64,000 bases of DNA from positions 1 to 64,000 of the forward strand of contig JAGYII010000006.1 in the NCBI GenBank assembly GCA_018402725.1, in the 5' to 3' direction. Positions within the stretch are counted from its first letter, which is position 1; each line of letters begins with the position of its first letter. The DNA comes from Candidatus Izemoplasma sp. Lineage in GTDB: Bacteria; Bacillota_I; Bacilli_A; Izemoplasmatales; Izemoplasmataceae. Below, piece by piece: positions 1-64,000 of this stretch. A program made the position numbers and the translations under genes. The notes below the pieces were generated by a model. It had not been told where the DNA came from. It saw only the letters and a list, made by a program, of their open reading frames with translations, and ran no database searches.

Positions 1-269
1 TCTTCATATTGAATGGTTTGTTTGAAGATACCAAAACGGATAAATAAAGCCTCTTCTTGGAGCTCATAATACGTTCTTCTCAAGGAATCCAAAATAAATA
101 AGAGGGTGAGAACAAATAATCCTAAGCTCCCTAAAACAATATAGGTTTCTTCATTGATGGGTCTTGAAAAAACATCAATAGCTGAGACGATGACGGCCGC
201 TAGACCTAGCAGCATCGCTCCCATTAACGGAATCACTAATATTTTATCTTTACGGGCTTCAAATCGCAT
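1..269 (-). CDS. Bacterial PH-domain membrane protein (partial)
   Basis: The 5' part of a gene that runs off the left edge; 89 codons are visible. Two hydrophobic helices (about residues 10-30 and 42-62) are followed by RRTYYELQEEALFIRFGIFK, which resembles the start of the small bacterial PH-like domain (former DUF1200 type: Tyr-x-hydrophobic, then LxIRxGxF). The ATG at 269 has a GGAGG ribosome site 4-5 bases ahead and overlaps the end of the kinase-like gene upstream by 11 bp, so the two are probably cotranscribed. The family is usually a short membrane-anchored protein of unknown function. The C-terminus is outside the window. Confidence 0.6.
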   Translation of the reverse strand, partial: MRFEARKDKILVIPLMGAMLLGLAAVIVSAIDVFSRPINEETYIVLGSLGLFVLTLLFILDSLRRTYYELQEEALFIRFGIFKQTIQYE

Positions 270-807
270 GGGGTACCTCCAAAAAAGTTTGATAGGCATG
301 GTGCAAGCTTTCAGCCAGCTCTGCCATTGGTTGGTTATCGTTTTTTAAGATGAGATCGAGGTGGTGAAACTGCGAAGGGGCAAAGATGGCATCATCCGTG
401 TCTAAGCGCCGGCCGATGACGGAAACATCATCTTCCCTTCTTAACATTCTTCCTCTTCTTAAATCCTTAGGGGATTCAAGGAGGACCATCATGTCTTGAT
501 TCGGGCGTTTTTGATAAAAAGCGTTGGCCCCCGCAGGATCGACAATCAAGATGGCTTGAGCGTGGATATCTTCAATCCGGGTTCCGTATTGAAAGGTTTG
601 ATAGGTGGTCGTTTCAATAAAAGCACCATCGTTTTTTAAGACGTTAAACCATTCTTCACTGAAAAAATGATAATCGACACCATCGATTTCAAACCCTCGT
701 TTGGGACGGGTCGTCGAGGTGATCATTTTTTCATAGCCATAGGCATTACGCATGAATTTGGCGAGTTCGGTTTTTCCAGAAGCACTCGGGCCACAAATAA
801 TTAACAT
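259..807 (-). CDS. Guanylate kinase-like P-loop protein
   Basis: 182 residues. The N-terminus has a P-loop GPSASGKT (residues 6-13), followed by TTRPKRGFEIDGVDYHFFS, the guanylate-kinase signature for GMP binding (Thr-Thr-Arg-Pro, Asp-Gly-Val-Asp-Tyr). A C-terminal R-G-R-M-x-R-R lid-like segment is present. It is slightly shorter than typical Gmk (about 200 aa) and the P-loop is GPSASGKT rather than GPSGVGKG, so it may be a divergent nucleotide kinase and not the housekeeping Gmk. I chose the ATG at 807 over the one at 825 because GGAGAT lies at proper spacing. It is divergent from the lipoprotein gene at 869 and overlaps the PH-domain gene. Confidence 0.7.
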   Translation of the reverse strand: MLIICGPSASGKTELAKFMRNAYGYEKMITSTTRPKRGFEIDGVDYHFFSEEWFNVLKNDGAFIETTTYQTFQYGTRIEDIHAQAILIVDPAGANAFYQKRPNQDMMVLLESPKDLRRGRMLRREDDVSVIGRRLDTDDAIFAPSQFHHLDLILKNDNQPMAELAESLHHAYQTFLEVPHAI

Positions 808-868
808 TTTTATCTCCGATAACATTTTAGCACCTTTGGTGTATAATGTTAAAAAATGGAGGTATGAT

Positions 869-3007
869 GTGAAAAAATTAATTTTAATGTTGGGATTTAG
901 TTTTATCCTTATCTTAAGTGCATGTGGGGGCGGCGAACCTGAAGGCCCTACGTTACAAGAACAATTTGAAGCGGCGGCGGCCAAAGTCACCGTCTTTGAT
1001 GCATCCCTTTCTAACAATGTAACCTTGCCTAGTACGGTGGATGGGTTTAGCATTACGTGGTCTTCATCAAATCCAGCCGTCTTCAATATTGATGGTACGG
1101 TGGTAAGACCTTCTTTTAGCCAAACCGATGCATCCGTTGAAGTAACAGGTATTTTTGAAAAAGAAGGCCAACAGTTTACCGAAACCTATCAAGCCCGGGT
1201 CTTAAAGACGGGTGAAGCTGAACTGACTGAACAGATCCTAGCGGTCATTAATGCACTACCGTTTGTCAATCAAACGGTTAGTGAAAAGGTCGTTTTCCCT
1301 GAAGTCGTGGACGGCGTCACTTTAAGCTATAACTCGGCCGATGAAACAAAACTTACGAATGATGGAGTCGTCTTTAAAAACTTAGCCAGTGATGGAAATA
1401 GTTCCACTACACTGACGGTGACAGGAGAACTTGAAGGGTTCTCTGCCTCAGCTGAAGTGAATCTCGTCGTCGCAAGTTTTCCAGTATTAGGGATTTCCGA
1501 AGAAAAAGAAGTTCGGTTTATCCCGATTGATGGTGAATTCAGTGTCTCTCCGGGTGAAATGACCATCTATACGATGAACAATTCCATGCCTTATGTCGAT
1601 CTCACTGATTTTATGTCAACGATTTCAGGGGCGATTGTCTGGTCGGATTTAGATATCACGACCACCGATACCACCTATACGATTAGTTTGTTTAGTCCTG
1701 CGGATCCTGAAGATCCCCTTTCTGAAGATTTTACTTATGAACTGGTTTTTGATTTTGAAAACCATACCGCGACCGTGAACTTCTATTCTTTCTTTGGGGC
1801 GATTTTAGCCTCCACTGCGACGGATTTCGGTCGGGGCTTAGATTTTATTGATTACGAAAGTAATGTCGATGAAATCGTGCCCGTTGTTTTTGACTTACCC
1901 ACCTACCGGATGGAACTTTTCCTCCATGAAGATAAATTCTTAGTGCCTTTTCATCTTGCCAACCTCTTCTTAAGTGGTTCGGTTTATGATACTTATTACA
2001 ACGGAGACCGGATTTTTGGTCAAGATGCGTATGATTTTAATGAGTCCAGAGAGCGCTTTAACCGTTCCAGCTTAAATGACCAAGATATGCCATATGACCT
2101 CAAAGAAATGAGTTATCACTATATGGCCTTCATGATGAATTATTTCTTTGGACTCCAAAGTGACTTTGGCATTGATAACTTCTATGATGTCTTAGCCAAT
2201 CATCAAACACGCTGGTTCAGTGATCGTGATACCACCCATTACCGTGTGATTGCGGATATCGTCTTAGAACTTGATGATCTTCATACTTCACATTCAATGA
2301 ATGGACCTTACATCAATACGCCTTTTTATTCCTTAGCCATTACCGATTTAGGAACACGTGGTCAACGCCTTTACAACACGTTATTTTATGACCTTGATGG
2401 CACTCGTTTCTGCGGGGAAGATGGCGTTGAATATTTTGACAATGATACGGCCGCACTGATTCATATTGGGGGCTTCAACGATGAAGCCACGCAACTTATG
2501 AAAGATGTGATGGCTGAAATTGATGCGAAAGGCACCGTCCAAAAAATCGTCGTCAACATGGCGTGTAACACCGGAGGAATCATCGGAACCGCGTGGCAAA
2601 TCTTAGGTTACCTCACCGATGAACCGATGGAATACTTCTCCCAAAATGCCGGGGACGGTCTTCAAGCTAAATCAACCTTTACGTCTGAAAACACCACGGA
2701 AGGGGATTATGAGTGGTTTGTGTTAACGTCCCCCATTACATATAGTGCCGCAAACTTATTTGCGTCCATGGCAAAAGACATGGGCCTTGCGACCATCATC
2801 GGTCAGCAATCCTCAGGGGGCGCTGCGTCCGTTAAAATTATGATCATGCCTAACGGCACGGTCATCCGGATTTCTTCGCCAAACATTCTTTCGAACAATC
2901 AATACGAAAGCATTGAATTTGGGATTCCAGTCGACATTGAAATCCCATTAGATGTCATGGGCGATGATGAAGAAAATATTGATGCATTAATCAACGCGAT
3001 TCGTTAA
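869..3007 (+). CDS. Lipoprotein with two Ig-like domains and a C-terminal S41-type peptidase domain
   Basis: 712 residues, starting at a GTG at 869 (GGAGG six bases ahead). The first 20 residues are a lipoprotein signal ending in the lipobox LSAC. Two consecutive bacterial Ig-like modules follow (about residues 35-115 and 120-205), each with a Val-Leu-Pro/Phe-Pro strand pattern. The C-terminus from about 540 resembles S41 (C-terminal-processing) peptidases: VNMACNTGG near 561, the likely nucleophile Ser626 in ITYSAANLF, and IIGQQSSGGAAS near 643. In CtpA-type enzymes the last motif carries the catalytic Lys (GKG); here it reads GG, so the base is absent or supplied elsewhere. Likely a surface protease or a dead derivative. 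A Rho-independent terminator follows directly. Confidence 0.65.
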   Translation: MKKLILMLGFSFILILSACGGGEPEGPTLQEQFEAAAAKVTVFDASLSNNVTLPSTVDGFSITWSSSNPAVFNIDGTVVRPSFSQTDASVEVTGIFEKEGQQFTETYQARVLKTGEAELTEQILAVINALPFVNQTVSEKVVFPEVVDGVTLSYNSADETKLTNDGVVFKNLASDGNSSTTLTVTGELEGFSASAEVNLVVASFPVLGISEEKEVRFIPIDGEFSVSPGEMTIYTMNNSMPYVDLTDFMSTISGAIVWSDLDITTTDTTYTISLFSPADPEDPLSEDFTYELVFDFENHTATVNFYSFFGAILASTATDFGRGLDFIDYESNVDEIVPVVFDLPTYRMELFLHEDKFLVPFHLANLFLSGSVYDTYYNGDRIFGQDAYDFNESRERFNRSSLNDQDMPYDLKEMSYHYMAFMMNYFFGLQSDFGIDNFYDVLANHQTRWFSDRDTTHYRVIADIVLELDDLHTSHSMNGPYINTPFYSLAITDLGTRGQRLYNTLFYDLDGTRFCGEDGVEYFDNDTAALIHIGGFNDEATQLMKDVMAEIDAKGTVQKIVVNMACNTGGIIGTAWQILGYLTDEPMEYFSQNAGDGLQAKSTFTSENTTEGDYEWFVLTSPITYSAANLFASMAKDMGLATIIGQQSSGGAASVKIMIMPNGTVIRISSPNILSNNQYESIEFGIPVDIEIPLDVMGDDEENIDALINAIR

Positions 3008-3010
3008 TTT

Positions 3011-3037
3011 GAACCCCTTTTTAGGGGTTCTTTTTTT
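3011..3037 (+). terminator. Rho-independent terminator after the S41 lipoprotein
   Basis: A 7-bp stem (GAACCCC/GGGGTTC) with an AT loop is followed by a run of seven T, directly after the stop at 3007. Confidence 0.85.
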
Positions 3038-3047
3038 AGCGGATTGC

Positions 3048-3076
3048 TTGGTTTCATTACGATTAACCGATATAAT
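3048..3076 (+). promoter_or_regulatory. Promoter of the ABC exporter/cytochrome b5 operon
   Basis: TTGGTT (3048-3053), 17-base spacer, TATAAT (3071-3076), about 20 bp ahead of the ABC transporter start. It fits a housekeeping sigma-70/SigA promoter. Confidence 0.6.
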
Positions 3077-3096
3077 ACTTGCGAGGTAAAAAAATA

Positions 3097-5397
3097 ATGC
3101 TGACACTTAAAAACGCGACGAAAAGTTACACCGTCGGTGAATTCACTCAAAAAGCCCTAGATAATGTCTCTATTTCATTTAGAGACCAAGAATTTGTGGC
3201 CATATTAGGCCCTTCGGGATCAGGAAAAACGACTCTTTTAAATATGATTGGGGGCCTAGACCGTTATGATTCAGGGGATTTACTGATTGACGGAAAGTCC
3301 ACTCAAAACTTTAAAGACAAAGATTGGGACAGCTACCGGAACCATGCGGTGGGTTTTGTTTTTCAAAGTTATAACTTGATTACTCATACCAGTGTTTTAT
3401 CCAATGTTGAAGTGGGGATGACGTTATCAGGATTACCTTCTGATCAACGAAAAGCCCGGTCCATTGAAGTTTTAACCGATGTCGGTTTAAAAGATCATAT
3501 TTATAAAAAGCCGAATCAACTCTCCGGGGGTCAAATGCAACGAGTTGCGATCGCAAGAGCCCTTGCTAACCATCCTGAAATCATCATGGCCGATGAGCCC
3601 ACCGGGGCGATTGATTCGGCGACTTCCTTACAAATTATGGGATTGATTCAGGCCATTGCTAAAGAAAAACTCGTGATCATGGTCACCCATGATAAAGCCT
3701 TGGCCGAGAAATACGCAGACCGCATCATTGAACTCAAAGACGGTAAAGTGATCAGTGATTCTAATCCTTTTGGCGTCGAAAGTGAAAATGCAGGACGTTT
3801 AACCTTAAAGAAAACGTCAATGGCTTTTAAACAAGCAATTCGGTTGTCTTTTAATAACTTAAGAACCAAAAAATTTAGAACCCTAATTACCGCTTTTGCG
3901 GGATCGATTGGAATCATTGGCGTGGCGATGGTGCTTGCCTTAGCGAATGGACTTAACCAAGAAATTGATACCCTTGAACGTTCCACCCTCGCCCAGTTTC
4001 CTTTACAAATCGATCCGTTTCCGATTGATATTCAAGCCGCTAGAGCGGACGCTTTAGGACAATCCAGTGAAATTGATTTTGATGAGTTTCCGGATGTGAG
4101 AGTGGTTTATCCCTACGAACCACAAGTCTCAGCCACTCAACAGATCAATGTCATTACCGAAGATTACTTAGATTATGTTCGGGCAATGAATCCAGAATGG
4201 TACTTTGAAATCACCCCTTCATATAATGTCAACATTCCTTTATACCTTAAAGAGACCAATAATTCGTATCGCGGGGTAGATAAAGGCCGTGGGGGCGTTT
4301 TCTTTAGACCAGCGGTGACGAGTGCAGAATTTTTAGATGATTATTATGATGTCATTGATGGCCGGCTGCCTGAAAACGCGAATGAAATGATGTTGGTCGT
4401 TGATACCGCAAACCGTCTTAATATTCGTTTTTTTAGAACTTTAGGCTTAAGTATCGACGTGTCTGAATATGATTTTGAAACCTTTTATGACTTAGAATTT
4501 TATACGTTTTTCCCGGATGATTACTTCTTACCCACCGATGACCCTTTACGCTTCCAACGGAATTATGAACTCGCTTCTTTAGTCGAGGGCGGTCAAGCTT
4601 TGCCGCTTAAGATTGTGGGGATTGTCCGTCAAGCTGAGGGCTCTCAAGCCCCAGGGTTCCTAGATACGGGGATTAAATATCATCCGGATTTAGAAAGTGT
4701 CTACTTAGAAGAGGCTTCAAATAGTCTCATCGCCACGACTCAAGCAAGTACCTTAATCGATGTCTTAACCGGCAATGAAATGACCGCCATCGAACGGACC
4801 AACCGTTTACGGTTCTTAGGCTTTTCTAAAGACCCTTCTCAAATTTTAATTTATCCAGTAGATTTTAATGCAAAAACTGCGATCCGTGAGTATTTAGATG
4901 CTTATAATGAAGGTAAGCCTGAGGCTGAACAGATCATTTATACGGATTTAGCCTCCTTAGTCACCGAACTTACTGGTGATTTAATCAATGGCGTAAGTTA
5001 CGTCTTGATTGCCTTTTCGGCCATCTCCTTGGTGGTATCATCGATTATGATCGGAATTATTACCTATGTTTCCGTCTTAGAACGCACCAAAGAAATCGGA
5101 ATTTTAAGAAGTTTAGGAGCCCGTAAAAAAGACATCTCACGGGTCTTCAACGCTGAAACCATTATCATTGGGTTCACTTCTGGGGCGATTGGCGTCGGAA
5201 TTGCGTATGGTTTAACCTTCCCCTTAAATATCTTGATTAGAAACCTCGTTGAAGGCATCGATAACTTAGCTCAATTATCCTTCTTAGCGATGATTAGTTT
5301 AATCGTCATCAGTATGTTTTTAACGTTTGTTGCAGGACTTATCCCCTCACGAATCGCCGCCAATAAACATCCGGTGGAAGCTTTAAGAATCGAATAA
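3097..5397 (+). CDS. MacB-type ABC exporter (ATPase fused to FtsX-like permease)
   Basis: 766 residues. The N-terminal ATPase (about 1-225) has Walker A GPSGSGKTT, signature LSGGQMQR, Walker B IIMADEPTGA and the switch His in MVTHDK. A first membrane helix near 265-285 is followed by a large extracytoplasmic region (about 290-625) and three C-terminal helices with the FtsX/MacB motif ERTKEIGILRSLGA. This is the domain order of mechanotransmission exporters that handle peptides, lipoproteins or toxins at the membrane. Translation starts at the ATG at 3097 (GCGAGG ten bases ahead). An in-frame TTG at 3079 has no ribosome site. The adjacent lipoprotein (5411) lies 13 bp downstream and may be its partner or cargo. 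Substrate unknown. Confidence 0.85.
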   Translation: MLTLKNATKSYTVGEFTQKALDNVSISFRDQEFVAILGPSGSGKTTLLNMIGGLDRYDSGDLLIDGKSTQNFKDKDWDSYRNHAVGFVFQSYNLITHTSVLSNVEVGMTLSGLPSDQRKARSIEVLTDVGLKDHIYKKPNQLSGGQMQRVAIARALANHPEIIMADEPTGAIDSATSLQIMGLIQAIAKEKLVIMVTHDKALAEKYADRIIELKDGKVISDSNPFGVESENAGRLTLKKTSMAFKQAIRLSFNNLRTKKFRTLITAFAGSIGIIGVAMVLALANGLNQEIDTLERSTLAQFPLQIDPFPIDIQAARADALGQSSEIDFDEFPDVRVVYPYEPQVSATQQINVITEDYLDYVRAMNPEWYFEITPSYNVNIPLYLKETNNSYRGVDKGRGGVFFRPAVTSAEFLDDYYDVIDGRLPENANEMMLVVDTANRLNIRFFRTLGLSIDVSEYDFETFYDLEFYTFFPDDYFLPTDDPLRFQRNYELASLVEGGQALPLKIVGIVRQAEGSQAPGFLDTGIKYHPDLESVYLEEASNSLIATTQASTLIDVLTGNEMTAIERTNRLRFLGFSKDPSQILIYPVDFNAKTAIREYLDAYNEGKPEAEQIIYTDLASLVTELTGDLINGVSYVLIAFSAISLVVSSIMIGIITYVSVLERTKEIGILRSLGARKKDISRVFNAETIIIGFTSGAIGVGIAYGLTFPLNILIRNLVEGIDNLAQLSFLAMISLIVISMFLTFVAGLIPSRIAANKHPVEALRIE

Positions 5398-5410
5398 TAA
5401 GGAGTATTGT

Positions 5411-6007
5411 ATGAAAAGATATCTGAGTGCGTTAGCCCTTTTAATGATTTTTACTTTAGCAGCGTGTGGAGGCGAGACAGCCCCTGAAACAACGCCTATG
5501 CCTGAAGTCAATGAACCCGTCACTCCAGCCCCGGAAGAAACAAATAATGACCCTGTTGAAGACAACACATCTAATCAACCCACGACCCCAGATTCAAACA
5601 ACAATGACGCAAGTGACCCGTATGACGACCCGATCATCCCTAGTGATGGATCTGAAGAGGATGGTTATGGGTCTGGAGGCACGAGTGGGGGCTCAAATGA
5701 TAACTCAAGTGATGAATCAAGTGATGAATCAAGTGATGAATCAAGTGATGAAGAGGATGACGGAATGCTTAGACTCACGTTATCCCAATTGTCTCAGTAT
5801 GATGGAATCGATGGGCGACGGGCTTTTATAGCAGTGGATGGACTTATCTATGAAGTAACCAATAGCAGCCATTGGCGAAACGGGACACACATTCATAATA
5901 GTAATGCCAAAGCTGGTCGAGACTTATCTATTCTTATTAATAGTTCTCCTCACGGTCGAGGGGTACTCGGAAATGTTCCCGTCGTTGGTACCTTAATTAA
6001 TGAATGA
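5411..6007 (+). CDS. Lipoprotein with a C-terminal cytochrome b5-like domain
   Basis: 198 residues. The lipobox LAAC is at about residues 16-19. A Pro/Thr/Asp/Ser-rich linker follows, with Ser-Ser-Asp-Glu repeated four times (DNA repeat at 5705-5752). The last 80 residues match the bacterial cytochrome b5-like heme/steroid-binding domain: LTLSQLSQYDGIDGRRAFIA, then a Tyr-Glu-Val-Thr-Asn-Ser strand, then GRDLSILINSSPHG. His in HIHNSN and in SPHG could be axial ligands, but heme binding is not shown by sequence alone. The gene sits 13 bp after the MacB-type exporter and ends in a terminator, so the pair forms one operon. It probably displays a small redox or ligand-binding domain on a flexible stalk. 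Confidence 0.75.
   Translation: MKRYLSALALLMIFTLAACGGETAPETTPMPEVNEPVTPAPEETNNDPVEDNTSNQPTTPDSNNNDASDPYDDPIIPSDGSEEDGYGSGGTSGGSNDNSSDESSDESSDESSDEEDDGMLRLTLSQLSQYDGIDGRRAFIAVDGLIYEVTNSSHWRNGTHIHNSNAKAGRDLSILINSSPHGRGVLGNVPVVGTLINE
5705..5752 (+). repeat. Four 12-bp tandem repeats coding Ser-Ser-Asp-Glu
   Basis: TCAAGTGATGAA occurs four times head to tail inside the linker of the cytochrome b5-like lipoprotein. The copies are identical, so repeat number could vary by slippage while keeping frame. Confidence 0.9.
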
Positions 6008-6010
6008 CAA

Positions 6011-6037
6011 AAAGTGGTGAAAACCACTTTTTTTTTA
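6011..6037 (+). terminator. Rho-independent terminator after the cytochrome b5 lipoprotein
   Basis: An 8-bp stem AAAGTGGT/ACCACTTT with a short loop, then a T run. Confidence 0.85.
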
Positions 6038-6103
6038 CGATTTTTCTTTTCAAAAAAAATCCGAGTGATATGATGGAATTAAGCATCAAAAGGAAGGAAC
6101 CCT

Positions 6104-8038
6104 ATGCCCATTCGGGAAGCTCAATTAAATGACTTATCGGCCCTCATTGATTTAGAAAATAAATGTTTTGACGCGGACAAAAGACAGTCTCAAACCAGCA
6201 TCAAACGAAGTATCAAATCAGAATTCCAAGACATCTTTGTTTTAGAAGAACTCAGCCATATCATCGGATCGATGACGCTTTATCGGTATAAGAAATCGAT
6301 CCGGCTTTATTCCATTGCCGTCAGTCCAGAATTTCAAGGCCAAGGCTTAGGTAAATTAATGATGGCGTTCTTGATGGACTTCTCTCGCCAACAAGCCTTT
6401 GAAGACATCACCTTAGAAGTTGAAATCAAGGAAGCCAAATTGGTGATGTTTTATGAAAAACTAGGCTTTGTGGTGGAATCTGAACTAAGTGATTATTATG
6501 GTAAAGGACGCAACGCCTTTGCGATGCGATTAAAAAGTCGTTCCTTAAAAGACTTCAAAAAAATGCCTAATCAATTAATCGTCGTTGAAACTATGATTCC
6601 TTGGCTTAAAGACGTGACTTCGATTCCTGTCATTCAAGCCGAAGATTACATTAAAGACCCTCAATATTTAAAAAAGAATAATTTAAAAGTCTTTAATTTA
6701 TGTCAATCGTATGCCTATCAATCCCTGGGGTATTATGTCTCATTGATGGCGACGGCACGGAATCACCGAGTGGTTCCTAATGTCGCAACGCTCAATGACT
6801 TTTCAGATCCCCTAATTATTACTTCTTTTGGAGAGGAAGCGGATTCGATCATCCAGTCGACGCTTTCTAAAGAAACTTCTTCGACCTTAACGGTAACCTC
6901 CATTTTTGGGTTTACCCCCAATCCCCGATATGAAAAAATGCTGAAAAGTTTATTCAATGTCTTCGAAGCCCCTTTTGTCGCCTTTACGTTTGAAAAGGGA
7001 AGACGTTGGAAGGTCACCCAAGCGAAAGTCGTATCTTTAGCGGAGGTCGATGACAACCCCTTCTTAAAAACAGCGACAGAACGCTATTTCCAACAAAAAA
7101 GAATGGGCCACTTCCGCTTAAAAGATTATCTGTATGATCTTGCGATTTTATATGACCCCGATGAACAAGAACCCCCTTCCAACCGGACCGCGCTTGCTAA
7201 GTTTAAAACCACCGCCCAAAAATACGGGTTTTATGTCGAGTTTATCACGAAAGATGATTACGCAAGGCTCACCGAATTTGATGCCTTATTAATCAGAACG
7301 ACAACGAACGTGAATGATATCTCTTACCAGTTTTCGAGATATGCCTACGCCGAAGGATTGGTCGTTCTTGATGATCCTTGGTCGATTTTAAAGTGTTCAA
7401 ACAAACTCTTTTTCACCGAGAGTATGAAAAAGATTGGGCTTGATATCCCTAAAACGATGTTTATAAGTCAATACACGACGTTAGAAGAAATCCATCAAAC
7501 CCTAGGGTATCCCATCGTTTTAAAACAACCCGATAGTGCCTTTTCTTTAGGGGTCTTCAAAGTCCAAAACGATGAAGAGTTGACCGCACAGCTCACTCCG
7601 CTTTTAAAAGCGTCCGCGCTTGTGGTCGCTCAAAGTTTTATCCCCAGTGCCTTTGATTGGCGCATTGGCGTCATTGATGGTAAACCCTTTTATGCCTGTC
7701 AATACTACATGGCACATAACCACTGGCAAATCCTCAACTGGCATTCTAAAAAACGAAAAGACCGCGAAGGCTCTGTGGTCACCCTTCCCTTAGAAGACGT
7801 CCCCCCCTTCATCTTAGATGCTGCCGTTAAAGCAGCGAAAGCGATGGGTGATGGTTTATACGGAGTCGATTTAAAAGAACATGATGAAAAAGCCTATGTG
7901 ATTGAAGTCAATGATAATCCAAGCATTGATCATGGTTATGAAGATGCTTATTACAAAGACGCTTTATATCACACCATCATTAAAACCATGTTTGACCGGA
8001 TTGAAAGTGCGAGAGGCCATGTCAAGACGAAAGCCTAA
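6104..8038 (+). CDS. GNAT acetyltransferase / RLAN / RimK-like ATP-grasp fusion
   Basis: 644 residues in three modules. Residues 1-145 are a GNAT N-acetyltransferase (acetyl-CoA loop QGQGLGK in SPEFQGQGLGKLMM, then YEKLGFV). Residues about 150-300 match the RLAN domain that precedes some RimK-type ligases (QSYAYQSLGYYVSLMA). Residues about 390-635 are an ATP-grasp ligase: PIVLKQPDSAFSLGVF binding loop, IGVIDGKPFYACQYY, and the metal-binding end VIEVNDNPSIDHG. Such enzymes join an amine to a carboxylate through an acyl phosphate. The acetyltransferase could cap or modify the product. Similar GNAT-RLAN-ATP-grasp proteins are known in many bacteria, but their substrate is not established. It is monocistronic, with its own terminator. 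Confidence 0.85.
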   Translation: MPIREAQLNDLSALIDLENKCFDADKRQSQTSIKRSIKSEFQDIFVLEELSHIIGSMTLYRYKKSIRLYSIAVSPEFQGQGLGKLMMAFLMDFSRQQAFEDITLEVEIKEAKLVMFYEKLGFVVESELSDYYGKGRNAFAMRLKSRSLKDFKKMPNQLIVVETMIPWLKDVTSIPVIQAEDYIKDPQYLKKNNLKVFNLCQSYAYQSLGYYVSLMATARNHRVVPNVATLNDFSDPLIITSFGEEADSIIQSTLSKETSSTLTVTSIFGFTPNPRYEKMLKSLFNVFEAPFVAFTFEKGRRWKVTQAKVVSLAEVDDNPFLKTATERYFQQKRMGHFRLKDYLYDLAILYDPDEQEPPSNRTALAKFKTTAQKYGFYVEFITKDDYARLTEFDALLIRTTTNVNDISYQFSRYAYAEGLVVLDDPWSILKCSNKLFFTESMKKIGLDIPKTMFISQYTTLEEIHQTLGYPIVLKQPDSAFSLGVFKVQNDEELTAQLTPLLKASALVVAQSFIPSAFDWRIGVIDGKPFYACQYYMAHNHWQILNWHSKKRKDREGSVVTLPLEDVPPFILDAAVKAAKAMGDGLYGVDLKEHDEKAYVIEVNDNPSIDHGYEDAYYKDALYHTIIKTMFDRIESARGHVKTKA

Positions 8039-8040
8039 AA

Positions 8041-8073
8041 AAACCCCTGAAGCAAATGCTTCAGGGGTTTTAT
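8041..8073. terminator. Bidirectional terminator between the ATP-grasp fusion and psuG
   Basis: A strong stem CCCCTGAAGC/GCTTCAGGGG with A-rich and T-rich flanks. It serves the plus-strand gene ending at 8038 and the minus-strand psuG ending at 8074. Confidence 0.9.
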
Positions 8074-8973
8074 TTAAGGGCGGTACGCGACCGCAATCTG
8101 AGCGGCGACTTTGGCATTGTTTTTCATTAAAGCAATGTTGGACGTTAAAGATTCACCACCGGTTAAGGCTTTAATTTTAGTTAACAGATACGGGGTAATC
8201 GCTTTTCCAGTGACGCCGTCTTTTTCCATCTGAATGAGCGCCTCTTTAATTGCTTTTTCCATTAAAGCCTCATCCAAGGAGGCTTCTTTTGGAATCGGGT
8301 TAGCAATTAAAATACCCCCTTCAAGACCACTGTCAAATTTAGCGTGGATGAGCCGTGCGACATCTTCAGGATTGTCGAGACGATAATCGACTGAATACGG
8401 TGAAGACCGGGTATAAAAAGCGGGAAATTGATCAGTTTGATAACCAATGACTTCGACGCCTTTAGTCTCTAAATATTCGAGGGTTTTGGGGATATCTAAG
8501 ATTGATTTGACGCCACTACTAATGATCGCCACATTATGTAAAGCGAGTTCTTCTAAGTCTCTTGAAATGTCCCAGTGATCTGAAACGCCGCGGTGAACCC
8601 CACCGAGTCCGCCGGTTGCAAAAATCGGAATCCCGGCCATCGCCGCAATAATCACAGTACCTGATACAGTGGTGGCCCCGGTTTTATTTTGCGATAAGAT
8701 ATAAGCGAAATCACGCTTAGATGTTTTAATGACGTTTTCACTTTTAGCTAAAAGGACGAGTTCATCATCGGTGAGACCGACTTTAATCTGGCCATCAATG
8801 ATCGCGATCGTTGCGGGCGTCGCCCCTATTTCGGTGATTATGGCTTCAACATCACGTGCTAAAGCGAGATTTTCAGGATAAGGTAACCCATGCGAAATGA
8901 TCGTAGATTCTAAAGCGACAACGGGCCGGTTTTGATCAAGTGCTTCTTGGACGGCGGGAGATAACATCAACAT
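8074..8973 (-). CDS. psuG: Pseudouridine-5'-phosphate glycosidase
   Basis: 299 residues, the usual length. Recognised from ALESTIISHGLPYPEN at the N-terminus and ATGGLGGVHRGV in the middle, both diagnostic of the PsuG/IndA family. The enzyme splits pseudouridine 5'-phosphate into uracil and ribose 5-phosphate with a divalent metal in the cytosol. The start at 8973 has AGGA about 10 bases ahead and overlaps the psuK end by 38 bp, which indicates translational coupling. With psuK it completes pseudouridine salvage. The product ribose 5-phosphate could feed RpiB (59455). Confidence 0.93.
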   Translation of the reverse strand: MLMLSPAVQEALDQNRPVVALESTIISHGLPYPENLALARDVEAIITEIGATPATIAIIDGQIKVGLTDDELVLLAKSENVIKTSKRDFAYILSQNKTGATTVSGTVIIAAMAGIPIFATGGLGGVHRGVSDHWDISRDLEELALHNVAIISSGVKSILDIPKTLEYLETKGVEVIGYQTDQFPAFYTRSSPYSVDYRLDNPEDVARLIHAKFDSGLEGGILIANPIPKEASLDEALMEKAIKEALIQMEKDGVTGKAITPYLLTKIKALTGGESLTSNIALMKNNAKVAAQIAVAYRP

Positions 8974-9832
8974 GATGATTTTTCCTTTCTTGAATCAAGG
9001 TATTAAGTTCGGCGTCAAAAGCCGTCGCTTCTTCAAATTGAGCCGTGATATAACTCATCGTAAAGGCATTAAGTAAAGGGTCTTCATCTCTGACAAGACC
9101 AGCGATGTATCCCGCCATAAAAGCGTCTCCAATTCCTGAATCATTGATTGATTTCCAGGGATGCATATCTTTTGAATGCGTCCAGGTGCCCTGGTTAAAT
9201 ACCATCACACCTAAAGCCCCTAGGGTAAGGATGATGGTTTGAATGGGGCGGGATTCTAAGTTTTTAGTGATCGCCTCTAAGGACGATTCTTCGGTCAGCA
9301 CTTCGGCTTCAAGTTGATTTAATTTTAACCCATAAAGCGGAAGATTAAAGGTTCTAAGCTTCTCAATTTTATGAGCACTGGTTGCTTCGATAAAGACTTT
9401 GGCGGGAGTGGATTTGATTAGGTCGATGACTTCCTCCACAGGGAAATTTAAATCAAAAACAACGATGTCATCCTGATCAAGCTGACTTAATGGATTTTTA
9501 AAGGCTTCACACGAAAAAGTATCGAGCGCTTCCATCGCTGAGAAAGCCACTTCAACCTTTTCTCCTTGCATGACCCCAATAAAACGAGGTTGTGGCGAGA
9601 CAGGCAGAATTGTTAAGGCTTTAAATGTTTTAACTAAACGATCACTTGGACCTTCAAAGGCGGTCATAAAATGGACCTCAGGGACCCACTTAGAAAGACC
9701 AAGTGCGATATTATACCCTACGCCTCCAAAACTCTCATGTACGGAGACCGGGTTTTTATCTTTAAGTCTTAAAGACGCTTCTAAATTTAAAGTCATGTCG
9801 AGATTGGTGGCACCCACAACCACGCATTTCAT
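8936..9832 (-). CDS. psuK: Pseudouridine kinase (PfkB family)
   Basis: 298 residues of the ribokinase/PfkB fold: Gly-Gly near residue 36 (GGVGYNIALGLSKW) and the second signature NDSGIGDAFMAGYIAG with the catalytic Asp. Because it overlaps psuG it is assigned as pseudouridine kinase, which phosphorylates pseudouridine before glycosidic cleavage. Its start overlaps the mscS stop by 4 bp (ATGA), so mscS-psuK-psuG form one transcript. The PfkB fold alone would not fix the substrate; the assignment rests on context. Confidence 0.88.
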   Translation of the reverse strand: MKCVVVGATNLDMTLNLEASLRLKDKNPVSVHESFGGVGYNIALGLSKWVPEVHFMTAFEGPSDRLVKTFKALTILPVSPQPRFIGVMQGEKVEVAFSAMEALDTFSCEAFKNPLSQLDQDDIVVFDLNFPVEEVIDLIKSTPAKVFIEATSAHKIEKLRTFNLPLYGLKLNQLEAEVLTEESSLEAITKNLESRPIQTIILTLGALGVMVFNQGTWTHSKDMHPWKSINDSGIGDAFMAGYIAGLVRDEDPLLNAFTMSYITAQFEEATAFDAELNTLIQERKNHHVDVISRRPRST

Positions 9833-10665
9833 TTTTGGGCAACCACGACTTGAGGAAACGGAATTTCGATGTCGTTTTCTTTTAGAGTAGCGACGAGTTC
9901 TTTTCTAATTTTACGGGCTGCGGACCAATGATTACCGGCTTCTGTTTTACCAAGGAGGCGGCAATTAATGCTGGAATCCGCCAGTTCCATCACTCCTAAG
10001 AAACTCGGCACTTCAACGAGTTCTTCGACCTGGGTTTGAAGGGTTTCAACAAAAGAATTCATTACCTCGTTGAGATGTTTTAGATCTGTTTCATAAGCGA
10101 CCCCAAAATCAACCACAGCGGTCGTTTGATTTCGTGACCAATTAATTAAGGACCCAATCGACCCTTGATTGATGATTTTTTCTGCCCCTAAAAAATTAGT
10201 CAAGTGCACCATTCTTAAATTCATCTGCGTCACTTTTCCAGTAAAGCCATCGACTTCAATCACTTCACCCAGGTTATAGTTGTTATCTAGGAAATGAAAA
10301 AAACCAGCCACCACATCTTTAACCAGACTTTGAGAACCAAATCCGATCGCCAACCCTAAGACGCCGGCGGAAGCTAGAATCGGAGTGATATTGACCCCAA
10401 CCACATCTAATGAAATCAAAATGACTAAAAACCAAACAGTAAAACTCAAGGTGGTTTCAATCAGTTGAGATAAGGTATCGGCACGGCGATCGCCTTTTTT
10501 TCTTCGGACCCTTCCAATGACCCATTTTTGAACACTAAATTTAACGACAAAACCCGATAAAACCACAAGGAAAACTTGCGTGATATTCGCCAAAAGGACG
10601 GCCACCCAACCTCCGGGTTCTAGATTAAATAACTGGGTATATATGTCAATGATGTAAGATTCCAT
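9829..10665 (-). CDS. mscS: Small-conductance mechanosensitive channel (MscS family)
   Basis: 278 residues. Three membrane helices in the N-terminal half lead into the pore helix GVLGLAIGFGSQSLVKDVVA, followed by the MscS beta domain (GEVIEVDGFTGKVTQMNLR) and a C-terminal alpha/beta domain. It opens under membrane tension to release solutes after hypo-osmotic shock. I chose the ATG at 10665, with GGAGG just upstream; an earlier in-frame start at 10698 lacks a site. Together with the glycine-betaine importer (35770-38839) it forms an osmotic protection set, though the genes are not adjacent. Confidence 0.92.
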   Translation of the reverse strand: MESYIIDIYTQLFNLEPGGWVAVLLANITQVFLVVLSGFVVKFSVQKWVIGRVRRKKGDRRADTLSQLIETTLSFTVWFLVILISLDVVGVNITPILASAGVLGLAIGFGSQSLVKDVVAGFFHFLDNNYNLGEVIEVDGFTGKVTQMNLRMVHLTNFLGAEKIINQGSIGSLINWSRNQTTAVVDFGVAYETDLKHLNEVMNSFVETLQTQVEELVEVPSFLGVMELADSSINCRLLGKTEAGNHWSAARKIRKELVATLKENDIEIPFPQVVVAQK

Positions 10666-10717
10666 AACAGGTACCTCCGGGTTCATTATACGCAACAAAA
10701 GCTATGAGTTCAAATAT

Positions 10718-10743
10718 TAAAAAAAGCGCTTAAAGCGCTTTTT
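10718..10743 (-). terminator. Terminator of the znu-zur operon
   Basis: The palindrome AAGCGCTTAAAGCGCTT is followed on the minus strand by seven T. It overlaps the zur stop codon. Confidence 0.75.
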
Positions 10744-11149
10744 GGCATTGATCGCATACTCCGTAAAAATCAAGGCTGTGATGATTCATTTTAAATCCAT
10801 AGGTTTCTTTTAAATCTTCTTCAAAGGAATGCACAGGACATTCTTTGAGGTGAATCACTTTATCACATTCCACACAAATCAAATGATGGGCGTGATGCTT
10901 ATGGGCGATTTCATAGAGTTTAATATTACGGTGATCAAGATTAAGTTCATGGACGATATCTTCTTTGAGAAACGAATCAAGGACGCGGTAAATCGTTGAT
11001 AAAGGTAAGGAGTGCGCCTCATCTTTAAATGAAGAATGGATGTCATCCGCAGATAAAAATCCATCGGCACGGTCTAATATTTCTAAGACTTTTAGTCGAG
11101 GAAATGTTTTTTTAAGGTTCTTATTTATCAACAATGCTTCGTAGTTCAT
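10730..11149 (-). CDS. zur: Fur-family metal regulator, probably Zur
   Basis: 139 residues: an N-terminal winged helix (LPLSTIYRVLDSFLKE recognition region) and a C-terminal dimerisation domain with a His cluster (HKHHAHHLIC) and two CxxC pairs (CVEC near 93, CDQC near 133) for structural zinc. Family members are repressors sensing Zn, Fe, Mn or peroxide. Its position as last gene of znuA-znuC-znuB, with a 4-bp overlap to znuB, argues for zinc. A candidate operator overlaps the znuA promoter, so the operon would be autoregulated. Confidence 0.87.
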   Translation of the reverse strand: MNYEALLINKNLKKTFPRLKVLEILDRADGFLSADDIHSSFKDEAHSLPLSTIYRVLDSFLKEDIVHELNLDHRNIKLYEIAHKHHAHHLICVECDKVIHLKECPVHSFEEDLKETYGFKMNHHSLDFYGVCDQCQKAL

Positions 11150-11982
11150 GAAGCCCTCCTGCTTTTAAAGGTTTGTAAAATAAAGACCAAAATGAAGACG
11201 ACTGCATTTAACAACACAATCGATGAGCCGGTGGGGAAGTCAAAGATAAATGACATTGAAATCCCAAAAAAGACGGTCCCAAGCGCGATGATTAACGAGG
11301 TGAGAAAGGTGGTCTTAAATCCTTTTTTAAACTGCATGCTGATAAGCGTTGGGAAAATGATAAAGCTTGATATCAAGATGGTCCCAAGAAGTCTAATCCC
11401 CACCACCACAATAATCCCGGTGAAAATCGCCAGGATTAAATTAAGGCGCTTGACTGGAATGCCAGAGACGTGGGCGAAGGTCGGGTCGTAGGTGAGTGAA
11501 AATAAACTATGGTAATTATAACCCACAAAACCTATGACACCGACTAACAAAGCTAAAGCTAATCCAAAATCAAGCCACTGTACCGTTAAAATCGAGCCAA
11601 ATAAATACCCGTTTAAAACCGTGGTAAATCCACCATCAATGCTGGCAAGCAAGGTGCCAAGCGCCATCGCTGTGGTCGCCATCACGCCAATCGCTGCATC
11701 CGCATGGACATCCGCTTTTTCATTCAGTTTTAAAATCAAGACCGACGTCGCAACGACTAAAGGCAGCGCAATTAATAAGGGGGATGTTGAGAATAATAAC
11801 CCAACGGCGACCGCCCCAAAGGCGACATGGGCTAATCCGTGGCCAATCATGCTGTAACGTTTTAAGACTAAAAAAGTACCAACCATCGAAGAAGAAACCG
11901 CGGTTAGTAAACCAACTAAAAGAGCTCTAATCATAAATGAAAATGAAAAAATTAAGATAAAACGCTCAAAAATCATTCCCAT
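11146..11982 (-). CDS. znuB: Zinc ABC transporter permease
   Basis: 278 residues with about eight membrane helices, ABC-3 family. Typical segments are the N-terminal MVGTFLVLKRYSMIGHGLAH (including the coupling-loop Gly-His) and HADAAIGVMATTAMALG. It forms the membrane channel of the ZnuABC importer. The start has GGAGGG about 5 bases ahead and abuts the znuC stop, consistent with coupled translation. Confidence 0.92.
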   Translation of the reverse strand: MGMIFERFILIFSFSFMIRALLVGLLTAVSSSMVGTFLVLKRYSMIGHGLAHVAFGAVAVGLLFSTSPLLIALPLVVATSVLILKLNEKADVHADAAIGVMATTAMALGTLLASIDGGFTTVLNGYLFGSILTVQWLDFGLALALLVGVIGFVGYNYHSLFSLTYDPTFAHVSGIPVKRLNLILAIFTGIIVVVGIRLLGTILISSFIIFPTLISMQFKKGFKTTFLTSLIIALGTVFFGISMSFIFDFPTGSSIVLLNAVVFILVFILQTFKSRRAS

Positions 11983-12701
11983 TATTTTCCCTCCTTATGA
12001 GGCAAATGCGTATGGACATAAGGGGAAAGCTCATCGTTTTCACAAAAGGCTTCAAAGGTCCCATCAAAGAGTACTTTTTGATCGAGATAGATCACCCGTT
12101 TCAAATACTCACTCGCGACGCCGATGTCATGCGTAATCAGTAAAATCGCGACCTGATGATGGTGATTGAGATGGGTCAAGAGTTCAAAGAAAGTTTCCCG
12201 CATCGACGGGTCTAGTGCACTGGTGGGCTCATCCATAATGAGAACATCCGGTTCTGTCATGAGCGCTCTTGCGAGTAAAGCGCGTTGTTGTTGACCCCCT
12301 GATAACGTTCCAATTCGGCGGGTTTTTAAATGACTAATTTCAAGTTCTTCGAGGTGTTTTTCCATAAAAAAGCGATGCTCGGCTTTAGGTCTTTTATACC
12401 CTTTTTGTCCGAGTAAAGCCCCCGATAAAACCACTTCTTCAACCGTGGCGGGAAAATTTTTATCGGAGTTATGGTAATGCTGGGGTAAATATCCCATCCG
12501 CAAACCCTCTTGAAGCGTGATCGTACCAGAGGTCGGTTCTTTCAACCCTAAAAGCGTTTGAATCAAGGTAGTTTTACCCGACCCGTTTTGTCCTAAGATG
12601 GCGACGAACTCACCCTTAGAAAGTGAAAAATCCACCGCTTTTAAAGCGGTGAATGATTCATACTTAACGGTTAGATTTTGAATCGTGATGAGATTACTCA
12701 C
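11982..12701 (-). CDS. znuC: Zinc ABC transporter ATP-binding protein
   Basis: About 239 residues. Walker A GQNGSGKTT, signature LSGGQQQRALLARAL, Walker B VLIMDEPTSALD and the switch His in LLITHD are intact. It powers ZnuB. Start choice is uncertain: the gene begins inside the 3' end of znuA. I prefer the GTG at 12701 (reading VSNLITIQNL) to a TTG at 12716; both have only weak GGGA-type ribosome sites, as is common with translational coupling. Confidence 0.92.
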   Translation of the reverse strand: MSNLITIQNLTVKYESFTALKAVDFSLSKGEFVAILGQNGSGKTTLIQTLLGLKEPTSGTITLQEGLRMGYLPQHYHNSDKNFPATVEEVVLSGALLGQKGYKRPKAEHRFFMEKHLEELEISHLKTRRIGTLSGGQQQRALLARALMTEPDVLIMDEPTSALDPSMRETFFELLTHLNHHHQVAILLITHDIGVASEYLKRVIYLDQKVLFDGTFEAFCENDELSPYVHTHLPHKEGK

Positions 12702-13725
12702 GCGGTCCCATCCCAATTTTTAGTTGTGCTAAGTTATGATTAAACATATCAAATAAGGTGAGTCCTTCTTCAAGTTCTTCAGATGTTAAAATCGCTTTTG
12801 AATAAAGATATAATATCACTGCGCCGGTTTCTGAAGCGAGGGTCGTTGCGACATTCTGAGCAATCAATTTCTCTGAAAATAGATGCGTGGATTGAGTTTC
12901 ATTCATCGTTTGAATCATATCTTGTAAGGCTCCAGGAGTTGGTTCAGCATCGGTTGAAAATCCAGCATACGCATTCACAAAGGTAATATCGTAGCGGGCT
13001 GCCAAATAAGCAAAAGCATTATGGCCACCATGCATCATAACCTCAGAACTTCGGGTCGTCATCCAGTTACTATAAGCAACATGAATCGCTTGAAGTTCAT
13101 CGATATAGGCTTGAGCATTAGCTGTAATCTCATCCGCACTTTCAGGAGCTAATTCAATCATCGCATCCCGAATGGTTGAAACTAAAATAATCAAATTAAT
13201 CGGATCTGTCCAGATGTGTGGGTCATAAATACCGTGATCATGGTCATCATGATCATCGTGCTCATCATGGTCATCGTGCTCATCATGGTCATCATGCTCA
13301 TCGTGCTCATCATGGTCATCATGGTCATCGTGCTCATCATGGTCATCGTGCTCATCATGGTCATCGTGCTCATCTTCACTTTCGACTAAACCAATATAAC
13401 TTGCCATTTCTAAAACCTGAACACTTCTTTGGGCTAAGTCAGGTTCAATCCGGCTCACCCAGCTCTCTAAAGATTCACTATTAAATATAAATAGATTCGA
13501 TTCTAAAATGCGCACGAGTTGAGAAGGGGACGGATCAAAATCATGAGGATCAGTTCCGGGGGGAAGGATTAAAGAAACGTCCATCTCATCGGTTGCTAAA
13601 GAACGAATGATGTCGTAATACGGAAACAAAGTCGTCGTGATTTTAATTTGATCACTAGACGGCGTTTGACAGGCGGCTAATATTAAGACAAATAAAAGGC
13701 TGATGGATACTACTAATTTACGCAT
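12694..13725 (-). CDS. znuA: Zinc-binding lipoprotein of the ZnuABC importer
   Basis: 343 residues. Signal and lipobox LAAC at residues 16-19. Cluster A-I binding protein with metal ligands expected at His61 (DPHDFDP), His170 (DPHIWTDP), a His in MMHGGHNAFAYL and an acidic residue in FSTDAEPTPG. Between the first two ligands lies a very long Asp/Glu/His-rich loop (about residues 119-164), built of DDHDEH-type repeats. In ZnuA proteins this loop gathers zinc and modulates delivery; here it is unusually regular and long. First gene of the operon, with GGAGG before the ATG. Confidence 0.93.
   Translation of the reverse strand: MRKLVVSISLLFVLILAACQTPSSDQIKITTTLFPYYDIIRSLATDEMDVSLILPPGTDPHDFDPSPSQLVRILESNLFIFNSESLESWVSRIEPDLAQRSVQVLEMASYIGLVESEDEHDDHDEHDDHDEHDDHDDHDEHDEHDDHDEHDDHDEHDDHDDHDHGIYDPHIWTDPINLIILVSTIRDAMIELAPESADEITANAQAYIDELQAIHVAYSNWMTTRSSEVMMHGGHNAFAYLAARYDITFVNAYAGFSTDAEPTPGALQDMIQTMNETQSTHLFSEKLIAQNVATTLASETGAVILYLYSKAILTSEELEEGLTLFDMFNHNLAQLKIGMGPRE
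13230..13371 (-). repeat. Nine-base-periodic repeat coding the His/Asp-rich loop
   Basis: Interleaved units related to TCATCATGG and TCATCGTGC recur with 9-bp periodicity over about 140 bp inside znuA. They read as Asp-His-Asp / Glu-His-Asp triplets. Slippage could change loop length without frameshift. Confidence 0.85.
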
Positions 13726-13757
13726 TTTTTAAAGACCTCCGAGTTTCTACAAGGCCT

Positions 13758-13795
13758 ATTATACGATAAACATTCCTAAATGCAAGTCATTCTCA
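13758..13795 (-). promoter_or_regulatory. znu promoter with overlapping candidate Zur/Fur box
   Basis: On the minus strand TTGCAT (13785-13780), 16-base spacer and TATAAT (13763-13758) precede znuA. Overlapping the -35 is TGAGAATGACTTGCA (13795-13781), which fits a Fur-family 7-1-7 inverted repeat imperfectly (the left half is close to consensus). Repressor binding here would block RNA polymerase. The site is inferred from position and similarity only. Confidence 0.5.
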
Positions 13796-13800
13796 TTAAA

Positions 13801-16128
13801 TTATTTAAATTTCTTGAAAAATTGGTCTAAATAGCCCTGAACATAGTCTTCTTGCTCAAGGATCTTAGCCCCTTCCCATTGGGGGGGAAATAATGATTGA
13901 TAGACCGGGGTGATGTATCGTTCATCCATGAGGATCGCGAGGCCTATATCTGAATCTTTACGAATAAGACGCCCAACGGCTTGAATCACTTTCGTCATCC
14001 CTGGATACGTGTATGCATAGTGAAAGCCTTCTTGATAAATTTGTTCAAATCGGTGCTTCTCTAAATCTTTTTTTAAGCTGACTTGGGGTAAAGCGACCCC
14101 CATTATGAACACGGCTTTGAGCCGGTTATCAGGAAGTTCTACGCCTTCTGCGTAACTTCCCCCTAACACCGTCCAGAGCATTTTATGATGATTGGCTTCT
14201 TCTTTAAAGTGATTAAATAAAGTTTCTTTTTCTAAGGCCGTTTGTTCGGGTTTTAAAATCGTTAAATCATAGCCCTTTGCGTCAAAGGCGGCTTCGACTT
14301 GGCGCATGAAGGCATAAGATGGAAAATAACTAATCGAATGCACTGGGCCCATCTCAAATAGGGCAATCAAGGTATCGATGATTCTTGGAATAGCGTTGAG
14401 CCGGTCATGATATTTCATCGGCGCGTTATCAATCAACACTTCTAGATTCCGGTGCGGAAATGGACTCGGGAGTTTAAGCGTTTGACCGTGGCCTTTGGCT
14501 AAGAGGTGCTGGAAGTAATGAACCGGTTCAAGCGTCGCAGAAAATAAAACAGCTCCCCGGCTTTGATCAACGAGCGTCTCTTTTAAAGGCCCAGAAGGAT
14601 CTAAACACTCAATCGCAAAACGGACGTCCTCTTTTTCAAAATGGACCGCATAGACAAAGGCATCATCAAAGTAGTGTTCAATCCGTAAAAAATCAATCAA
14701 TTCAAAGAATAATTCTCTAAAGACCGGTCTTAAAGGATGAAATTTATGTTTTTGAAGCAAGGGTTCTAAAGCGGTGATCGTGGTTTCAATGATGAAGGTT
14801 AGGTTTTCGGGTAAATCCTTAAAAAAGACACTGGGTTCATGATTCACCGAGGCATGTTCTTTTTCTTTTTCTAACGCCGTGATCAGCGTACTTAAAGCAC
14901 CCATCGGAGAAGGTTTGATTTCTTTTAAAGCCTGCGCATAGCGCGTAATCTTTTCTAATGATATTGAGGCTGAATACATGGCTTGACCACGGTCGACTAA
15001 GTTATGCGCTTCATCGACTAAGAGTTTAGGAATGCGGGCTTGGTCTTCAAAAAAACGGACCAACTGAATCCGGGGGTCAAAGGCATAGTTATAATCCGCC
15101 ACGACCACATCCGCAATTAACGCATAATCGAGGGCCAGTTCATGGGGACACACTTGATGTTTGAGCCCCACGGCTTTTAAGATTTCACTATCGATACCTT
15201 CTTCAATTAAATAAAGCTCTTTAAGGGCGCCTTGAACTCGGTCATAATAGCCTTTCGCAAAGGGGCAAATCTCGGGGTCACAGTCCACTTCATCCCGCAA
15301 GCATAAACGCTCTTTAGCGTGAAGGCGAATCGTTTTAATGGGCGTCAGGCCTTGAAACTTAGATAAGGCATCCACGGCTGTTTTTTGACCCGCCATTTTT
15401 GCGGTCACATACATGATTTTGTCATCCGGGCTTTTCACCCCAGATAAGGCCCCATGTAAAGCAGCGGCAGTTTTACCAATTCCTGTCGGCGCTTCAATAA
15501 AGGTTAGACCCTCTCTTAAAAAGGTTTCATACACCGATGAAATAAAGGTTTCTTGACCTTCTCTAAACGCTTCAAAAGGAAAGGCAATGGCTTGAAAGCG
15601 TTCCGACTTATCGTGTTGGTGAGCCTCCATTAATTTCGCCCAGGCATAATGGGTTTCTAAGGCGGTTTCTACTTCAAAATCAAGCATCTCAAAGCTAAAG
15701 GTGTAATTCAGATGGGTTTCTTTTAACGAAGGATGTTCGATATATAAAAGGCGTCCCTCTATCGTTTTAAGGTCGTGTTTTTTCATGTATAGATAACAAT
15801 AAATTTTAAGCTGTAATAAATGTGATTCATTCATCGGCGCTTTTAAATGGGTCGTATCTAAGAGGGTTGATTTAATTTCTTCTATGACTAAAGGCGATTT
15901 AAAAAGACCATCCATCCGTCCCCTTAAGTGATACGTGACGTCTTTTAAATCAAAGGTCCCTTCAATCAAGACTTCACTATCGGTATCTGACGGATATAAC
16001 GATTGACGATGGGCATGAATCTTTTGACCGATGACTTCCCGTTGCATCCTTTGCGAAGAGACGTTTAAATCCCCTGAGGAAAACACATACTGGGCCACTT
16101 CTTTGACAGCAACTTCAATGGTTTTCAT
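13801..16128 (-). CDS. DinG/XPD-like helicase fused to a PD-(D/E)XK nuclease
   Basis: 775 residues. The N-terminus is a RecB/Cas4-like nuclease domain: Asp73 (GRMDGLF), Glu83-x-x-Lys86 region (VIEEIKST) and QLKIY (Gln106, Tyr110; QxxxY motif). The rest is an SF2 XPD/DinG helicase: Walker A APTGIGKT (213-220), DEAH box (372-375), motif VI QAVGRLIR near the C-terminus, and Cys276, Cys283, Cys288 and Cys327 spaced like the XPD iron-sulfur cluster. It likely unwinds and trims DNA during repair, 5' to 3' by family analogy. Its start overlaps a small upstream gene by 4 bp. Confidence 0.85.
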   Translation of the reverse strand: MKTIEVAVKEVAQYVFSSGDLNVSSQRMQREVIGQKIHAHRQSLYPSDTDSEVLIEGTFDLKDVTYHLRGRMDGLFKSPLVIEEIKSTLLDTTHLKAPMNESHLLQLKIYCYLYMKKHDLKTIEGRLLYIEHPSLKETHLNYTFSFEMLDFEVETALETHYAWAKLMEAHQHDKSERFQAIAFPFEAFREGQETFISSVYETFLREGLTFIEAPTGIGKTAAALHGALSGVKSPDDKIMYVTAKMAGQKTAVDALSKFQGLTPIKTIRLHAKERLCLRDEVDCDPEICPFAKGYYDRVQGALKELYLIEEGIDSEILKAVGLKHQVCPHELALDYALIADVVVADYNYAFDPRIQLVRFFEDQARIPKLLVDEAHNLVDRGQAMYSASISLEKITRYAQALKEIKPSPMGALSTLITALEKEKEHASVNHEPSVFFKDLPENLTFIIETTITALEPLLQKHKFHPLRPVFRELFFELIDFLRIEHYFDDAFVYAVHFEKEDVRFAIECLDPSGPLKETLVDQSRGAVLFSATLEPVHYFQHLLAKGHGQTLKLPSPFPHRNLEVLIDNAPMKYHDRLNAIPRIIDTLIALFEMGPVHSISYFPSYAFMRQVEAAFDAKGYDLTILKPEQTALEKETLFNHFKEEANHHKMLWTVLGGSYAEGVELPDNRLKAVFIMGVALPQVSLKKDLEKHRFEQIYQEGFHYAYTYPGMTKVIQAVGRLIRKDSDIGLAILMDERYITPVYQSLFPPQWEGAKILEQEDYVQGYLDQFFKKFK

Positions 16129-16316
16129 CGGGCACCTTCATTGAGCAAAACTTTTCCGCTTAAAACGTGAAAGGTTTTTTTCCCAAGAGCAATACAAAAA
16201 CCCGCTTGATCCTGTTTTAGGAGCGAGGGGTTAAATGTCATCACCTTAGTCTTAAAACCCAAAGTGAATGCACCATATTTTAGAAAATTGATTATCGGAA
16301 AAAATAGGTATTTCAT
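16125..16316 (-). CDS. Small protein of unknown function upstream of the helicase
   Basis: 63 residues from the ATG at 16316, chosen for GGAG about 6 bases ahead. A hydrophobic, aromatic N-terminus (KYLFFPIINFLKYGAF) is followed by a basic/polar half. I do not recognise a family. The 4-bp ATGA overlap with the helicase start suggests real translation and coupling, perhaps only as a leader cistron. It is divergent from the photolyase operon, sharing a 64-bp intergenic region. Confidence 0.5.
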   Translation of the reverse strand: MKYLFFPIINFLKYGAFTLGFKTKVMTFNPSLLKQDQAGFCIALGKKTFHVLSGKVLLNEGAR

Positions 16317-16336
16317 AAAGACTCCTAGGGCCATTT

Positions 16337-16359
16337 TAGCATAGCTAATATGCTATAAT
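16337..16359 (+). promoter_or_regulatory. Photolyase promoter -10 with perfect inverted repeat
   Basis: TATAAT at 16354-16359 lies 22 bp before the CRY-DASH start. A perfect 7-5-7 inverted repeat, TAGCATA-gctaa-TATGCTA (16337-16355), overlaps it and also sits between the divergent start sites of the small gene and the photolyase. It is well placed as an operator. No clear -35 is seen, which would suit an activator-dependent or regulated promoter. Confidence 0.5.
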
Positions 16360-16380
16360 GTTGAAAAGTGAAGAGGTTTT

Positions 16381-17748
16381 ATGGTCAACCTAATTTGGTT
16401 TCAAAATGATTTAAGAATTCATGATCACGCAGCCCTTTATCATGCGACCAAAGCGAACCTACCGTTGGTCGGTTTTTACGCGCGGTCATTTTCTCATCCG
16501 AATGCTAAAAAGTCAGCAAAGTCGGCTTTAAGAAAAGCCTACATTGACCAAACGTTGCTGTCCCTTAAAACCTCTTTAGCCGTCTATAACATTCCCTTGA
16601 TCGTAGTCGATGGCTCGGCTTTTAATAGCCTTAAGATCCTTTCTGAATCTTTTGCTATTCAGTCCATCTATGGACATTATTCAGCCAGTCCCTTTGAACG
16701 GTATGAGGCTGTCAAAATTCAAAAAGAATTTGATCTTAAGCTTTATGAAACTGAAACCTTGATTCATCCCAGTGATTTAGGATTTGACCTTCAACAGGTC
16801 CCTCAAGGGTTCACCTCTTTTCGTAAAAAAGTTGAAATGAATTTCCAGATTAGACCTCTCATTGAAACCTCATTAAAGCCTCAAGAACCTCTTGAGATAG
16901 ATGAAGCCTTTAGCCCTGACTTAACCCCGTTATTGATTCAAGCCGGGGAGCAAGCGGGGATGGACCGCGTCCATCATTATTTAGAAGGCACAAAAAAAAT
17001 TAAAACCTATAAAGAAACTAGAAACGGAATGTTGAAGTTTGATGACTCCACTAAGTTTTCATTTTATTTATCGATTGGCGCTTTATCACCACGATATATT
17101 TACCACCGGATTAAAGCTTTTGAAGCTCAGTTTGGGGGAAATGAATCGACCTACTGGGTGATATTTGAAATGTTGTGGCGTGACTTTTTTAAGTTTCAAG
17201 AACGAAAACACCCTAAAGCGTTTTATGCCCAAACAGGGCTTCAACATAAATCGATTGCCTGGCTTGATAATCCCCACTACTATCACGCCATTACCACCGG
17301 TCAAACAGGATTTCCTCTGGTGGATGCGAATATCAAAGAACTTTTAAAAACGGGATACATGTCCAACCGGGGCCGTCAAAATGTGGCGAGTTTTTGGGTT
17401 AAGAATGCGGGGCTTGATTGGCAACTTGGGGAGCGTTTCTTTGAGACGCATCTTTTAGACTATGACGTGGCTTCTAATACCGGTAACTGGCAATATATTG
17501 CGGGGATTGGCAATGACTTTGTACCCTTTCGCTTTTTTGATATCGTCAAACAAGGCAACACCTATGATGCTGATACGTCTTATTTACTGCACTACCTCCC
17601 TGCCCTTAAAGACGTTCCGGTTTTTAAACGGTATGGGTTCGGTCATTTATCTAAAGATGAAAGAGAAGTTTATGATATCGACTATCCGGCTCCTATTTTT
17701 TCGTTTTATGAAGGATTAAATCTCATGAAAAAAAGGTACGGCGAATGA
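16381..17748 (+). CDS. Cryptochrome/photolyase, DASH type
   Basis: 455 residues. N-terminal alpha/beta antenna domain (1-170, IWFQNDLRIHDHAAL) and C-terminal FAD domain. Diagnostic DASH/photolyase segments include ETRNGMLKFDDSTKFSFYLS, LWRDFFKF, NRGRQNVASFWVKN and DYDVASNTGNWQYIAGIGND, which holds the Asn and Trp that contact FAD. CRY-DASH proteins repair cyclobutane dimers, mainly in single-stranded DNA, using blue light. The length suits the class (430-500). The downstream Fe-S photolyase overlaps it by 4 bp, so the two are co-expressed. Confidence 0.92.
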   Translation: MVNLIWFQNDLRIHDHAALYHATKANLPLVGFYARSFSHPNAKKSAKSALRKAYIDQTLLSLKTSLAVYNIPLIVVDGSAFNSLKILSESFAIQSIYGHYSASPFERYEAVKIQKEFDLKLYETETLIHPSDLGFDLQQVPQGFTSFRKKVEMNFQIRPLIETSLKPQEPLEIDEAFSPDLTPLLIQAGEQAGMDRVHHYLEGTKKIKTYKETRNGMLKFDDSTKFSFYLSIGALSPRYIYHRIKAFEAQFGGNESTYWVIFEMLWRDFFKFQERKHPKAFYAQTGLQHKSIAWLDNPHYYHAITTGQTGFPLVDANIKELLKTGYMSNRGRQNVASFWVKNAGLDWQLGERFFETHLLDYDVASNTGNWQYIAGIGNDFVPFRFFDIVKQGNTYDADTSYLLHYLPALKDVPVFKRYGFGHLSKDEREVYDIDYPAPIFSFYEGLNLMKKRYGE

Positions 17749-19223
17749 GAAGAGTTATCTGGCTCCAACCGTTTCACCTTCATTTAAATCCCGCTTTTTA
17801 TCAGACGCTGACTCCCCATGATGAGATTATTTTTACCGAATCTGATGATTGGATGAAGACCTTCAAATATCATAAAAAAAGACTCGTCATGTTGGTATCG
17901 GCTCAGCGTCATTTCGCCGCCAATTTGAAAGAAGCTGGGTTTAAAGTAACCACGTATTTTGGGCCTTTTAAAGACGCCATAGCACCCTATCAAGACGTTC
18001 AGTTTGTTACCTTTGAAATTACCGATAAAGGTCTAAATCAAAAGGTCTTGGAGGCTTTTAAAGCCGCCCAGCTTCCCTTTGAGGTTCGGCCAACTCCATC
18101 GTTTTTATTAAACCAAGATGACCTCTTTAGCTTTTTAAAGCGTCCCTTTAAGATGGATGGCTTTTACCGTCTCATTCGTCATCATTTCAAGATTTTGATG
18201 GACGGTGGTAAACCCGTCGGGGGGCAATATAGTTTTGATGCGTTGAACCGTCAAAAACTTCCAAAAGGGGTCACTATCGAACCACCCCTTCACTTTACGC
18301 CTGATGCCTTGACCCTCAAGACGATGGCAGACATCGAAGCTTTGAAAGACCACCCAGGTTCTGTCGATGGTTTTAATGCCCCAGTGACCCATCAAGAGGC
18401 GGAAGCCCTTTTTGACCACTTCTTAAAAAACCGACTTAATACCTTTGGGCCGTATCAAGATGCCCTCGTGTCTCAAAACCATGAAGTCTCTCACTCGATG
18501 ATTTCACAAGCTTTGAATACGGGCTTACTAGATCCGCTTCAGGTCATTCAAAAAGCGGAAGCCATGCTTAAAGAAAACGTCTCCCTTGCGAGTGTTGAGG
18601 GATTCATTCGCCAAATCATCTGGCGCGAATACATTAGAGGGATTTATCTCTCGATGGAAGATGATTATGACCAGTCGAATTATTTTGATCATCAAAAGCC
18701 ACTTCCCCATTATTACTGGGATGCAGATACGAAGATGGCGTGTGTCAAAGACAGTGTGACCGGCGTCATCAATGATGCCTACGCCCATCACATAGAGCGA
18801 CTGATGGTCCTTGGCAACTTCGCCAACTTAGCGGGGGTAAATCCTAAAGAAGTAAATGATTGGTTCAATATCATGTTTATTGATTCACACGACTGGGTGG
18901 TGACGCCAAATGTGATCGGGATGGCCCTCTTTGCAGATGGGGGTCAAATGGCCACCAAGCCCTATATTTCTTCAGGGGCTTACATCCATAAAATGGGTGA
19001 CCACTGTGAAAATTGTTATTACGATGTGAAACAAAAAACCGGGGAAAGAGCCTGTCCGTTTAATGCCTTATACTGGGATTATATTGATCGCCATCAAGAC
19101 AAATTAGCAACCAATCCACGGATGGGAATCCCGTTAAGCACCCTAAATAAAATGAATACAGATAATAAAGATGCGTTACTCACTCAAGCTAAAATTTGGC
19201 TTTCTAACTTAGAAAAGCTGTAG
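17745..19223 (+). CDS. Iron-sulfur bacterial (6-4) photolyase (FeS-BCP/PhrB class)
   Basis: 492 residues. Cys333, Cys421, Cys424 and Cys437 have spacing 88-3-13, the same as the four cluster ligands of Agrobacterium PhrB (350/438/441/454). The core GVNPKEVNDWFNIMFIDSHD and TKPYISSGAYIHKMGDHCEN are hallmarks of this class. It should bind FAD, a lumazine-type antenna and a [4Fe-4S] cluster, and repair (6-4) photoproducts. With the preceding CRY-DASH it covers both major UV lesions. Start ATG at 17745 overlaps the previous stop. Confidence 0.92.
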   Translation: MRRVIWLQPFHLHLNPAFYQTLTPHDEIIFTESDDWMKTFKYHKKRLVMLVSAQRHFAANLKEAGFKVTTYFGPFKDAIAPYQDVQFVTFEITDKGLNQKVLEAFKAAQLPFEVRPTPSFLLNQDDLFSFLKRPFKMDGFYRLIRHHFKILMDGGKPVGGQYSFDALNRQKLPKGVTIEPPLHFTPDALTLKTMADIEALKDHPGSVDGFNAPVTHQEAEALFDHFLKNRLNTFGPYQDALVSQNHEVSHSMISQALNTGLLDPLQVIQKAEAMLKENVSLASVEGFIRQIIWREYIRGIYLSMEDDYDQSNYFDHQKPLPHYYWDADTKMACVKDSVTGVINDAYAHHIERLMVLGNFANLAGVNPKEVNDWFNIMFIDSHDWVVTPNVIGMALFADGGQMATKPYISSGAYIHKMGDHCENCYYDVKQKTGERACPFNALYWDYIDRHQDKLATNPRMGIPLSTLNKMNTDNKDALLTQAKIWLSNLEKL

Positions 19224-19231
19224 GAGGGTTT

Positions 19232-20656
19232 ATGCCTTATTTGTTGATTATTATTGCCTTATTATTACTTACTTTAATCAAGCCTTTAAGACCGGCTAAA
19301 ATCATTCCAAAGACGCTTGTTGAAGCCCATGATATCGAGGCTCAGCACGCGGTTGAAAGTCTTCAAAAAGCCCTCCATTTTCCGACGGTGTCTTATGAAG
19401 ATAGTTCCCTTGAAAACGACCAAGTCTTTACGGATTTTCAAGCATTTTTAATTGAGCGATATCCTTTTATTAAAGAAAAAGGCTCGGTTGAAATTGTCGA
19501 TAACCGGGGCATTTTAATCACGCTTAAAGGGAAAGACGATCGACGCCCAGCCGTTCTCATGAGTCATTATGATGTGGTCCCCGTGAATGGGACCTGGAAA
19601 CACGATCCCTTTTCAGGCGACCTCATCGACGACCGGATTTATGGACGCGGTGCGTTAGATACTAAAGGCACCCTCATCAGTATCTGTGAAGCTCTGCATC
19701 ACTATTTCAAAACGCACGATCAACTCGAAAAAAGTGTATATCTCGCTTTTGGAGGCGATGAAGAAGTACGGGGTGCTTCAGCGATTAAAATGCGCGACAT
19801 GATTCATCAAAGACACCCTGAACTCGACTTTGTCTTAGATGAAGGGGGCGCGGTGACGTCTGATGTCTTCAAAGGAATTCAGGCGCCGATTGCTTTAGTC
19901 GGACTCGGTGAAAAAGGGTTTATGTCCGTGACCTTGACAGTCCATGATAAAGGCGGCCATGCGTCGATGCCAGCCAGAGAAACGGCAATTACGCACTTGG
20001 CTAAAGCCGTCCGAGTCCTCAATAAAAATAAACAATTCAAAGCCCAAGTGACGCCGGTAGTCAAAGCCTTATTTGAGGGTCTTTATCCGTATTCTAATGA
20101 CTTTAAAATGCGGTATTTCTTTCATAACTACTTCTTCTTCAAACCCTTTATTAAGCGTCATATCTTAAAAACAGGGGGGACGCTTTCAGCAATGATGCGA
20201 ACCACTCAAGCCTTTACGATGATGGCAGGCTCTGAAGCGATCAATGTCTTACCCACTCAATCCAGTGTGGGGATTAATTACCGACTGATCACCGGTGAGT
20301 CTTCTTCAGAAGTCCTAGAAAAAATTCAAAAGGCTTTAAAAAAACTGCCTGTTGAAGTCACTTGTGGATTTAAAACCGAAGCGACATCGATCTCTTCTTT
20401 AGAGGGGCCTTATCCATTTCTTCAAAAGCTTATTGAAAAAACGTGGGGAGAGATATTGACGGTGCCTTACTTAATGGTTGCCGCTACTGATGGCCGGCAT
20501 TATCATCAAATCTCTAATCATGTCTACCGGTTTTCGGCTCAGAAAATGGGACCGCTTGAACTATCGATGATCCACAGTGTGGATGAATCGATATTAAGAA
20601 CCCATTATCTAGAATGTGTCCAGTTTTACTGCCATTTAGTAGAGCTTCATTCTTAA
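19232..20656 (+). CDS. M20-family metallopeptidase with N-terminal membrane anchor
   Basis: 474 residues. A 16-residue hydrophobic N-terminus probably anchors it. The M20 two-zinc site is present: MSHYDVVPVNG (His, catalytic Asp), GRGALDTKG (bridging Asp), GGDEEVRGA (catalytic Glu-Glu), DEGGA, and a late His in ILRTHYLECVQF. It is close to the carboxypeptidase S / PM20D1 branch in length and motifs, which acts on peptides or N-acyl amino acids. It starts 8 bp after the photolyase stop (GGAGGG site), so it may share that transcript. Confidence 0.85.
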   Translation: MPYLLIIIALLLLTLIKPLRPAKIIPKTLVEAHDIEAQHAVESLQKALHFPTVSYEDSSLENDQVFTDFQAFLIERYPFIKEKGSVEIVDNRGILITLKGKDDRRPAVLMSHYDVVPVNGTWKHDPFSGDLIDDRIYGRGALDTKGTLISICEALHHYFKTHDQLEKSVYLAFGGDEEVRGASAIKMRDMIHQRHPELDFVLDEGGAVTSDVFKGIQAPIALVGLGEKGFMSVTLTVHDKGGHASMPARETAITHLAKAVRVLNKNKQFKAQVTPVVKALFEGLYPYSNDFKMRYFFHNYFFFKPFIKRHILKTGGTLSAMMRTTQAFTMMAGSEAINVLPTQSSVGINYRLITGESSSEVLEKIQKALKKLPVEVTCGFKTEATSISSLEGPYPFLQKLIEKTWGEILTVPYLMVAATDGRHYHQISNHVYRFSAQKMGPLELSMIHSVDESILRTHYLECVQFYCHLVELHS

Positions 20657-20667
20657 CATAAATTTAC

Positions 20668-20696
20668 TTGAGTCCGCCTATTTATAAATTTATAAT
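20668..20696 (+). promoter_or_regulatory. Promoter of the ppx-ppk operon
   Basis: TTGAGT (20668-20673), 17-base spacer, TATAAT (20691-20696), followed by GAGGAG and the ppx ATG. Confidence 0.65.
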
Positions 20697-20713
20697 CACC
20701 CTGAGGAGACTGT

Positions 20714-21640
20714 ATGTACGCCATTATTGATTTAGGTTCTAACACCGTCCGGATGAACATTTATAAAGTCACTAAGAAAACCCTTAAATTAAAAAGTTCG
20801 TTTAAAGAAACGATTAGTTTAGCCGCTTACTTAGACCACGATGTTTTATCCGATGAAGGATTAAATAAGGCCATTACTACGGTCAATAAATTCTTAAAAC
20901 AACTCAAAGATTCTCGAATTAAAAAAATCTATTTAATTGCGACCGCCACCTTGCGTAAAGCGAAAAATAATGACCTTTTTTTTAAAGCTTTAAAAGTTCA
21001 GAAAAATCTTTCTATTCATTTGTTAAGTGGCCGTGAGGAAGCGGAATATGATTTTCATGCGGTCTTCTTAGATGCCCCCGATCAAAATGGAATTGTGGTG
21101 GATATTGGTGGGGGCTCCACTGAAATCGTTACCTATGAGAACGGGAAAATATTATCAGCCGATGCCCTCTCAATTGGATCATTATCGGCCTATATGGACC
21201 ACGTTAAGAAGCTCATCCCAGGTCCAAAAGAACGAAGAAGAATCAAACGTAAAGTGACGAGAGAACTCCAGCACGCTCAGTTCATCATCCCACCAGGACC
21301 TCTAACGATTCACGGGGTGGGAGGCACGTTAAGAGCGGCCCGTAAATTATTAGATATCAAGGCCGATCCCTATCATCCTAACGTGATGTCTTTAGAAGCG
21401 GTTAAACCACTTATTGAACTTTTAACTTCGAAAGAAAAGTCCGCTTACTTAAAAATCATTCGGACCGTGCCGGAACGGATTCATACGATTAGTACTGGCT
21501 TAGTGATTTTAGAAGCGATTCAAGAATTCTTCGAAGTCCATTCGATGAAAGTATTCACCCAAGGGGTGAGAGAAGGATTTATGGTTAAAAACTTAGAAAA
21601 GGATTTCCCTGAGTTAAGACCTCTCCAATTAAAATTATGA
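20714..21640 (+). CDS. ppx: Exopolyphosphatase (Ppx/GppA family)
   Basis: 308 residues of the actin-like ASKHA fold: phosphate-1 loop IDLGSNTVRMNIY, phosphate-2 loop VVDIGGGSTEIVTYE, and IHGVGGTLRAA. It removes terminal phosphate from polyphosphate or pppGpp. The HD domain of long Ppx forms is absent, as in short bacterial homologs. It overlaps ppk by 4 bp, which supports polyphosphate as substrate. Confidence 0.88.
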   Translation: MYAIIDLGSNTVRMNIYKVTKKTLKLKSSFKETISLAAYLDHDVLSDEGLNKAITTVNKFLKQLKDSRIKKIYLIATATLRKAKNNDLFFKALKVQKNLSIHLLSGREEAEYDFHAVFLDAPDQNGIVVDIGGGSTEIVTYENGKILSADALSIGSLSAYMDHVKKLIPGPKERRRIKRKVTRELQHAQFIIPPGPLTIHGVGGTLRAARKLLDIKADPYHPNVMSLEAVKPLIELLTSKEKSAYLKIIRTVPERIHTISTGLVILEAIQEFFEVHSMKVFTQGVREGFMVKNLEKDFPELRPLQLKL

Positions 21641-23622
21641 ATGTGACGCAAAATCGCGACATATCTTGGCTTAAATTTAATAAGCGTGTTCTCAATGAAT
21701 CGTCTCGGGACCTCCACCCGCTTCTTGAGCGTGCGCTTTTTTTAAAGATTGCATCGAATAACTTAAAAGAGTTCTCGATGATCCGGATTGCCTCGTTACG
21801 CTCACTTTCCAATGTCGACCCCAATCACATCGACGCCTATTCTCAAAAGCCCTTAAAAGATATCATCAAGACTTTAAATCACGAGATTAATCTTCAAAGA
21901 GAAGCCATCTTAATGAGTGGCAAAACACTCCTCAAAGCCCTTGCTTTAGAGAAGATTGAATTTGTCACCTTAGAACGCCTTAATGCTGAAGAGCAAAAAA
22001 ACCTGATTCATTCCTTTAAAGAACAGTTTTTGAGCCTTTCCTATCAAACTAGAATTTCATTATCAGAATTTTTATTGGTGGTCAAAAGCAATCATCTTTA
22101 TCGGCTTTTGAAATCTAAAAAAAATCACTTCTATCATTTGAATTTTATGCAAGAACCGCCATATGCCATCGCGATTGATGAAAAAAGATTTGTTAGAACT
22201 GAGAATATTCTTCATGCGATTTACGAAGAGAAAAAGGTCCACTACTTCTCGGCGAATTTTATCCGAGATGCTGATTTAAATTTTGATACCTTTGATGATG
22301 ATGAACTCCCTAAGAAGTTAAAAACACTTCTTTCTAGCCGGGACCAACAAAGCTTAAACCGGGTTCATTTAAAAACACCGGATTTAAAAGAAATAAAACC
22401 CTTCTTCTTAAAAGAAACCAACCTAACTGGTAAAGAAATTCTCGGTTCTACCGATTTTGAATCGTGGGAATATTTGTATGGTTTCTTAAACCAAATTATT
22501 GATAAAGACCATCCTACTTTACGTTATGCATCTCATCTTCCAGCTTTTCCTTTAGGCTTAGACGCTCAAAAATCACTGATTAAACAAATTCAAAAAAGTG
22601 ATCAATTGTGGCACTATCCGTATGATGCCTTTGCGACCTTTGAACGACTCTTACACGAAGCGGCCTATCATCCGGATGTCAAAGAACTTTTTATTACCGT
22701 CTACCGGATCGCCCAAAACTCTAAAATTGTTGAAGCCTTAAAACTCGCCCGTAAAAACAAGAAGAAAGTTACGGTGATTTTAGAATTAAGAGCGCGTTTT
22801 GATGAAGCCAATAATTTATTTTATGCCGATGAATTAAAAGCCGCTGGCTGTGACGTATTCTTTGGTCCTAAGAAAACAAAAATTCATGCGAAGATTTTCG
22901 TCATGACCTTAAAAAATAATCACTATATTACCCAAATTGGATCAGGGAATTACCACGAAGTCACCGCCCTTAAATATACGGACTTTGCTTATTTAACTGC
23001 GAACCCTGAAATTGGCTTAGAAGCCTATCACTTCTTCCAAAGCTTAATCCAGAAAAAAGAAGTTCCCACTTTTAAGCACCTTTTAGTCGGGCCTCACCAC
23101 CTTAAAGAAGCACTCATTAAGGCGATTGAAGGAGAAACAAAGAAAAAAGAGGAGGGCTATATTGGCTTTAAAATCAACGCCTTAACTGATAAGGACATTA
23201 TTGAAAAGCTGATTAAAGCCTCCCAAGAAGGCGTTGAAATCGAAACGATTATTCGCTCCATTCACTGTCTTCTTCCAGGGGTGAAAGGCTACACTGAGAC
23301 CCTTAAAATCCATTCTTTAGTTGGGCGCTTTTTAGAACATTCAAGGGTCTATGTGTTTGGAAAAAAAGACCCTAAAATTCTGATTGGGTCTTCTGATTTA
23401 ATGAGCCGTAATCTTCAACGTCGTCATGAAATATTATGTCCCGTTGAAGATGAAAGCATAAAAAAACGTCTCTTAAAACTCTTTAAACTCTCCTTTAAAG
23501 ATAATGTCTATAGTGCTCGTCTTAATGACAAGGGCCAACATATCATGAAAAACGATAGTTTACCTTTTAGTGTGCATGAGACTTTACTCGATGCTTCGAA
23601 AAAAGGAAAAGATTATCTATAA
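21637..23622 (+). CDS. ppk: Polyphosphate kinase 1
   Basis: 661 residues, slightly short of the usual 690. The N-terminal domain begins NRDISWLKFNKRVLNES. The catalytic core has KKKVTVILELRARFDEANN, the phospho-accepting His in TKIHAKIF, SGNYHEVTALKYTDFAYLT and the C-terminal RRHEILCPVED. It makes polyphosphate reversibly from ATP at the membrane or in the cytosol. Paired with ppx it allows phosphate storage and turnover. Confidence 0.93.
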   Translation: MNVTQNRDISWLKFNKRVLNESSRDLHPLLERALFLKIASNNLKEFSMIRIASLRSLSNVDPNHIDAYSQKPLKDIIKTLNHEINLQREAILMSGKTLLKALALEKIEFVTLERLNAEEQKNLIHSFKEQFLSLSYQTRISLSEFLLVVKSNHLYRLLKSKKNHFYHLNFMQEPPYAIAIDEKRFVRTENILHAIYEEKKVHYFSANFIRDADLNFDTFDDDELPKKLKTLLSSRDQQSLNRVHLKTPDLKEIKPFFLKETNLTGKEILGSTDFESWEYLYGFLNQIIDKDHPTLRYASHLPAFPLGLDAQKSLIKQIQKSDQLWHYPYDAFATFERLLHEAAYHPDVKELFITVYRIAQNSKIVEALKLARKNKKKVTVILELRARFDEANNLFYADELKAAGCDVFFGPKKTKIHAKIFVMTLKNNHYITQIGSGNYHEVTALKYTDFAYLTANPEIGLEAYHFFQSLIQKKEVPTFKHLLVGPHHLKEALIKAIEGETKKKEEGYIGFKINALTDKDIIEKLIKASQEGVEIETIIRSIHCLLPGVKGYTETLKIHSLVGRFLEHSRVYVFGKKDPKILIGSSDLMSRNLQRRHEILCPVEDESIKKRLLKLFKLSFKDNVYSARLNDKGQHIMKNDSLPFSVHETLLDASKKGKDYL

Positions 23623-23650
23623 AAAACACCTCATTTTGAGGTGTTTTATT
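23621..23650. terminator. Bidirectional terminator between ppk and the FAS1 lipoprotein
   Basis: Stem AAAACACCTCA/TGAGGTGTTTT with A and T flanks, between convergent genes. Confidence 0.9.
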
Positions 23651-24814
23651 TTATTCAGGGGTATTTAAGATGACCGTTCCGATCGTATGAAGCGTCGCAA
23701 TAGCGGCGGTGGTATCTGAGCTTTCAATGAGAATCCCATTGACATAGACTTGGTTGTCTTCAACCGTAATCAATAATTCTTCACCCGAAAGACTAATTAA
23801 AGTGAGTGGTGCGCCGATCAGGAGTTGATCAAAGGAGACCGTTTCTTGAACAATATGATTCAGCAGGATATCCGTTAATGCAGGATCTTGAATCAATTCA
23901 GCAAGCGTCACCCCTTGCGCTTCTGCGTAGGCTTCAAAGGCGGCTTGATTGGGCGCAAAGATGGTAAAGCCTGTGCCTAGAAGTTGGGTGATGTTAATAT
24001 CGGTCCCGCCGAGTAAGTCTGCAAAGAGATTCAAGGCTTGATCATTTAACACGGATTGGAGGTCCCCCGCAAATGTATTGGGCGGGAGTAAGACCCCATC
24101 AATCCGGTGAATGGTTTGATCGAGATTAGGTTCAGAGGCTCTGATAATCCGGTTGATAACGTTAACGGTGATAAACTCTCCATCAAAGTTTAAGGTCAGC
24201 GGAGTGCCTTCTAAGGTTAACAGTGTATTTGGGCTTACGCTTAATAAATCTTGGGCCGAATAGGTACCTTCTAGAATATGATAAGAAACAACCGCATCTA
24301 AGGTATCACTTTCTAAAAGTTCTTCAAAGGTGAGATCTAAAAAATCTAAAAGAGTTTCAAAGGCTAAATTGGTCGGAGCAAACAAGGTAAAAGTGGCTAA
24401 TTGACTGACATCGATCTGACTGGCCATCATGGCTTGGTAAAATAAACTAAACTCCGGGGTTTTCTCTAAGGTTTCAAGCCAATCGACTCGGGTCAACTCA
24501 ATCGTCACAGATGGTCTTAGATTATTGGGATTTTCGATGTCTGAGATTAAAAACCGTCCCCGAATGGTTTGTGTCCCAATTCGCGTCGGATCAAATTGGT
24601 CACGGGCGGCGTCCCACGTCACAGGAAGTGAAACGACATCCCCATTGGTCAAGGTGACTTCAACGAAATCAGGAAATTCAAAGGCACTGACAGGGCTAAA
24701 ACGTGGGGCGGTGACGAGGTTAAGTTCGGTGGCCGTTTCAATGACTTTTTCCGTGGTTGAGCACCCGTAAAGGGTACTAATAATAATTAAGATTGCAAAA
24801 CTGATTTTTTTCAT
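23651..24814 (-). CDS. Lipoprotein with two fasciclin (FAS1) domains
   Basis: 387 residues. Lipobox YGC near residue 18. A short Ig-like segment (about 35-115) comes first, then two FAS1 domains (about 115-245 and 250-387). Each has the H1 box (FTLFAPTNLAFE; FTIFAPNQAAFE), and at least the first has a clear H2-type end (HRIDGVLLPP). FAS1 proteins act in cell adhesion or matrix contact outside the cell. It is monocistronic and convergent with ppk. I see no catalytic motif. Confidence 0.85.
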   Translation of the reverse strand: MKKISFAILIIISTLYGCSTTEKVIETATELNLVTAPRFSPVSAFEFPDFVEVTLTNGDVVSLPVTWDAARDQFDPTRIGTQTIRGRFLISDIENPNNLRPSVTIELTRVDWLETLEKTPEFSLFYQAMMASQIDVSQLATFTLFAPTNLAFETLLDFLDLTFEELLESDTLDAVVSYHILEGTYSAQDLLSVSPNTLLTLEGTPLTLNFDGEFITVNVINRIIRASEPNLDQTIHRIDGVLLPPNTFAGDLQSVLNDQALNLFADLLGGTDINITQLLGTGFTIFAPNQAAFEAYAEAQGVTLAELIQDPALTDILLNHIVQETVSFDQLLIGAPLTLISLSGEELLITVEDNQVYVNGILIESSDTTAAIATLHTIGTVILNTPE

Positions 24815-24871
24815 GGGGGTACCTCAACTTGATTATACGTTTTAAATGACTACGATTCAACGGGGTTGCGT

Positions 24872-24877
24872 TATAAT
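24872..24877 (+). promoter_or_regulatory. -10 element of the HAD phosphatase gene
   Basis: TATAAT about 40 bp upstream of the GTG start. No good -35 at 16-18 bp. Confidence 0.35.
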
Positions 24878-24914
24878 ATATAACATGGGTAAAGAGATAG
24901 ATTTGGAGGCACGT

Positions 24915-25541
24915 GTGTACAAGCTAATTATCTTTGATTTTGATGGGACCATTGGCGATACTGGTAAAGTATCTTTAGAAATCTATGAAACGATTTCAAA
25001 ACGTCATGGCTTTCAAGTTCTTAGCCCTGAAGAGATTGAATTTTTCAGAACGCTTCCGATTAAAACCCGGATGAAAAAAATGGATATTCCCTTAAGACAT
25101 ATTCCTAAACTGACTCGCCAATCGTGGAATTTGATGGCTGAAAAAATCCCTTACACAAGACCTTTTGACGGGATTGAAGCGATTTTGAAAGCGATTCAAG
25201 ATAAAGGGATTCCCCTCATTATCGTTTCTTCGAATGCGACCCAAAATGTCACCGCTTTTTTAAAAAACAATCACTTTGATTTTTTTAATAAAGTCTTCGG
25301 TGGCGCTAAACTTTTTGGAAAAGAAAAAACGCTTAAAAAAATCATTAAGCGTCATAAACTATCTCCTAAAGAAGCTTTATATGTGGGAGATGAACTCAGA
25401 GATATTGTATCGTGTCAGTCCATCGGATTACCGATTGCGGCGGTCACGTGGGGCTTTGATAAACGAAGTCTTCTTAAATCCGCTGAACCCGATTATCTCG
25501 TCGACACGCCCTCTGAACTTAAGTCCATCATTGGCCTTTAA
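24915..25541 (+). CDS. HAD-superfamily phosphatase (Gph/PpaX-like)
   Basis: 208 residues from the GTG at 24915, with GGAGG five bases ahead; an ATG at 24885 upstream has no site. Motif I DFDGTIGDT (nucleophile and acid Asp), motif II IVSSNA, motif III Lys and motif IV YVGDELRDI are intact. A small helical cap lies between I and II. Members of this branch hydrolyse phosphoglycolate, pyrophosphate or sugar phosphates; the substrate cannot be told here. The 3' end overlaps the convergent kinase gene by 14 bp. Confidence 0.85.
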   Translation: MYKLIIFDFDGTIGDTGKVSLEIYETISKRHGFQVLSPEEIEFFRTLPIKTRMKKMDIPLRHIPKLTRQSWNLMAEKIPYTRPFDGIEAILKAIQDKGIPLIIVSSNATQNVTAFLKNNHFDFFNKVFGGAKLFGKEKTLKKIIKRHKLSPKEALYVGDELRDIVSCQSIGLPIAAVTWGFDKRSLLKSAEPDYLVDTPSELKSIIGL

Positions 25542-26415
25542 ATTGCATTAAAGCAGTCATCGCCCCTTTTAAAGTGGTGGAGAGGGCTGCTTTTTTATTT
25601 GCGTCTTGAAGATGGTGTTCTAGATTTAAAGGGTCTTTTAAAATGCCGTGCAAGTAGGCGCCCATAAAGGCATCCCCGGCCCCCGTCGTATCAACAACCT
25701 CGACTGGAATCCCGGATGCATGAATCACTGTGTCTTTCAAATAAAGGGTGGCGCCTTTTGAGCCTCGAGTGATGATGACTTGAGCCGTTTCTTTAAGTTT
25801 AAATATTTCAAAAGGCGACTGATTTAAATCGGGGGTAAAGTATTGGTAGTCTTCTTCACTTAATTTTATGAGATCCAAATCGGGAGTCAACGAGATCAGG
25901 CGATTTCTGAGTTTCACCATGTCAGGCGTGAGGTGAGGTCTGATGTTAAAATCTAAGGCTAAGAAGATTTTTCTCTTCTTCGCTTTTTTAAATAGTTTTT
26001 TCTGAAATTTAAAGGCTTTCTTGTGCGTGCAAATGACCCCACTTCCGACCAAGCAAGTCACGTCATTTAAGGCGTCTAAATTAAAGTGTTTTGGATATGT
26101 GTTGAGGGGTTCGTTAAAATGATAAAAATAAAAAGAAGGATGTCCGTCATGACTTTCAACCAGAGCAAACGGGGTATGGACTTCCGCATCTTGAATCACA
26201 TAGTCAGTCTTTAACCCGAAGGATTTTAAGACGTTAATTAAGGTTTCACCTTTTGAATCTTTCCCCAATACCGTAAAAAAACGCACTTTTTCTTTAAGCG
26301 CATGAAGCATGACCGCCACATTCGCCGGGGCTCCGCCTGGATAGGCTTTAAAAGCACTCGTGTCGTGGGAGTCTTGAAAGATATCTAATAAGGTTTCACC
26401 AATGACTAAAATCAT
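25528..26415 (-). CDS. PfkB-family sugar kinase (fructokinase-like)
   Basis: 295 residues. N-terminal IGETLLDIFQD and GGAPANVAVML, and the C-terminal ATP/catalytic motif DTTGAGDAFMGAYLHG, place it in the ribokinase/PfkB family. Overall it is nearest to fructokinases or 2-keto-3-deoxygluconate kinases. It stands alone with no transporter next to it, so the substrate is open. It is cytosolic and probably feeds glycolysis. Confidence 0.85.
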   Translation of the reverse strand: MILVIGETLLDIFQDSHDTSAFKAYPGGAPANVAVMLHALKEKVRFFTVLGKDSKGETLINVLKSFGLKTDYVIQDAEVHTPFALVESHDGHPSFYFYHFNEPLNTYPKHFNLDALNDVTCLVGSGVICTHKKAFKFQKKLFKKAKKRKIFLALDFNIRPHLTPDMVKLRNRLISLTPDLDLIKLSEEDYQYFTPDLNQSPFEIFKLKETAQVIITRGSKGATLYLKDTVIHASGIPVEVVDTTGAGDAFMGAYLHGILKDPLNLEHHLQDANKKAALSTTLKGAMTALMQFKGQ

Positions 26416-26468
26416 AATTATTCCTCTTCTTTAGACTATCAAAAGCAAATAAAAAAAGCCACATAAAG

Positions 26469-26544
26469 TGGCGTTCCGGGAGGGATTTGAACCCCCGACC
26501 TACAGCTTCGGAAACTGTTGCTCTCTCCCCTGAGCTACCGGAAC
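26469..26544 (-). tRNA. tRNA-Arg(CCG)
   Basis: A 76-nt cloverleaf: acceptor GTTCCGG/CCGGAAC, D arm GCTC/GAGC, anticodon stem ACAGT/GCTGT with loop TTCCGAA (anticodon CCG, codon CGG), and T loop TTCAAAT. The 3' CCA is encoded (26471-26469). Confidence 0.95.
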
Positions 26545-26557
26545 TAGTGCGGCTTTA

Positions 26558-26585
26558 ATTATACCGCATTTAAAGGTTAATTCAA
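26558..26585 (-). promoter_or_regulatory. Promoter of tRNA-Arg
   Basis: On the minus strand TTGAAT (26585-26580), 16-base spacer, TATAAT (26563-26558), about 14 bp before the tRNA. Confidence 0.7.
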
Positions 26586-26655
26586 GGCTCTAGTTTTTAG
26601 AGCATTAAAGAGGTTTAATTAAGGATTTAACCCTATACTATATATGAGGTAAAAA

Positions 26656-27510
26656 ATGGAAAAAATACTACAATTTGCACTCACTGGAAATACATCCGCA
26701 ATGGCTTTTAACTGGATTTATAATCCTGCGTACTTAACGGCTTTATCTAAAAAACAATCGTTGCTTTTTCAACCCATCTTAAAAGAACATTATGAAAAAT
26801 CAGAAAAATCGTATTTCGCTTATCCGCATGCCACCGTGGGGAGCGTCTCTTATCAAGGTGAAATTTTAAAGTGGCTCATAGGCGCTTTAAAAGAAAACCC
26901 AGATCTTTCCGCAGAAGACTATTTAAATCTTGTCTTTGAACAATCTAAACCCGGCGGCGATTATCAAGGCTTTGTTGAAACTTACACAAGAAGTTTAATT
27001 ATTAACCGGCTTGCAAAAATGCAACGTTTAGAGCTCGACCCCGTTGAAATCAATGATGATAATTTAGTCGGTTTCATCCCTTATATCGCGGTCAAAACCT
27101 TAGGTTTACCCCCTAAAAAAGCGATTGAATTAACGCGTGCTTTTTCAAACTTAGAAGATTATGAAACATTCTTTTACATCTTTGATGAAATCTTAGAAGG
27201 TCTAGAAAATAAATCCTTTAAAGACGTGATTAAAGACGCCGTGAGTAAAGTCCCTAGCCCCCTTAAAGATCGTTTTGATAAAGCTCTCACGGAATCCACT
27301 GATGCTTTCATTAAAAACACGGTTAATACCGCGTGTCATTATCCTGATGCCGTCCCTTTACTCTTTCATATCTTGTACCACACTGATTCGTTTGAAGCCG
27401 CCCTTAATTTAAATGCATCCTTAGGCGGTGCCAGTTGTGACCGAGGCACCTTGATTGGATTTTTCTATAGTGTCAATGGCACAATTCCGCTTGATGCACC
27501 CCCTTTTTAA
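26656..27510 (+). CDS. ADP-ribosylglycohydrolase-fold protein, divergent
   Basis: 284 residues, all-helical by composition. The N-terminus (LTGNTSAMAFNWIYNPAYL) and the C-terminus (NASLGGASCDRGTLIGFFYS) align by eye with the two metal-site regions of the ARH/DraG fold, in a subfamily whose first motif normally reads D-A-L-x-x-G-x-H-W-I-Y-D. Here the usual Asp and His positions are Asn, Phe and Asn, and the C-terminal GGDxD is GGASCD. Metal binding may be lost or changed. It is monocistronic, with its own terminator, just before the mevalonate operon. Function unknown. Confidence 0.55.
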   Translation: MEKILQFALTGNTSAMAFNWIYNPAYLTALSKKQSLLFQPILKEHYEKSEKSYFAYPHATVGSVSYQGEILKWLIGALKENPDLSAEDYLNLVFEQSKPGGDYQGFVETYTRSLIINRLAKMQRLELDPVEINDDNLVGFIPYIAVKTLGLPPKKAIELTRAFSNLEDYETFFYIFDEILEGLENKSFKDVIKDAVSKVPSPLKDRFDKALTESTDAFIKNTVNTACHYPDAVPLLFHILYHTDSFEAALNLNASLGGASCDRGTLIGFFYSVNGTIPLDAPPF

Positions 27511-27533
27511 CACCCATTTGGGTGTTTTTTTTT
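27508..27533 (+). terminator. Terminator after the ARH-like gene
   Basis: AACACCC/GGGTGTT stem followed by a run of T. Confidence 0.85.
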
Positions 27534-27568
27534 GGGACTTTGTGGCATACTAATAGCGGAGAATATCT

Positions 27569-28492
27569 ATGAATCCATATGGCATGGGCCACGCCCATGG
27601 AAAGGTAATTTGGTTTGGGGAACATGCGGTGGTTTATCATCATCCTGCCATTGCATTACCATTAAAGACCGCGGTTGTTCAGGTCAAAATGACTCCTTCA
27701 GATTCCTTACAATTTATCAGTCCATTTTATCAAGGAACCCTTGATGATGCGCCGCATCTAGAGGGTTTTTCAAATTTATTTGAAGAACTTAAAAAACGCC
27801 TTCCTTTAGGGAATGTTACGATTGAACTCACCACCGATATCCCAGTTCAAGGGGGCCTCGGCGCTTCAGCTGCGATTGCCTCAGCCATGGTTCAAGCCGC
27901 CTATGATCTTACCGACCAGCCCTTAGAACAAGGGACACGGTATGAATTAACGCAGATTTCTGAAAAATTCTTTCACCAAAATCCATCAGGCATCGATGCC
28001 TTTATGAGTATGGCTAAAACTGCTCAAAGGTACCGTAAAGAACAAGCCCCAAGCGCCCTTGATTTAACCTTAGATGGGGAGTTGGTGGTGGTCTATTCCA
28101 ACGTGCCAGGAAATACCAAAGACGCAATTGTAAAAATTGCAAAAGCCACTCAAAAAACGAAACTTTATAAACTGATGGCGGATTTAGGTCACCTCAGTGA
28201 AGATGCATTAGAAGCGATTTTAGGACGGGACTTAAATCTCCTAGGCCGTTTAATGAACCAAGCCCATCAGATTTTAAATCACTTTGAAATTTCTCATCCT
28301 TCGATTGAAACTTTAAGAGACCTCGCCCTAAGCCAAGGGGCCCTCGGGGCTAAACTTTCAGGGGGTGGTTTGGGCGGCATCATGATTGCGCTCTTTGATG
28401 ATCCTAATAAAGCCACTTCTTATACCGAACAACTTCAAGAAAAAGGGTATTTAAAATATTGGCGGATGCCCCTCAAAGAATCTCATGATTAA
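27569..28492 (+). CDS. mvk: Mevalonate kinase
   Basis: 307 residues, GHMP kinase fold: N-terminal GKVIWFGEHAVVY, ATP loop PVQGGLGASAAIASAM, and the C-terminal motif AKLSGGGLGGIMIAL. It phosphorylates mevalonate. It is the first gene of mvk-mvaD-pmk-fni, with overlaps of 8 bp and 13 bp downstream. GGAG lies about 8 bases before the ATG at 27569. Confidence 0.95.
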   Translation: MNPYGMGHAHGKVIWFGEHAVVYHHPAIALPLKTAVVQVKMTPSDSLQFISPFYQGTLDDAPHLEGFSNLFEELKKRLPLGNVTIELTTDIPVQGGLGASAAIASAMVQAAYDLTDQPLEQGTRYELTQISEKFFHQNPSGIDAFMSMAKTAQRYRKEQAPSALDLTLDGELVVVYSNVPGNTKDAIVKIAKATQKTKLYKLMADLGHLSEDALEAILGRDLNLLGRLMNQAHQILNHFEISHPSIETLRDLALSQGALGAKLSGGGLGGIMIALFDDPNKATSYTEQLQEKGYLKYWRMPLKESHD

Positions 28493-29411
28493 AACCATCG
28501 CCCCGGTTAATATTGCCCTCATAAAATATTGGGGAAAAGCTTCGCTTGATCCGGTCTTACCTTCAACCCCTTCGATCAGTGTGGCCCTTAAGGACTTTTA
28601 CACGGTCACTGAGGTTGATCAGAGTGAGACCTTTTCATTTCATCTCAATGAAAAACCAGTCAGCCAAGAAGTCCTTAAAAAAACAGAAGCCTTTGTCCGT
28701 TTATTTCAACCAGAAGGACCTTTAAAATTAGCGATAAAATCAACTAATTATGTGCCCACCGCGGCGGGACTAGCGTCCAGTGCTTCGGGGTTTGCCGCCT
28801 TAAGTTTAGCGCTTCATCATTTTTATGGTCGCTCCTTAAATGACTATGTCGCCTTAACCGCTAAAGGGTCCGGATCTGCGGTTCGCTCCTTAGAGGGTGG
28901 GGCGGTGATGTGGCACCTTGATGGCTCGATTGAAAGACTAAATATTGATTTATCGGCCTATCAAATGGCCGTTATCATGATTGATACCTCCCCCAAAAAA
29001 ATCCCTTCACGGGAGGCCATGGCCATGGTTCAATCATCTCCTGATTATCAAGGTTGGTTGGTTCGGAATAAGGCAAGAGCTTTGAAACTGAAAGACGCTT
29101 TGACCCACCATGACATAAAAACGTGGGGACTTTTGATGGAAGAGAGCACGCTAGATATGCATGCCTTAGGGGCGATCGCAGCGGCACCTTTTGTTTATTT
29201 AAAAGAAGCCACCCTGCTTCTCTGGCAAGCGCTCATAGAAGCCCGTAAGAATGGCCTTGAGGCTTATGCGACGGCCGATGCGGGACCTAATTTAAAAATC
29301 ATTTTTAATAGAAAAAATAGGGAAGCCATCACACACTTCTTAAACAGACACCCTTTCTCTTACGTCATCACTGATTTCACTGATCAAGGAGCGCGATTAT
29401 GGTCGAAATAA
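28485..29411 (+). CDS. mvaD: Diphosphomevalonate decarboxylase
   Basis: 308 residues. The N-terminus APVNIALIKYWGK with LPSTPSISVAL is diagnostic; PTAAGLASSASGFAAL is the GHMP ATP loop, and TADAGPNLKIIF is near the end. It converts diphosphomevalonate to isopentenyl diphosphate with ATP. Start and stop overlap the neighbouring kinase genes. Confidence 0.96.
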   Translation: MIKTIAPVNIALIKYWGKASLDPVLPSTPSISVALKDFYTVTEVDQSETFSFHLNEKPVSQEVLKKTEAFVRLFQPEGPLKLAIKSTNYVPTAAGLASSASGFAALSLALHHFYGRSLNDYVALTAKGSGSAVRSLEGGAVMWHLDGSIERLNIDLSAYQMAVIMIDTSPKKIPSREAMAMVQSSPDYQGWLVRNKARALKLKDALTHHDIKTWGLLMEESTLDMHALGAIAAAPFVYLKEATLLLWQALIEARKNGLEAYATADAGPNLKIIFNRKNREAITHFLNRHPFSYVITDFTDQGARLWSK

Positions 29412-30316
29412 CCGTTCCTGGAAAACTTTTTTTAATGGGAGAATATGGGGTCGTCAATGGTCATACAGGCGCCATCCTACTTCCTACAAAAAGAACTCTC
29501 ACCGTCACGATGAAAGAAAGTTCTATCTGGCAATTTGAAAGTGACTTAGAAGGCAGCTTCTTTGCGACTGATTATGATACTTTTTATGCCAGTGCCTTCA
29601 CTTCCCTTAAAAAACTTTTAAAAAGCTTTCAAGAAACCTTACCCTGGGACCGCCCATACGCCTTTAAAGTCACCAGTGAATTAGATGATACCCACCACGC
29701 ATTTGGACTGGGGAGCTCAGGGGCTTTTACGGTTGCGATGGTTCAAGCAGCGCATACCTTGCTAAAAAAACCTTTATCTCCTTTTGAACTTTTCCAGCGG
29801 AGTGCCCTAATTCAAAACGATCTAACTTCTTCTTATGGAGATCTCGCGGTCAGTGCGTATCAACAAAGTCTTTATTACCACCGGCCCAAAAACCTCTTTG
29901 ATCATTTTGATCAAGTCACGATTAAACCCCTTTCATTGGATTTAAATTATCATGTCATTCATTCGAACCAAAAAGTAAAATCTGAACCGTTGATTGAGGC
30001 GTTCTTCTTTAAAATAGATACGGACGAAGTGAAAGAATATCTGACAAATACTCACGCCTTGATTGAAGCATTTATCGAAAATCCAAGTCTTGAAATTATT
30101 GAAAAAGCGTCTGAAGCTTACTTAAAACTGGGGACTTTTTTGGATTCAGGAATGATTTCTCCCCCTTTAAAAGATCTCTTAAACCTGATTCTAAAATCTG
30201 GGGGTACTGGAAAGATTTCTGGCGCTGGGGGCGGCGATAATGTCTTGGCCTTTTATCCTCATTTAGACGATCTAATGCGAACAAAAAACGGATTTGCACC
30301 CTATATTATTTTATAA
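29399..30316 (+). CDS. pmk: Phosphomevalonate kinase
   Basis: 305 residues, GHMP fold: VPGKLFLMGEYGVVNGHTGA at the N-terminus, ATP loop FGLGSSGAFTVAMVQAA and KISGAGGGDNVLAF near the end. Assigned as phosphomevalonate kinase from its position between mvaD and fni and its fit to the Gram-positive MvaK2 type. It begins 13 bp inside mvaD. Confidence 0.93.
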   Translation: MVEITVPGKLFLMGEYGVVNGHTGAILLPTKRTLTVTMKESSIWQFESDLEGSFFATDYDTFYASAFTSLKKLLKSFQETLPWDRPYAFKVTSELDDTHHAFGLGSSGAFTVAMVQAAHTLLKKPLSPFELFQRSALIQNDLTSSYGDLAVSAYQQSLYYHRPKNLFDHFDQVTIKPLSLDLNYHVIHSNQKVKSEPLIEAFFFKIDTDEVKEYLTNTHALIEAFIENPSLEIIEKASEAYLKLGTFLDSGMISPPLKDLLNLILKSGGTGKISGAGGGDNVLAFYPHLDDLMRTKNGFAPYIIL

Positions 30317-30327
30317 GTGAGGTCTTT

Positions 30328-31332
30328 ATGCAAAGAAAAAATGATCACATCCAAGAGGCGTTAAAACAAACGTTTATGCCCAATGATTTTGATAAGATTC
30401 GGTTTGAACCGGTGCTTCTTCCTGAGACCGATATTGATAAAATTGATTTATCCACGGAATTTTTAGGCCAGACCTTTAAGTACCCTGTTTTTATCAATGC
30501 AATGACGGGCGGAACTGAAAAAGCGCACGCAATTAACGATCACTTATCTCAACTCGCCGCCAAACACGGTTTAGCGATGGCAACAGGGTCTGCGGCCATT
30601 ACCTTAAGAGCGCCTGAGACGAAAGAGAGTTTTTCGGTGATTCGTAAAAATCATCCCCAAGGCTTTATCTTAGCAAACATTGGGGCCGATAAGTCGGCAG
30701 ATAATGCGGCTGAAATCGTTGCGTTTTTAAAAGCCGATGCCCTCCAAATTCATTGTAATGCCCCTCAAGAAGCGGTGATGCCAGAAGGCGAACGCAACTT
30801 TATCGATTGGGCGGCCAACATTAAAGCGATGGTTCAAAAAGTCAACGTCCCAACCGTTGTTAAAAATGTTGGTTTTGGAATGACGGCGCAGGATATTAAA
30901 ACCTTGAAAGAGCTTGGGGTAAAAACCATCGATGTGGCGGGGAGTGGGGGCACCAACTTTATCACGATTGAAAACGCCCGAAGAAATCACCCCATAGATG
31001 GCTTCAAATCGTATGGTTTTTCAACAGTCGAATCATTACTCGAAGCTGAAAAAGTTCCCGGCGTTGAAATTATTGCAAGTGGCGGGATTCGAAATGCCTA
31101 CGACGTAATTAAAGCTTTAAACCTAGGTGCAAAAGCCGTTGGACTTAGTCGCTATTTCTTAGAACTCGCGGTTAACTATTCTTTAGACGAGGCGGATGCT
31201 TTATTAATTGATTTCCTTGATGACCTGAAAAAAATTACAGCTTTACTCGGGGCCACAAATATTCTTGAACTTCAAGAAAAACCCCGTTTGCTTGATGCAT
31301 CCTTAATTAGTTTTATTAATCAAAGACCTTAA
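30328..31332 (+). CDS. fni: Type 2 isopentenyl-diphosphate delta-isomerase (FMN)
   Basis: 334 residues, TIM barrel. FINAMTGGTEKA, AMATGSAAITL, ANIGADKSADNA, VKNVGFGMTAQD, DVAGSGGTNF and IASGGIRNAYDV are the FMN- and substrate-binding loops of Fni/IDI-2. It interconverts IPP and DMAPP using reduced FMN and Mg. It closes the lower mevalonate pathway operon, 11 bp after pmk. Confidence 0.96.
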   Translation: MQRKNDHIQEALKQTFMPNDFDKIRFEPVLLPETDIDKIDLSTEFLGQTFKYPVFINAMTGGTEKAHAINDHLSQLAAKHGLAMATGSAAITLRAPETKESFSVIRKNHPQGFILANIGADKSADNAAEIVAFLKADALQIHCNAPQEAVMPEGERNFIDWAANIKAMVQKVNVPTVVKNVGFGMTAQDIKTLKELGVKTIDVAGSGGTNFITIENARRNHPIDGFKSYGFSTVESLLEAEKVPGVEIIASGGIRNAYDVIKALNLGAKAVGLSRYFLELAVNYSLDEADALLIDFLDDLKKITALLGATNILELQEKPRLLDASLISFINQRP

Positions 31333-31339
31333 AAAAAAC

Positions 31340-31361
31340 AACCCCTAAATTCGGCGGGGTT
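31340..31361 (+). terminator. Weak hairpin after fni
   Basis: AACCCC/GGGGTT stem 8 bp after the fni stop, without a long T run. Termination may be partial. Confidence 0.35.
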
Positions 31362-31434
31362 TAAATGCATATCAAAGGGCCATCTTAGTAGTTTAGCCTA
31401 TAATAAAAAGTGACATTATTAATCAAAGGAGATC

Positions 31435-31974
31435 ATGATGCGTTTAAAAATTGGAATTATTATTGGAAGTACCCGGGAAGGTTCAGTGGGGCCTCAAGTC
31501 GGGAAATGGTTATTTGAAGAACTATCAAATCATGAAGCCATGGAACTGAGTTTAATTGATATTAAAGACTATGATTTACCTTTTTTAGGAACGGTTAAAG
31601 ACGCCCCAGGCGTTACTAGATGGAATGAAACCCTTAACGGCCTTGATGGATTTATATTTGTTGTTGCTGAATATAATCATAGCGTTACGGCTTCTTTAAA
31701 AAATGCGCTGGATAGTGCAAAAGAAGCCTGGGCGAATAAAGCCGCCGGGATTGTCAGTTATGGTTCGGCAGGGGGCGCAAGAGCTGCTGCCCATTTAAAA
31801 GGTATTTTAGCCGAACTTCAAGTCGCTCCCGTAAGAACACAAGTCTTGTTATCTTTGTTCACTGACTTTGAAAATTGGTCCACGTTTAAACCCCAAGCCC
31901 TTCATGCCGGCAACTTAAAAGGAATGTCCACTCAATTAGTGAAATGGGCGACCGCTTTAAAAACCATCCGTTAA
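31435..31974 (+). CDS. NADPH-dependent FMN reductase
   Basis: 179 residues, flavodoxin-like. The phosphate loop GSTREGSVGPQVGKWL and the flavin loop AEYNHSVTASLKNALD are typical of the NADPH-dependent FMN reductase / ArsH-ChrR-like family. Could supply reduced flavin or reduce quinones. Translation starts at 31435 or the next ATG at 31438 (GGAG just upstream). Confidence 0.88.
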   Translation: MMRLKIGIIIGSTREGSVGPQVGKWLFEELSNHEAMELSLIDIKDYDLPFLGTVKDAPGVTRWNETLNGLDGFIFVVAEYNHSVTASLKNALDSAKEAWANKAAGIVSYGSAGGARAAAHLKGILAELQVAPVRTQVLLSLFTDFENWSTFKPQALHAGNLKGMSTQLVKWATALKTIR

Positions 31975-32003
31975 ATAAAAAGACGTCAGCTGACGTCTTT
32001 TTT
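31975..32003. terminator. Bidirectional terminator between FMN reductase and DJ-1 genes
   Basis: The perfect palindrome AGACGTCAGCTGACGTCT is flanked by A and T runs. Confidence 0.9.
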
Positions 32004-32541
32004 AATATTTAATTTGATCTTTAAAAGCCGCTAGAGCCTCGTCGCCTTGAAAGGTCTTGATGATGGCGAAGACAAACTCATAGACCGATCCCGCACTTCG
32101 CGCGGTAATAAAAGGAAAATCGATCACCGCTTTTTCTAAAGGAAGGTATTGCCCTTTTTGGCCGTCTTTTTCTGAGCCTGGATAGGCCGTGTAGTCTCCA
32201 TCAATGAGGTTCTCTTGGAGTAAAAAGCGAGGGCCCGCGCAGATTGCCGCAATCCATTTACCTTGTTGATGAAATAATCTTGCTAAGGCTTTAATGCTTG
32301 TATCTTGATCGACTGTTTGAGCGACATATGGTCCCCCAGGAATGATTAAAAAGTCATAAGAGTCGATGGATTTTATTTCGGTGAAATCGACTTCAACCGT
32401 GGACCCATAATGGGCCGTAACGACGCTTTTGCCTGCTAAGTTGACACTAGATATTTGAAAACCTGCACGGGTTAATAAAGCTTTCGTGGCAAGGCTTTCG
32501 ACGTCTTCCATGTGATCACTTAAAACCATCAATCCATTCAT
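32002..32541 (-). CDS. DJ-1/PfpI-family protein
   Basis: 179 residues. The class-I glutamine-amidotransferase-like fold has the reactive Cys in AAICAGPRFLL and DFLIIPGGPYVA before it. DJ-1-type proteins include chaperones, deglycases and ThiJ/YajL homologs. Its start overlaps the DMT transporter stop by 4 bp, so it is the second gene of that operon. The specific activity cannot be read from sequence. Confidence 0.87.
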   Translation of the reverse strand: MNGLMVLSDHMEDVESLATKALLTRAGFQISSVNLAGKSVVTAHYGSTVEVDFTEIKSIDSYDFLIIPGGPYVAQTVDQDTSIKALARLFHQQGKWIAAICAGPRFLLQENLIDGDYTAYPGSEKDGQKGQYLPLEKAVIDFPFITARSAGSVYEFVFAIIKTFQGDEALAAFKDQIKY

Positions 32542-33446
32542 ACTGCCACCTTGAGCTTGCGTTTTTGTTGGACCCGGACCGTTCCGTACACGCCGCCCAT
32601 GATCATCACACTACCAATCACATGAATAAGCGTTATCGCTTCAGATAAAACAATCGCCCCGGCCGCAATCGAAACAACCGTTGCTAAGTTTGCATACATC
32701 GATGAAACGTGTGCGGGAAGATTTTTTAGAGCGAAGTTTACTAAGAAAAAACCTCCAATGGATGCGACGACTCCAAGATATAACAAAGGAAATATGACGG
32801 TGGGTTCAATCAGACGTGTGAAATAAAACGCAAGATTTCCTTGAATCCATAGTTCTCCTAAGTACAAAGTATTGAATAGTAGTGCGCCCGTAAGCATCAT
32901 GAAATAAGTGATTTCAGCCGGCTTTAAGACTTTAGAGGCTGACCGTGACGCGATGTTAAACATCGACGCACTCATGACGGCAATGAGCATTAAGAAAAAA
33001 CCAAAAAATTCTCCCGAGGTTCTGGTTAAGTCAGCAGCTTGAATGACAACGATGCCAGACACCGACAACGTGATAAAAAGAACCTGAAGTCTGGAAGGGG
33101 CTTCTTTTAAGATGATACTGCTAAAGATCGCCACAAAGACTGGAATCAGAGCAATCATCATCCCCGCCTCCGCACTCGTGATCAGGTTAAGGCCATATAT
33201 TTCAAATAAGAAATAAAGGATCGGCTGAAATAAAATAACCGCAAAAATTGGTTTTGTAAAACGGCGTTCAAACCGGACCTTAATCACCGCTAAACGTCTT
33301 AAAATTTCAATCGTGACGATGGCCAACAAGAACCGGTAGGCCATCAGTCCAAGCGGGGATATAACGTCTAAGACCACTTTTGAAAACATAAAGGTTAAGC
33401 CAAAAATCATCGCGAATAATAAAGAACCTAAGTGGACTTTGAGCAT
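32538..33446 (-). CDS. DMT-superfamily (EamA) transporter
   Basis: 302 residues with about ten hydrophobic helices in two EamA repeats (the first includes MAYRFLLAIVTIEILRRL, the second includes GFFLVNFALKNLPAHVSSMY). I chose the ATG at 33446, with AAGGA six bases ahead, instead of an upstream in-frame start at 33476. Such proteins export amino acids, purines or other small metabolites. Substrate unknown. Confidence 0.87.
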   Translation of the reverse strand: MLKVHLGSLLFAMIFGLTFMFSKVVLDVISPLGLMAYRFLLAIVTIEILRRLAVIKVRFERRFTKPIFAVILFQPILYFLFEIYGLNLITSAEAGMMIALIPVFVAIFSSIILKEAPSRLQVLFITLSVSGIVVIQAADLTRTSGEFFGFFLMLIAVMSASMFNIASRSASKVLKPAEITYFMMLTGALLFNTLYLGELWIQGNLAFYFTRLIEPTVIFPLLYLGVVASIGGFFLVNFALKNLPAHVSSMYANLATVVSIAAGAIVLSEAITLIHVIGSVMIMGGVYGTVRVQQKRKLKVAV

Positions 33447-33481
33447 GCACATTCCTTCAATCTTTTTTGAATTCATTATAT

Positions 33482-33505
33482 CAAAAAGACCGCATTTGCG
33501 GTCTT
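33482..33505 (-). terminator. Terminator after the amidase gene
   Basis: AAGACCGC/GCGGTCTT stem, with T-rich sequence following on the minus strand. Confidence 0.8.
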
Positions 33506-34886
33506 AAAATGGGGCAATAAATCGTTGCGTTTTGATTTCATAATGGTGGGCGAGGGCAATCAGCGTTTCCTCACTCCAGGCGGGGCCCATAAAGACCATC
33601 GATTTAGGAATTAAATCCTTTAATGATTTCGCAGGCACCACCACTGAAGGGTGACCGAGGGCTGGACCATAGGCGTTCCATTCTAAACTGACCATCGCAT
33701 CGAGGCCTTCGGTTTCATAAAGCGAGGTAAAGACACTTGCTTGGGCATCCACTTTTGCACGGATTTTGAGATATTCTTTTGATTTCAAGGTGTGCTTAAT
33801 CGCTTGGGCTTCTTCTAGTAATGATTGGCCGTATTTTAAACACGTCTCAGGGTTTTTTGAATTAAAGGCGATAATATCCTTTAATGAATTCATCGCGGTA
33901 AAGCCTTTGACCGTTTTTAAATATTGATTTAAACCGTTTTTGAATTCAATGATCATCGATTCAATGACATCTAAAGGGACTCGGGGTACGGTCAGGGTTT
34001 TGATGGTGAGGCCTTCTTGGTGAAAGATCTGAATCAGTTCTTCTTTCAGTTTTTGATCCACCTCAGAAAGAGGGGAGCCTTCAAATTCAATAAATCCAAG
34101 GGTTTTATCTTTGATTGGAGCGTGGATGGCATTCGCATAATTAATCGACCATGAGGGGACCTTTAAAGTCGCTTCATCATCAACATCCAGTCCTTTCATG
34201 GCCTCTAATAAAAGGGCCGCATCCTCGACCGTTCTTGCCATGGGACCCGGGGTATCTTGAACCGGGGAGACGGGAATGATTCCATACCTTGAAACTAATC
34301 CCACGGTCGGTTTAATCGCTACGGTTGAGGTATGGTAAGCGGGGGCCATCAAAGACCCTGAAGTTTCAGTGCCAATGGCTACCGGGGTATACCCACACGC
34401 CATCGCTACCGCGGATCCGGTCGATGAACCAAGGGGGTCTAGTTTCCCATACGGATTTTTTACTTGACCTTTCCTCGAAGAGTACCCTGAGGGCATCCCG
34501 GGACGGTGCATGAAATAAGCAAATTCAGAAAGATTGGTTTTCCCTAAAATAATTGCCCCTGCTTTTCGGAGGTTTTTAACCAGCGTCGCTTCATAAGGAG
34601 CATTCAAATCAGAAAGGGCGAGCGATCCGGCCGTGGTTAAAAGACCGTCGGTGGTGTTGATATTATCTTTAATTAGAATCGGGATGCCATGAAGGGGAGA
34701 TTTAGGACCTGAGTGGTCCCATTCTTTATCTAGAGCTCTCGCGATTTTAATCGCATCTCCCGTGGTTTCAGCCACAGCATTATAGTTTGGATCGTGTTCG
34801 TCAATGAGGGCGAGTGATTGCTCCACAAGTTTGACCGCAGTCAGCGTCTTCTTCCGGAACTGATCATGAATGTTTTTTAGATGCAT
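33504..34886 (-). CDS. Amidase-signature family hydrolase
   Basis: 460 residues. The Ser-cisSer-Lys triad is visible: Lys in ILIKDNINT, cis-Ser in LGSSTGSAVAMA and the nucleophile Ser in GTETSGSLMAPA. The last motif departs from the usual GTDTGGSIRxPA (Gly to Ser and Arg lost), as in some peptide amidases and non-GatA members. No GatB/C is nearby, so it is probably a stand-alone amidase and not the tRNA amidotransferase subunit. Cytosolic; substrate unknown. Confidence 0.85.
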   Translation of the reverse strand: MHLKNIHDQFRKKTLTAVKLVEQSLALIDEHDPNYNAVAETTGDAIKIARALDKEWDHSGPKSPLHGIPILIKDNINTTDGLLTTAGSLALSDLNAPYEATLVKNLRKAGAIILGKTNLSEFAYFMHRPGMPSGYSSRKGQVKNPYGKLDPLGSSTGSAVAMACGYTPVAIGTETSGSLMAPAYHTSTVAIKPTVGLVSRYGIIPVSPVQDTPGPMARTVEDAALLLEAMKGLDVDDEATLKVPSWSINYANAIHAPIKDKTLGFIEFEGSPLSEVDQKLKEELIQIFHQEGLTIKTLTVPRVPLDVIESMIIEFKNGLNQYLKTVKGFTAMNSLKDIIAFNSKNPETCLKYGQSLLEEAQAIKHTLKSKEYLKIRAKVDAQASVFTSLYETEGLDAMVSLEWNAYGPALGHPSVVVPAKSLKDLIPKSMVFMGPAWSEETLIALAHHYEIKTQRFIAPF

Positions 34887-34898
34887 CGACGCCTCCTA

Positions 34899-34926
34899 TA
34901 AAAAAAACCCTGTTCATCGGGTTTTT
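34899..34926 (-). terminator. Terminator of tRNA-Ala
   Basis: AAAAACCC/GGGTTTTT stem with a T run on the minus strand, about 20 bp past the tRNA 3' end. Confidence 0.75.
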
Positions 34927-34944
34927 CGTGTGAGTCAAGTTTTG

Positions 34945-35017
34945 TGGAGCCAACGGGGCTCGAACCCGCGACCTCTAGCATGCCATGCTAGCGCTCTCCC
35001 AGCTGAGCTATGGCCCC
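34945..35017 (-). tRNA. tRNA-Ala(GGC)
   Basis: A 73-nt cloverleaf: acceptor GGGGCCA/TGGCTCC with discriminator A, D arm GCTC/GAGC, anticodon stem CTAGC/GCTAG with loop ATGGCAT (anticodon GGC), and T loop TTCGAGC. CCA is not encoded (CAA follows), unlike the tRNA-Arg at 26469. Confidence 0.95.
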
Positions 35018-35027
35018 TTAGTTACAC

Positions 35028-35056
35028 ATTGTATATAAAGTTTAAAGGTTTGACAA
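35028..35056 (-). promoter_or_regulatory. Promoter of tRNA-Ala
   Basis: On the minus strand TTGTCA (35056-35051), 17-base spacer, TACAAT (35033-35028), 11 bp before the tRNA. Confidence 0.7.
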
Positions 35057-35058
35057 GC

Positions 35059-35682
35059 TTATTTATTATCTATTAAGAATTGTTCGACTTTAGAAGCGAT
35101 CAAATCCACAGCGGTTTCATGATTGAGGTCATTAGGAATAATCACATCCGCATACCGCTTCGTCGGTCTTACAAATTGATGGAACATCGGTTTAACGGTG
35201 GTTTGATATTGCTCGATGATGCTTTCTAAAGACCGTCCTCGGTCCTTTAAGTCGCGCATCATCCTTCTTATAAAACGGGTATCATCATCGAGCTCTACAA
35301 AAATTGATAAGTTTGATAAGGCCCGAATTCTCGGGTCATCTAAGATCAGGATACCCTCTAAGATAATGACTTTCTTAGGGGCGATGGTTTCGGTTTTTTC
35401 AAGGCGTCTAAAAGTCACAAAATCATAGGTAGGTTTCTCAATCGATTCCCCTCTTAAAAGGGCTTTAACCTGGGCAATGAGAGTATCATTATCTAAACTC
35501 TCAGGATGGTCGTAATTGATTTTTTGACGCTCACTTAAAGAAAGGGTCGGCGTATCTTTGTAGTAATCATCATGTTTGATGATTAATACGTCTTTTAACC
35601 CGGCTCTTTGAACAATTTTTTCAACGACGGTACTTTTCCCAGAGGCGGACCCCCCAGCAACACTAATCACGTATGGATTCAT
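35059..35682 (-). CDS. udk: Uridine/cytidine kinase
   Basis: 207 residues. P-loop GGSASGKST, HDDYYKD, YDHPESLDNDTL and the EGILILDDPRIRALSNLSIF stretch match uridine kinase closely. It phosphorylates uridine and cytidine for pyrimidine salvage. Monocistronic. Confidence 0.95.
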   Translation of the reverse strand: MNPYVISVAGGSASGKSTVVEKIVQRAGLKDVLIIKHDDYYKDTPTLSLSERQKINYDHPESLDNDTLIAQVKALLRGESIEKPTYDFVTFRRLEKTETIAPKKVIILEGILILDDPRIRALSNLSIFVELDDDTRFIRRMMRDLKDRGRSLESIIEQYQTTVKPMFHQFVRPTKRYADVIIPNDLNHETAVDLIASKVEQFLIDNK

Positions 35683-35769
35683 ACTTCCATTATAGCGAAA
35701 ATCTCATAACTTTAATTGACATTCTTTTCTATTTTTATTGTGTTCTTGATAAATGATAAACTAATTTTT

Positions 35770-36945
35770 TTATTCCGATAAAGCGGTAATGATTTCATCA
35801 CTCGTTAAAGCCCCTCTGAGTTGGCCCATTTGATCTAAGACCGCGACATCGTATATCGAATCACTCATTACTTTTAAAGCTTCACTGAGATACATGTTTC
35901 TTGTGATGATATTTTCATCCGGTTGAATATAGGTTTCTAAGCTTTGAGCGCTTTTTCCTTTGAGTGCTTCTTTATCGATATATCCTAAATATTTCTTCTG
36001 GTCGCCCACCACGAATAAGAATTCTGATTCGGTGGCTCTCATGAGGTCTCGTGCTTCTTTGGCGGACGCTTTCACATGAATCATATTTTTAACCCGGTGC
36101 ATCACGTTACGGGCTTTTAAGACCCTCGATTTATCGACATCGGCGATAAAATCGATGACATAATCGTTAGCGGGGTTTTTAAAGAATTCTAACGGGGTTC
36201 CAATTTGAACGACTTCGGCGTCTTTTAATAAGGCAATCCGGTCGCCGATTCTAAAGGCTTCGTTCATATCATGGGTAATAAAGACAATGGTCCGCTCAAA
36301 CGAATCATCGAGGGTGAGAAGTTCATTTTGCATCTCTCTTCGAATCAAGGGATCAAGCGCGCTATAGGGTTCATCCATGAGTAAAAGCTCAGGGTCATTG
36401 ACTAAGGCCCTAGCGAGGCCCACCCGTTGTTGCATCCCCCCAGAAAGTTCTGAGGGTAAGCTTTCACCCCAGCCTTTTAAGCCGACTTGTTCAATGACTT
36501 GAAGGGCTTTTTTACGGCGCTCATCTTTGGGGATCCCTTGAACTTCTAAGGGGTATTCGATGTTTTCTAAGACCGAGCGATGGGAGAGTAATCCAAAATG
36601 TTGAAAGACCATCGAGACATCTTTCCGGCGGTATTCTCTGAGCTCTTTTTTTGAGAGTTCTAAAAGACTTTTACCGTTGATTTTAATGTCACCACTGGTC
36701 GGAGTGTTGAGTAAATTTAAGGCTCTAATAAAAGTACTTTTTCCACTTCCAGAAAGGCCGACAATGACAAAAAGTTCGTCGGGTTCAATTTCAAAACTGA
36801 CCTTCTTATTGGCGACGGTTGCACCTGTGATTTTACGGATCTCTGAAGCAGACAATCCTTCTTCAATCAGTTTCAAGGCTTCCTTTTGGGCTTTGGGGCG
36901 GCCAAAAATAATGCTTAAATTTTCAACGGATACGTGTTTAGCCAT
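35770..36945 (-). CDS. opuAA: Glycine betaine/proline ABC transporter ATP-binding protein
   Basis: 391 residues. The N-terminal extension typical of ProV/OpuAA precedes Walker A GLSGSGKST; signature LSGGMQQRVGLARAL, Walker B LLLMDEPYSALDPL and switch FITHDMNEA follow. Two C-terminal CBS-like repeats (about 285-391, ending VLDQMGQLRGALTSDEIITA) are the ionic-strength sensor in OpuA. I start it at the ATG at 36945, inside the permease 3' end. It forms an osmoprotectant uptake system with the next two genes. Confidence 0.9.
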   Translation of the reverse strand: MAKHVSVENLSIIFGRPKAQKEALKLIEEGLSASEIRKITGATVANKKVSFEIEPDELFVIVGLSGSGKSTFIRALNLLNTPTSGDIKINGKSLLELSKKELREYRRKDVSMVFQHFGLLSHRSVLENIEYPLEVQGIPKDERRKKALQVIEQVGLKGWGESLPSELSGGMQQRVGLARALVNDPELLLMDEPYSALDPLIRREMQNELLTLDDSFERTIVFITHDMNEAFRIGDRIALLKDAEVVQIGTPLEFFKNPANDYVIDFIADVDKSRVLKARNVMHRVKNMIHVKASAKEARDLMRATESEFLFVVGDQKKYLGYIDKEALKGKSAQSLETYIQPDENIITRNMYLSEALKVMSDSIYDVAVLDQMGQLRGALTSDEIITALSE

Positions 36946-37801
36946 TTGCGTCCGCCGTCCTTTCAAACTTCTTCGCAATCCCTTGGAAGACCCGGTCTAA
37001 AATAATCGCCATAAAGACAATCGCGAGTCCAGCTTGGACCCCTTGACCGACTTCTAAGCGCCGAATCGAGATCAGAACTTGCGACCCAATTCCATCGGCC
37101 CCAATCATCGAGGCAATGACCACCATGGCCATCGCCATCATCGTCGTTTGATTGACCCCGGTCATGATTGTGGAGATTGATTGCGGAAGCTCAATTTTAG
37201 TGAGCATTTGTAATCCGGTGGAGCCAAACGCTTTGCCGGCTTCAATCACTTCTTCATCGACATTCGTGATACCTAAATAGGTCAAGCGAATCAATGGGGG
37301 TATCGCATAAATACTGGTTGCAATCACGGCCGGGACTCTCCCTAGGCCAAAAAGCATGACCGCCGGAATTAAATACACAAAAGAAGGCATCGTCTGCATC
37401 CCATCAAGAATCGGTTTAAAGATTTTTTCAACGCGCGGAGATTTCGCCATCAGGATACCGGTCGGGATTCCAATGAAAATACTGGCCGTTACACTCATAA
37501 AAATAATCACAAGGGTATAGATCATGTCATCCCATAAACCAAACATACCGATCGCAAAAAGCATCGCTCCAAGCGTAAGACCGACTTGAATCTTATAAAG
37601 GCGCCATCCCACAATGACTAAGACAATGATATAGACCCACCAAGGGATATTACTAAAAATGGCATCAAAAATCTGAAACAAAGAATTGATAAAGGACGCA
37701 AAGCCTCTAAAAAAAGTTCTAAAATTGGCTAAGATCCAATCCACTCCGGTATCAATGAAGCCGCTGATACGGTAAATCAGTTGATCTGGAAATCGAATCA
37801 T
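36938..37801 (-). CDS. opuAB: Glycine betaine/proline ABC transporter permease
   Basis: 287 residues, about six to seven helices. The EAA loop VIEAGKAFGSTGLQMLTKIELP and the ProW-type IPTGILMAKSPRVEKIFKPI identify it. Unlike lactococcal OpuA the binding domain is not fused; a separate lipoprotein is encoded just upstream. The ATPase start overlaps its end by 8 bp. Confidence 0.9.
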   Translation of the reverse strand: MIRFPDQLIYRISGFIDTGVDWILANFRTFFRGFASFINSLFQIFDAIFSNIPWWVYIIVLVIVGWRLYKIQVGLTLGAMLFAIGMFGLWDDMIYTLVIIFMSVTASIFIGIPTGILMAKSPRVEKIFKPILDGMQTMPSFVYLIPAVMLFGLGRVPAVIATSIYAIPPLIRLTYLGITNVDEEVIEAGKAFGSTGLQMLTKIELPQSISTIMTGVNQTTMMAMAMVVIASMIGADGIGSQVLISIRRLEVGQGVQAGLAIVFMAIILDRVFQGIAKKFERTADANG

Positions 37802-37829
37802 ACGTTCACTCCTTTTCCATAAATAAAGG

Positions 37830-37847
37830 GTAGCGCCTCGGCGCTAC
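37830..37847 (-). promoter_or_regulatory. Intercistronic hairpin between opuAC and opuAB
   Basis: A perfect 7-bp GC-rich stem GTAGCGC/GCGCTAC with a 4-base loop and no T run lies in the 66-bp gap. It could stabilise the binding-protein mRNA or attenuate downstream genes, a common way to make more binding protein than permease. Confidence 0.5.
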
Positions 37848-37867
37848 TCCTTATTTTTAGTTCGATG

Positions 37868-38839
37868 TTATTGTAAAGCTTCGTCTAAAGCGGTAAGGAC
37901 TTTTTCAGCAATGTCTGAATGTAACCAAGCGGTCCACATGTCACGGTTGTTATCTAAGAACCACAACGCTGCTTCATAGGCTTCTACTTCATTTTCAATC
38001 ATGTAACCAAGCGCTTCTGAGGTTAAATCTGAAGTGGTTTCATATTGCGACAAGAACGCGGCAATTTCGGGGTACTCATCGACAAATCCAGGACGAACCA
38101 CGACATTGACTCTGACACTTGGAAAGGCGCCTAAACCTTGTTCAAAAGCCTCGGCTGAATAAGGTTCATCACCTAATAAGACAAGATCATAAACCCCAAG
38201 GACCCAGGTCGGTTCCCAGTTATAGCCGACCCAAGGTAATTCATTCGCAAATGCATCAGCGATGGTCGCAGATAAGATAGCGTTTGAATCGATGGTTCTA
38301 AATTCATACATTTCATCGAGTCCTAGCGCTTCCATTTTATTATTTAAAAAGGCGGTTGCTGACCATCCTTCAGGTCCACCGTAAATAATCCCTTTGCCTT
38401 CGATATCAGGATGGGCAAATAAATCGACATAATCCGGTAAGTCTTGGACGGTTCTTAATCCAGGGTAGGCATCATAAATATAACGCGGGATATAAAGCCC
38501 TTGCGCGTTATCATCAAAATTGACGCTAAGTTCTTCATAATACCCAGCGACAAGATCGTCGGGGTATGAGGGAATATTATCAGACCAAATTTCTAAGGAT
38601 ACATCGAGGTCACCTGAACGTAAGGACTGAACCGTCACCGCGGTATCACTCATGACCGAACGGGTTTTCATATCAAAACCGTTTTCGATGATAAACCGAG
38701 CCACTTCATCATGGAAGGCATTGCTGTCCCAGTCGCCTTGACCAAACACCAATTCTTCATCGGTGTCACAGGCGGCGAGGGCAAATAAGGATACGCCTAG
38801 TAAACTAAACATCAGTAACTTTTTAAATATGCTATTCAT
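37868..38839 (-). CDS. opuAC: Glycine betaine-binding lipoprotein
   Basis: 323 residues. Lipobox LAAC, then the OpuAC/ProX type II fold (VFGQGDWDSNAFHDEVA, LEIWSDNIPSYPDD, YGGPEGWSATAFLNNK, GYNWEPTWVLG). Trp residues in these segments probably form the aromatic cage for the quaternary ammonium. I use the ATG at 38839 (GGAG eight bases ahead) rather than a GTG at 38848 that overlaps the ribosome site. Confidence 0.88.
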   Translation of the reverse strand: MNSIFKKLLMFSLLGVSLFALAACDTDEELVFGQGDWDSNAFHDEVARFIIENGFDMKTRSVMSDTAVTVQSLRSGDLDVSLEIWSDNIPSYPDDLVAGYYEELSVNFDDNAQGLYIPRYIYDAYPGLRTVQDLPDYVDLFAHPDIEGKGIIYGGPEGWSATAFLNNKMEALGLDEMYEFRTIDSNAILSATIADAFANELPWVGYNWEPTWVLGVYDLVLLGDEPYSAEAFEQGLGAFPSVRVNVVVRPGFVDEYPEIAAFLSQYETTSDLTSEALGYMIENEVEAYEAALWFLDNNRDMWTAWLHSDIAEKVLTALDEALQ

Positions 38840-38922
38840 TTTCTTCACTCCTTCTTTTTTTACAACCCATAATAATTTATAAGGTTGTCAGTTATTAACA
38901 CTGTAACATAAAAATAGGTTTA

Positions 38923-38964
38923 AAACAAAAAAGACCGCTCATAAAATGGCTTTTATGAGCGGTT
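38923..38964 (-). terminator. Terminator of the Mrp-type antiporter operon
   Basis: A perfect 13-bp stem (38934-38946 with 38951-38963) and a T-rich tract on the minus strand, 30 bp after the last antiporter gene. It separates it from the betaine operon. Confidence 0.9.
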
Positions 38965-38993
38965 TAATGGGTAGATTAAGGGCTTGAAACGTT

Positions 38994-41075
38994 TTAATTT
39001 AAAATCGCAAATATACTTAAAACAATGACCATAAGGGTTAATCCAATCGCATAAATCAAGGCATCACTTTTAATAAATAAAGACTCATATTTACGGTTCA
39101 GCGTATCGGTAAAGGCCACGAGATGATCTTTGAAGGTTCGTTTATAGTTTCTAACTTGATACGACTGATAGGTCGGTAGATCCATGACGTCATGGTCCTT
39201 ATCGATCAGATTTAATAATCCGTGCATTAGAGCCGATAATGGAAATAAGATTAAATATTCTAAATGAAGCCATGGGGGGAATTTAACTTGGTCCCATTTA
39301 TATTTCATACTCAAGACATAAACGCCAATGCCCCCGGCCCATATCCCTAAGATAAGCCACAGTTCACTGGCTCCAAAAAAGGCGATATTCAGAGTTCCAT
39401 AGACGGTGAATTCAGGATCAAATGAGAGCGTCTGAAGATAAGGAACAATCATGGTTTCACTTAAAAAGCGGGGGAACACTCCGAGTAAGAATAAACTCAG
39501 AGCCATTAGAATCATTGGTGCGTAAACAGACCGGGCTTTAAATGTGATCCCCTCTAGCGCGGGGGGAAGGTCTCCAAAAAAGACCATTTTATTCATTTTG
39601 ATAAAGTAAGCCACCGTCCCAACTGAGGCCAGAATGAACAATCCTTCCGCCCATAGATAAGCCGAAGATTGATACTTCGCAGCATCGGCAATCGCATGGT
39701 GTAATACCGTCTTTGAAACAAAGCCATTAAATAAAGGCATCCCCATAATGGATAAAGAGGCAATTAGACTGACGACGAAGGTAATCGGCATCTTCTTCCG
39801 TAATCCTCCCAGTTTTCGCATGTCAATCTCATGGGTTTTAATGTACACCATGCCGACCACCATAAAGAGTAAGGATTTAAACAAGGCATGATTAAACCCG
39901 TGCATAATCGCTCCTGCTAAGCCAGGGCCCCCTTTTTCACCTTGAACCATCGCCACCCCAATCCCTAACACCACAAAACCAATTTGAGAGATTGATGAAT
40001 AAGCCAATAAACGTTTGAAGTCAACTTGCATGAAGGCGAAAAACGCTCCAAACAACATCGTGATGAGCGAAAGCCAAATCAATATCGATCCCAATAATTG
40101 AAGACCTTGACGAGAGGTGAATGGGTCGGGTAAATAAAAATAGATAAATGATTGAATCAATCCAAAGACACCGACTTTAATCATGATTCCTGAAAGTAAG
40201 CTTGAAGCGGGGGCGGGCGCAACAGGATGCGCTTTTGGGAGCCATACGTGTAAGGGCACCATTCCCGCTTTCATTCCAAATCCCATAAATAACAACAAAG
40301 CAATAAAGTATTTAGCCGGACCTTCTGAAGCCAATAAGTCATGAGCCCCCACAAACGCAAACGATCCGGTAATCGGATAGATGAGGGTTAAAGCAATAAA
40401 GATTGAAAAGCCTCCTAAAATCCCTAAAAACAAATATTCAGTCCCCGCTTCAATCGCGTTTTTAGTTTGATTATGGAGCACTAAAATATACGTAAATAAC
40501 GTCATCAGCTCATAGAGGAAAAACAACGTCAGTAAATCCCCAGCCATGAAAATTCCCATGGTTGAAGCGTACGATAAACTTAAGAAAACATAAAAACGGC
40601 GGGTATGATTTTCTTTTTTCATGTATTCATGAGCATACATCATCACAAAAAACCATAAGATAGCTGCTAATAAAATAAAGATATATGAAAGCATATTGAT
40701 TTGAAGCGAAAAGCCAAAATTAAAGACGCTGTTAAATTCAAAGCGCAAGGGTCCAGCTAATACGTTCGGATAAATCATCATGATGATAGCGATGATGAGG
40801 ATGTCTGTGATCAGTAAAATCTCATCTTTTAAGGTGAGGGATGATTGATTGAAAATCAACCGTAAAAACCCACTGAGGGTAGGCATCCCTAAGATGATAA
40901 AAGGTAAAAAGCGGGAGGCTGATAAAAAATCTGCGGTCGCTCTGAAGCCGTCAAAAAAAGGCCCGTCAAACAGCGAGGGGTTGATTAAAAACGCCACAAA
41001 ACTCCCCATCATAAATAGGCTTAAAAGGCTTAGGAAAAATGATTGTAAGGTAAATGATCTAAAGTTAAGTTTCAT
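38994..41075 (-). CDS. Second large proton-conducting antiporter subunit (MrpA/MrpD-like)
   Basis: 693 residues with about 16 helices. Complex-I/Mrp antiporter core: the key Glu in LFFLYELMTLFTYILVL, Lys in GFGMKAGMVPLHVWLPKAHP and a further Lys in FMQVDFKRLLAYSSISQIGF. It is longer than MrpD and lacks the C-terminal MrpA domains, which are encoded as separate small genes in this operon. It is the last gene, abutting mrpD by 1 bp. It could be the N-terminal half of a split MrpA moved to the operon end, or a duplicate of MrpD. No hydrogenase or NADH module follows. Confidence 0.8.
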   Translation of the reverse strand: MKLNFRSFTLQSFFLSLLSLFMMGSFVAFLINPSLFDGPFFDGFRATADFLSASRFLPFIILGMPTLSGFLRLIFNQSSLTLKDEILLITDILIIAIIMMIYPNVLAGPLRFEFNSVFNFGFSLQINMLSYIFILLAAILWFFVMMYAHEYMKKENHTRRFYVFLSLSYASTMGIFMAGDLLTLFFLYELMTLFTYILVLHNQTKNAIEAGTEYLFLGILGGFSIFIALTLIYPITGSFAFVGAHDLLASEGPAKYFIALLLFMGFGMKAGMVPLHVWLPKAHPVAPAPASSLLSGIMIKVGVFGLIQSFIYFYLPDPFTSRQGLQLLGSILIWLSLITMLFGAFFAFMQVDFKRLLAYSSISQIGFVVLGIGVAMVQGEKGGPGLAGAIMHGFNHALFKSLLFMVVGMVYIKTHEIDMRKLGGLRKKMPITFVVSLIASLSIMGMPLFNGFVSKTVLHHAIADAAKYQSSAYLWAEGLFILASVGTVAYFIKMNKMVFFGDLPPALEGITFKARSVYAPMILMALSLFLLGVFPRFLSETMIVPYLQTLSFDPEFTVYGTLNIAFFGASELWLILGIWAGGIGVYVLSMKYKWDQVKFPPWLHLEYLILFPLSALMHGLLNLIDKDHDVMDLPTYQSYQVRNYKRTFKDHLVAFTDTLNRKYESLFIKSDALIYAIGLTLMVIVLSIFAILN

Positions 41076-42565
41076 TAGGACCCCATCAAGCTCATTGCGG
41101 CGGCCTCTAAATAAGGTAATAAGAGACCCGGGAATAGACCAAGCGCAAAAATAATACCCACAAACATCAGCAAGGTAAAGCCCATCGCAAAGGGAATTTT
41201 TTCAAGTTTAAAGACTTCTTTATTATCTTCTTGAAAGAAGCTGTTCATGATGATCGGGAAGAAATATAGGGCATTAATGACCCCACTAATAATTAAAAAG
41301 GATCGCAAGTACCCTCTTGAGACCTCCATAAAGGCGAGCGAGAGTTGAAGCTTTGCCATGAAACCACTGGTTCCTGGGATGCCCACCATCCCCATCGCCC
41401 CGACGGTGAATAACATCATGGTTAGAGGAATTTTATAGCCAATTCCTTCGGTCGCTTTAATCGATTTAATACCGTGAATACTTTTGGCCATCCCCGCCGT
41501 TAAAAAGAGGAGTCCTTTAACAAAGGCGTGAGAAACGATATAAAAAAACGCAGCGACTAAACCGCCCCAGGTAAAAATACTAAACCCGAGTAAGATATAA
41601 CCGACTTGAGACACCGTGGAGTAAGCGAGCATTCGTTTAATTTCTTTTTGGCCAAGGGCAAAGGCCGATCCCATCAACATAGCGACCCCGGCTAAGACCA
41701 CCATCACGACCGGAATTCTTAAATCAATCACGACATCTAGGGTAAATAAACGGTACAACAATTTAATCAAAGTGAGTAAGTAAATCTTAATGATGACGCC
41801 TGATAAAATCGCACTCGCAGAGGTATTAGCTGAGCTGTGAGCATCGGGTAACCAGACATGAAAAGGAAAGATTGCACTTTTAATCGCTAAGCCCACTCCA
41901 ATAAAACCAAGGCTTAAACTTACGTTCACTGGATACATTGGATAAAGTTCAACGAGGCGCTCCGCCATAATCGAGACGTTTAAAGATCCCGTCAACATAT
42001 AAATTAAGGCAATTCCAAACATCACTGAAATAGACGCCAGCGTATTCATCATTAAATAACGGAAGGCCGCCATATAATTTTGTTTTTTCCGGGAGACTGA
42101 AATAATCCCGCACGCTGAAAGCGATAATATTTCGATAAAAACATACATATTAAATAGATCGTTTGAATATAAGATTCCAATCATCGAAAAGTACATCAAA
42201 CTGAGTAAACTATAATACGCGGTGTGTTGCGAAGCGGGGGTATCTAGATTTAATGAAGTCATCGAAAATAAGTGAATCAATGTCACAAAGAATAAAACGA
42301 AAAACGCAAAAAAGGCGGAGAATGAATCGATTAATAATTCAATCCCGATATTCCGTTCATACCCCCCCATTTGAAACGCAAAGGGCCCGGAAGTATGGGT
42401 ATAATTGAGGACGATAAAAGCACTGATGGTGAGGAGGGTTAGCCCCACAAGGTGCATGCCTTTAACCACCCCTTTAGAGGGAATTAGAGGACCGGCTAAA
42501 GCCATTAAAACCAAAAGTGACATTTGTAATACGGGAAAGAGTTCAAGCCATGAAAAAGGAATCAC
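41075..42565 (-). CDS. mrpD: Na+/H+ antiporter subunit MrpD
   Basis: 496 residues, about 14 helices. The conserved Glu in MYVFIEILSLSACGII and Lys in GLAIKSAIFPFHVWLPDAHS lie in the proton channel, with a downstream Lys in KEIKRMLAYSTVSQVGYILL. The length fits MrpD. It follows mrpC with a 4-bp overlap. Confidence 0.9.
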   Translation of the reverse strand: MIPFSWLELFPVLQMSLLVLMALAGPLIPSKGVVKGMHLVGLTLLTISAFIVLNYTHTSGPFAFQMGGYERNIGIELLIDSFSAFFAFFVLFFVTLIHLFSMTSLNLDTPASQHTAYYSLLSLMYFSMIGILYSNDLFNMYVFIEILSLSACGIISVSRKKQNYMAAFRYLMMNTLASISVMFGIALIYMLTGSLNVSIMAERLVELYPMYPVNVSLSLGFIGVGLAIKSAIFPFHVWLPDAHSSANTSASAILSGVIIKIYLLTLIKLLYRLFTLDVVIDLRIPVVMVVLAGVAMLMGSAFALGQKEIKRMLAYSTVSQVGYILLGFSIFTWGGLVAAFFYIVSHAFVKGLLFLTAGMAKSIHGIKSIKATEGIGYKIPLTMMLFTVGAMGMVGIPGTSGFMAKLQLSLAFMEVSRGYLRSFLIISGVINALYFFPIIMNSFFQEDNKEVFKLEKIPFAMGFTLLMFVGIIFALGLFPGLLLPYLEAAAMSLMGS

Positions 42566-42948
42566 AGATCTGCCTCCTTCTTCATCAACTCAGCAATTTC
42601 GTCTTGATTGAGCGTGCCATACGCTTGATAAATCTTAATCATCAAGGCTAACGCGTATACGGTAATTGATACACTGATCACAATCCCCGTTAAGATTAAT
42701 GCACTCGGTAGTGGATTGATGAACGACGCGGGTGTGAGGGCTTCTGGATTGACAATCGGAACCTCACCCCCTGAGATATTTCCAATCGCTACGAAGAAAT
42801 AAAAGACTGCTGAAGACATCACGTTTATTCCAATAATCCGTTTCATTAAGTTAGGATGAGCAATCACCATATAAAGACCAATCACAAAAATAATGACGGC
42901 CCCTAGAAAATGGATATTCGCCACAAAAAGTTCAAAAGCATTCATCAC
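42562..42948 (-). CDS. mrpC: Na+/H+ antiporter subunit MrpC (NuoK-like)
   Basis: 128 residues, three helices, NuoK-type. Conserved segment KRIIGINVMSSAVFYFFVA and ALILTGIVISVSITVYALAL match MrpC. It overlaps both neighbours by 4 bp. Confidence 0.9.
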   Translation of the reverse strand: MMNAFELFVANIHFLGAVIIFVIGLYMVIAHPNLMKRIIGINVMSSAVFYFFVAIGNISGGEVPIVNPEALTPASFINPLPSALILTGIVISVSITVYALALMIKIYQAYGTLNQDEIAELMKKEADL

Positions 42949-43373
42949 GAGGGCTCTCCTTCTATCAAGGCACTAAACAAAGTCATCAACGTAGACCCGA
43001 CTTTAATCCCAATCGCAATCATTAATAAAGGGATAAATCCCCCTGAAAGAATTTGACCCGGCGTTCCCGCCGCAAATCCTGCCGTTAAATTTGATAAAAA
43101 AGAGGCGCCAAATATTAGGCCAAAAAGGCCCAGTAACACGTACATCATAGCGCCCCCGGATTCAGCCCAGGCCGACACTTTTTCTGGAAAAATCGCTTCA
43201 GTTTCTTGATGGCCAAAGGTCAACCCATACAAGATCAACGAAGCCCCTAAAATCGCGCCCCCAGAGAATCCCCCACCCGGTGTTATATGGCCATGCAAAA
43301 TAATAAAAACACCGTATAACTGAATAAAAGGCAATAACAATTGCACCATGGTTTTTAATAAACGATTATCCAT
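42945..43373 (-). CDS. mrpB: Na+/H+ antiporter subunit MrpB
   Basis: 142 residues with four helices. LYGVFIILHGHITPGGGFSG is the MrpB/MbhF signature. It overlaps the MbhE-like gene by 8 bp. Confidence 0.9.
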   Translation of the reverse strand: MDNRLLKTMVQLLLPFIQLYGVFIILHGHITPGGGFSGGAILGASLILYGLTFGHQETEAIFPEKVSAWAESGGAMMYVLLGLFGLIFGASFLSNLTAGFAAGTPGQILSGGFIPLLMIAIGIKVGSTLMTLFSALIEGEPS

Positions 43374-43647
43374 GCGGGGTCTCCTTTTTATCGGGTTTTA
43401 AAACCGATAAGACCGCTAAGATTGAGGTGAACAACACCAATGTTTCAATCATCGTATCAAAGGCTCTAAAGTCAGCAATAATGGCCGCAACAATATTCGT
43501 AGCTCCCGTTAAGTTTAGGCCTTCGTTTAAATAAATATCGGTCGCTTCGTTATAGGTCAACGGTCCAATTTGAGTGGGCATATAAAAAACACTCACCACC
43601 AACATCGTTCCTAATAGAATTGAAAGAACTAATCCGATTTTTTTCAT
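43366..43647 (-). CDS. MbhE-like antiporter subunit (C-terminal part of MrpA)
   Basis: 93 residues, two helices. NIVAAIIADFRAFDTMIETL matches the segment near the end of MrpA (DFRxFDTxxE), found as separate MbhE in membrane-bound hydrogenase-type operons. Here it is a free cistron next to mrpB. Confidence 0.82.
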   Translation of the reverse strand: MKKIGLVLSILLGTMLVVSVFYMPTQIGPLTYNEATDIYLNEGLNLTGATNIVAAIIADFRAFDTMIETLVLFTSILAVLSVLKPDKKETPHG

Positions 43648-43883
43648 CGCTCGTACCGCTCCGTTTTTGCTAAGACGGCAAGCATCACGACCGTGGTAAT
43701 GCCCGCACCAACAGCCGCTTCAGTTAAGGCGACATCGGGGGCTTGTAAAATTAACCATAAGACCGATAAAACTAAAGAAAACGCTGCAAAAATGATAATA
43801 GCGCTTAATAAGTCTTTGGTTCTTTCCACCATTAAGGCACAAGCAATCAATAAAAAGACTAAAAAGATGGTCAAAAATGTCAT
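43644..43883 (-). CDS. DUF4040/MbhD-like antiporter subunit (part of MrpA)
   Basis: 79 residues, about three helices. LQAPDVALTEAAVGAGITTV is diagnostic of the DUF4040 segment of MrpA and of MbhD. As a separate small protein it shows that MrpA is split. Overlaps its neighbours by 4 bp. Confidence 0.88.
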   Translation of the reverse strand: MTFLTIFLVFLLIACALMVERTKDLLSAIIIFAAFSLVLSVLWLILQAPDVALTEAAVGAGITTVVMLAVLAKTERYER

Positions 43884-44176
43884 GCCTGATCTCCTTTGCG
43901 GTAGGCGGCTTTAGCGATTAAGTGCGCGGCAGTCGGGGTCGTTAACCAGGTTATAGCCAAGAGGACGACGAGTCGCAATACCGTGAAATTAAATCCATAT
44001 AGAAACATTAATCCAAGAATAATAAGTCCCACTCCTAAGGTATCTCCTTTGGTGGTGGTATGAATCCGTGAAAAAACATCGGGCATCCTGATTAGTCCCA
44101 AAACGCCCACCAAAAAGAAAAAGGCCCCGGTGAGTAAAAAGATAGAGGCGATGATTGAAATCACTAAATCGATCAT
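43880..44176 (-). CDS. mrpG: Na+/H+ antiporter subunit MrpG
   Basis: 98 residues, three helices. FLVGVLGLIRMPDVFSRIHT and TKGDTLGVGLIILG are the MrpG signature. Confidence 0.92.
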   Translation of the reverse strand: MIDLVISIIASIFLLTGAFFFLVGVLGLIRMPDVFSRIHTTTKGDTLGVGLIILGLMFLYGFNFTVLRLVVLLAITWLTTPTAAHLIAKAAYRKGDQA

Positions 44177-44436
44177 TTCAACGACCCCTTCTCTAAGTAT
44201 TTGACTACGGCCACGGTCGTTAAAAAGCCAATCATCGCATACAAGATGGCGACATCGATAAAGCTGGGCTGATCAAAATAAAAGGCTAATAAAACGATAA
44301 TCGCAACAACGAGGGTTGTGATTAAGTTAATGGCGATAATCCGGTCTGAAACCGTCGGGCCCTTCAATGCCCGGGATATACTTAAAACAATTAGAAGCGC
44401 TAAAAAAACCGTGACGCCTAAAATGAGATCAAGCAT
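44173..44436 (-). CDS. mrpF: Na+/H+ antiporter subunit MrpF
   Basis: 87 residues, three helices. RALKGPTVSDRIIAINLITT and DVAILYAMIGFLTTVAVVKY identify MrpF. It overlaps mrpE by 8 bp. Confidence 0.92.
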   Translation of the reverse strand: MLDLILGVTVFLALLIVLSISRALKGPTVSDRIIAINLITTLVVAIIVLLAFYFDQPSFIDVAILYAMIGFLTTVAVVKYLEKGSLK

Positions 44437-44935
44437 CTTTATCCTCTTTTTCTAGCCCTTCAAAATAGCGCCATGCTTTCGAGTCTTTTAAATCGTCGAT
44501 ATGATGGGGAAGTAAGCCATGAATCAGCATTGTCTCATCATCAAAATCAACGGTGAGGGTACCCGGTGTTAAGGTGATTGAATTGGCAAATATGGTTTGA
44601 TTAAAGGACCGTTTGAGAGGTTGTTTTACGGTATAAAAAGCCGGCTCAATGGGCATCTTCTTTTGAAGGACAATTTTTGCCACTTCGATATTAGCCATCC
44701 ATAAATCTTTAAGCCAATAAAGAAAAAAGAGAGTCAGGTTTTTAAGCTGGAAAAACTTAAAAGGACTAAACGCAGAAAACGGTAAAAGCGCTCTTCTTAA
44801 AAAAAGGGCCACCAAGAACGAAGCCAACAAGCCAATCCACCATTCATTAAAGGATCTAAACTCGGCTAAAATTAACCAAAATATAAATAGAATCAGCGTG
44901 GTAAAAAGTACACTTTTCGATTGCTTTAAAGACAA
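44429..44935 (-). CDS. mrpE: Na+/H+ antiporter subunit MrpE
   Basis: 168 residues. Membrane N-terminus, then ANSITLTPGTLTVDFDDETM, the MrpE signature. It appears to start at a TTG (44935) with GGAGG eight bases ahead; I see no better ATG. First gene of the nine-gene operon E-F-G-D'-E'-B-C-D-A', an order like the antiporter half of archaeal Mbh. The complex would expel Na+ in exchange for protons. Confidence 0.88.
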   Translation of the reverse strand: MSLKQSKSVLFTTLILFIFWLILAEFRSFNEWWIGLLASFLVALFLRRALLPFSAFSPFKFFQLKNLTLFFLYWLKDLWMANIEVAKIVLQKKMPIEPAFYTVKQPLKRSFNQTIFANSITLTPGTLTVDFDDETMLIHGLLPHHIDDLKDSKAWRYFEGLEKEDKDA

Positions 44936-45033
44936 GAAAACCGCCTCCTTAACTGCGTATATAGTTTACTCCAGCCCGCCAAAATATGCAACCTTTAACC
45001 AGGGAGTGATATACTAAAAATGAGGTGTTTTTT

Positions 45034-45765
45034 ATGAAACCAGTCGCCATTATTACCGGCGCATCCGGTGGGATTGGACGAGGGATTGCGGAGCTTTTTT
45101 TAAGTCGTGATTACCAAGTTGTCTTACATACCCACCAGAAGCCCGAATCAATGACCCTCCTTTTAAAACAATTCCCACCATCACAAGGGGTGGTTTTTCA
45201 AGGCGATCTGACCGATAAAAAGGTCACTGAAGCCTTGGCTTTAAAAGCGATGGATACTTTTGGAAGAATTGATGTTTTAGTGAATAATGCTGGGTTAAAA
45301 ATGGATGGAGCCATCGATGAAATGACCCTTGAGTCTTTTAATCGCGTCATGGATGTGAATCTGACTTCCATCTTTTTAATGACCCAAGCTGTGGTCCCAT
45401 TTATGAAAAAGCAAAGGCACGGATCGATTATCAATTTAAGTAGCGGAATTGGCTATCAAGGCCGGCCTTTAAACGTCAACTATGCGGCTTCAAAAGCAGC
45501 ACTCATTGGCCTTATCCCCTCCCTAGCCAAAGAACTTGGGCCTTATCAAATCAGAGTCAACGGCGTGGCCCCAGGCCTCATTCCAACCGAGATGACGTCT
45601 TATTATTCCAAAGAGGAGCAAGAAATTTACCGTGAAACCGTTCCTTTAAAACGATTAGCCACGCCGTTAGATATTGGTAAAGCGGTTTATTTTTTAGCCT
45701 CTGATGAAGCGGCATTTATTTCCGGACAGACCTTATTTGTCAACGGAGGGACCCAAACCCATTAA
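45034..45765 (+). CDS. Short-chain dehydrogenase/reductase
   Basis: 243 residues, classical SDR: cofactor motif TGASGGIGRGIA, NNAG, catalytic Ser in INLSSGIGYQG, and YAASKAAL (Tyr-x-x-x-Lys). C-terminal ISGQTLFVNGGTQTH. It is near FabG-type 3-oxoacyl reductases, but no fatty-acid genes adjoin, so the substrate is open. I use the ATG at 45034 (GAGG 8-9 bases ahead) rather than a GTG at 45025. Confidence 0.88.
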   Translation: MKPVAIITGASGGIGRGIAELFLSRDYQVVLHTHQKPESMTLLLKQFPPSQGVVFQGDLTDKKVTEALALKAMDTFGRIDVLVNNAGLKMDGAIDEMTLESFNRVMDVNLTSIFLMTQAVVPFMKKQRHGSIINLSSGIGYQGRPLNVNYAASKAALIGLIPSLAKELGPYQIRVNGVAPGLIPTEMTSYYSKEEQEIYRETVPLKRLATPLDIGKAVYFLASDEAAFISGQTLFVNGGTQTH

Positions 45766-45777
45766 GACGTATTTTAC

Positions 45778-45807
45778 TTGCTTAAACACGAGTTTATTTA
45801 TTATAAT
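45778..45807 (+). promoter_or_regulatory. Promoter of the HMA-domain gene
   Basis: TTGCTT (45778-45783), 18-base spacer, TATAAT (45802-45807), followed by GGAGG and ATG at 45831. Confidence 0.55.
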
Positions 45808-45830
45808 ATGACTGTAAATAGGAGGTTTTT

Positions 45831-46043
45831 ATGACGACATCTGAATATAATGTTAGAGGGATGCACTGTGTAGGCTGTTCATCCGCTATTAAAAAGTTAT
45901 TAGAGAAAAACAAACACATTCAAGAAGTTCGGGTCGAGCTTTATGAATCCAAAATCTTTGTCACCTATGATGAATCAAACGTCGACCACGATACCATTGT
46001 AACGACCGTGGGCCGTTTTGGATATCAAGCCGCTAAAGCTTAA
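45831..46043 (+). CDS. Heavy-metal-associated (CopZ-like) protein
   Basis: 70 residues, a single HMA ferredoxin-like domain with GMHCVGC (CxxC at about 13-16) and the C-terminal GRFGYQA. It binds Cu(I) or another soft metal as a chaperone. Unusually there is no copper ATPase or CsoR next to it; it is monocistronic with its own promoter and terminator. Confidence 0.85.
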   Translation: MTTSEYNVRGMHCVGCSSAIKKLLEKNKHIQEVRVELYESKIFVTYDESNVDHDTIVTTVGRFGYQAAKA

Positions 46044-46073
46044 AAATCAGACACTTCTGTCTGATTTTTTTTA
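46043..46073 (+). terminator. Terminator after the HMA-domain gene
   Basis: AAATCAGACA/TGTCTGATTT stem and a T run. Confidence 0.9.
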
Positions 46074-46116
46074 TTTCTTTGTTACAATGAACCTATCTTA
46101 GTTTTGAGGGGTATCC

Positions 46117-47799
46117 ATGCACGGACTTCCTGTTTCTGAAGGGGTGGCCTTTGGCCATGCGCTTCGTCTAAAAAAAGAACCGATTACCGTGCCTTTGACG
46201 GGATGTGAAGATGCGTCTAAGTGTTTTGACATGCTTGAAAAAGCGATGCATCAAAGCGTTGAAGACTTAAAAAAACTCAAAGAAAAAGCCGCCAAGAAGC
46301 TTTCCGCAAGCGATCTTGAGATTTTTGATGCCCATATCCAAATGACCACGGACATTGAAATCATCAAGGCGGTTAAAAACCGGATTCAAAACGACCATGA
46401 ACATCCCGCAAAAGCCTACCAAACGGTCAGCCAAGAATTCCAAACGATGTTTGAAGCGATGGACGATCCTTATTTTAAAGAACGGGCCACCGATATTAAA
46501 GATGTGGCGTACCGCGTCTTAACTTATTTAGTGGGGAAGACGCCCCAAGATTTAGGGATGTTGTCACGCCCCACCGTGATTATTGCCGATGATTTAACCC
46601 CTTCTGATACGGCGAGCCTTGACTTAGACTTTGTAGCGGGGTTTGTCACGAGAACCGGAGGCTATACGTCTCATACCGCCATCATGGCGAGAAGTCTTTC
46701 GATTCCCGCCATTGCCGGGGTCAAAGATGCTTTAGAGATTCCTTCAGATGCGCTTATTTTTTTAGATGCGTATAACGGCGATATCTTTATTAATCCCACC
46801 GCGTCTGAAAAAAGAACGCTGACCCAAAAACTTGAAAAAGAACTCGCCTTTAAAGAGACGTTAAAAGCCTATGTCGATCTTTCAACCACCAAAGATAAAC
46901 ATCCCGTCTTAACCTACGCCAATATTGGGTCACCGGCGGATTTACCCTTAGCTTTATCGCAAAAAGCGCTTGGAATTGGCTTATTTAGAACCGAATTTTT
47001 ATTCATGGACGCTCCCGAAGCACCCTCATTAGACGCCCAAATCAAAGCCTACGAGGCCGTCTTTAAAGCCTTTAAAACTGTCATTGTCCGGACCTTAGAT
47101 ATCGGCGGGGATAAACAACTCCCTTATTTAAAAATGCCGCATGAAGAAAATCCATTCTTAGGGCACCGAGCGATTCGTTTATGTTTTGAAGAAATTGATT
47201 TATTTAAAACCCAACTTCAAGCCATTCTAATCGCGGGGTGTGTCACTGATCACGTGAAAATCATGTTTCCGATGATTGCTCGGGTGGATGAAGTGATCAA
47301 AGCTAAAGGCCTCTTAGATGAGGTAAAAAAAGCCTTAGATGTCGCTAAGACCCCTTATCAAAAAAATATAGAGATCGGCATCATGATTGAAATTCCCGCG
47401 GCGGCTTTAAATACGGAAGCCTTTTGTGAACACGTTGACTTCTTCTCAATTGGGACTAATGACCTGATTCAATACACGTACGCGGCGGACCGGATGAATC
47501 AAAAAGTCAGTTATTTATACGAGCCCCTTGACCCAACCCTATTACGGTTAATTGATCACGTCGTGAAAGCCGCAAAGAAAAAAGGTAAAGACGTCGGGGT
47601 CTGCGGGGAAATGGCGGCCGATCCGGTCGCGGCTCAAATCTTAATCGGCCTCGGTATCGATGAATTATCGATGAGTGCGGGGAGCCTGACTAAAGTCCGG
47701 TATGCCCTCCACCAAAAAACCATTCTTCAACATCAAGCCATTGCTGAGAAAGCCTTGCTTCAAAAAGACGCCCTCAGTGTTAAACAATTATTCCAATAA
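46117..47799 (+). CDS. ptsI: PTS enzyme I (PEP-protein phosphotransferase)
   Basis: 560 residues. The HPr-binding helical domain comes first, then the phosphorylated His in GGYTSHTAIMARSLSIPAI, and the PEP-binding barrel (GIGLFRTEFLFMD, RTLDIGGDKQLPYL, GTNDLIQYTYAADR, GVCGEMAADP). It passes phosphate from PEP to HPr. Neither ptsH nor any EII gene is nearby. A likely local role is HPr-dependent activation of GlpK (52659), which has the target His. GAGGGG is placed before the ATG. Confidence 0.95.
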   Translation: MHGLPVSEGVAFGHALRLKKEPITVPLTGCEDASKCFDMLEKAMHQSVEDLKKLKEKAAKKLSASDLEIFDAHIQMTTDIEIIKAVKNRIQNDHEHPAKAYQTVSQEFQTMFEAMDDPYFKERATDIKDVAYRVLTYLVGKTPQDLGMLSRPTVIIADDLTPSDTASLDLDFVAGFVTRTGGYTSHTAIMARSLSIPAIAGVKDALEIPSDALIFLDAYNGDIFINPTASEKRTLTQKLEKELAFKETLKAYVDLSTTKDKHPVLTYANIGSPADLPLALSQKALGIGLFRTEFLFMDAPEAPSLDAQIKAYEAVFKAFKTVIVRTLDIGGDKQLPYLKMPHEENPFLGHRAIRLCFEEIDLFKTQLQAILIAGCVTDHVKIMFPMIARVDEVIKAKGLLDEVKKALDVAKTPYQKNIEIGIMIEIPAAALNTEAFCEHVDFFSIGTNDLIQYTYAADRMNQKVSYLYEPLDPTLLRLIDHVVKAAKKKGKDVGVCGEMAADPVAAQILIGLGIDELSMSAGSLTKVRYALHQKTILQHQAIAEKALLQKDALSVKQLFQ

Positions 47800-47829
47800 A
47801 AAGACCGCTAAAGAGCGGTCTTTATTTTT
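47799..47829. terminator. Bidirectional terminator between ptsI and the MORN gene
   Basis: AAGACCGCT/AGCGGTCTT stem with A and T flanks, between convergent genes. Confidence 0.9.
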
Positions 47830-48091
47830 TTATTCCTTTTTCATAATGAGCGTCTTCTTCAACTTGGCCCTCAGCACTAAACCGTTGCCAGCGGCCTTCT
47901 TTTTTGCCTTTTAAATAAGCCCCTTCTTTCCATAGTTCCCCGGAGCGGTGATAAAATTGCCAAAGGCCTTCTTTATTATTTTTAATAAGGGGGCCTTTCG
48001 CTTTTAAAGCACCCGCTTTAAAATAATAGGTTAAATATTCATGATTTAAATCATAGACTTTTTGACCATTGGTATAGATGGTTTTTTCCAC
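47822..48091 (-). CDS. MORN-variant repeat (YwqK-like) protein
   Basis: About 89 residues. Three to four MORN_2-type repeats: KNNKEGLWQFYHRSGELWKE, GAYLKGKKEGRWQRFSAEGQ and a final YEKG. Such proteins include the YwqK antitoxin family, but no toxin is encoded beside it. I prefer a GTG start at 48091 with AGGTGA ahead. It lies 18 nt after the expected start of transcription from TATAAT (48121-48116). A TTG at 48142 has no ribosome site. Confidence 0.6.
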   Translation of the reverse strand: MEKTIYTNGQKVYDLNHEYLTYYFKAGALKAKGPLIKNNKEGLWQFYHRSGELWKEGAYLKGKKEGRWQRFSAEGQVEEDAHYEKGIKK

Positions 48092-48189
48092 CGAATCACC
48101 TGCTTTCTTAGCTTCATTATAAGAAAGGAATTCGGGATTCAAACATCAAAATCGCTTGTTTAGAAGGTTTTTAATCTAGAAAAGGCTTT

Positions 48190-49167
48190 TTATTCAAAGG
48201 TTTCTTTTGGAAGCGGGAGATTGATCTGGGTATTTAAAGGCCGGACCGATTGTTCGATTTTTTCTCTTAACGGCCTGAGCTTTGGAGGCAGTGCGAGCGT
48301 TTGACCGAGTTGACTGAGGTCTTCTTCATCATCAACAAACCCGGGACCATCAGTCGCAAATTCAAATAAGATGGGACGGTATATTCGTGTATACAAAGAC
48401 TTAAAATAAAATCGGTCGACAAGCCCTGAATGCGGCATTCTTAAAGAACTAAAATAACTGATCCATGATTCAATAGCGGCTTTATCTTCAACTCTAAAAG
48501 CGACGTGATGAATCGTTCCATAGCCTTGGTAACCGGCTTTAGATTGATCTTCAGTGAGATAAATCGTCGCTCCATGACCGCCTTCAGGAAGGGTATATTC
48601 GGTCGTCTTTGACGCATCTTTAATCCCTTTAAACCCTAAGACTTGCGACAAGATAGCGTCCATCGCATTTATGTCTGAGACCTCCATAAAAACCGGACCT
48701 AAAACCGGATGATTTGTGCGCATTAGGGGACGTGAATCTTCCCAAGGTTCCCGGAGCGACGCCTTCAAATCCTTCATCCACGGACAAAGCATATTGTTGA
48801 CCGTCACTTTCACTAAAAAAGAGAAACGGTTTATGATGAAGGGCTGACTTCTTTGATAGGCGACCTGATAATGGGTCAGTCTTTTTTTCCAGTACTCGTA
48901 AGATAGGTGGGTTGGAATTCTTAATCCAATTCGTGAAATTTCGTCGGTCCCATGGATGCCTTTGGAGACATCTTTAAAATCAAAAAAAGTGATGTCGGTT
49001 CCCGGGGACCCTTTCGCATCCGCAAAGAAGGTATGGTAGGTTTGAATGTCATCTTGGTTGACGGTTTTTTTAACTAAACGCATTCCTAAGACGTGTGTGA
49101 AAAAATCAAAGTTACGTTGAGCGTTATCGGTGATTGATGTAATATGATGCAAACCATGGATTTTCAT
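48190..49167 (-). CDS. VOC-family ring-cleaving dioxygenase (MhqO-like)
   Basis: 325 residues with four beta-alpha-beta-beta-beta modules. GLHHITSITDNAQRNFDFFT at the N-terminus, GTIHHVAFRVED and FEFATDGPGF supply two His and one Glu metal ligands. Similar to hydroquinone-type dioxygenases MhqA/MhqO, which degrade quinones in Firmicutes. It would complement the FMN reductase at 31435 in quinone defence, though they are far apart. Confidence 0.85.
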   Translation of the reverse strand: MKIHGLHHITSITDNAQRNFDFFTHVLGMRLVKKTVNQDDIQTYHTFFADAKGSPGTDITFFDFKDVSKGIHGTDEISRIGLRIPTHLSYEYWKKRLTHYQVAYQRSQPFIINRFSFLVKVTVNNMLCPWMKDLKASLREPWEDSRPLMRTNHPVLGPVFMEVSDINAMDAILSQVLGFKGIKDASKTTEYTLPEGGHGATIYLTEDQSKAGYQGYGTIHHVAFRVEDKAAIESWISYFSSLRMPHSGLVDRFYFKSLYTRIYRPILFEFATDGPGFVDDEEDLSQLGQTLALPPKLRPLREKIEQSVRPLNTQINLPLPKETFE

Positions 49168-49297
49168 AAGGCCTCCTCTTTTATTTTACAATGCTTCTTT
49201 AGATTTAGGGCATCCGTGCATTTTAGAATTATAATTATTAACATGGATTTTACTAATCTTACTATATAATTAATTAAAGTTTGATCTTGGAGGTTTT

Positions 49298-50561
49298 ATG
49301 TTTAGCTTATCTAATTATTCTTTAAAAGAAAAAAGCTACATTTTGTATGATGTCGCTAACTCAGCGTTCATCTTAACCATTGTCACTGTTTTATTTCCTT
49401 TATACTATCAAACCGTCGCTGCAAGTGTCGATAACCGGACCCAGATTTTTGCCTTTGTGACCTCAGGAATTGCCTTAACAATAGCGATTATGTCACCGAT
49501 TGTCGGGGCCCTTGCGAACTATCAAGGAAACAAGCGGAGATTCTTCTTTATTTTCTTCTTAGTGGGGATTATCGGTGGATTTGGGCTGATTTTACCGGGC
49601 TTAAGCTGGGTCACCTTACTAACGATCTTCGTGATTTCTGAATTTGGATACGGAATGAGTAACGTGATCTATGATGCCTTCTTGGTCGATGTCACCGATG
49701 AATCGCGGATGGACTTAGTTTCTTCAGCAGGATATGGCTGGGGCTATATTGGTAGCATGGTGCCTTTTATGATTGGGATTATTCCTTATGCTTTAGTAAC
49801 CTTAGGCTTTATCGATGCGGCTTTTGAATATCCATCGATTGTCTTTGCGTTTGTGATTGCCTTATCGTGGTGGGGCTTCTTCACGATTCCCCTCTTAAAA
49901 AATGTGCAACAAACCTACGTCGCTCCCCCCACTAAAACACCACTTAGAGATTCCTTAAAAAGCATCGGGCGCACCTTTAAAGAAATTCGCCAATATAAAT
50001 ACATCGTCATCTTCATGATTGCCTACCTTTTATACATTGACGTCGTCAATACCGTGATTCGTTTAGCGACCACCTTAGGGACTGAACTCGGAGTCGGGGT
50101 GACCACCTTACTCGGAGTCGTCATCATCGTTCAACTGATTGGGTTCCCTAGTGCAATCATCTACGGGAAGTTTGCGAAAAAATTCGGTGGGAAACGAATG
50201 ATATATTTCGGGATCGCCGTCTATGCCGTCACCATCTATTTAACCTTCTTAATCAATGAAGACCGCACCTACTTAATGTGGATCATCGGCGGCCTCGTCG
50301 GAACGGCACAGGGCGGGATTCAGTCGATCTCACGGAGCTACTTTGCGAGGATGTTGCCGTTAGATAAGGCCAATGAATTCTTTGGCTTCTTCTCCGTCTT
50401 TGGAAAATTTGCGGGTATCTTGTCCCCATTCTTAATTGGACTCGTCATCGCCACGATGGGACCCAACTTCGCCGTCATTATTCTCTAGACCTCTTTCTTT
50501 AGGCGCCTTGTTATTATTCTTTGTTAAACCTGAAAAACAAGAACAGCTCTTAGACCTATAA
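49298..50561 (+). pseudogene. UMF1-family MFS transporter, C-terminus frameshifted
   Basis: The open frame gives 396 residues ending at 50488: NSAFILTIVTVLFPLYYQTV at the N-terminus and GGIQSISRSYFARMLPLDKA near the end, typical of the UMF1/Atg22-like MFS family. The stop falls inside the last membrane helix. In the +1 frame the sequence continues LGALLLFFVKPEKQEQLLDL to a stop at 50561, which is the expected last helix and tail (about 420 aa). So a single indel near 50484-50490 breaks an otherwise intact gene. It may be real or a consensus error. Substrate unknown; amino acids are suspected for the family. Confidence 0.8.
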
Positions 50562-50595
50562 AAAAGACCGCATCGGAAGATGCGGTCTTATTTTT
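50562..50595. terminator. Bidirectional terminator after the UMF1 gene
   Basis: A perfect 11-bp stem AAGACCGCATC/GATGCGGTCTT with a GGAA loop and A/T flanks. Confidence 0.9.
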
Positions 50596-51542
50596 AACAA
50601 GGTTCGGTAGTTTTGAAGTAACTCATCCGCTGAGGTTTATGAAGGGGTAACCCGTCATATGAAGCGTTAGAAAGTAAGGATGAGAGAATCGAAGGATCTT
50701 TTGTTCATACCACGCTTCTTCTAAGGCGCCGATCCAGGAATCGACCATCGCCTTGGCATTCGCGTAACAATCCATCACCGATTCTTGATGGGATGAGCCA
50801 AAGGACAGGGTGAAGCCACGTCGTTTTATTGAGATTTAAATAATCGAAATCACGAATGTTTTGAGCATGGGATAAATCTTGATAATAGATCGAGCGTACC
50901 TTTTATAAGGGGTCACTAATCTTAGCAAATGACGTTTAATTTTGAACCGGTCAACGACTAAGATTCGTTCGACTAAACGCATGATTTGGTAGCCTTTACT
51001 AAACAAGGCACCTGCTCCACTGACTTCAAAGGTTTTTGGACGGCTTTTTCCACCGCTTCTTCAATCACGGTCGGAAATGCTTAAAAGGGAGGTGTTTTGG
51101 GGGTGGATGACCGAAGATGCGGTTTGAAACCGAGATGATGAGTGATGAAAGCGACATCTACTTTACGTTCAAATTGAAGGTGAAGGCCGGATACTGATGG
51201 GTTTAGGGTCCAGCTTCTTCAAAAACGCCAGTGTAATAAAAATATAAGGATGAATCGCAATATCTAAGGCATGATGAGTTAAAAATTCCTAAAAGATAAT
51301 CATAAAGTTCTAAGGGATTGTTGTTCGATAGCCATGGCTAATAGATGATGAAGAAACAACTGTGTTTTTTGACGGTGAATTAAGTTTCCAATCTGGTTGG
51401 AAACCTCTTTCGTGTCACGGCTTAATCCATATAAAAAATAATCAGGGCCTTGGGCGCCTAATAACGTAAAATCAGAATTGGTCTTAGCGGCATCTAGAAA
51501 TTCTTTTGCCAAGGTGGTGTGCATGTAAAAATCGGCCATCAT
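50594..51542 (-). pseudogene. Zinc-dependent phospholipase C-like gene with many frameshifts
   Basis: The intact N-terminal 80 codons (ADFYMHTTLAKEFL, LLGAQGPDYFLYG) are typical of the zinc-dependent phospholipase C-like family. The rest is spread over all three minus-strand frames: YDYLLG, then HHALDIAIHPYIF (HxxxD zinc motif), then HLQFERKVDVAFITHHLGFK, then IEEAVEKAV, then FEVSGAGALFSKGYQIMRLV, then IYYQDLSHAQNIRDFDYLNL, then ESVMDCYANAKAMVDSWIGA. At least six shifts and one in-frame stop occur over about 800 bp, yet the residues between them look conserved. At least two shifts are undone by adding one T in a T run. The exact 3' end is uncertain. This accounts for the stretch 50.6-51.3 kb. 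Confidence 0.75.
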
Positions 51543-51672
51543 TGCCTTTCTACGATTAAATTAAAGTTTTCTTAAAGCACTTAACCTATTATATATAGGA
51601 TAGGCTTGATTTCAAAAGAGTTTTTTACATCTCTACCTTAACGCTTCTTTACAAAACTTATAATGTAGCCGA

Positions 51673-51701
51673 TTGACAACGCTTTCATCCTTTGCTATAT
51701 T
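51673..51701 (+). promoter_or_regulatory. Promoter of the glpFK operon
   Basis: TTGACA (51673-51678), 17-base spacer, TATATT (51696-51701): the strongest consensus promoter in the window. Transcription would start about 100 bases before glpF. Confidence 0.8.
51674..51687 (+). promoter_or_regulatory. cre-like catabolite repression site in the glpF promoter
   Basis: TGACAACGCTTTCA matches the cre consensus TGWAANCGNTNWCA with one mismatch and overlaps the -35. CcpA bound here would block transcription. No ccpA gene is in the window. Confidence 0.6.
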
Positions 51702-51736
51702 TAGGGTATAAAATTTAATAAATCGCAATGGGTGGG

Positions 51737-51790
51737 AGGCCTGCGAAAGCTTACATATTTATGTGTGCTCGTAGACCTTTTATTTTTTGC
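51737..51790 (+). promoter_or_regulatory. glpF leader terminator-like hairpin, probable GlpP target
   Basis: AGGCCTGCGA (51737-51746) pairs with TCGTAGACCT (51769-51778) with one mismatch and one G-U. An inner stem ACAT/ATGT follows, and the hairpin is succeeded by TTTATTTTTT. In Bacillus, GlpP with glycerol 3-phosphate prevents termination at such leader hairpins. glpP is encoded 2.4 kb downstream. Binding is inferred. Confidence 0.65.
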
Positions 51791-51810
51791 AAAAAGAGAG
51801 GAGAAATTAA

Positions 51811-54155
<2,345 letters not shown>

Positions 54156-54183
54156 AACAATTTAATGCAACACAAAGAGATGA

Positions 54184-54223
54184 GAGAAAAAGATACGCTT
54201 TGGCGTAACTTTTTCTCTTTTTC
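54184..54223 (+). terminator. Terminator between glpK and glpP
   Basis: GAGAAAAAG/CTTTTTCTC outer stem and TACGC/GCGTA inner stem, then a T-rich tract, 16 bp before glpP. It may end the glpFK transcript or itself be a GlpP-controlled site. Confidence 0.75.
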
Positions 54224-54238
54224 TTATTTAGGAGTTTT

Positions 54239-54799
54239 ATGTTTGATCAACCGATTATTCCCGCCATCAAATCCAAAGAACATCTTGATGCCTTTTTAAA
54301 GTGCGAACTTAAAATGGGTATTTTAATGAACTTCGATTTGATTGAACTATATCCGATGATTCAGTCGCTCCACGCCCACGGTAAAAAAGTCATTTTACAT
54401 CTTGAACTGACACGCGGGATTGCGAATGATGAATTTGGGGCTATTTTTGCAATCCAAGTTTTAAAAGTGGATGGGCTGATTAGCACCAAACAAAAAGTCA
54501 TTGAAATCTGTAAGAAAAGAGGGGTTTTAGGCATCTTTAGACTCTTCTTAAAAGATACCTTAGCCTTTGAAGCTAACCTCAGACAACTCCAACATATTCA
54601 GCCTGATGTGGTCGAAGTCTTACCGTCAATTCCAAAGTACATTCAGGCGATTAAAGAAAATTCAAGTGCGGTCGTTATTTCAGGGGGCTTACTCCTTGAT
54701 CATCACGAAATCCATGAAGCATTGGCGGCCGGAGCTTCTTCGGTTACCGTCTCAAAGATTGATTTATGGTTCGCTCAGAAAGGAATTAACCATGCATGA
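54239..54799 (+). CDS. glpP: Glycerol uptake operon antiterminator
   Basis: 186 residues, TIM-barrel-like GlpP family. QPIIPAIKSKEHLDAFLKCE at the N-terminus, GLISTKQKVIEICKKRG, VVEVLPSIPKYI and SSAVVISGGLLLDHHEIHEA are family hallmarks. With bound glycerol 3-phosphate it lets polymerase read through leader terminators of glp genes; the hairpin before glpF is the obvious target. It overlaps glpO by 8 bp. Confidence 0.93.
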   Translation: MFDQPIIPAIKSKEHLDAFLKCELKMGILMNFDLIELYPMIQSLHAHGKKVILHLELTRGIANDEFGAIFAIQVLKVDGLISTKQKVIEICKKRGVLGIFRLFLKDTLAFEANLRQLQHIQPDVVEVLPSIPKYIQAIKENSSAVVISGGLLLDHHEIHEALAAGASSVTVSKIDLWFAQKGINHA

Positions 54800-56227
54800 T
54801 GTGATTATTATTGGGGCAGGCATTACCGGCAGTGCGATTGCCTTTGAACTTTCAAAATATCAAATGTCGGTCCTTGTTTTAGAAAAAGAAAACGATGTTG
54901 GCTCAGGCGCCACGATGGCCAACAGCGCGATTATTCATAGTGGGCATGATCCAAAACCTGGGACCTTAAAAGCAAAACTTAATCTCTTAGGTAATGCCCT
55001 TTATGATGATCTTGAAAACGATCTCCAGATTCCACTGCTGAGAACGGGGGCGTATTTAGTTGCTCACGGCGAAGCTGAAGAAAAAAAATTAGAAGAACTA
55101 AAAAAGCGGGCCGATTTAAATGGCGTTGAGGCTTTTTATATTCCTTTAGAAGAGGCTTTTAAAAAAGAGCCTCAGCTTTCTAAAACCATCACTAAAGTCG
55201 TCTCTTTACCGACCACCAAAGTCACCTTCCCCTGGGAAGTGGCCCTTGCTTTCATGGAAACGGCCGTGGTGAACGGGGTTCAACTTGAAAAAAACCAATC
55301 GGTCAAAGCGATTGAAAAAATAAAAGATATTTTTGAAGTCACCACCGAAACTGCTACATTTAAATCTCGTTATATCATCAATGCCGCCGGGGTCTACGCC
55401 GAAACGATTGCGTCGCTCATTGAAACCGTGGTCCCCTATCAAACAAAGCCAGAAAAGGCGAATATTTTGTGATCGACCGGCGAGCCAAAGGTTTCATGAA
55501 TCACGTCATCTATCCGGTTCCGACTGAAAAGGGAAAAGGGGTCTTAATCACCCCGCAAGTTCACGGAGAAATTTTAATCGGACCGACCTCAGAATATACC
55601 TCCCACTTTGACTCCACCAACACGACTAAAGAAGGATTATCCTGGGTCAAAAATGAAGCCCAAAAACTGGCCGAAGACATTCCTTATGAAAAGACGATTA
55701 GAACCTTTGCGGGACTTAGACCCAGTTTAAAAGAGTATGACTTTTACATTCAAGAATCGAACGAAGTGTCTCACTTCATTCATGTCGCAGGAATCGATTC
55801 ACCCGGTCTAACCGCCGCGCCAGCAATTGGGTTGTATGTCAAAGATATCCTCTGTGAAAAAGAAGAATTTTTAATCAAAAAAACCTATACGACACAACGG
55901 AAAAAAATTACGCCCTACCGGATGATGGATGACTCCGCGAAAAAAGAAGCGTTTGCGGTAGATCCTCAATACGGGCGGCTTATTTGTAAGTGTGAACGGG
56001 TCACTGAAGCGGACGTTGTGTTAGCCATTCACAGGCCCGTTCCCGCTGATTCAATCAAAGCGGTCAAGAAAAGAACCCGGGCAGGAGCAGGGATTTGTCA
56101 GGGCGGGTATTGTGAACATAACGTAATTGAAATCATTGCCCGGGAACTATCCATCCCGAAAACATCAGTCAATTACTACAACCCAAACACCCAAATCCTG
56201 ATCGGCGAAACCAAGGGGGAACACTAA
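54792..56227 (+). pseudogene. glpO: FAD-dependent glycerol-3-phosphate oxidoreductase with BFD-like domain, frameshifted
   Basis: The true start is the ATG at 54792 (AAGGA ahead). Residues 1-219 (IIIGAGITGSAIAFELSKYQ, GATMANSAIIHSGHDPKPGT) are the DadA/GlpA-like FAD domain. The frame then shifts near 55450. In the second frame the sequence runs ARKGEYFVIDRRAKGFMNHV, GKGVLITPQVHGEILIGPTS, and ends in a BFD-like [2Fe-2S] region with Cys in ICKCERV and GICQGGYC. One added base near 55449 restores a product of about 478 aa. It oxidises glycerol 3-phosphate to dihydroxyacetone phosphate. Two separate genes are unlikely: the second part has no ribosome site. Confidence 0.85.
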
Positions 56228-57473
56228 TGCATGACATTATTATTATCGGCGGTGGCGCTGCTGGATTATCAGCGGCTAAAGAAGCCTATGACCCGGGTTT
56301 AAAGATACTTATCATCGAACGTGAAGCCCAACTTGGAGGCATTTTAAGACAATGCATCCATAATGGTTTTGGGATTCACAAATATAACTTAGAACTGACT
56401 GGACCTGAATATGCCCAAAAAACCCATCATCTTTTAGAAGGCTTAAATATCGAAGTCTTAATGCATTCAACCGTCGTTGATATCATTAAAGACGATCATT
56501 TCGAGTTAACGATCATGAATCCAACCGACGGTGAATTTAAATTAACGGCTAAAGCCATCATCATTGCGTCTGGGTGTTATGAGAAAACACGGAGTCAGAT
56601 ACTTCTTCCAGGTGACCGACCTGCCGGCATCATGAGCGCAGGCAATGCTCAACGTTATTTAAACTTGGACGGCTATATGGTCGGAAAGAAAGTCTTTATC
56701 TTAGGCAGTGGAGACATTGGACTCATCATGGCACGACGGATGACCTTAGAGGGGGCTGAAGTATTAGGCGTGGCAGAACTCATGCCTTATTCGAATGGCC
56801 TCACACGGAACATCGCTCAGTGCCTAGATGACTTTGATATTCCTTTATATCTCTCCCATACAATTACCGATATTGTGGGGAAAGATCGTTTAGAAAATAT
56901 CGTTATCAGTGAAGTCGATCACGCTTTTAATTCGATTCCAGGTACCGAAAAAACCTTCGAAGTCGATACCTTATTACTGTCCGTCGGACTGGTTCCAGAC
57001 ATTCAAATGTTTGAATCCTTACAGTTTCACACCTCCCCATTGCCGGGGCGGTCGTCGATCAGCATCTTCAAACCTCGGTCGATGGATGCTTTGCGTGCGG
57101 CAATGCTTTACACGTTCATGACCTTGTTGACTGGGTCAGTGAAGAAAGTGAAAAAGCCGGACGATATGCAAAAATGTATGTTAAAAATGAGCTCAAACCC
57201 TCCGCCCTTGAATCGGTGGAACCCGGTGAAAACGTCCGCTATGTCTTGCCTCAACGCTTTGATTATGAAAATCAAGATGAGACCGTTCAGTTTTCATTAA
57301 GAACGACCTTAAAAGCCGAAAAGGGAACCTTCAAAGTTTTTCAAGGGGAGACCTTGATTTATGAAAAAAAAGCGAGGCATCTTGCCCCGGCTGAAATGGA
57401 ACATATCAAAATCAACAAAGATCAATTGACGTCGCACGCCCCGATTCGGATTAGTTTAGAGGTGATGGTATGA
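56227..57473 (+). pseudogene. NAD(P)/FAD-dependent oxidoreductase of the glp cluster, frameshifted
   Basis: Starts 1 bp inside the glpO stop. FAD-binding IIIGGGAAGLSAAKEAYD, redox Cys in LRQCIHNGFG, ASGCYEKTRSQ, a second dinucleotide site IFILGSGDIGLIMARR-like region and LSVGLVPDIQMFE. Near 57045 the frame changes; the other frame continues AVVDQHLQTSVDGCFACGNA, then LHVHDLVDWVSEESEKAGRY, and runs to a stop at 57473. Adding one G in the GGGG run at about 57045-57050 restores a protein of about 415 aa. In Firmicutes this family sits between the GlpA-like dehydrogenase and a DUF1667 protein, as here. Confidence 0.82.
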
Positions 57474-57823
57474 GTGTAAAAAGCATGATTTGTATCGTCT
57501 GCCCTGTAGGGTGTCATATCGATGTCGATGAACAAAGTCTTGAAGTCACCGGCAACCGCTGCCCAAGAGGGGCCGTGTATGGTAAAAAAGAACTGACGGA
57601 CCCAAGACGAATGTTGACCACGACGGTCATTATCAACAGTCACCTTCAACGCCGCTTACCTGTAAAAACAACCGATGATATTCCTAAGGGTTTACTCTTT
57701 AAAGCGATGGAAGAAATTAATAAAATCACCGTAAAAGTGCCTGTACAATCTGGGGATATCTTGCTTAAAAACCTCTTAAACACCGGGGTTGATATCGTCT
57801 CAACGATGTCCTTAGAAATATAA
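57470..57823 (+). CDS. DUF1667 cysteine-rich redox partner protein
   Basis: 117 residues. CIVCPVGC at residues 8-15 and NRCPRGAVYG near 33 give four Cys, probably ligating an iron-sulfur cluster, followed by RMLTTTVII and VKTTDDIPK, typical of DUF1667. It overlaps the preceding oxidoreductase by 4 bp. The conserved triad suggests a three-subunit glycerol-3-phosphate oxidising complex like GlpABC, but the electron acceptor is unknown. Confidence 0.85.
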   Translation: MSVKSMICIVCPVGCHIDVDEQSLEVTGNRCPRGAVYGKKELTDPRRMLTTTVIINSHLQRRLPVKTTDDIPKGLLFKAMEEINKITVKVPVQSGDILLKNLLNTGVDIVSTMSLEI

Positions 57824-57853
57824 ATGGAGTCCATTTTGGACTCCATTTTTTTA
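57823..57853. terminator. Bidirectional terminator between the glp cluster and ggt
   Basis: AATGGAGTCCA/TGGACTCCATT stem followed by T's, between convergent genes. Confidence 0.9.
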
Positions 57854-57868
57854 ATTTACTTTAAAAAA

Positions 57869-59383
57869 TTAAAGAACTTCTATCGTCCCATCGCAGCGTT
57901 TTTCAGTCGCTCCTAAAAGGCCATCCTTTGTTCTTAATATAATTTGGCCCCGTCCAAAAAGGCCTACTTGGTCACTTACATTGACGTCGTGACCAGCCTT
58001 TTTTAAGGCCTCGATAGACGTTTTATTATACTCAGGTTCAACATCAAGTTTAAGGCCTTTATCGTAATGATATCGAGGAGCATCTAGCGCTTCTTGAATG
58101 TTCATTCCTTTTTGAAGGTGATTTAAAAAGACTTGATAGTGACCTTGGGGTTGCATGAAACCACCCATCACACCCAGAGGACCACTTCCCTCTGGCGTCT
58201 TGATGAAACCTGGCATCAACGTATGATAGGGTCTTTTTCCTGGGGCGTATTGGTTAGGGTGAGTTTTAAGTAAAAAGTTCGCCCCCCGGTTTTGGAAGGC
58301 AATCCCGGTTCCAGGCATGACGATGCCAGAACCATAACCCATGTAGTTACTTTGAATCAAAGACACCTGCATATTTAAGTCGCCCGTTGCTAAATACACC
58401 GTCCCATGATCATCCAAGAAAGGATCGGTGAAATCTTCAGCCATCTCGGTTATTTTCATGGCTTCCAAAATAGAATGATCAATGTCTAGATATTGCTCTA
58501 TTTCTGACGGACTCATCTCACCATGCATCACTGACTTCCCTGCAACAAAGGCGCGTTTTAAGCTTTCAATTTCATGGTGGAGAGAATCGTTTGTGTGCGT
58601 ATAAATACTTAACGCTTTTAAAGCGACCATGCCTTGTCCGTTGGGGGGAAGTTCATAGAGTTTGGCCCCGTAGGCTTCAACGGCTAAAGGCGTTTGCCAA
58701 ATGGCTTCGTGGGCCCTAAAGTCTTCTTCTTTTAAGTAGCCCCCATGCTCTTTAAAATAATTGACCATTTTATGCATTAAGTCACCCGTGTAAAATCCAT
58801 CGGGCTCTTTTGCAATTTCAGCCAAGGTCTTAGCATGATCTTTTAAGGTGTAAAGTTGGTCTAAATTTTGATTAAAAAAGGTGTCTAAAAAGGGTTTATG
58901 GATATCATCGGTGAGGACTTTTTGATAAATTGATTTAGCATGTTCCATGCTTTTTTTGACCGTAGGAGCCAACAAAAAACCTTCTCTAGCCAGAGTGATG
59001 GCAGGCTCAAATAAACGTTCAAATGGCAATCTTCCAAATCGCTCATGCAAGGTTTTCCAAAGTTTGATTGTCCCTGGGACCGTAATCGGTTTTAACCCGT
59101 AACGAGGCACTTGTCCGCTAGCACTAAAGGTTTCAAAAGAAAGGTTAAGCGGGCTTTTTCCAGAGGAGGATAACCCATAGATTTGATCGCCCACTGAAAC
59201 CATTGCGAACGCGTCTGAACCGATGCCATTTGAAGGGCTTTCTGTGACGGTGAGGGCGATCGCAGTCGCAATGGCGGCATCTACGGCATTGCCCCCTTGC
59301 TCAAAAATGAGCCTTCCGGCTTTGGCAGCGTGGGGTTCACTGGTTGCAACCATCGCCTGAGATGAATGAATAGGACCTCGCAT
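57869..59383 (-). CDS. Gamma-glutamyltransferase-like Ntn hydrolase (YwrD type)
   Basis: 504 residues. GGNAVDAAIATAIALTVTES and NGIGSDAFAMV start the family fold; the autoprocessing Thr is probably in DHGTVYLATGD, followed by SLIQSNYMGYGSGIVMPGTG and QNRGANF. It cleaves itself into two subunits and acts on gamma-glutamyl or acyl amide bonds. No signal peptide is visible, so it is likely cytosolic, as for YwrD-like members. Monocistronic. Confidence 0.88.
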   Translation of the reverse strand: MRGPIHSSQAMVATSEPHAAKAGRLIFEQGGNAVDAAIATAIALTVTESPSNGIGSDAFAMVSVGDQIYGLSSSGKSPLNLSFETFSASGQVPRYGLKPITVPGTIKLWKTLHERFGRLPFERLFEPAITLAREGFLLAPTVKKSMEHAKSIYQKVLTDDIHKPFLDTFFNQNLDQLYTLKDHAKTLAEIAKEPDGFYTGDLMHKMVNYFKEHGGYLKEEDFRAHEAIWQTPLAVEAYGAKLYELPPNGQGMVALKALSIYTHTNDSLHHEIESLKRAFVAGKSVMHGEMSPSEIEQYLDIDHSILEAMKITEMAEDFTDPFLDDHGTVYLATGDLNMQVSLIQSNYMGYGSGIVMPGTGIAFQNRGANFLLKTHPNQYAPGKRPYHTLMPGFIKTPEGSGPLGVMGGFMQPQGHYQVFLNHLQKGMNIQEALDAPRYHYDKGLKLDVEPEYNKTSIEALKKAGHDVNVSDQVGLFGRGQIILRTKDGLLGATEKRCDGTIEVL

Positions 59384-59404
59384 GCAAGCCTCCTTTGGAT
59401 TTTA

Positions 59405-59440
59405 TTTATAAAAAGTAGACACTCAACGCGTCTACTTCTT
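59405..59440 (-). terminator. Terminator after rpiB
   Basis: AAGTAGAC/GTCTACTT stem with a 9-base loop and T-rich sequence on the minus strand. Confidence 0.7.
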
Positions 59441-59454
59441 TGGGACTTCTTTTT

Positions 59455-59892
59455 TTATTTTTCAAATGATGTAATTTGATCGATGCGGGTTTGATGACGG
59501 CCACCTTCATACTTAGCATTTAAGTAAGCGTCCACAAGCATCTTCGCAAGCTCAACTCCAACGACGCGGGCTCCGAAACATAATACATTCGCATTGTTGT
59601 GTTTTTTGGCTGACATCGCTGAATAAGGATCGGCGACTGCAGCCGCCCGGATTCCTTCAAACTTGTTGGCGGCAATACTCATTCCGATGCCCGTTCCACA
59701 AATGAGAATCCCGGACTCTACTTTATTTGATTGAATCCGTTCAGCCACTTCTTTAGCGTACAAAGGATAATCCGTGGAGGCCTCAGAATAAGACCCAATA
59801 TCTTCCACGGTGTGGCCTAAACTCGTGAGATAATTCTTAATATCTGATTTTAATTCAATGGCAGCGTGGTCGCCCCCAATGGCTATTTTCAT
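59455..59892 (-). CDS. rpiB: Ribose-5-phosphate isomerase B
   Basis: 145 residues. GGDHAAIELKSDIKNYL at the N-terminus, catalytic Cys in GILICGTGIGMSIAANK, and NANVLCFGARVVG. It interconverts ribose 5-phosphate and ribulose 5-phosphate. It lies 23 bp after ndk on the same strand and could use ribose 5-phosphate from PsuG (8074). Confidence 0.95.
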   Translation of the reverse strand: MKIAIGGDHAAIELKSDIKNYLTSLGHTVEDIGSYSEASTDYPLYAKEVAERIQSNKVESGILICGTGIGMSIAANKFEGIRAAAVADPYSAMSAKKHNNANVLCFGARVVGVELAKMLVDAYLNAKYEGGRHQTRIDQITSFEK

Positions 59893-59915
59893 GATTTTCT
59901 CCTGATGATTTCGGT

Positions 59916-60398
59916 TTAGAAATCAAAATCAAAGGCACTTAAGATGCCTTCGTTTTCAAACCAAAGGGCTCTTTCTTTAAAGTAAGAAGGTTCATCGCCA
60001 CTTGCGTGCATGAGGTTTCTGATCACTCGGTTTTCTTTTTGGGCTTCTTCATAAGAGTCTGCCCCATAACGACCCCGAATCGTGTTTGAACTAGCAAGGG
60101 CCGGATTGGTCGCTCCAAGAAGATCTCGAAAACGCTGAACCGTATCAGGATGACCGTCTTCAAGTTCTAGACACTCAATTTCTTGACCCACAAATTCTTT
60201 TTCAATCGCAGTGATAAAGTCATGTGATTTAAGGCGCTCAATCACTTCTAAATAGTGGGTCAAAATTAAATCACGGGTTACTTTCACTTTAGTCTTATCG
60301 ACCACAGTAAAACCGGCGTCTTCGATCATTTGTAAGACATTGCCTTTGAGTTTACGATCGATTGTGTCGGGTTTGAAAAAAACAAATGTTTTTGCCAT
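59916..60398 (-). CDS. ndk: Nucleoside diphosphate kinase
   Basis: 160 residues. KTFVFFKPDTIDRKLKGNVL at the N-terminus, ASSNTIRGRYGADS, and the phosphorylated His in NLMHASGDEP. The motif around the His carries an extra Gly compared with NxxHxSD, as in some bacterial branches. It balances nucleoside triphosphate pools. Followed by rpiB. Confidence 0.93.
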   Translation of the reverse strand: MAKTFVFFKPDTIDRKLKGNVLQMIEDAGFTVVDKTKVKVTRDLILTHYLEVIERLKSHDFITAIEKEFVGQEIECLELEDGHPDTVQRFRDLLGATNPALASSNTIRGRYGADSYEEAQKENRVIRNLMHASGDEPSYFKERALWFENEGILSAFDFDF

Positions 60399-60505
60399 AA
60401 AGGCCTCCTTTGAATCTATTTTTTAATTGTTAATTTTCGTTAAGGTTTATCCTAATTTCTACAACTTTATTTTATCATAAATTTAAGCAAATATAAGGAG
60501 ATACG

Positions 60506-60955
60506 ATGGTAAAAGTATTATTTGTATGTATCCATAACTCAGCACGGAGTCAAATGGCCGAAGCCTTCTTAAATCGTTTAGGAGAAGGATTATTTCTTGC
60601 AGAGAGTGCTGGCCTTGAAGCCGGGACCTTAAATCCTTTTGTGGTCAAGGCCATGGCTGAAATTGATTATGACTTATCAAAGAATCAAACTAAGTCGGTT
60701 TTTGACTTTTATCAACAAGGTCGCACCTATCAAGCGGTGGTCAAGGTCTGTGATCAGATTAACGGGGAACGTTGCCCCATCTTCCCACAAACCTTAATTA
60801 ACGAAAATTGGAACTTAGAAGATCCTTCCGCGATTCAAGGCGATGATCAAGCTAAACTCCATAGAACCCGGGAAATTAGGGATCAGATTCAAGAAAGAGT
60901 CCATGAATTTATTAAGATGCATCATGCATTCGCCTTAAAAAGAAAAGACGCTTAA
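60506..60955 (+). CDS. Low-molecular-weight phosphatase/arsenate reductase
   Basis: 149 residues. P-loop CIHNSARS (Cys-x5-Arg) near residue 8 and a later Cys pair (VCDQINGERCP) like the redox Cys of thioredoxin-linked ArsC, although the spacing is one residue longer than in the usual enzyme. No arsenite exporter or ArsR is adjacent, so a phosphotyrosine phosphatase role is possible. Confidence 0.78.
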   Translation: MVKVLFVCIHNSARSQMAEAFLNRLGEGLFLAESAGLEAGTLNPFVVKAMAEIDYDLSKNQTKSVFDFYQQGRTYQAVVKVCDQINGERCPIFPQTLINENWNLEDPSAIQGDDQAKLHRTREIRDQIQERVHEFIKMHHAFALKRKDA

Positions 60956-60969
60956 AAGCGTCTTTTTTT
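60943..60969 (+). terminator. Terminator after the arsenate-reductase-like gene
   Basis: AAAAGACGCT/AGCGTCTTTT stem and T run, overlapping the stop codon region. Confidence 0.85.
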
Positions 60970-60975
60970 TGCCTT

Positions 60976-61003
60976 TTGAACGCCTTTTTGATATGCTTAC
61001 TAT
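60976..61003 (+). promoter_or_regulatory. Promoter of the HMG-CoA reductase/synthase operon
   Basis: TTGAAC (60976-60981), 16-base spacer, TACTAT (60998-61003), about 33 bp before the ATG. Confidence 0.5.
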
Positions 61004-61035
61004 GTCTTAACATTCCATTAACAAAGTGAGTCTAT

Positions 61036-62070
61036 ATGTCAGACAATTTTACTACTCAAGTCCCCTCACGCATCGTTGGGCCCTTTCAATTTAAAGCGCT
61101 TAACGGGCTTTCTTTTAAAGAAGTCGATCAATCGATCAAGGTGCCTTTAGCTACCTATGAAACCACGCTTTTTCCATCGGTCTCGAGGGGAGCTAAACTA
61201 TCAAGACTCACCGATAATTTAACTTCAACACTTCTATCAGATGGAATGACGCGTTCTTTAATGATTGAATCATCTTCTGTTGCTGAATCTATAAAAGTCG
61301 TTGAATATGTTAAAAATAATATTCCTAAAATTCAAAAAGAAATCGTTGCTAAACATTCAAAACATGCTCAACTTTTAAAAGTAGACGAAGCCTTAGTTGG
61401 CACCCTTTTATACCTACGTTTTTATTTTTCTACTGGCAATGCATCCGGACATAACATGAGTACTTTTGCGGTGGATCAAATCTCTGAACACCTTCTGGCT
61501 TTATTTCCAGCGGTCAAATATTTGTCTTTATCTGGGAATTACTGTACGGATAAAAAAGTCTCTGCAGTGAACCGTATCTTAGGACGCGGCAAACATGTTA
61601 TCAGTGAAATCACCCTTCCTAGAGAGATGGTTGAAACGCATTTAAAATCGACGCCTGAAGCGATGGTCGATTTGCACATTAAGAAAAATTTGATTGGTAG
61701 TATTATCAGTGGGGGCTTACTCACTGGCAATGCCCATTATGCCAACATGCTCTTAGCAACTTACTTAGCAACCGGTCAAGACGCTGCCAACATCGTTGAA
61801 GGCTCTCAGGGGATTACCCATCTCGAAGTTAAAAATGATCACCTTTATATGAGTGTCAACATCCCCAATATTATTGTTGGAACGGTGGGACACGGGAAAG
61901 AAGCCTTTAAATCTCATTTTGAAATGATGGGCTGCGCAGGACCTGAGGGCAGCGAAAAATTAGCACTTATTATTGGCGGAGTCGTTTTAGCCGGTGAATT
62001 ATCACTCCTAGCGGCCCTCACAAATCAGCACGAACTTGTTAAAAGTCATCAAGCATTTGAAAGAAGGTAA
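61036..62070 (+). CDS. mvaA: Hydroxymethylglutaryl-CoA reductase
   Basis: 344 residues. Catalytic residues seem intact: Glu in VPLATYETTLFPSVSRG, Lys in SGNYCTDKKVSAVN, Asp in TGQDAANIVEG and His in LVKSHQAF. The SGNYCTDKK motif is class-I-like, but the protein is compact, and the cofactor loop usually written GDAMGMNM reads GNASGHNM. It reduces HMG-CoA to mevalonate. HMG-CoA synthase starts 4 bp after it, so synthase and reductase are translated together and feed the mvk operon at 27.5 kb. Confidence 0.92.
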   Translation: MSDNFTTQVPSRIVGPFQFKALNGLSFKEVDQSIKVPLATYETTLFPSVSRGAKLSRLTDNLTSTLLSDGMTRSLMIESSSVAESIKVVEYVKNNIPKIQKEIVAKHSKHAQLLKVDEALVGTLLYLRFYFSTGNASGHNMSTFAVDQISEHLLALFPAVKYLSLSGNYCTDKKVSAVNRILGRGKHVISEITLPREMVETHLKSTPEAMVDLHIKKNLIGSIISGGLLTGNAHYANMLLATYLATGQDAANIVEGSQGITHLEVKNDHLYMSVNIPNIIVGTVGHGKEAFKSHFEMMGCAGPEGSEKLALIIGGVVLAGELSLLAALTNQHELVKSHQAFERR

Positions 62071-62074
62071 GGGC

Positions 62075-63181
62075 ATGACCGTAGGGATTGACCGCATCAA
62101 TTATTATGTTCCTAAAACCTATTTAGATTTAGAAACCTTAGCCGCCGCAAGAAATGTGGATGTGGCGAAGTATAAGCGCGGCATCGGCCAAGAAAAAATG
62201 AGTATTCCTGACCTCCACGAAGATATCGTTACCATGGCCGCCGAAGCCAGTGCCCCAATCATCGATAATCCGGATCAGATTGATATGGTATTTTTTGCGA
62301 CGGAATCTGGCGTCGATTTTTCGAAAGCCGCCGGGATTTATCTTCATAAATTATTAAATCTCAAACCCACGGTTAAAGTCATTGAACTTAAACAAGCTTG
62401 TTACGCACTCACCTCAGCCCTTCATCTAGCGATTGATTATGTCAAAAATCATCCTGGCCAAAAGGCCTTAGTCGTCTCATCAGATGTAGCATGGTATGGC
62501 TTTAATACGCCTGGTGAAGTCACTCAAGGCGCCGGCGCGATTGCGATGATGATTTCTGAAAACCCGCGTTTAGCCACCGTAACTCCAGGAGTCACTTATA
62601 CGTCTGATGTGCCTGATTTTTACCGGCCTAATACGATGGACGTTCCTGTCGTCGATGGTAAGTTTTCAATTGATTGTTACTTAGAAGCGCTCAAAGAAAC
62701 TTTCCAAGCAGGCGACTATCCGTATGTATGCTTCCATATGCCTTTTGCGAAGATGGCGGATAAGGCTAATGCCAGTTTAACTTCTTCTAAGATGGATGAA
62801 GACCAGCTTGCAGTGATTAAATCGGTATCCAAAGAAATTGGTAATATTTATAACGGATCGTTGTACCTTGCTTTAATTGGAGTCTTGATTCATCACCCTC
62901 AAGGACTCGAAGGTAAAACCATTGGGATGTTTTCATACGGATCAGGGTCCATTGGTGAATTTTATACGCTCACTTTGACGCCTCGATATGCCTCAGTGAA
63001 TCCAGTCGATCGTTATTTAAAAGGTCTCAGTGAAAGAAAATCATTATCGATTGAGGCCTACGAAAAAGCGATGAATCATTATGTTAAACGTGAACATTCC
63101 CTAGATTATCAAGCTCCTCTATCTCAAGGATTTGCGTTAGTCGCCATTGAAAAAGGACACCGTATATACAAAGCCAAATAA
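62075..63181 (+). CDS. mvaS: Hydroxymethylglutaryl-CoA synthase
   Basis: 368 residues. Thiolase fold with catalytic Glu in FFATESGVDFSKAAG, nucleophile Cys in ELKQACYALTSAL and His in VCFHMPFAKMADKA. It condenses acetyl-CoA with acetoacetyl-CoA. I use the ATG at 62075, with AAGG ahead, not an earlier start inside mvaA. The acetoacetyl-CoA thiolase for the first step is not in this window. Confidence 0.95.
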   Translation: MTVGIDRINYYVPKTYLDLETLAAARNVDVAKYKRGIGQEKMSIPDLHEDIVTMAAEASAPIIDNPDQIDMVFFATESGVDFSKAAGIYLHKLLNLKPTVKVIELKQACYALTSALHLAIDYVKNHPGQKALVVSSDVAWYGFNTPGEVTQGAGAIAMMISENPRLATVTPGVTYTSDVPDFYRPNTMDVPVVDGKFSIDCYLEALKETFQAGDYPYVCFHMPFAKMADKANASLTSSKMDEDQLAVIKSVSKEIGNIYNGSLYLALIGVLIHHPQGLEGKTIGMFSYGSGSIGEFYTLTLTPRYASVNPVDRYLKGLSERKSLSIEAYEKAMNHYVKREHSLDYQAPLSQGFALVAIEKGHRIYKAK

Positions 63182-63209
63182 AGAGGGCCTCCCAGGCCTC
63201 TTTTTTTAC
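63181..63209 (+). terminator. Terminator after mvaS
   Basis: AGAGG-GCCT/AGGCCTCT stem with a bulged G, then eight T. Confidence 0.8.
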
Positions 63210-63230
63210 TAAAATTTAACAAGACGCATC

Positions 63231-63258
63231 TTGAAAAGGCTTACATTAATGGTATACT
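63231..63258 (+). promoter_or_regulatory. Promoter of the dha operon
   Basis: TTGAAA (63231-63236), 16-base spacer, TATACT (63253-63258), about 110 bp before dhaK. Confidence 0.65.
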
Positions 63259-63264
63259 ATGAGT

Positions 63265-63345
63265 AACTTAATGAAGTGAATCAGACCTAGAGATGGTTTC
63301 AATGTCCCGATGAGGATTTTAAACGTTTCAAGGTCTTTTCATTCC
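63265..63345 (+). promoter_or_regulatory. Structured leader upstream of dhaK
   Basis: An approximately 105-nt leader. GAAT...GACCT (63278-63289 region) pairs with AGGTC...ATTC (63331-63343 region). Inside are GTTT/AAAC and TCC/GGA helices, and TTTT follows the AGGTC arm. TTTTAAACGTTTCA (63317-63330) is a weak cre resemblance (two mismatches). It could be an antitermination or other RNA control element. I cannot assign it to a known riboswitch class. Confidence 0.4.
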
Positions 63346-63370
63346 AAAATTTAAAAGGAGGCTTTTTTTC

Positions 63371-64000
63371 ATGAAGAAAATTATCAATGCACCCAAAGAT
63401 GTCGTGGAACAAATGATGAACGGAATGGCGCATGCCCATTCAAACTTGGTTCACCGGGTTGGAAATTCCCGCGTCATGGCCCGGAACTATAAAGGCGCCG
63501 GTAAAGTCGGCATCATTAGTGGGGGCGGTTCGGGTCATGAGCCTACCCATGCAGGGTTTGTTGGAAAAGGCATGTTATCAGCGGCGATATTTGGGGATGT
63601 CTTTACCTCTCCCACGCCAGATCAAGTCTATGAAGCGATAAAAGCAGCCGATCAAGGGGCAGGGGTTTTCATGGTCATTAAAAATTATACCGGAGACGTC
63701 TTGAACTTTGAAATGGCCAAAGAAATGGCTGAAGCGGATGGCATCGAAGTCGAATACACAATCACTAAAGATGATGTATCGGGTGGTGAAAGTACCTATT
63801 CTGATGGTCGACGCGGCGTAGCGGGTACCGTCTTTATGCATAAAATTTTAGGTTATCACGCTGAACTTGGAGCAAGCCTATCTGATCTTAAAGATATCGC
63901 CGAAAAAGTGAATCCTAATTTAGCAACGATGGGGCTTGCATTAGCACCCGCAACCGTTCCTGAACAAGGAAAACCGGGCTTCCAATTAGGCGAAAATGAA
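63371..64000 (+). CDS. dhaK: Dihydroxyacetone kinase subunit DhaK (partial)
   Basis: 210 codons are visible and the frame runs off the right edge. KKIINAPKDVVEQMMNGMAH at the N-terminus, SGGGSGHEPTHAGFVGKGML (phosphate and substrate loop with His), FGDVFTSPTPDQV, IKNYTGDVLNFEMA and PGFQLGENE are DhaK hallmarks. The His that forms the covalent bond to dihydroxyacetone (about residue 218 in other DhaK) lies just past the edge. AAAAGGAGG sits nine bases before the ATG. Either PTS-fed (DhaM) or ATP-fed (DhaKL) forms are possible; the next genes would decide. Confidence 0.95.
   Translation, partial: MKKIINAPKDVVEQMMNGMAHAHSNLVHRVGNSRVMARNYKGAGKVGIISGGGSGHEPTHAGFVGKGMLSAAIFGDVFTSPTPDQVYEAIKAADQGAGVFMVIKNYTGDVLNFEMAKEMAEADGIEVEYTITKDDVSGGESTYSDGRRGVAGTVFMHKILGYHAELGASLSDLKDIAEKVNPNLATMGLALAPATVPEQGKPGFQLGENE

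Follow-up and report, generated by a model that had tools for sequence, protein, structure and literature searches.

Organization of the locus

The window, a stretch of 64,000 nucleotides from Candidatus Izemoplasma sp. (contig JAGYII010000006.1), a small member of the mycoplasma phylum, carries on its minus strand, between positions 38994 and 44935, nine open reading frames in the order MrpE-F-G-MbhD-MbhE-B-C, followed by two antiporter-like subunits of 496 and 693 residues:

44429..44935, minus strand: MrpE, 168 aa, TTG start, Na+/H+ antiporter subunit (Pfam MNHE, 6.4e-32)
44173..44436, minus strand: MrpF, 87 aa (Pfam MrpF_PhaF, 9.8e-20)
43880..44176, minus strand: MrpG, 98 aa (Pfam PhaG_MnhG_YufB, 1.6e-26; NCBIfam TIGR01300 above cut-off)
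43644..43883, minus strand: MbhD/DUF4040, 79 aa, equivalent to part of the C-terminal region of MrpA (Pfam MbhD, 1e-22)
43366..43647, minus strand: MbhE, 93 aa, counterpart of the remainder of the MrpA C-terminal region (Pfam MbhE, 9.4e-9, above cut-off)
42945..43373, minus strand: MrpB, 142 aa (Pfam MnhB, 5.9e-27)
42562..42948, minus strand: MrpC, 128 aa, NuoK-like (Pfam Oxidored_q2, 1.5e-20)
41075..42565, minus strand: MrpD-type antiporter-like subunit, 496 aa (Pfam Proton_antipo_M, 2.5e-57; PDB match to MbsH; group 3 D clade)
38994..41075, minus strand: H'-type antiporter-like subunit, 693 aa (Pfam Proton_antipo_M, 6.2e-60, and Proton_antipo_N; PDB matches; fold)
38934..38963, minus strand: terminator-like hairpin 3' of the last gene (13 pairs and a T run; consensus match only)

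Each of the eight junctions is an overlap of 1 to 8 bases (8, 4, 4, 4, 8, 4, 4 and 1, from MrpE to the 693-aa gene), the pattern of a single, closely packed operon. All nine proteins pass the cut-off of the Pfam family expected for them, and every Mrp domain is present in the operon. Frames and Pfam matches agree with the gene order given in a preliminary description of this DNA (E-F-G-DUF4040-MbhE-B-C-D and a 693-aa subunit), which also had the C-terminal pieces of MrpA as separate cistrons, as is seen here for MbhD and MbhE, both above their cut-offs. The scan for terminators is weak by itself, finding 17 terminator-like sites between 35000 and 45200 when compared with a shuffle mean of 11.4.

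The two antiporter-like subunits

The 496-aa protein has MbsH (6u8y_H, 175.5 bits) as its best PDB match, and in the tree it falls inside the clade of group 3 D subunits (17 rows, support 100/99). The channel residues Glu145, Lys229, Lys260 and Lys405 are kept, and Tyr342 is found at the histidine site, as in two ordinary MrpD rows, whereas in the alignment set a histidine is found there in group 3 D proteins from other genera. From its clade and its channel residues the protein is assigned as MrpD.

In the 693-aa protein, the alignment shows five conserved channel residues (Glu189, Lys269, Lys300, His392 and Lys455), being the set of proton-channel residues listed for MbsH' (PMC7684303), and PDB matches are obtained with 6cfw_H (203 bits), 6u8y_X (173 bits) and 7qru_A (149 bits). 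When the AlphaFold2 model of this protein alone (mean pLDDT 66) is superimposed on MrpA chains, residues 55/56 to 606-631 are aligned with Z scores of 35.2-36.5, but MrpA is not singled out, as the NuoM-type chain 6tjv_D (Z 35.6) and the NuoL chains (35.0) are tied with it, and the rows for MrpA, NuoL, NuoM and MbsH' chains lie at Z 33-36. By predicted fold and the five channel residues, the protein appears to have the 14-helix core of the MbsH'/NuoL/MrpA-N type. The helix VIII motif LSATMVK, which is said to mark MrpA and NuoL (PMC4938563), reads LSGIMIK in the 693-aa protein; of its T, M and V only the M is common, and the motif histidine falls in an alignment insert. Because this motif is mostly absent and the trees reject a grouping with MrpA (see below), the protein is equated with the N-terminal half of MrpA by position and fold, without orthology.

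In the part where TM15, the lateral helix and TM16 of this type would be expected, hydropathy places a transmembrane segment near residues 572-590 and the last one at 666-693, a region of low model confidence, with pLDDT near 40-50 over the last 60 residues and the fold alignments ending near residue 631. A clamp helix in this C-terminal extension is therefore a weak prediction. The extension is also aligned in HyfB and MBX H'.

Comparison with known Mrp and MBS systems

The layout has been published as 'group 3 Mrp' (PMC8415708, PMC5703873), and the operon is an ordinary member of this antiporter group. According to the definition in PMC8415708, the mrpA gene is absent and only mrpD is found, sometimes in several copies; here, the cluster is without a fused MrpA and has two Proton_antipo_M genes, and a search of the host genome with the 693-aa protein gives two matches only, both inside this operon. 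PMC5703873 describes each subunit as present in irregular order, and E, F, G, MbhD, MbhE, B, C, D and H' are all found. The fused MrpA and the order A-B-C-D-E-F-G of the group 1 Mrp (Bacillus type) are not seen in the operon.

All functional domains of the group 1 Mrp of Bacillus and Anoxybacillus (PMC7419157, PMC5703873, PMC8415708) also occur in the window, and the fold of the N-terminal half of its MrpA matches the 693-aa protein; the window differs in having E-F-G first and the counterparts of the parts of MrpA in three genes. The stand-alone Mrp of Pyrococcus furiosus (PF1147-53, mrpEFGBB'CD; PMC8415708) likewise has E-F-G first and the C-terminal domains of MrpA in small genes, and it is described as Na+ coupled and without a redox module, as proposed for the window, but its MbhD and MbhE are fused, and it is the exception in having a single antiporter-like subunit. 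The MBS of P. furiosus (PMC7684303) shares the parts of the membrane arm, including a second subunit H' with a C-terminal extension; unlike the window, it has the redox arm MbsJKLMN, and its MbsE fuses MbhE and MbhF.

A close layout is seen in a plasmid cluster of Peptoclostridium acidaminophilum DSM 3953 (EAL2_RS12435-12475; L075), with the order E-F-G-MbhD-MbhE-B-C-D...H' and separate MbhD and MbhE. A catalytic hydrogenase gene is absent from the 19 kb shown, for which the gene table may be incomplete, and the 647-aa protein joins the 693-aa family (support 87/90, long branch). Two things set this cluster apart from the window: a further antiporter-like subunit of 486 aa, placed between D and H', and, downstream, paired genes for a sensor kinase and a response regulator. 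Haloarcula has nearly the same gene order as the window, and the group 3 Mrp described for 'Ca. Nitrospira alkalitolerans' (PMC7784846), from another phylum and compared by its description, has two antiporter-like genes downstream of its mrpD where the window has one, being one published case of this layout with two extra subunits. The gene order recurs at other loci and is therefore not due to chance. An 'ancestral or intermediate' form, as first proposed, is not indicated by a layout found in Peptoclostridium, nearly so in Haloarcula, and in published group 3 Mrps, the tree being unrooted.

Proposed function

We consider it likely (probability of about 0.82) that the operon encodes a group 3 Mrp antiporter of the stand-alone kind, a nine-subunit membrane complex exchanging Na+ (or K+) for protons without a redox partner. 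Gene content and order, conserved residues, the predicted fold of one subunit and the lack of matches to two redox core families come from the analysis itself, whereas the assembly of the complex, its ion and direction of exchange, the roles of its subunits and its part in physiology are taken over from relatives and from structures in the literature. The cation path would be formed by subunits E, F, G, B and MbhD, and the coupling zone by MbhD, MbhE and C. Two adjacent proton-conducting subunits would be provided by the 496-aa and 693-aa proteins, held together by the C-terminal extension of the latter, which would occupy the site of the MrpA N-terminal half in Bacillus.

The host cell appears to run on sodium, as suggested by two NQR2_RnfD_RnfE loci of the Rnf/Nqr type and by an ATP synthase c subunit whose residues (Gln33, Glu66, Thr67, Thr68 and Tyr71) fit the Na+ ligand set of PMC2359735. 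Rnf and complex I have been reported for a cultured Izemoplasma (PMC8397711). With primary Na+ pumps and an ATP synthase of the Na+ type apparently present in the host, the probable task of the exchanger is to couple the sodium gradient to the cytoplasmic pH. When the cell is acidified, it would expel protons at the cost of Na+ influx, and under an alkaline or salt load it would run in reverse.

It is also possible, if the less probable reading, that the complex serves classical salt and alkali resistance, in which Na+ is extruded using the proton gradient alongside osmoprotectant uptake. In the window and at the locus L032 of the same genus, the mrp genes are directly followed by those of an OpuA-type glycine betaine transporter, and at L038 the ATPase gene of such a transporter is visible, cut at the edge. 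Na+ export against H+ import is described for the Mrp of Halomonas and Bacillus (PMC7784846), and glycine betaine transporters are reported as the only salt-out genes of Izemoplasma genomes (PMC12993556). However, the Opu genes of the window and L032 are in opposite order, with binding proteins matching at only 31 bits, and a terminator-like site separates them from mrp. Outside the genus, phmmer did not find the link in the flanks examined, which are of unequal length, and the Rnf/Nqr-type Na+ pumps leave less need for such a role.

The question of a redox partner

The preliminary description regarded the hydrogenase half as missing and replaced by the second antiporter-like subunit. This is not supported: in the MBS of Pyrococcus, MbsH and MbsH' both adjoin the redox genes, and the Bacillus Mrp also has two such subunits, the N-terminal part of MrpA and MrpD (PMC7684303, PMC8415708). 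Because both systems carry two, the second subunit needs no replacement to explain it.

The nine-gene operon has no redox module genes, and the host genome (85.5% complete) gives 0 matches to Complex1_49kDa (PF00346) and 0 to Oxidored_q6 (PF01058), each of which is positive in 11 of 14 control genomes; the search covered these two redox families. Within this scope, the redox module that characterizes an MBH/MBS respiratory complex appears to be lacking from both operon and genome. It is quite improbable that the nine genes supply the membrane arm to a respiratory complex of the MBH/MBS kind with its redox genes elsewhere in the genome, although the incomplete assembly leaves room for it, grouping the 693-aa family with MbsH' is compatible with the data (p-AU 0.26), and four genomes of the same family carry an MBS/MBX-like cluster (L052-L055). 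At L052, 30-kDa, 49-kDa and pyridine nucleotide oxidoreductase genes (Pfam, three proteins) lie downstream of H', beyond two intervening frames. Against this, besides the unmatched families, the H and H' proteins of these four loci form clades apart from D and H' of the window, and several of the channel residues kept in D of the window are replaced in the H proteins of these loci.

Phylogeny of the 693-aa subunit

In the unrooted trees, the 693-aa family forms its own clade. Grouping it with the D proteins of the same kind of cluster is rejected (p-AU 2e-91), as is a clade with two ordinary MrpD (0.011) and one with MrpA (0.0087), the latter having two MrpA rows only, in a tree with long branches; all groups were picked after the first tree had been seen, so the moderate values of 0.009 and 0.011 call for caution. 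The tie to MbsH' is not rejected in these alignments. By these trees the protein appears neither to have been copied late from MrpD nor to be orthologous to MrpA in the strict sense, and the idea behind the first description that it is not a late copy of MrpD is supported.

That the gene is a late MrpD duplicate with an added tail, in a complex without MrpA-like energy input, is hardly credible: the two Proton_antipo_M proteins of the window do share 30% identity over the matched part, and late duplications occur in relatives (D-D in G002/G003, H'-H' in G028/G032), but the AU tests with the D and MrpD proteins and the alignment of the extension in HyfB and MBX H' speak against it.

Number of antiporter-like subunits in relatives

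A contig scan with the single 693-aa protein, reaching near relatives only, finds six loci, one of the same kind (L032). In the phylum sample, MbhE gives 24 matches in 22 of 392 genomes, 20 of them above the family cut-off and all 24 in reading frames of 93-375 aa; judged from these frames, the split form of MrpA looks like the rule in the sampled phylum.

Similar clusters in relatives have two, three or four antiporter-like subunits, a variation that is mildly new: among the literature matches listed, with subscription journals largely outside coverage, no count of two to four subunits in redox-free clusters is found. The lateral helix does not serve as a ruler for this number. By hydropathy, the stretch from the segment at 572-590 to the last transmembrane segment has 75 residues in the window (two large subunits) and also in L032 (three, with an extra hydrophobic stretch inside), 52 in L071 (four), 39 in L073 (four) and 47 in Peptoclostridium (three). 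The stretch does not lengthen as the number rises, and this argues against a simple clamped row of three or four subunits, or for alternative complexes made from one operon. It is a speculative and rather doubtful proposal that redox-free Mrp exchangers in this phylum and related lineages are built in modules, with antiporter-like proton subunits (two, three or four) whose number shifts between relatives by independent duplication or gain, changing the proton-to-sodium ratio like gears, with the clamp helix unlengthened.

The relation between subunit number and proton stoichiometry is a debated point for complex I, and Chadwick 2018 reportedly concerns a complex I with increased proton pumping capacity. 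The locus extends the published antiporter group to a wall-less lineage, which is of little consequence by itself. If the variation is real at the protein level, there would be natural complexes with two, three and four such subunits and without a redox arm, and such a set would let one ask how subunit number sets proton stoichiometry.

Organization and classification of the mrp operon

The nine genes of the operon, as ordered in the preliminary description, are confirmed as open frames at 38994-44935 on the minus strand, with overlaps of 1-8 bases between neighbours, and each protein is above the Pfam cut-off for the family expected. The transcription order is MrpE, F, G, MbhD (DUF4040), MbhE, MrpB and MrpC, followed by the 496-aa and then the 693-aa antiporter-like protein. 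The NCBIfam matches listed for these proteins are nearly all under the cut-off, with TIGR01300 (MrpG) above it, indicating that, by sequence, they are divergent family members. The features downstream of the operon are the following.

38963-38934, minus strand: terminator-like hairpin, 3' of the last gene of the operon
35770-38848, minus strand: glycine betaine ABC transporter of the OpuA type, immediately 3' of mrp, comprising OpuAC, a permease and an ATPase that weakly matches CBS

A 68-aa ORF at 34870-35076 (plus strand) overlaps tRNA-Ala at 34944-35017 (minus strand) and is therefore probably spurious.

The operon is predicted to encode a group 3 Mrp antiporter, a kind that is already published. 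This group is defined in PMC8415708 by the absence of mrpA and sometimes several mrpD genes; PMC5703873 describes an irregular gene order, with examples from anaerobes and cyanobacteria, and PMC7784846 describes one member with two additional NuoM/NuoL-like genes downstream of mrpD. The operon fits this group, and the earlier proposals that a missing hydrogenase half was replaced by a second pump, and that the form is ancestral, are unsupported. Searching the operon's own genome (1.02 Mb in 42 contigs) with the 693-aa protein yields two matches, which both lie inside the mrp operon. PF00346 and PF01058 have no match in this 85.5% complete assembly, each being positive in 11 of 14 control genomes.

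Probable sodium energetics and proposed role

The F-type ATP synthase of the same genome has a c subunit with Q33, E66, T67, T68 and Y71, which correspond to Gln32, Glu65, Ser66, Thr67 and Tyr70 of I. tartaricus by motif match rather than formal alignment; the conserved Na+ ligands listed in PMC2359735 are Gln/Glu32, Glu65 and Ser/Thr66. Two loci match NQR2_RnfD_RnfE, and their neighbours, named by inspection, resemble an Rnf cluster in one case and either an Nqr-like cluster or a second Rnf one in the other. Together with the c-subunit motif, this suggests that the cell probably runs on sodium, like P. furiosus. An RnfC-like gene of this genome, also named by inspection (locus L081, 201-1489), is split over three short frames, perhaps by frameshifts or an assembly error.

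By analogy, the likeliest role of the Mrp complex would be to link the Na+ gradient to cytoplasmic pH. The rival role, salt export, is favoured by the adjacent OpuA-type transporter. This neighbourhood may be independent or rearranged: at L032, a locus of the same genus (record 'uncultured Tenericutes bacterium', Mycoplasmatota by tree-tool placement), such a transporter likewise lies downstream of mrp, but with reversed gene order and a weakly similar binding protein. An OpuA-type ATPase is also visible beside mrp at locus L038.

Phylogeny of the two large subunits

The solved structure nearest by sequence to the 496-aa protein is MbsH; for the 693-aa protein the order is MbhH, MbsH' and MrpA. 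The tree of 82 rows is midpoint rooted, with several long branches flagged and five partial PDB rows; frames below 400 aa and frames whose best score did not exceed 40 bits were excluded, so that cut-off relatives, among them those at L046-L048 and L057, are absent. In this tree the 496-aa protein is placed among group 3 D subunits, in a clade of 17 rows (support 100/99), and the 693-aa protein in one of 15 rows (100/99), to which four proteins from Peptoclostridium and families f14 and f16 attach (87/90).

The preliminary description named a late MrpD duplicate origin of the 693-aa subunit as an outcome that would count against its reading. The AU test, with groupings picked once the tree had been seen, rejects its family with 12 D proteins from its own cluster kind (15+12 rows, p 2e-91) and with two ordinary MrpD (19+2 rows, p 0.011). 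Grouping with two MrpA is also rejected (19+2 rows, p 0.0087), and grouping with five MbsH'-type rows is not (19+5 rows, p 0.26). The 693-aa protein is thus best regarded as a separate H' class that may be allied to MbsH'.

Channel residues and predicted fold

The five charged channel residues of MbsH' listed in PMC7684303 (E128, K217, K248, H336 and K399, counted off by hand) align with E189, K269, K300, H392 and K455 of the 693-aa protein, and all five are kept. The helix VIII motif described as peculiar to MrpA and NuoL (PMC4938563) is not kept in the alignment (LSGIMIK versus LSATMVK).

The AlphaFold2 model, built from nine rows, is of middling quality (mean pLDDT 66.4, pTM 0.73). Foldseek ranks MrpA of B. 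pseudofirmus first for it, with TM 0.70 by query length, and the VIA-align Z scores are 35.2-36.5 for MrpA, 35.6 for a NuoM-type chain, at most 35.0 for NuoL and 34.7 for MbsH'. These gaps are small, mostly ties, so the modelled fold suits the antiporter-like family as a whole. The final 60 residues are modelled poorly; hydropathy places a TM segment at 572-590 and the last at 666-693. A C-terminal extension of this kind is also aligned in relatives, MBX H' and HyfB.

Cluster kinds in relatives

The 693-aa protein has a match at E <= 0.001 in 29 of 41 relatives' genomes (its own included), many being related subunits only, and 12 of 392 genomes of the phylum sample reach 1e-60. From the matches, 27 chosen stretches were read together with L032, L075 (a Peptoclostridium acidaminophilum plasmid cluster) and L076. 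Three cluster kinds are seen among these loci.

For the window kind, 15 loci show the whole cluster, from E through the final large subunit; no redox gene is recognised in these clusters, with Pfam covering part of the flanks. Two large subunits are present at six loci (window, G009, G020, G083, G155 and G156), three at six (D-D-H' in G002 and G003, D-H'-H' in G028 and G032, and Peptoclostridium and Haloarcula) and four at three (G319, G360 and G336). The cut cluster of G339 has at least three; other loci are cut earlier. In the 82-row tree the D-D and H'-H' pairs are separate duplications. The charged channel residues are conserved in each of the two copies; at the His site the D-D pair has Y. 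Haloarcula differs in that a single DUF4040 protein replaces MbhD and MbhE, and its last large subunit falls outside the 693-aa clade.

At L071-L073, MbhE and B form one fused gene, and four antiporter-like subunits are consecutive, E. coli complex I having one fewer. L074 has a single 371-aa frame matching MbhD and B. In the phylum sample, 24 MbhE matches (20 above the cut-off) occur in 22 of 392 genomes. The frames that hold them are all 93-375 aa long, so that a fused MrpA is not among them, yet B. subtilis is positive with this model.

The second kind, with a single large subunit of 533-547 aa, resembles the Mrp of P. furiosus and occurs at four loci (one of two L039 clusters, L049, L050 and L051). 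G009 carries both this kind and a window-type cluster (L039, 2476-6815 and 10774-16833), about 4 kb apart. The third kind is MBS/MBX-like (L052-L055), as assigned by Pfam for three L052 proteins and by matching frame lengths for L053-L055. Their H subunits diverge at channel residues: the TM7 Lys site holds E, the TM8 Lys site S, T or G, and the His site L, M or F. In their H' proteins, by contrast, all five channel residues are conserved.

Only the varying count of pump-like subunits from one relative to another is judged worth following.
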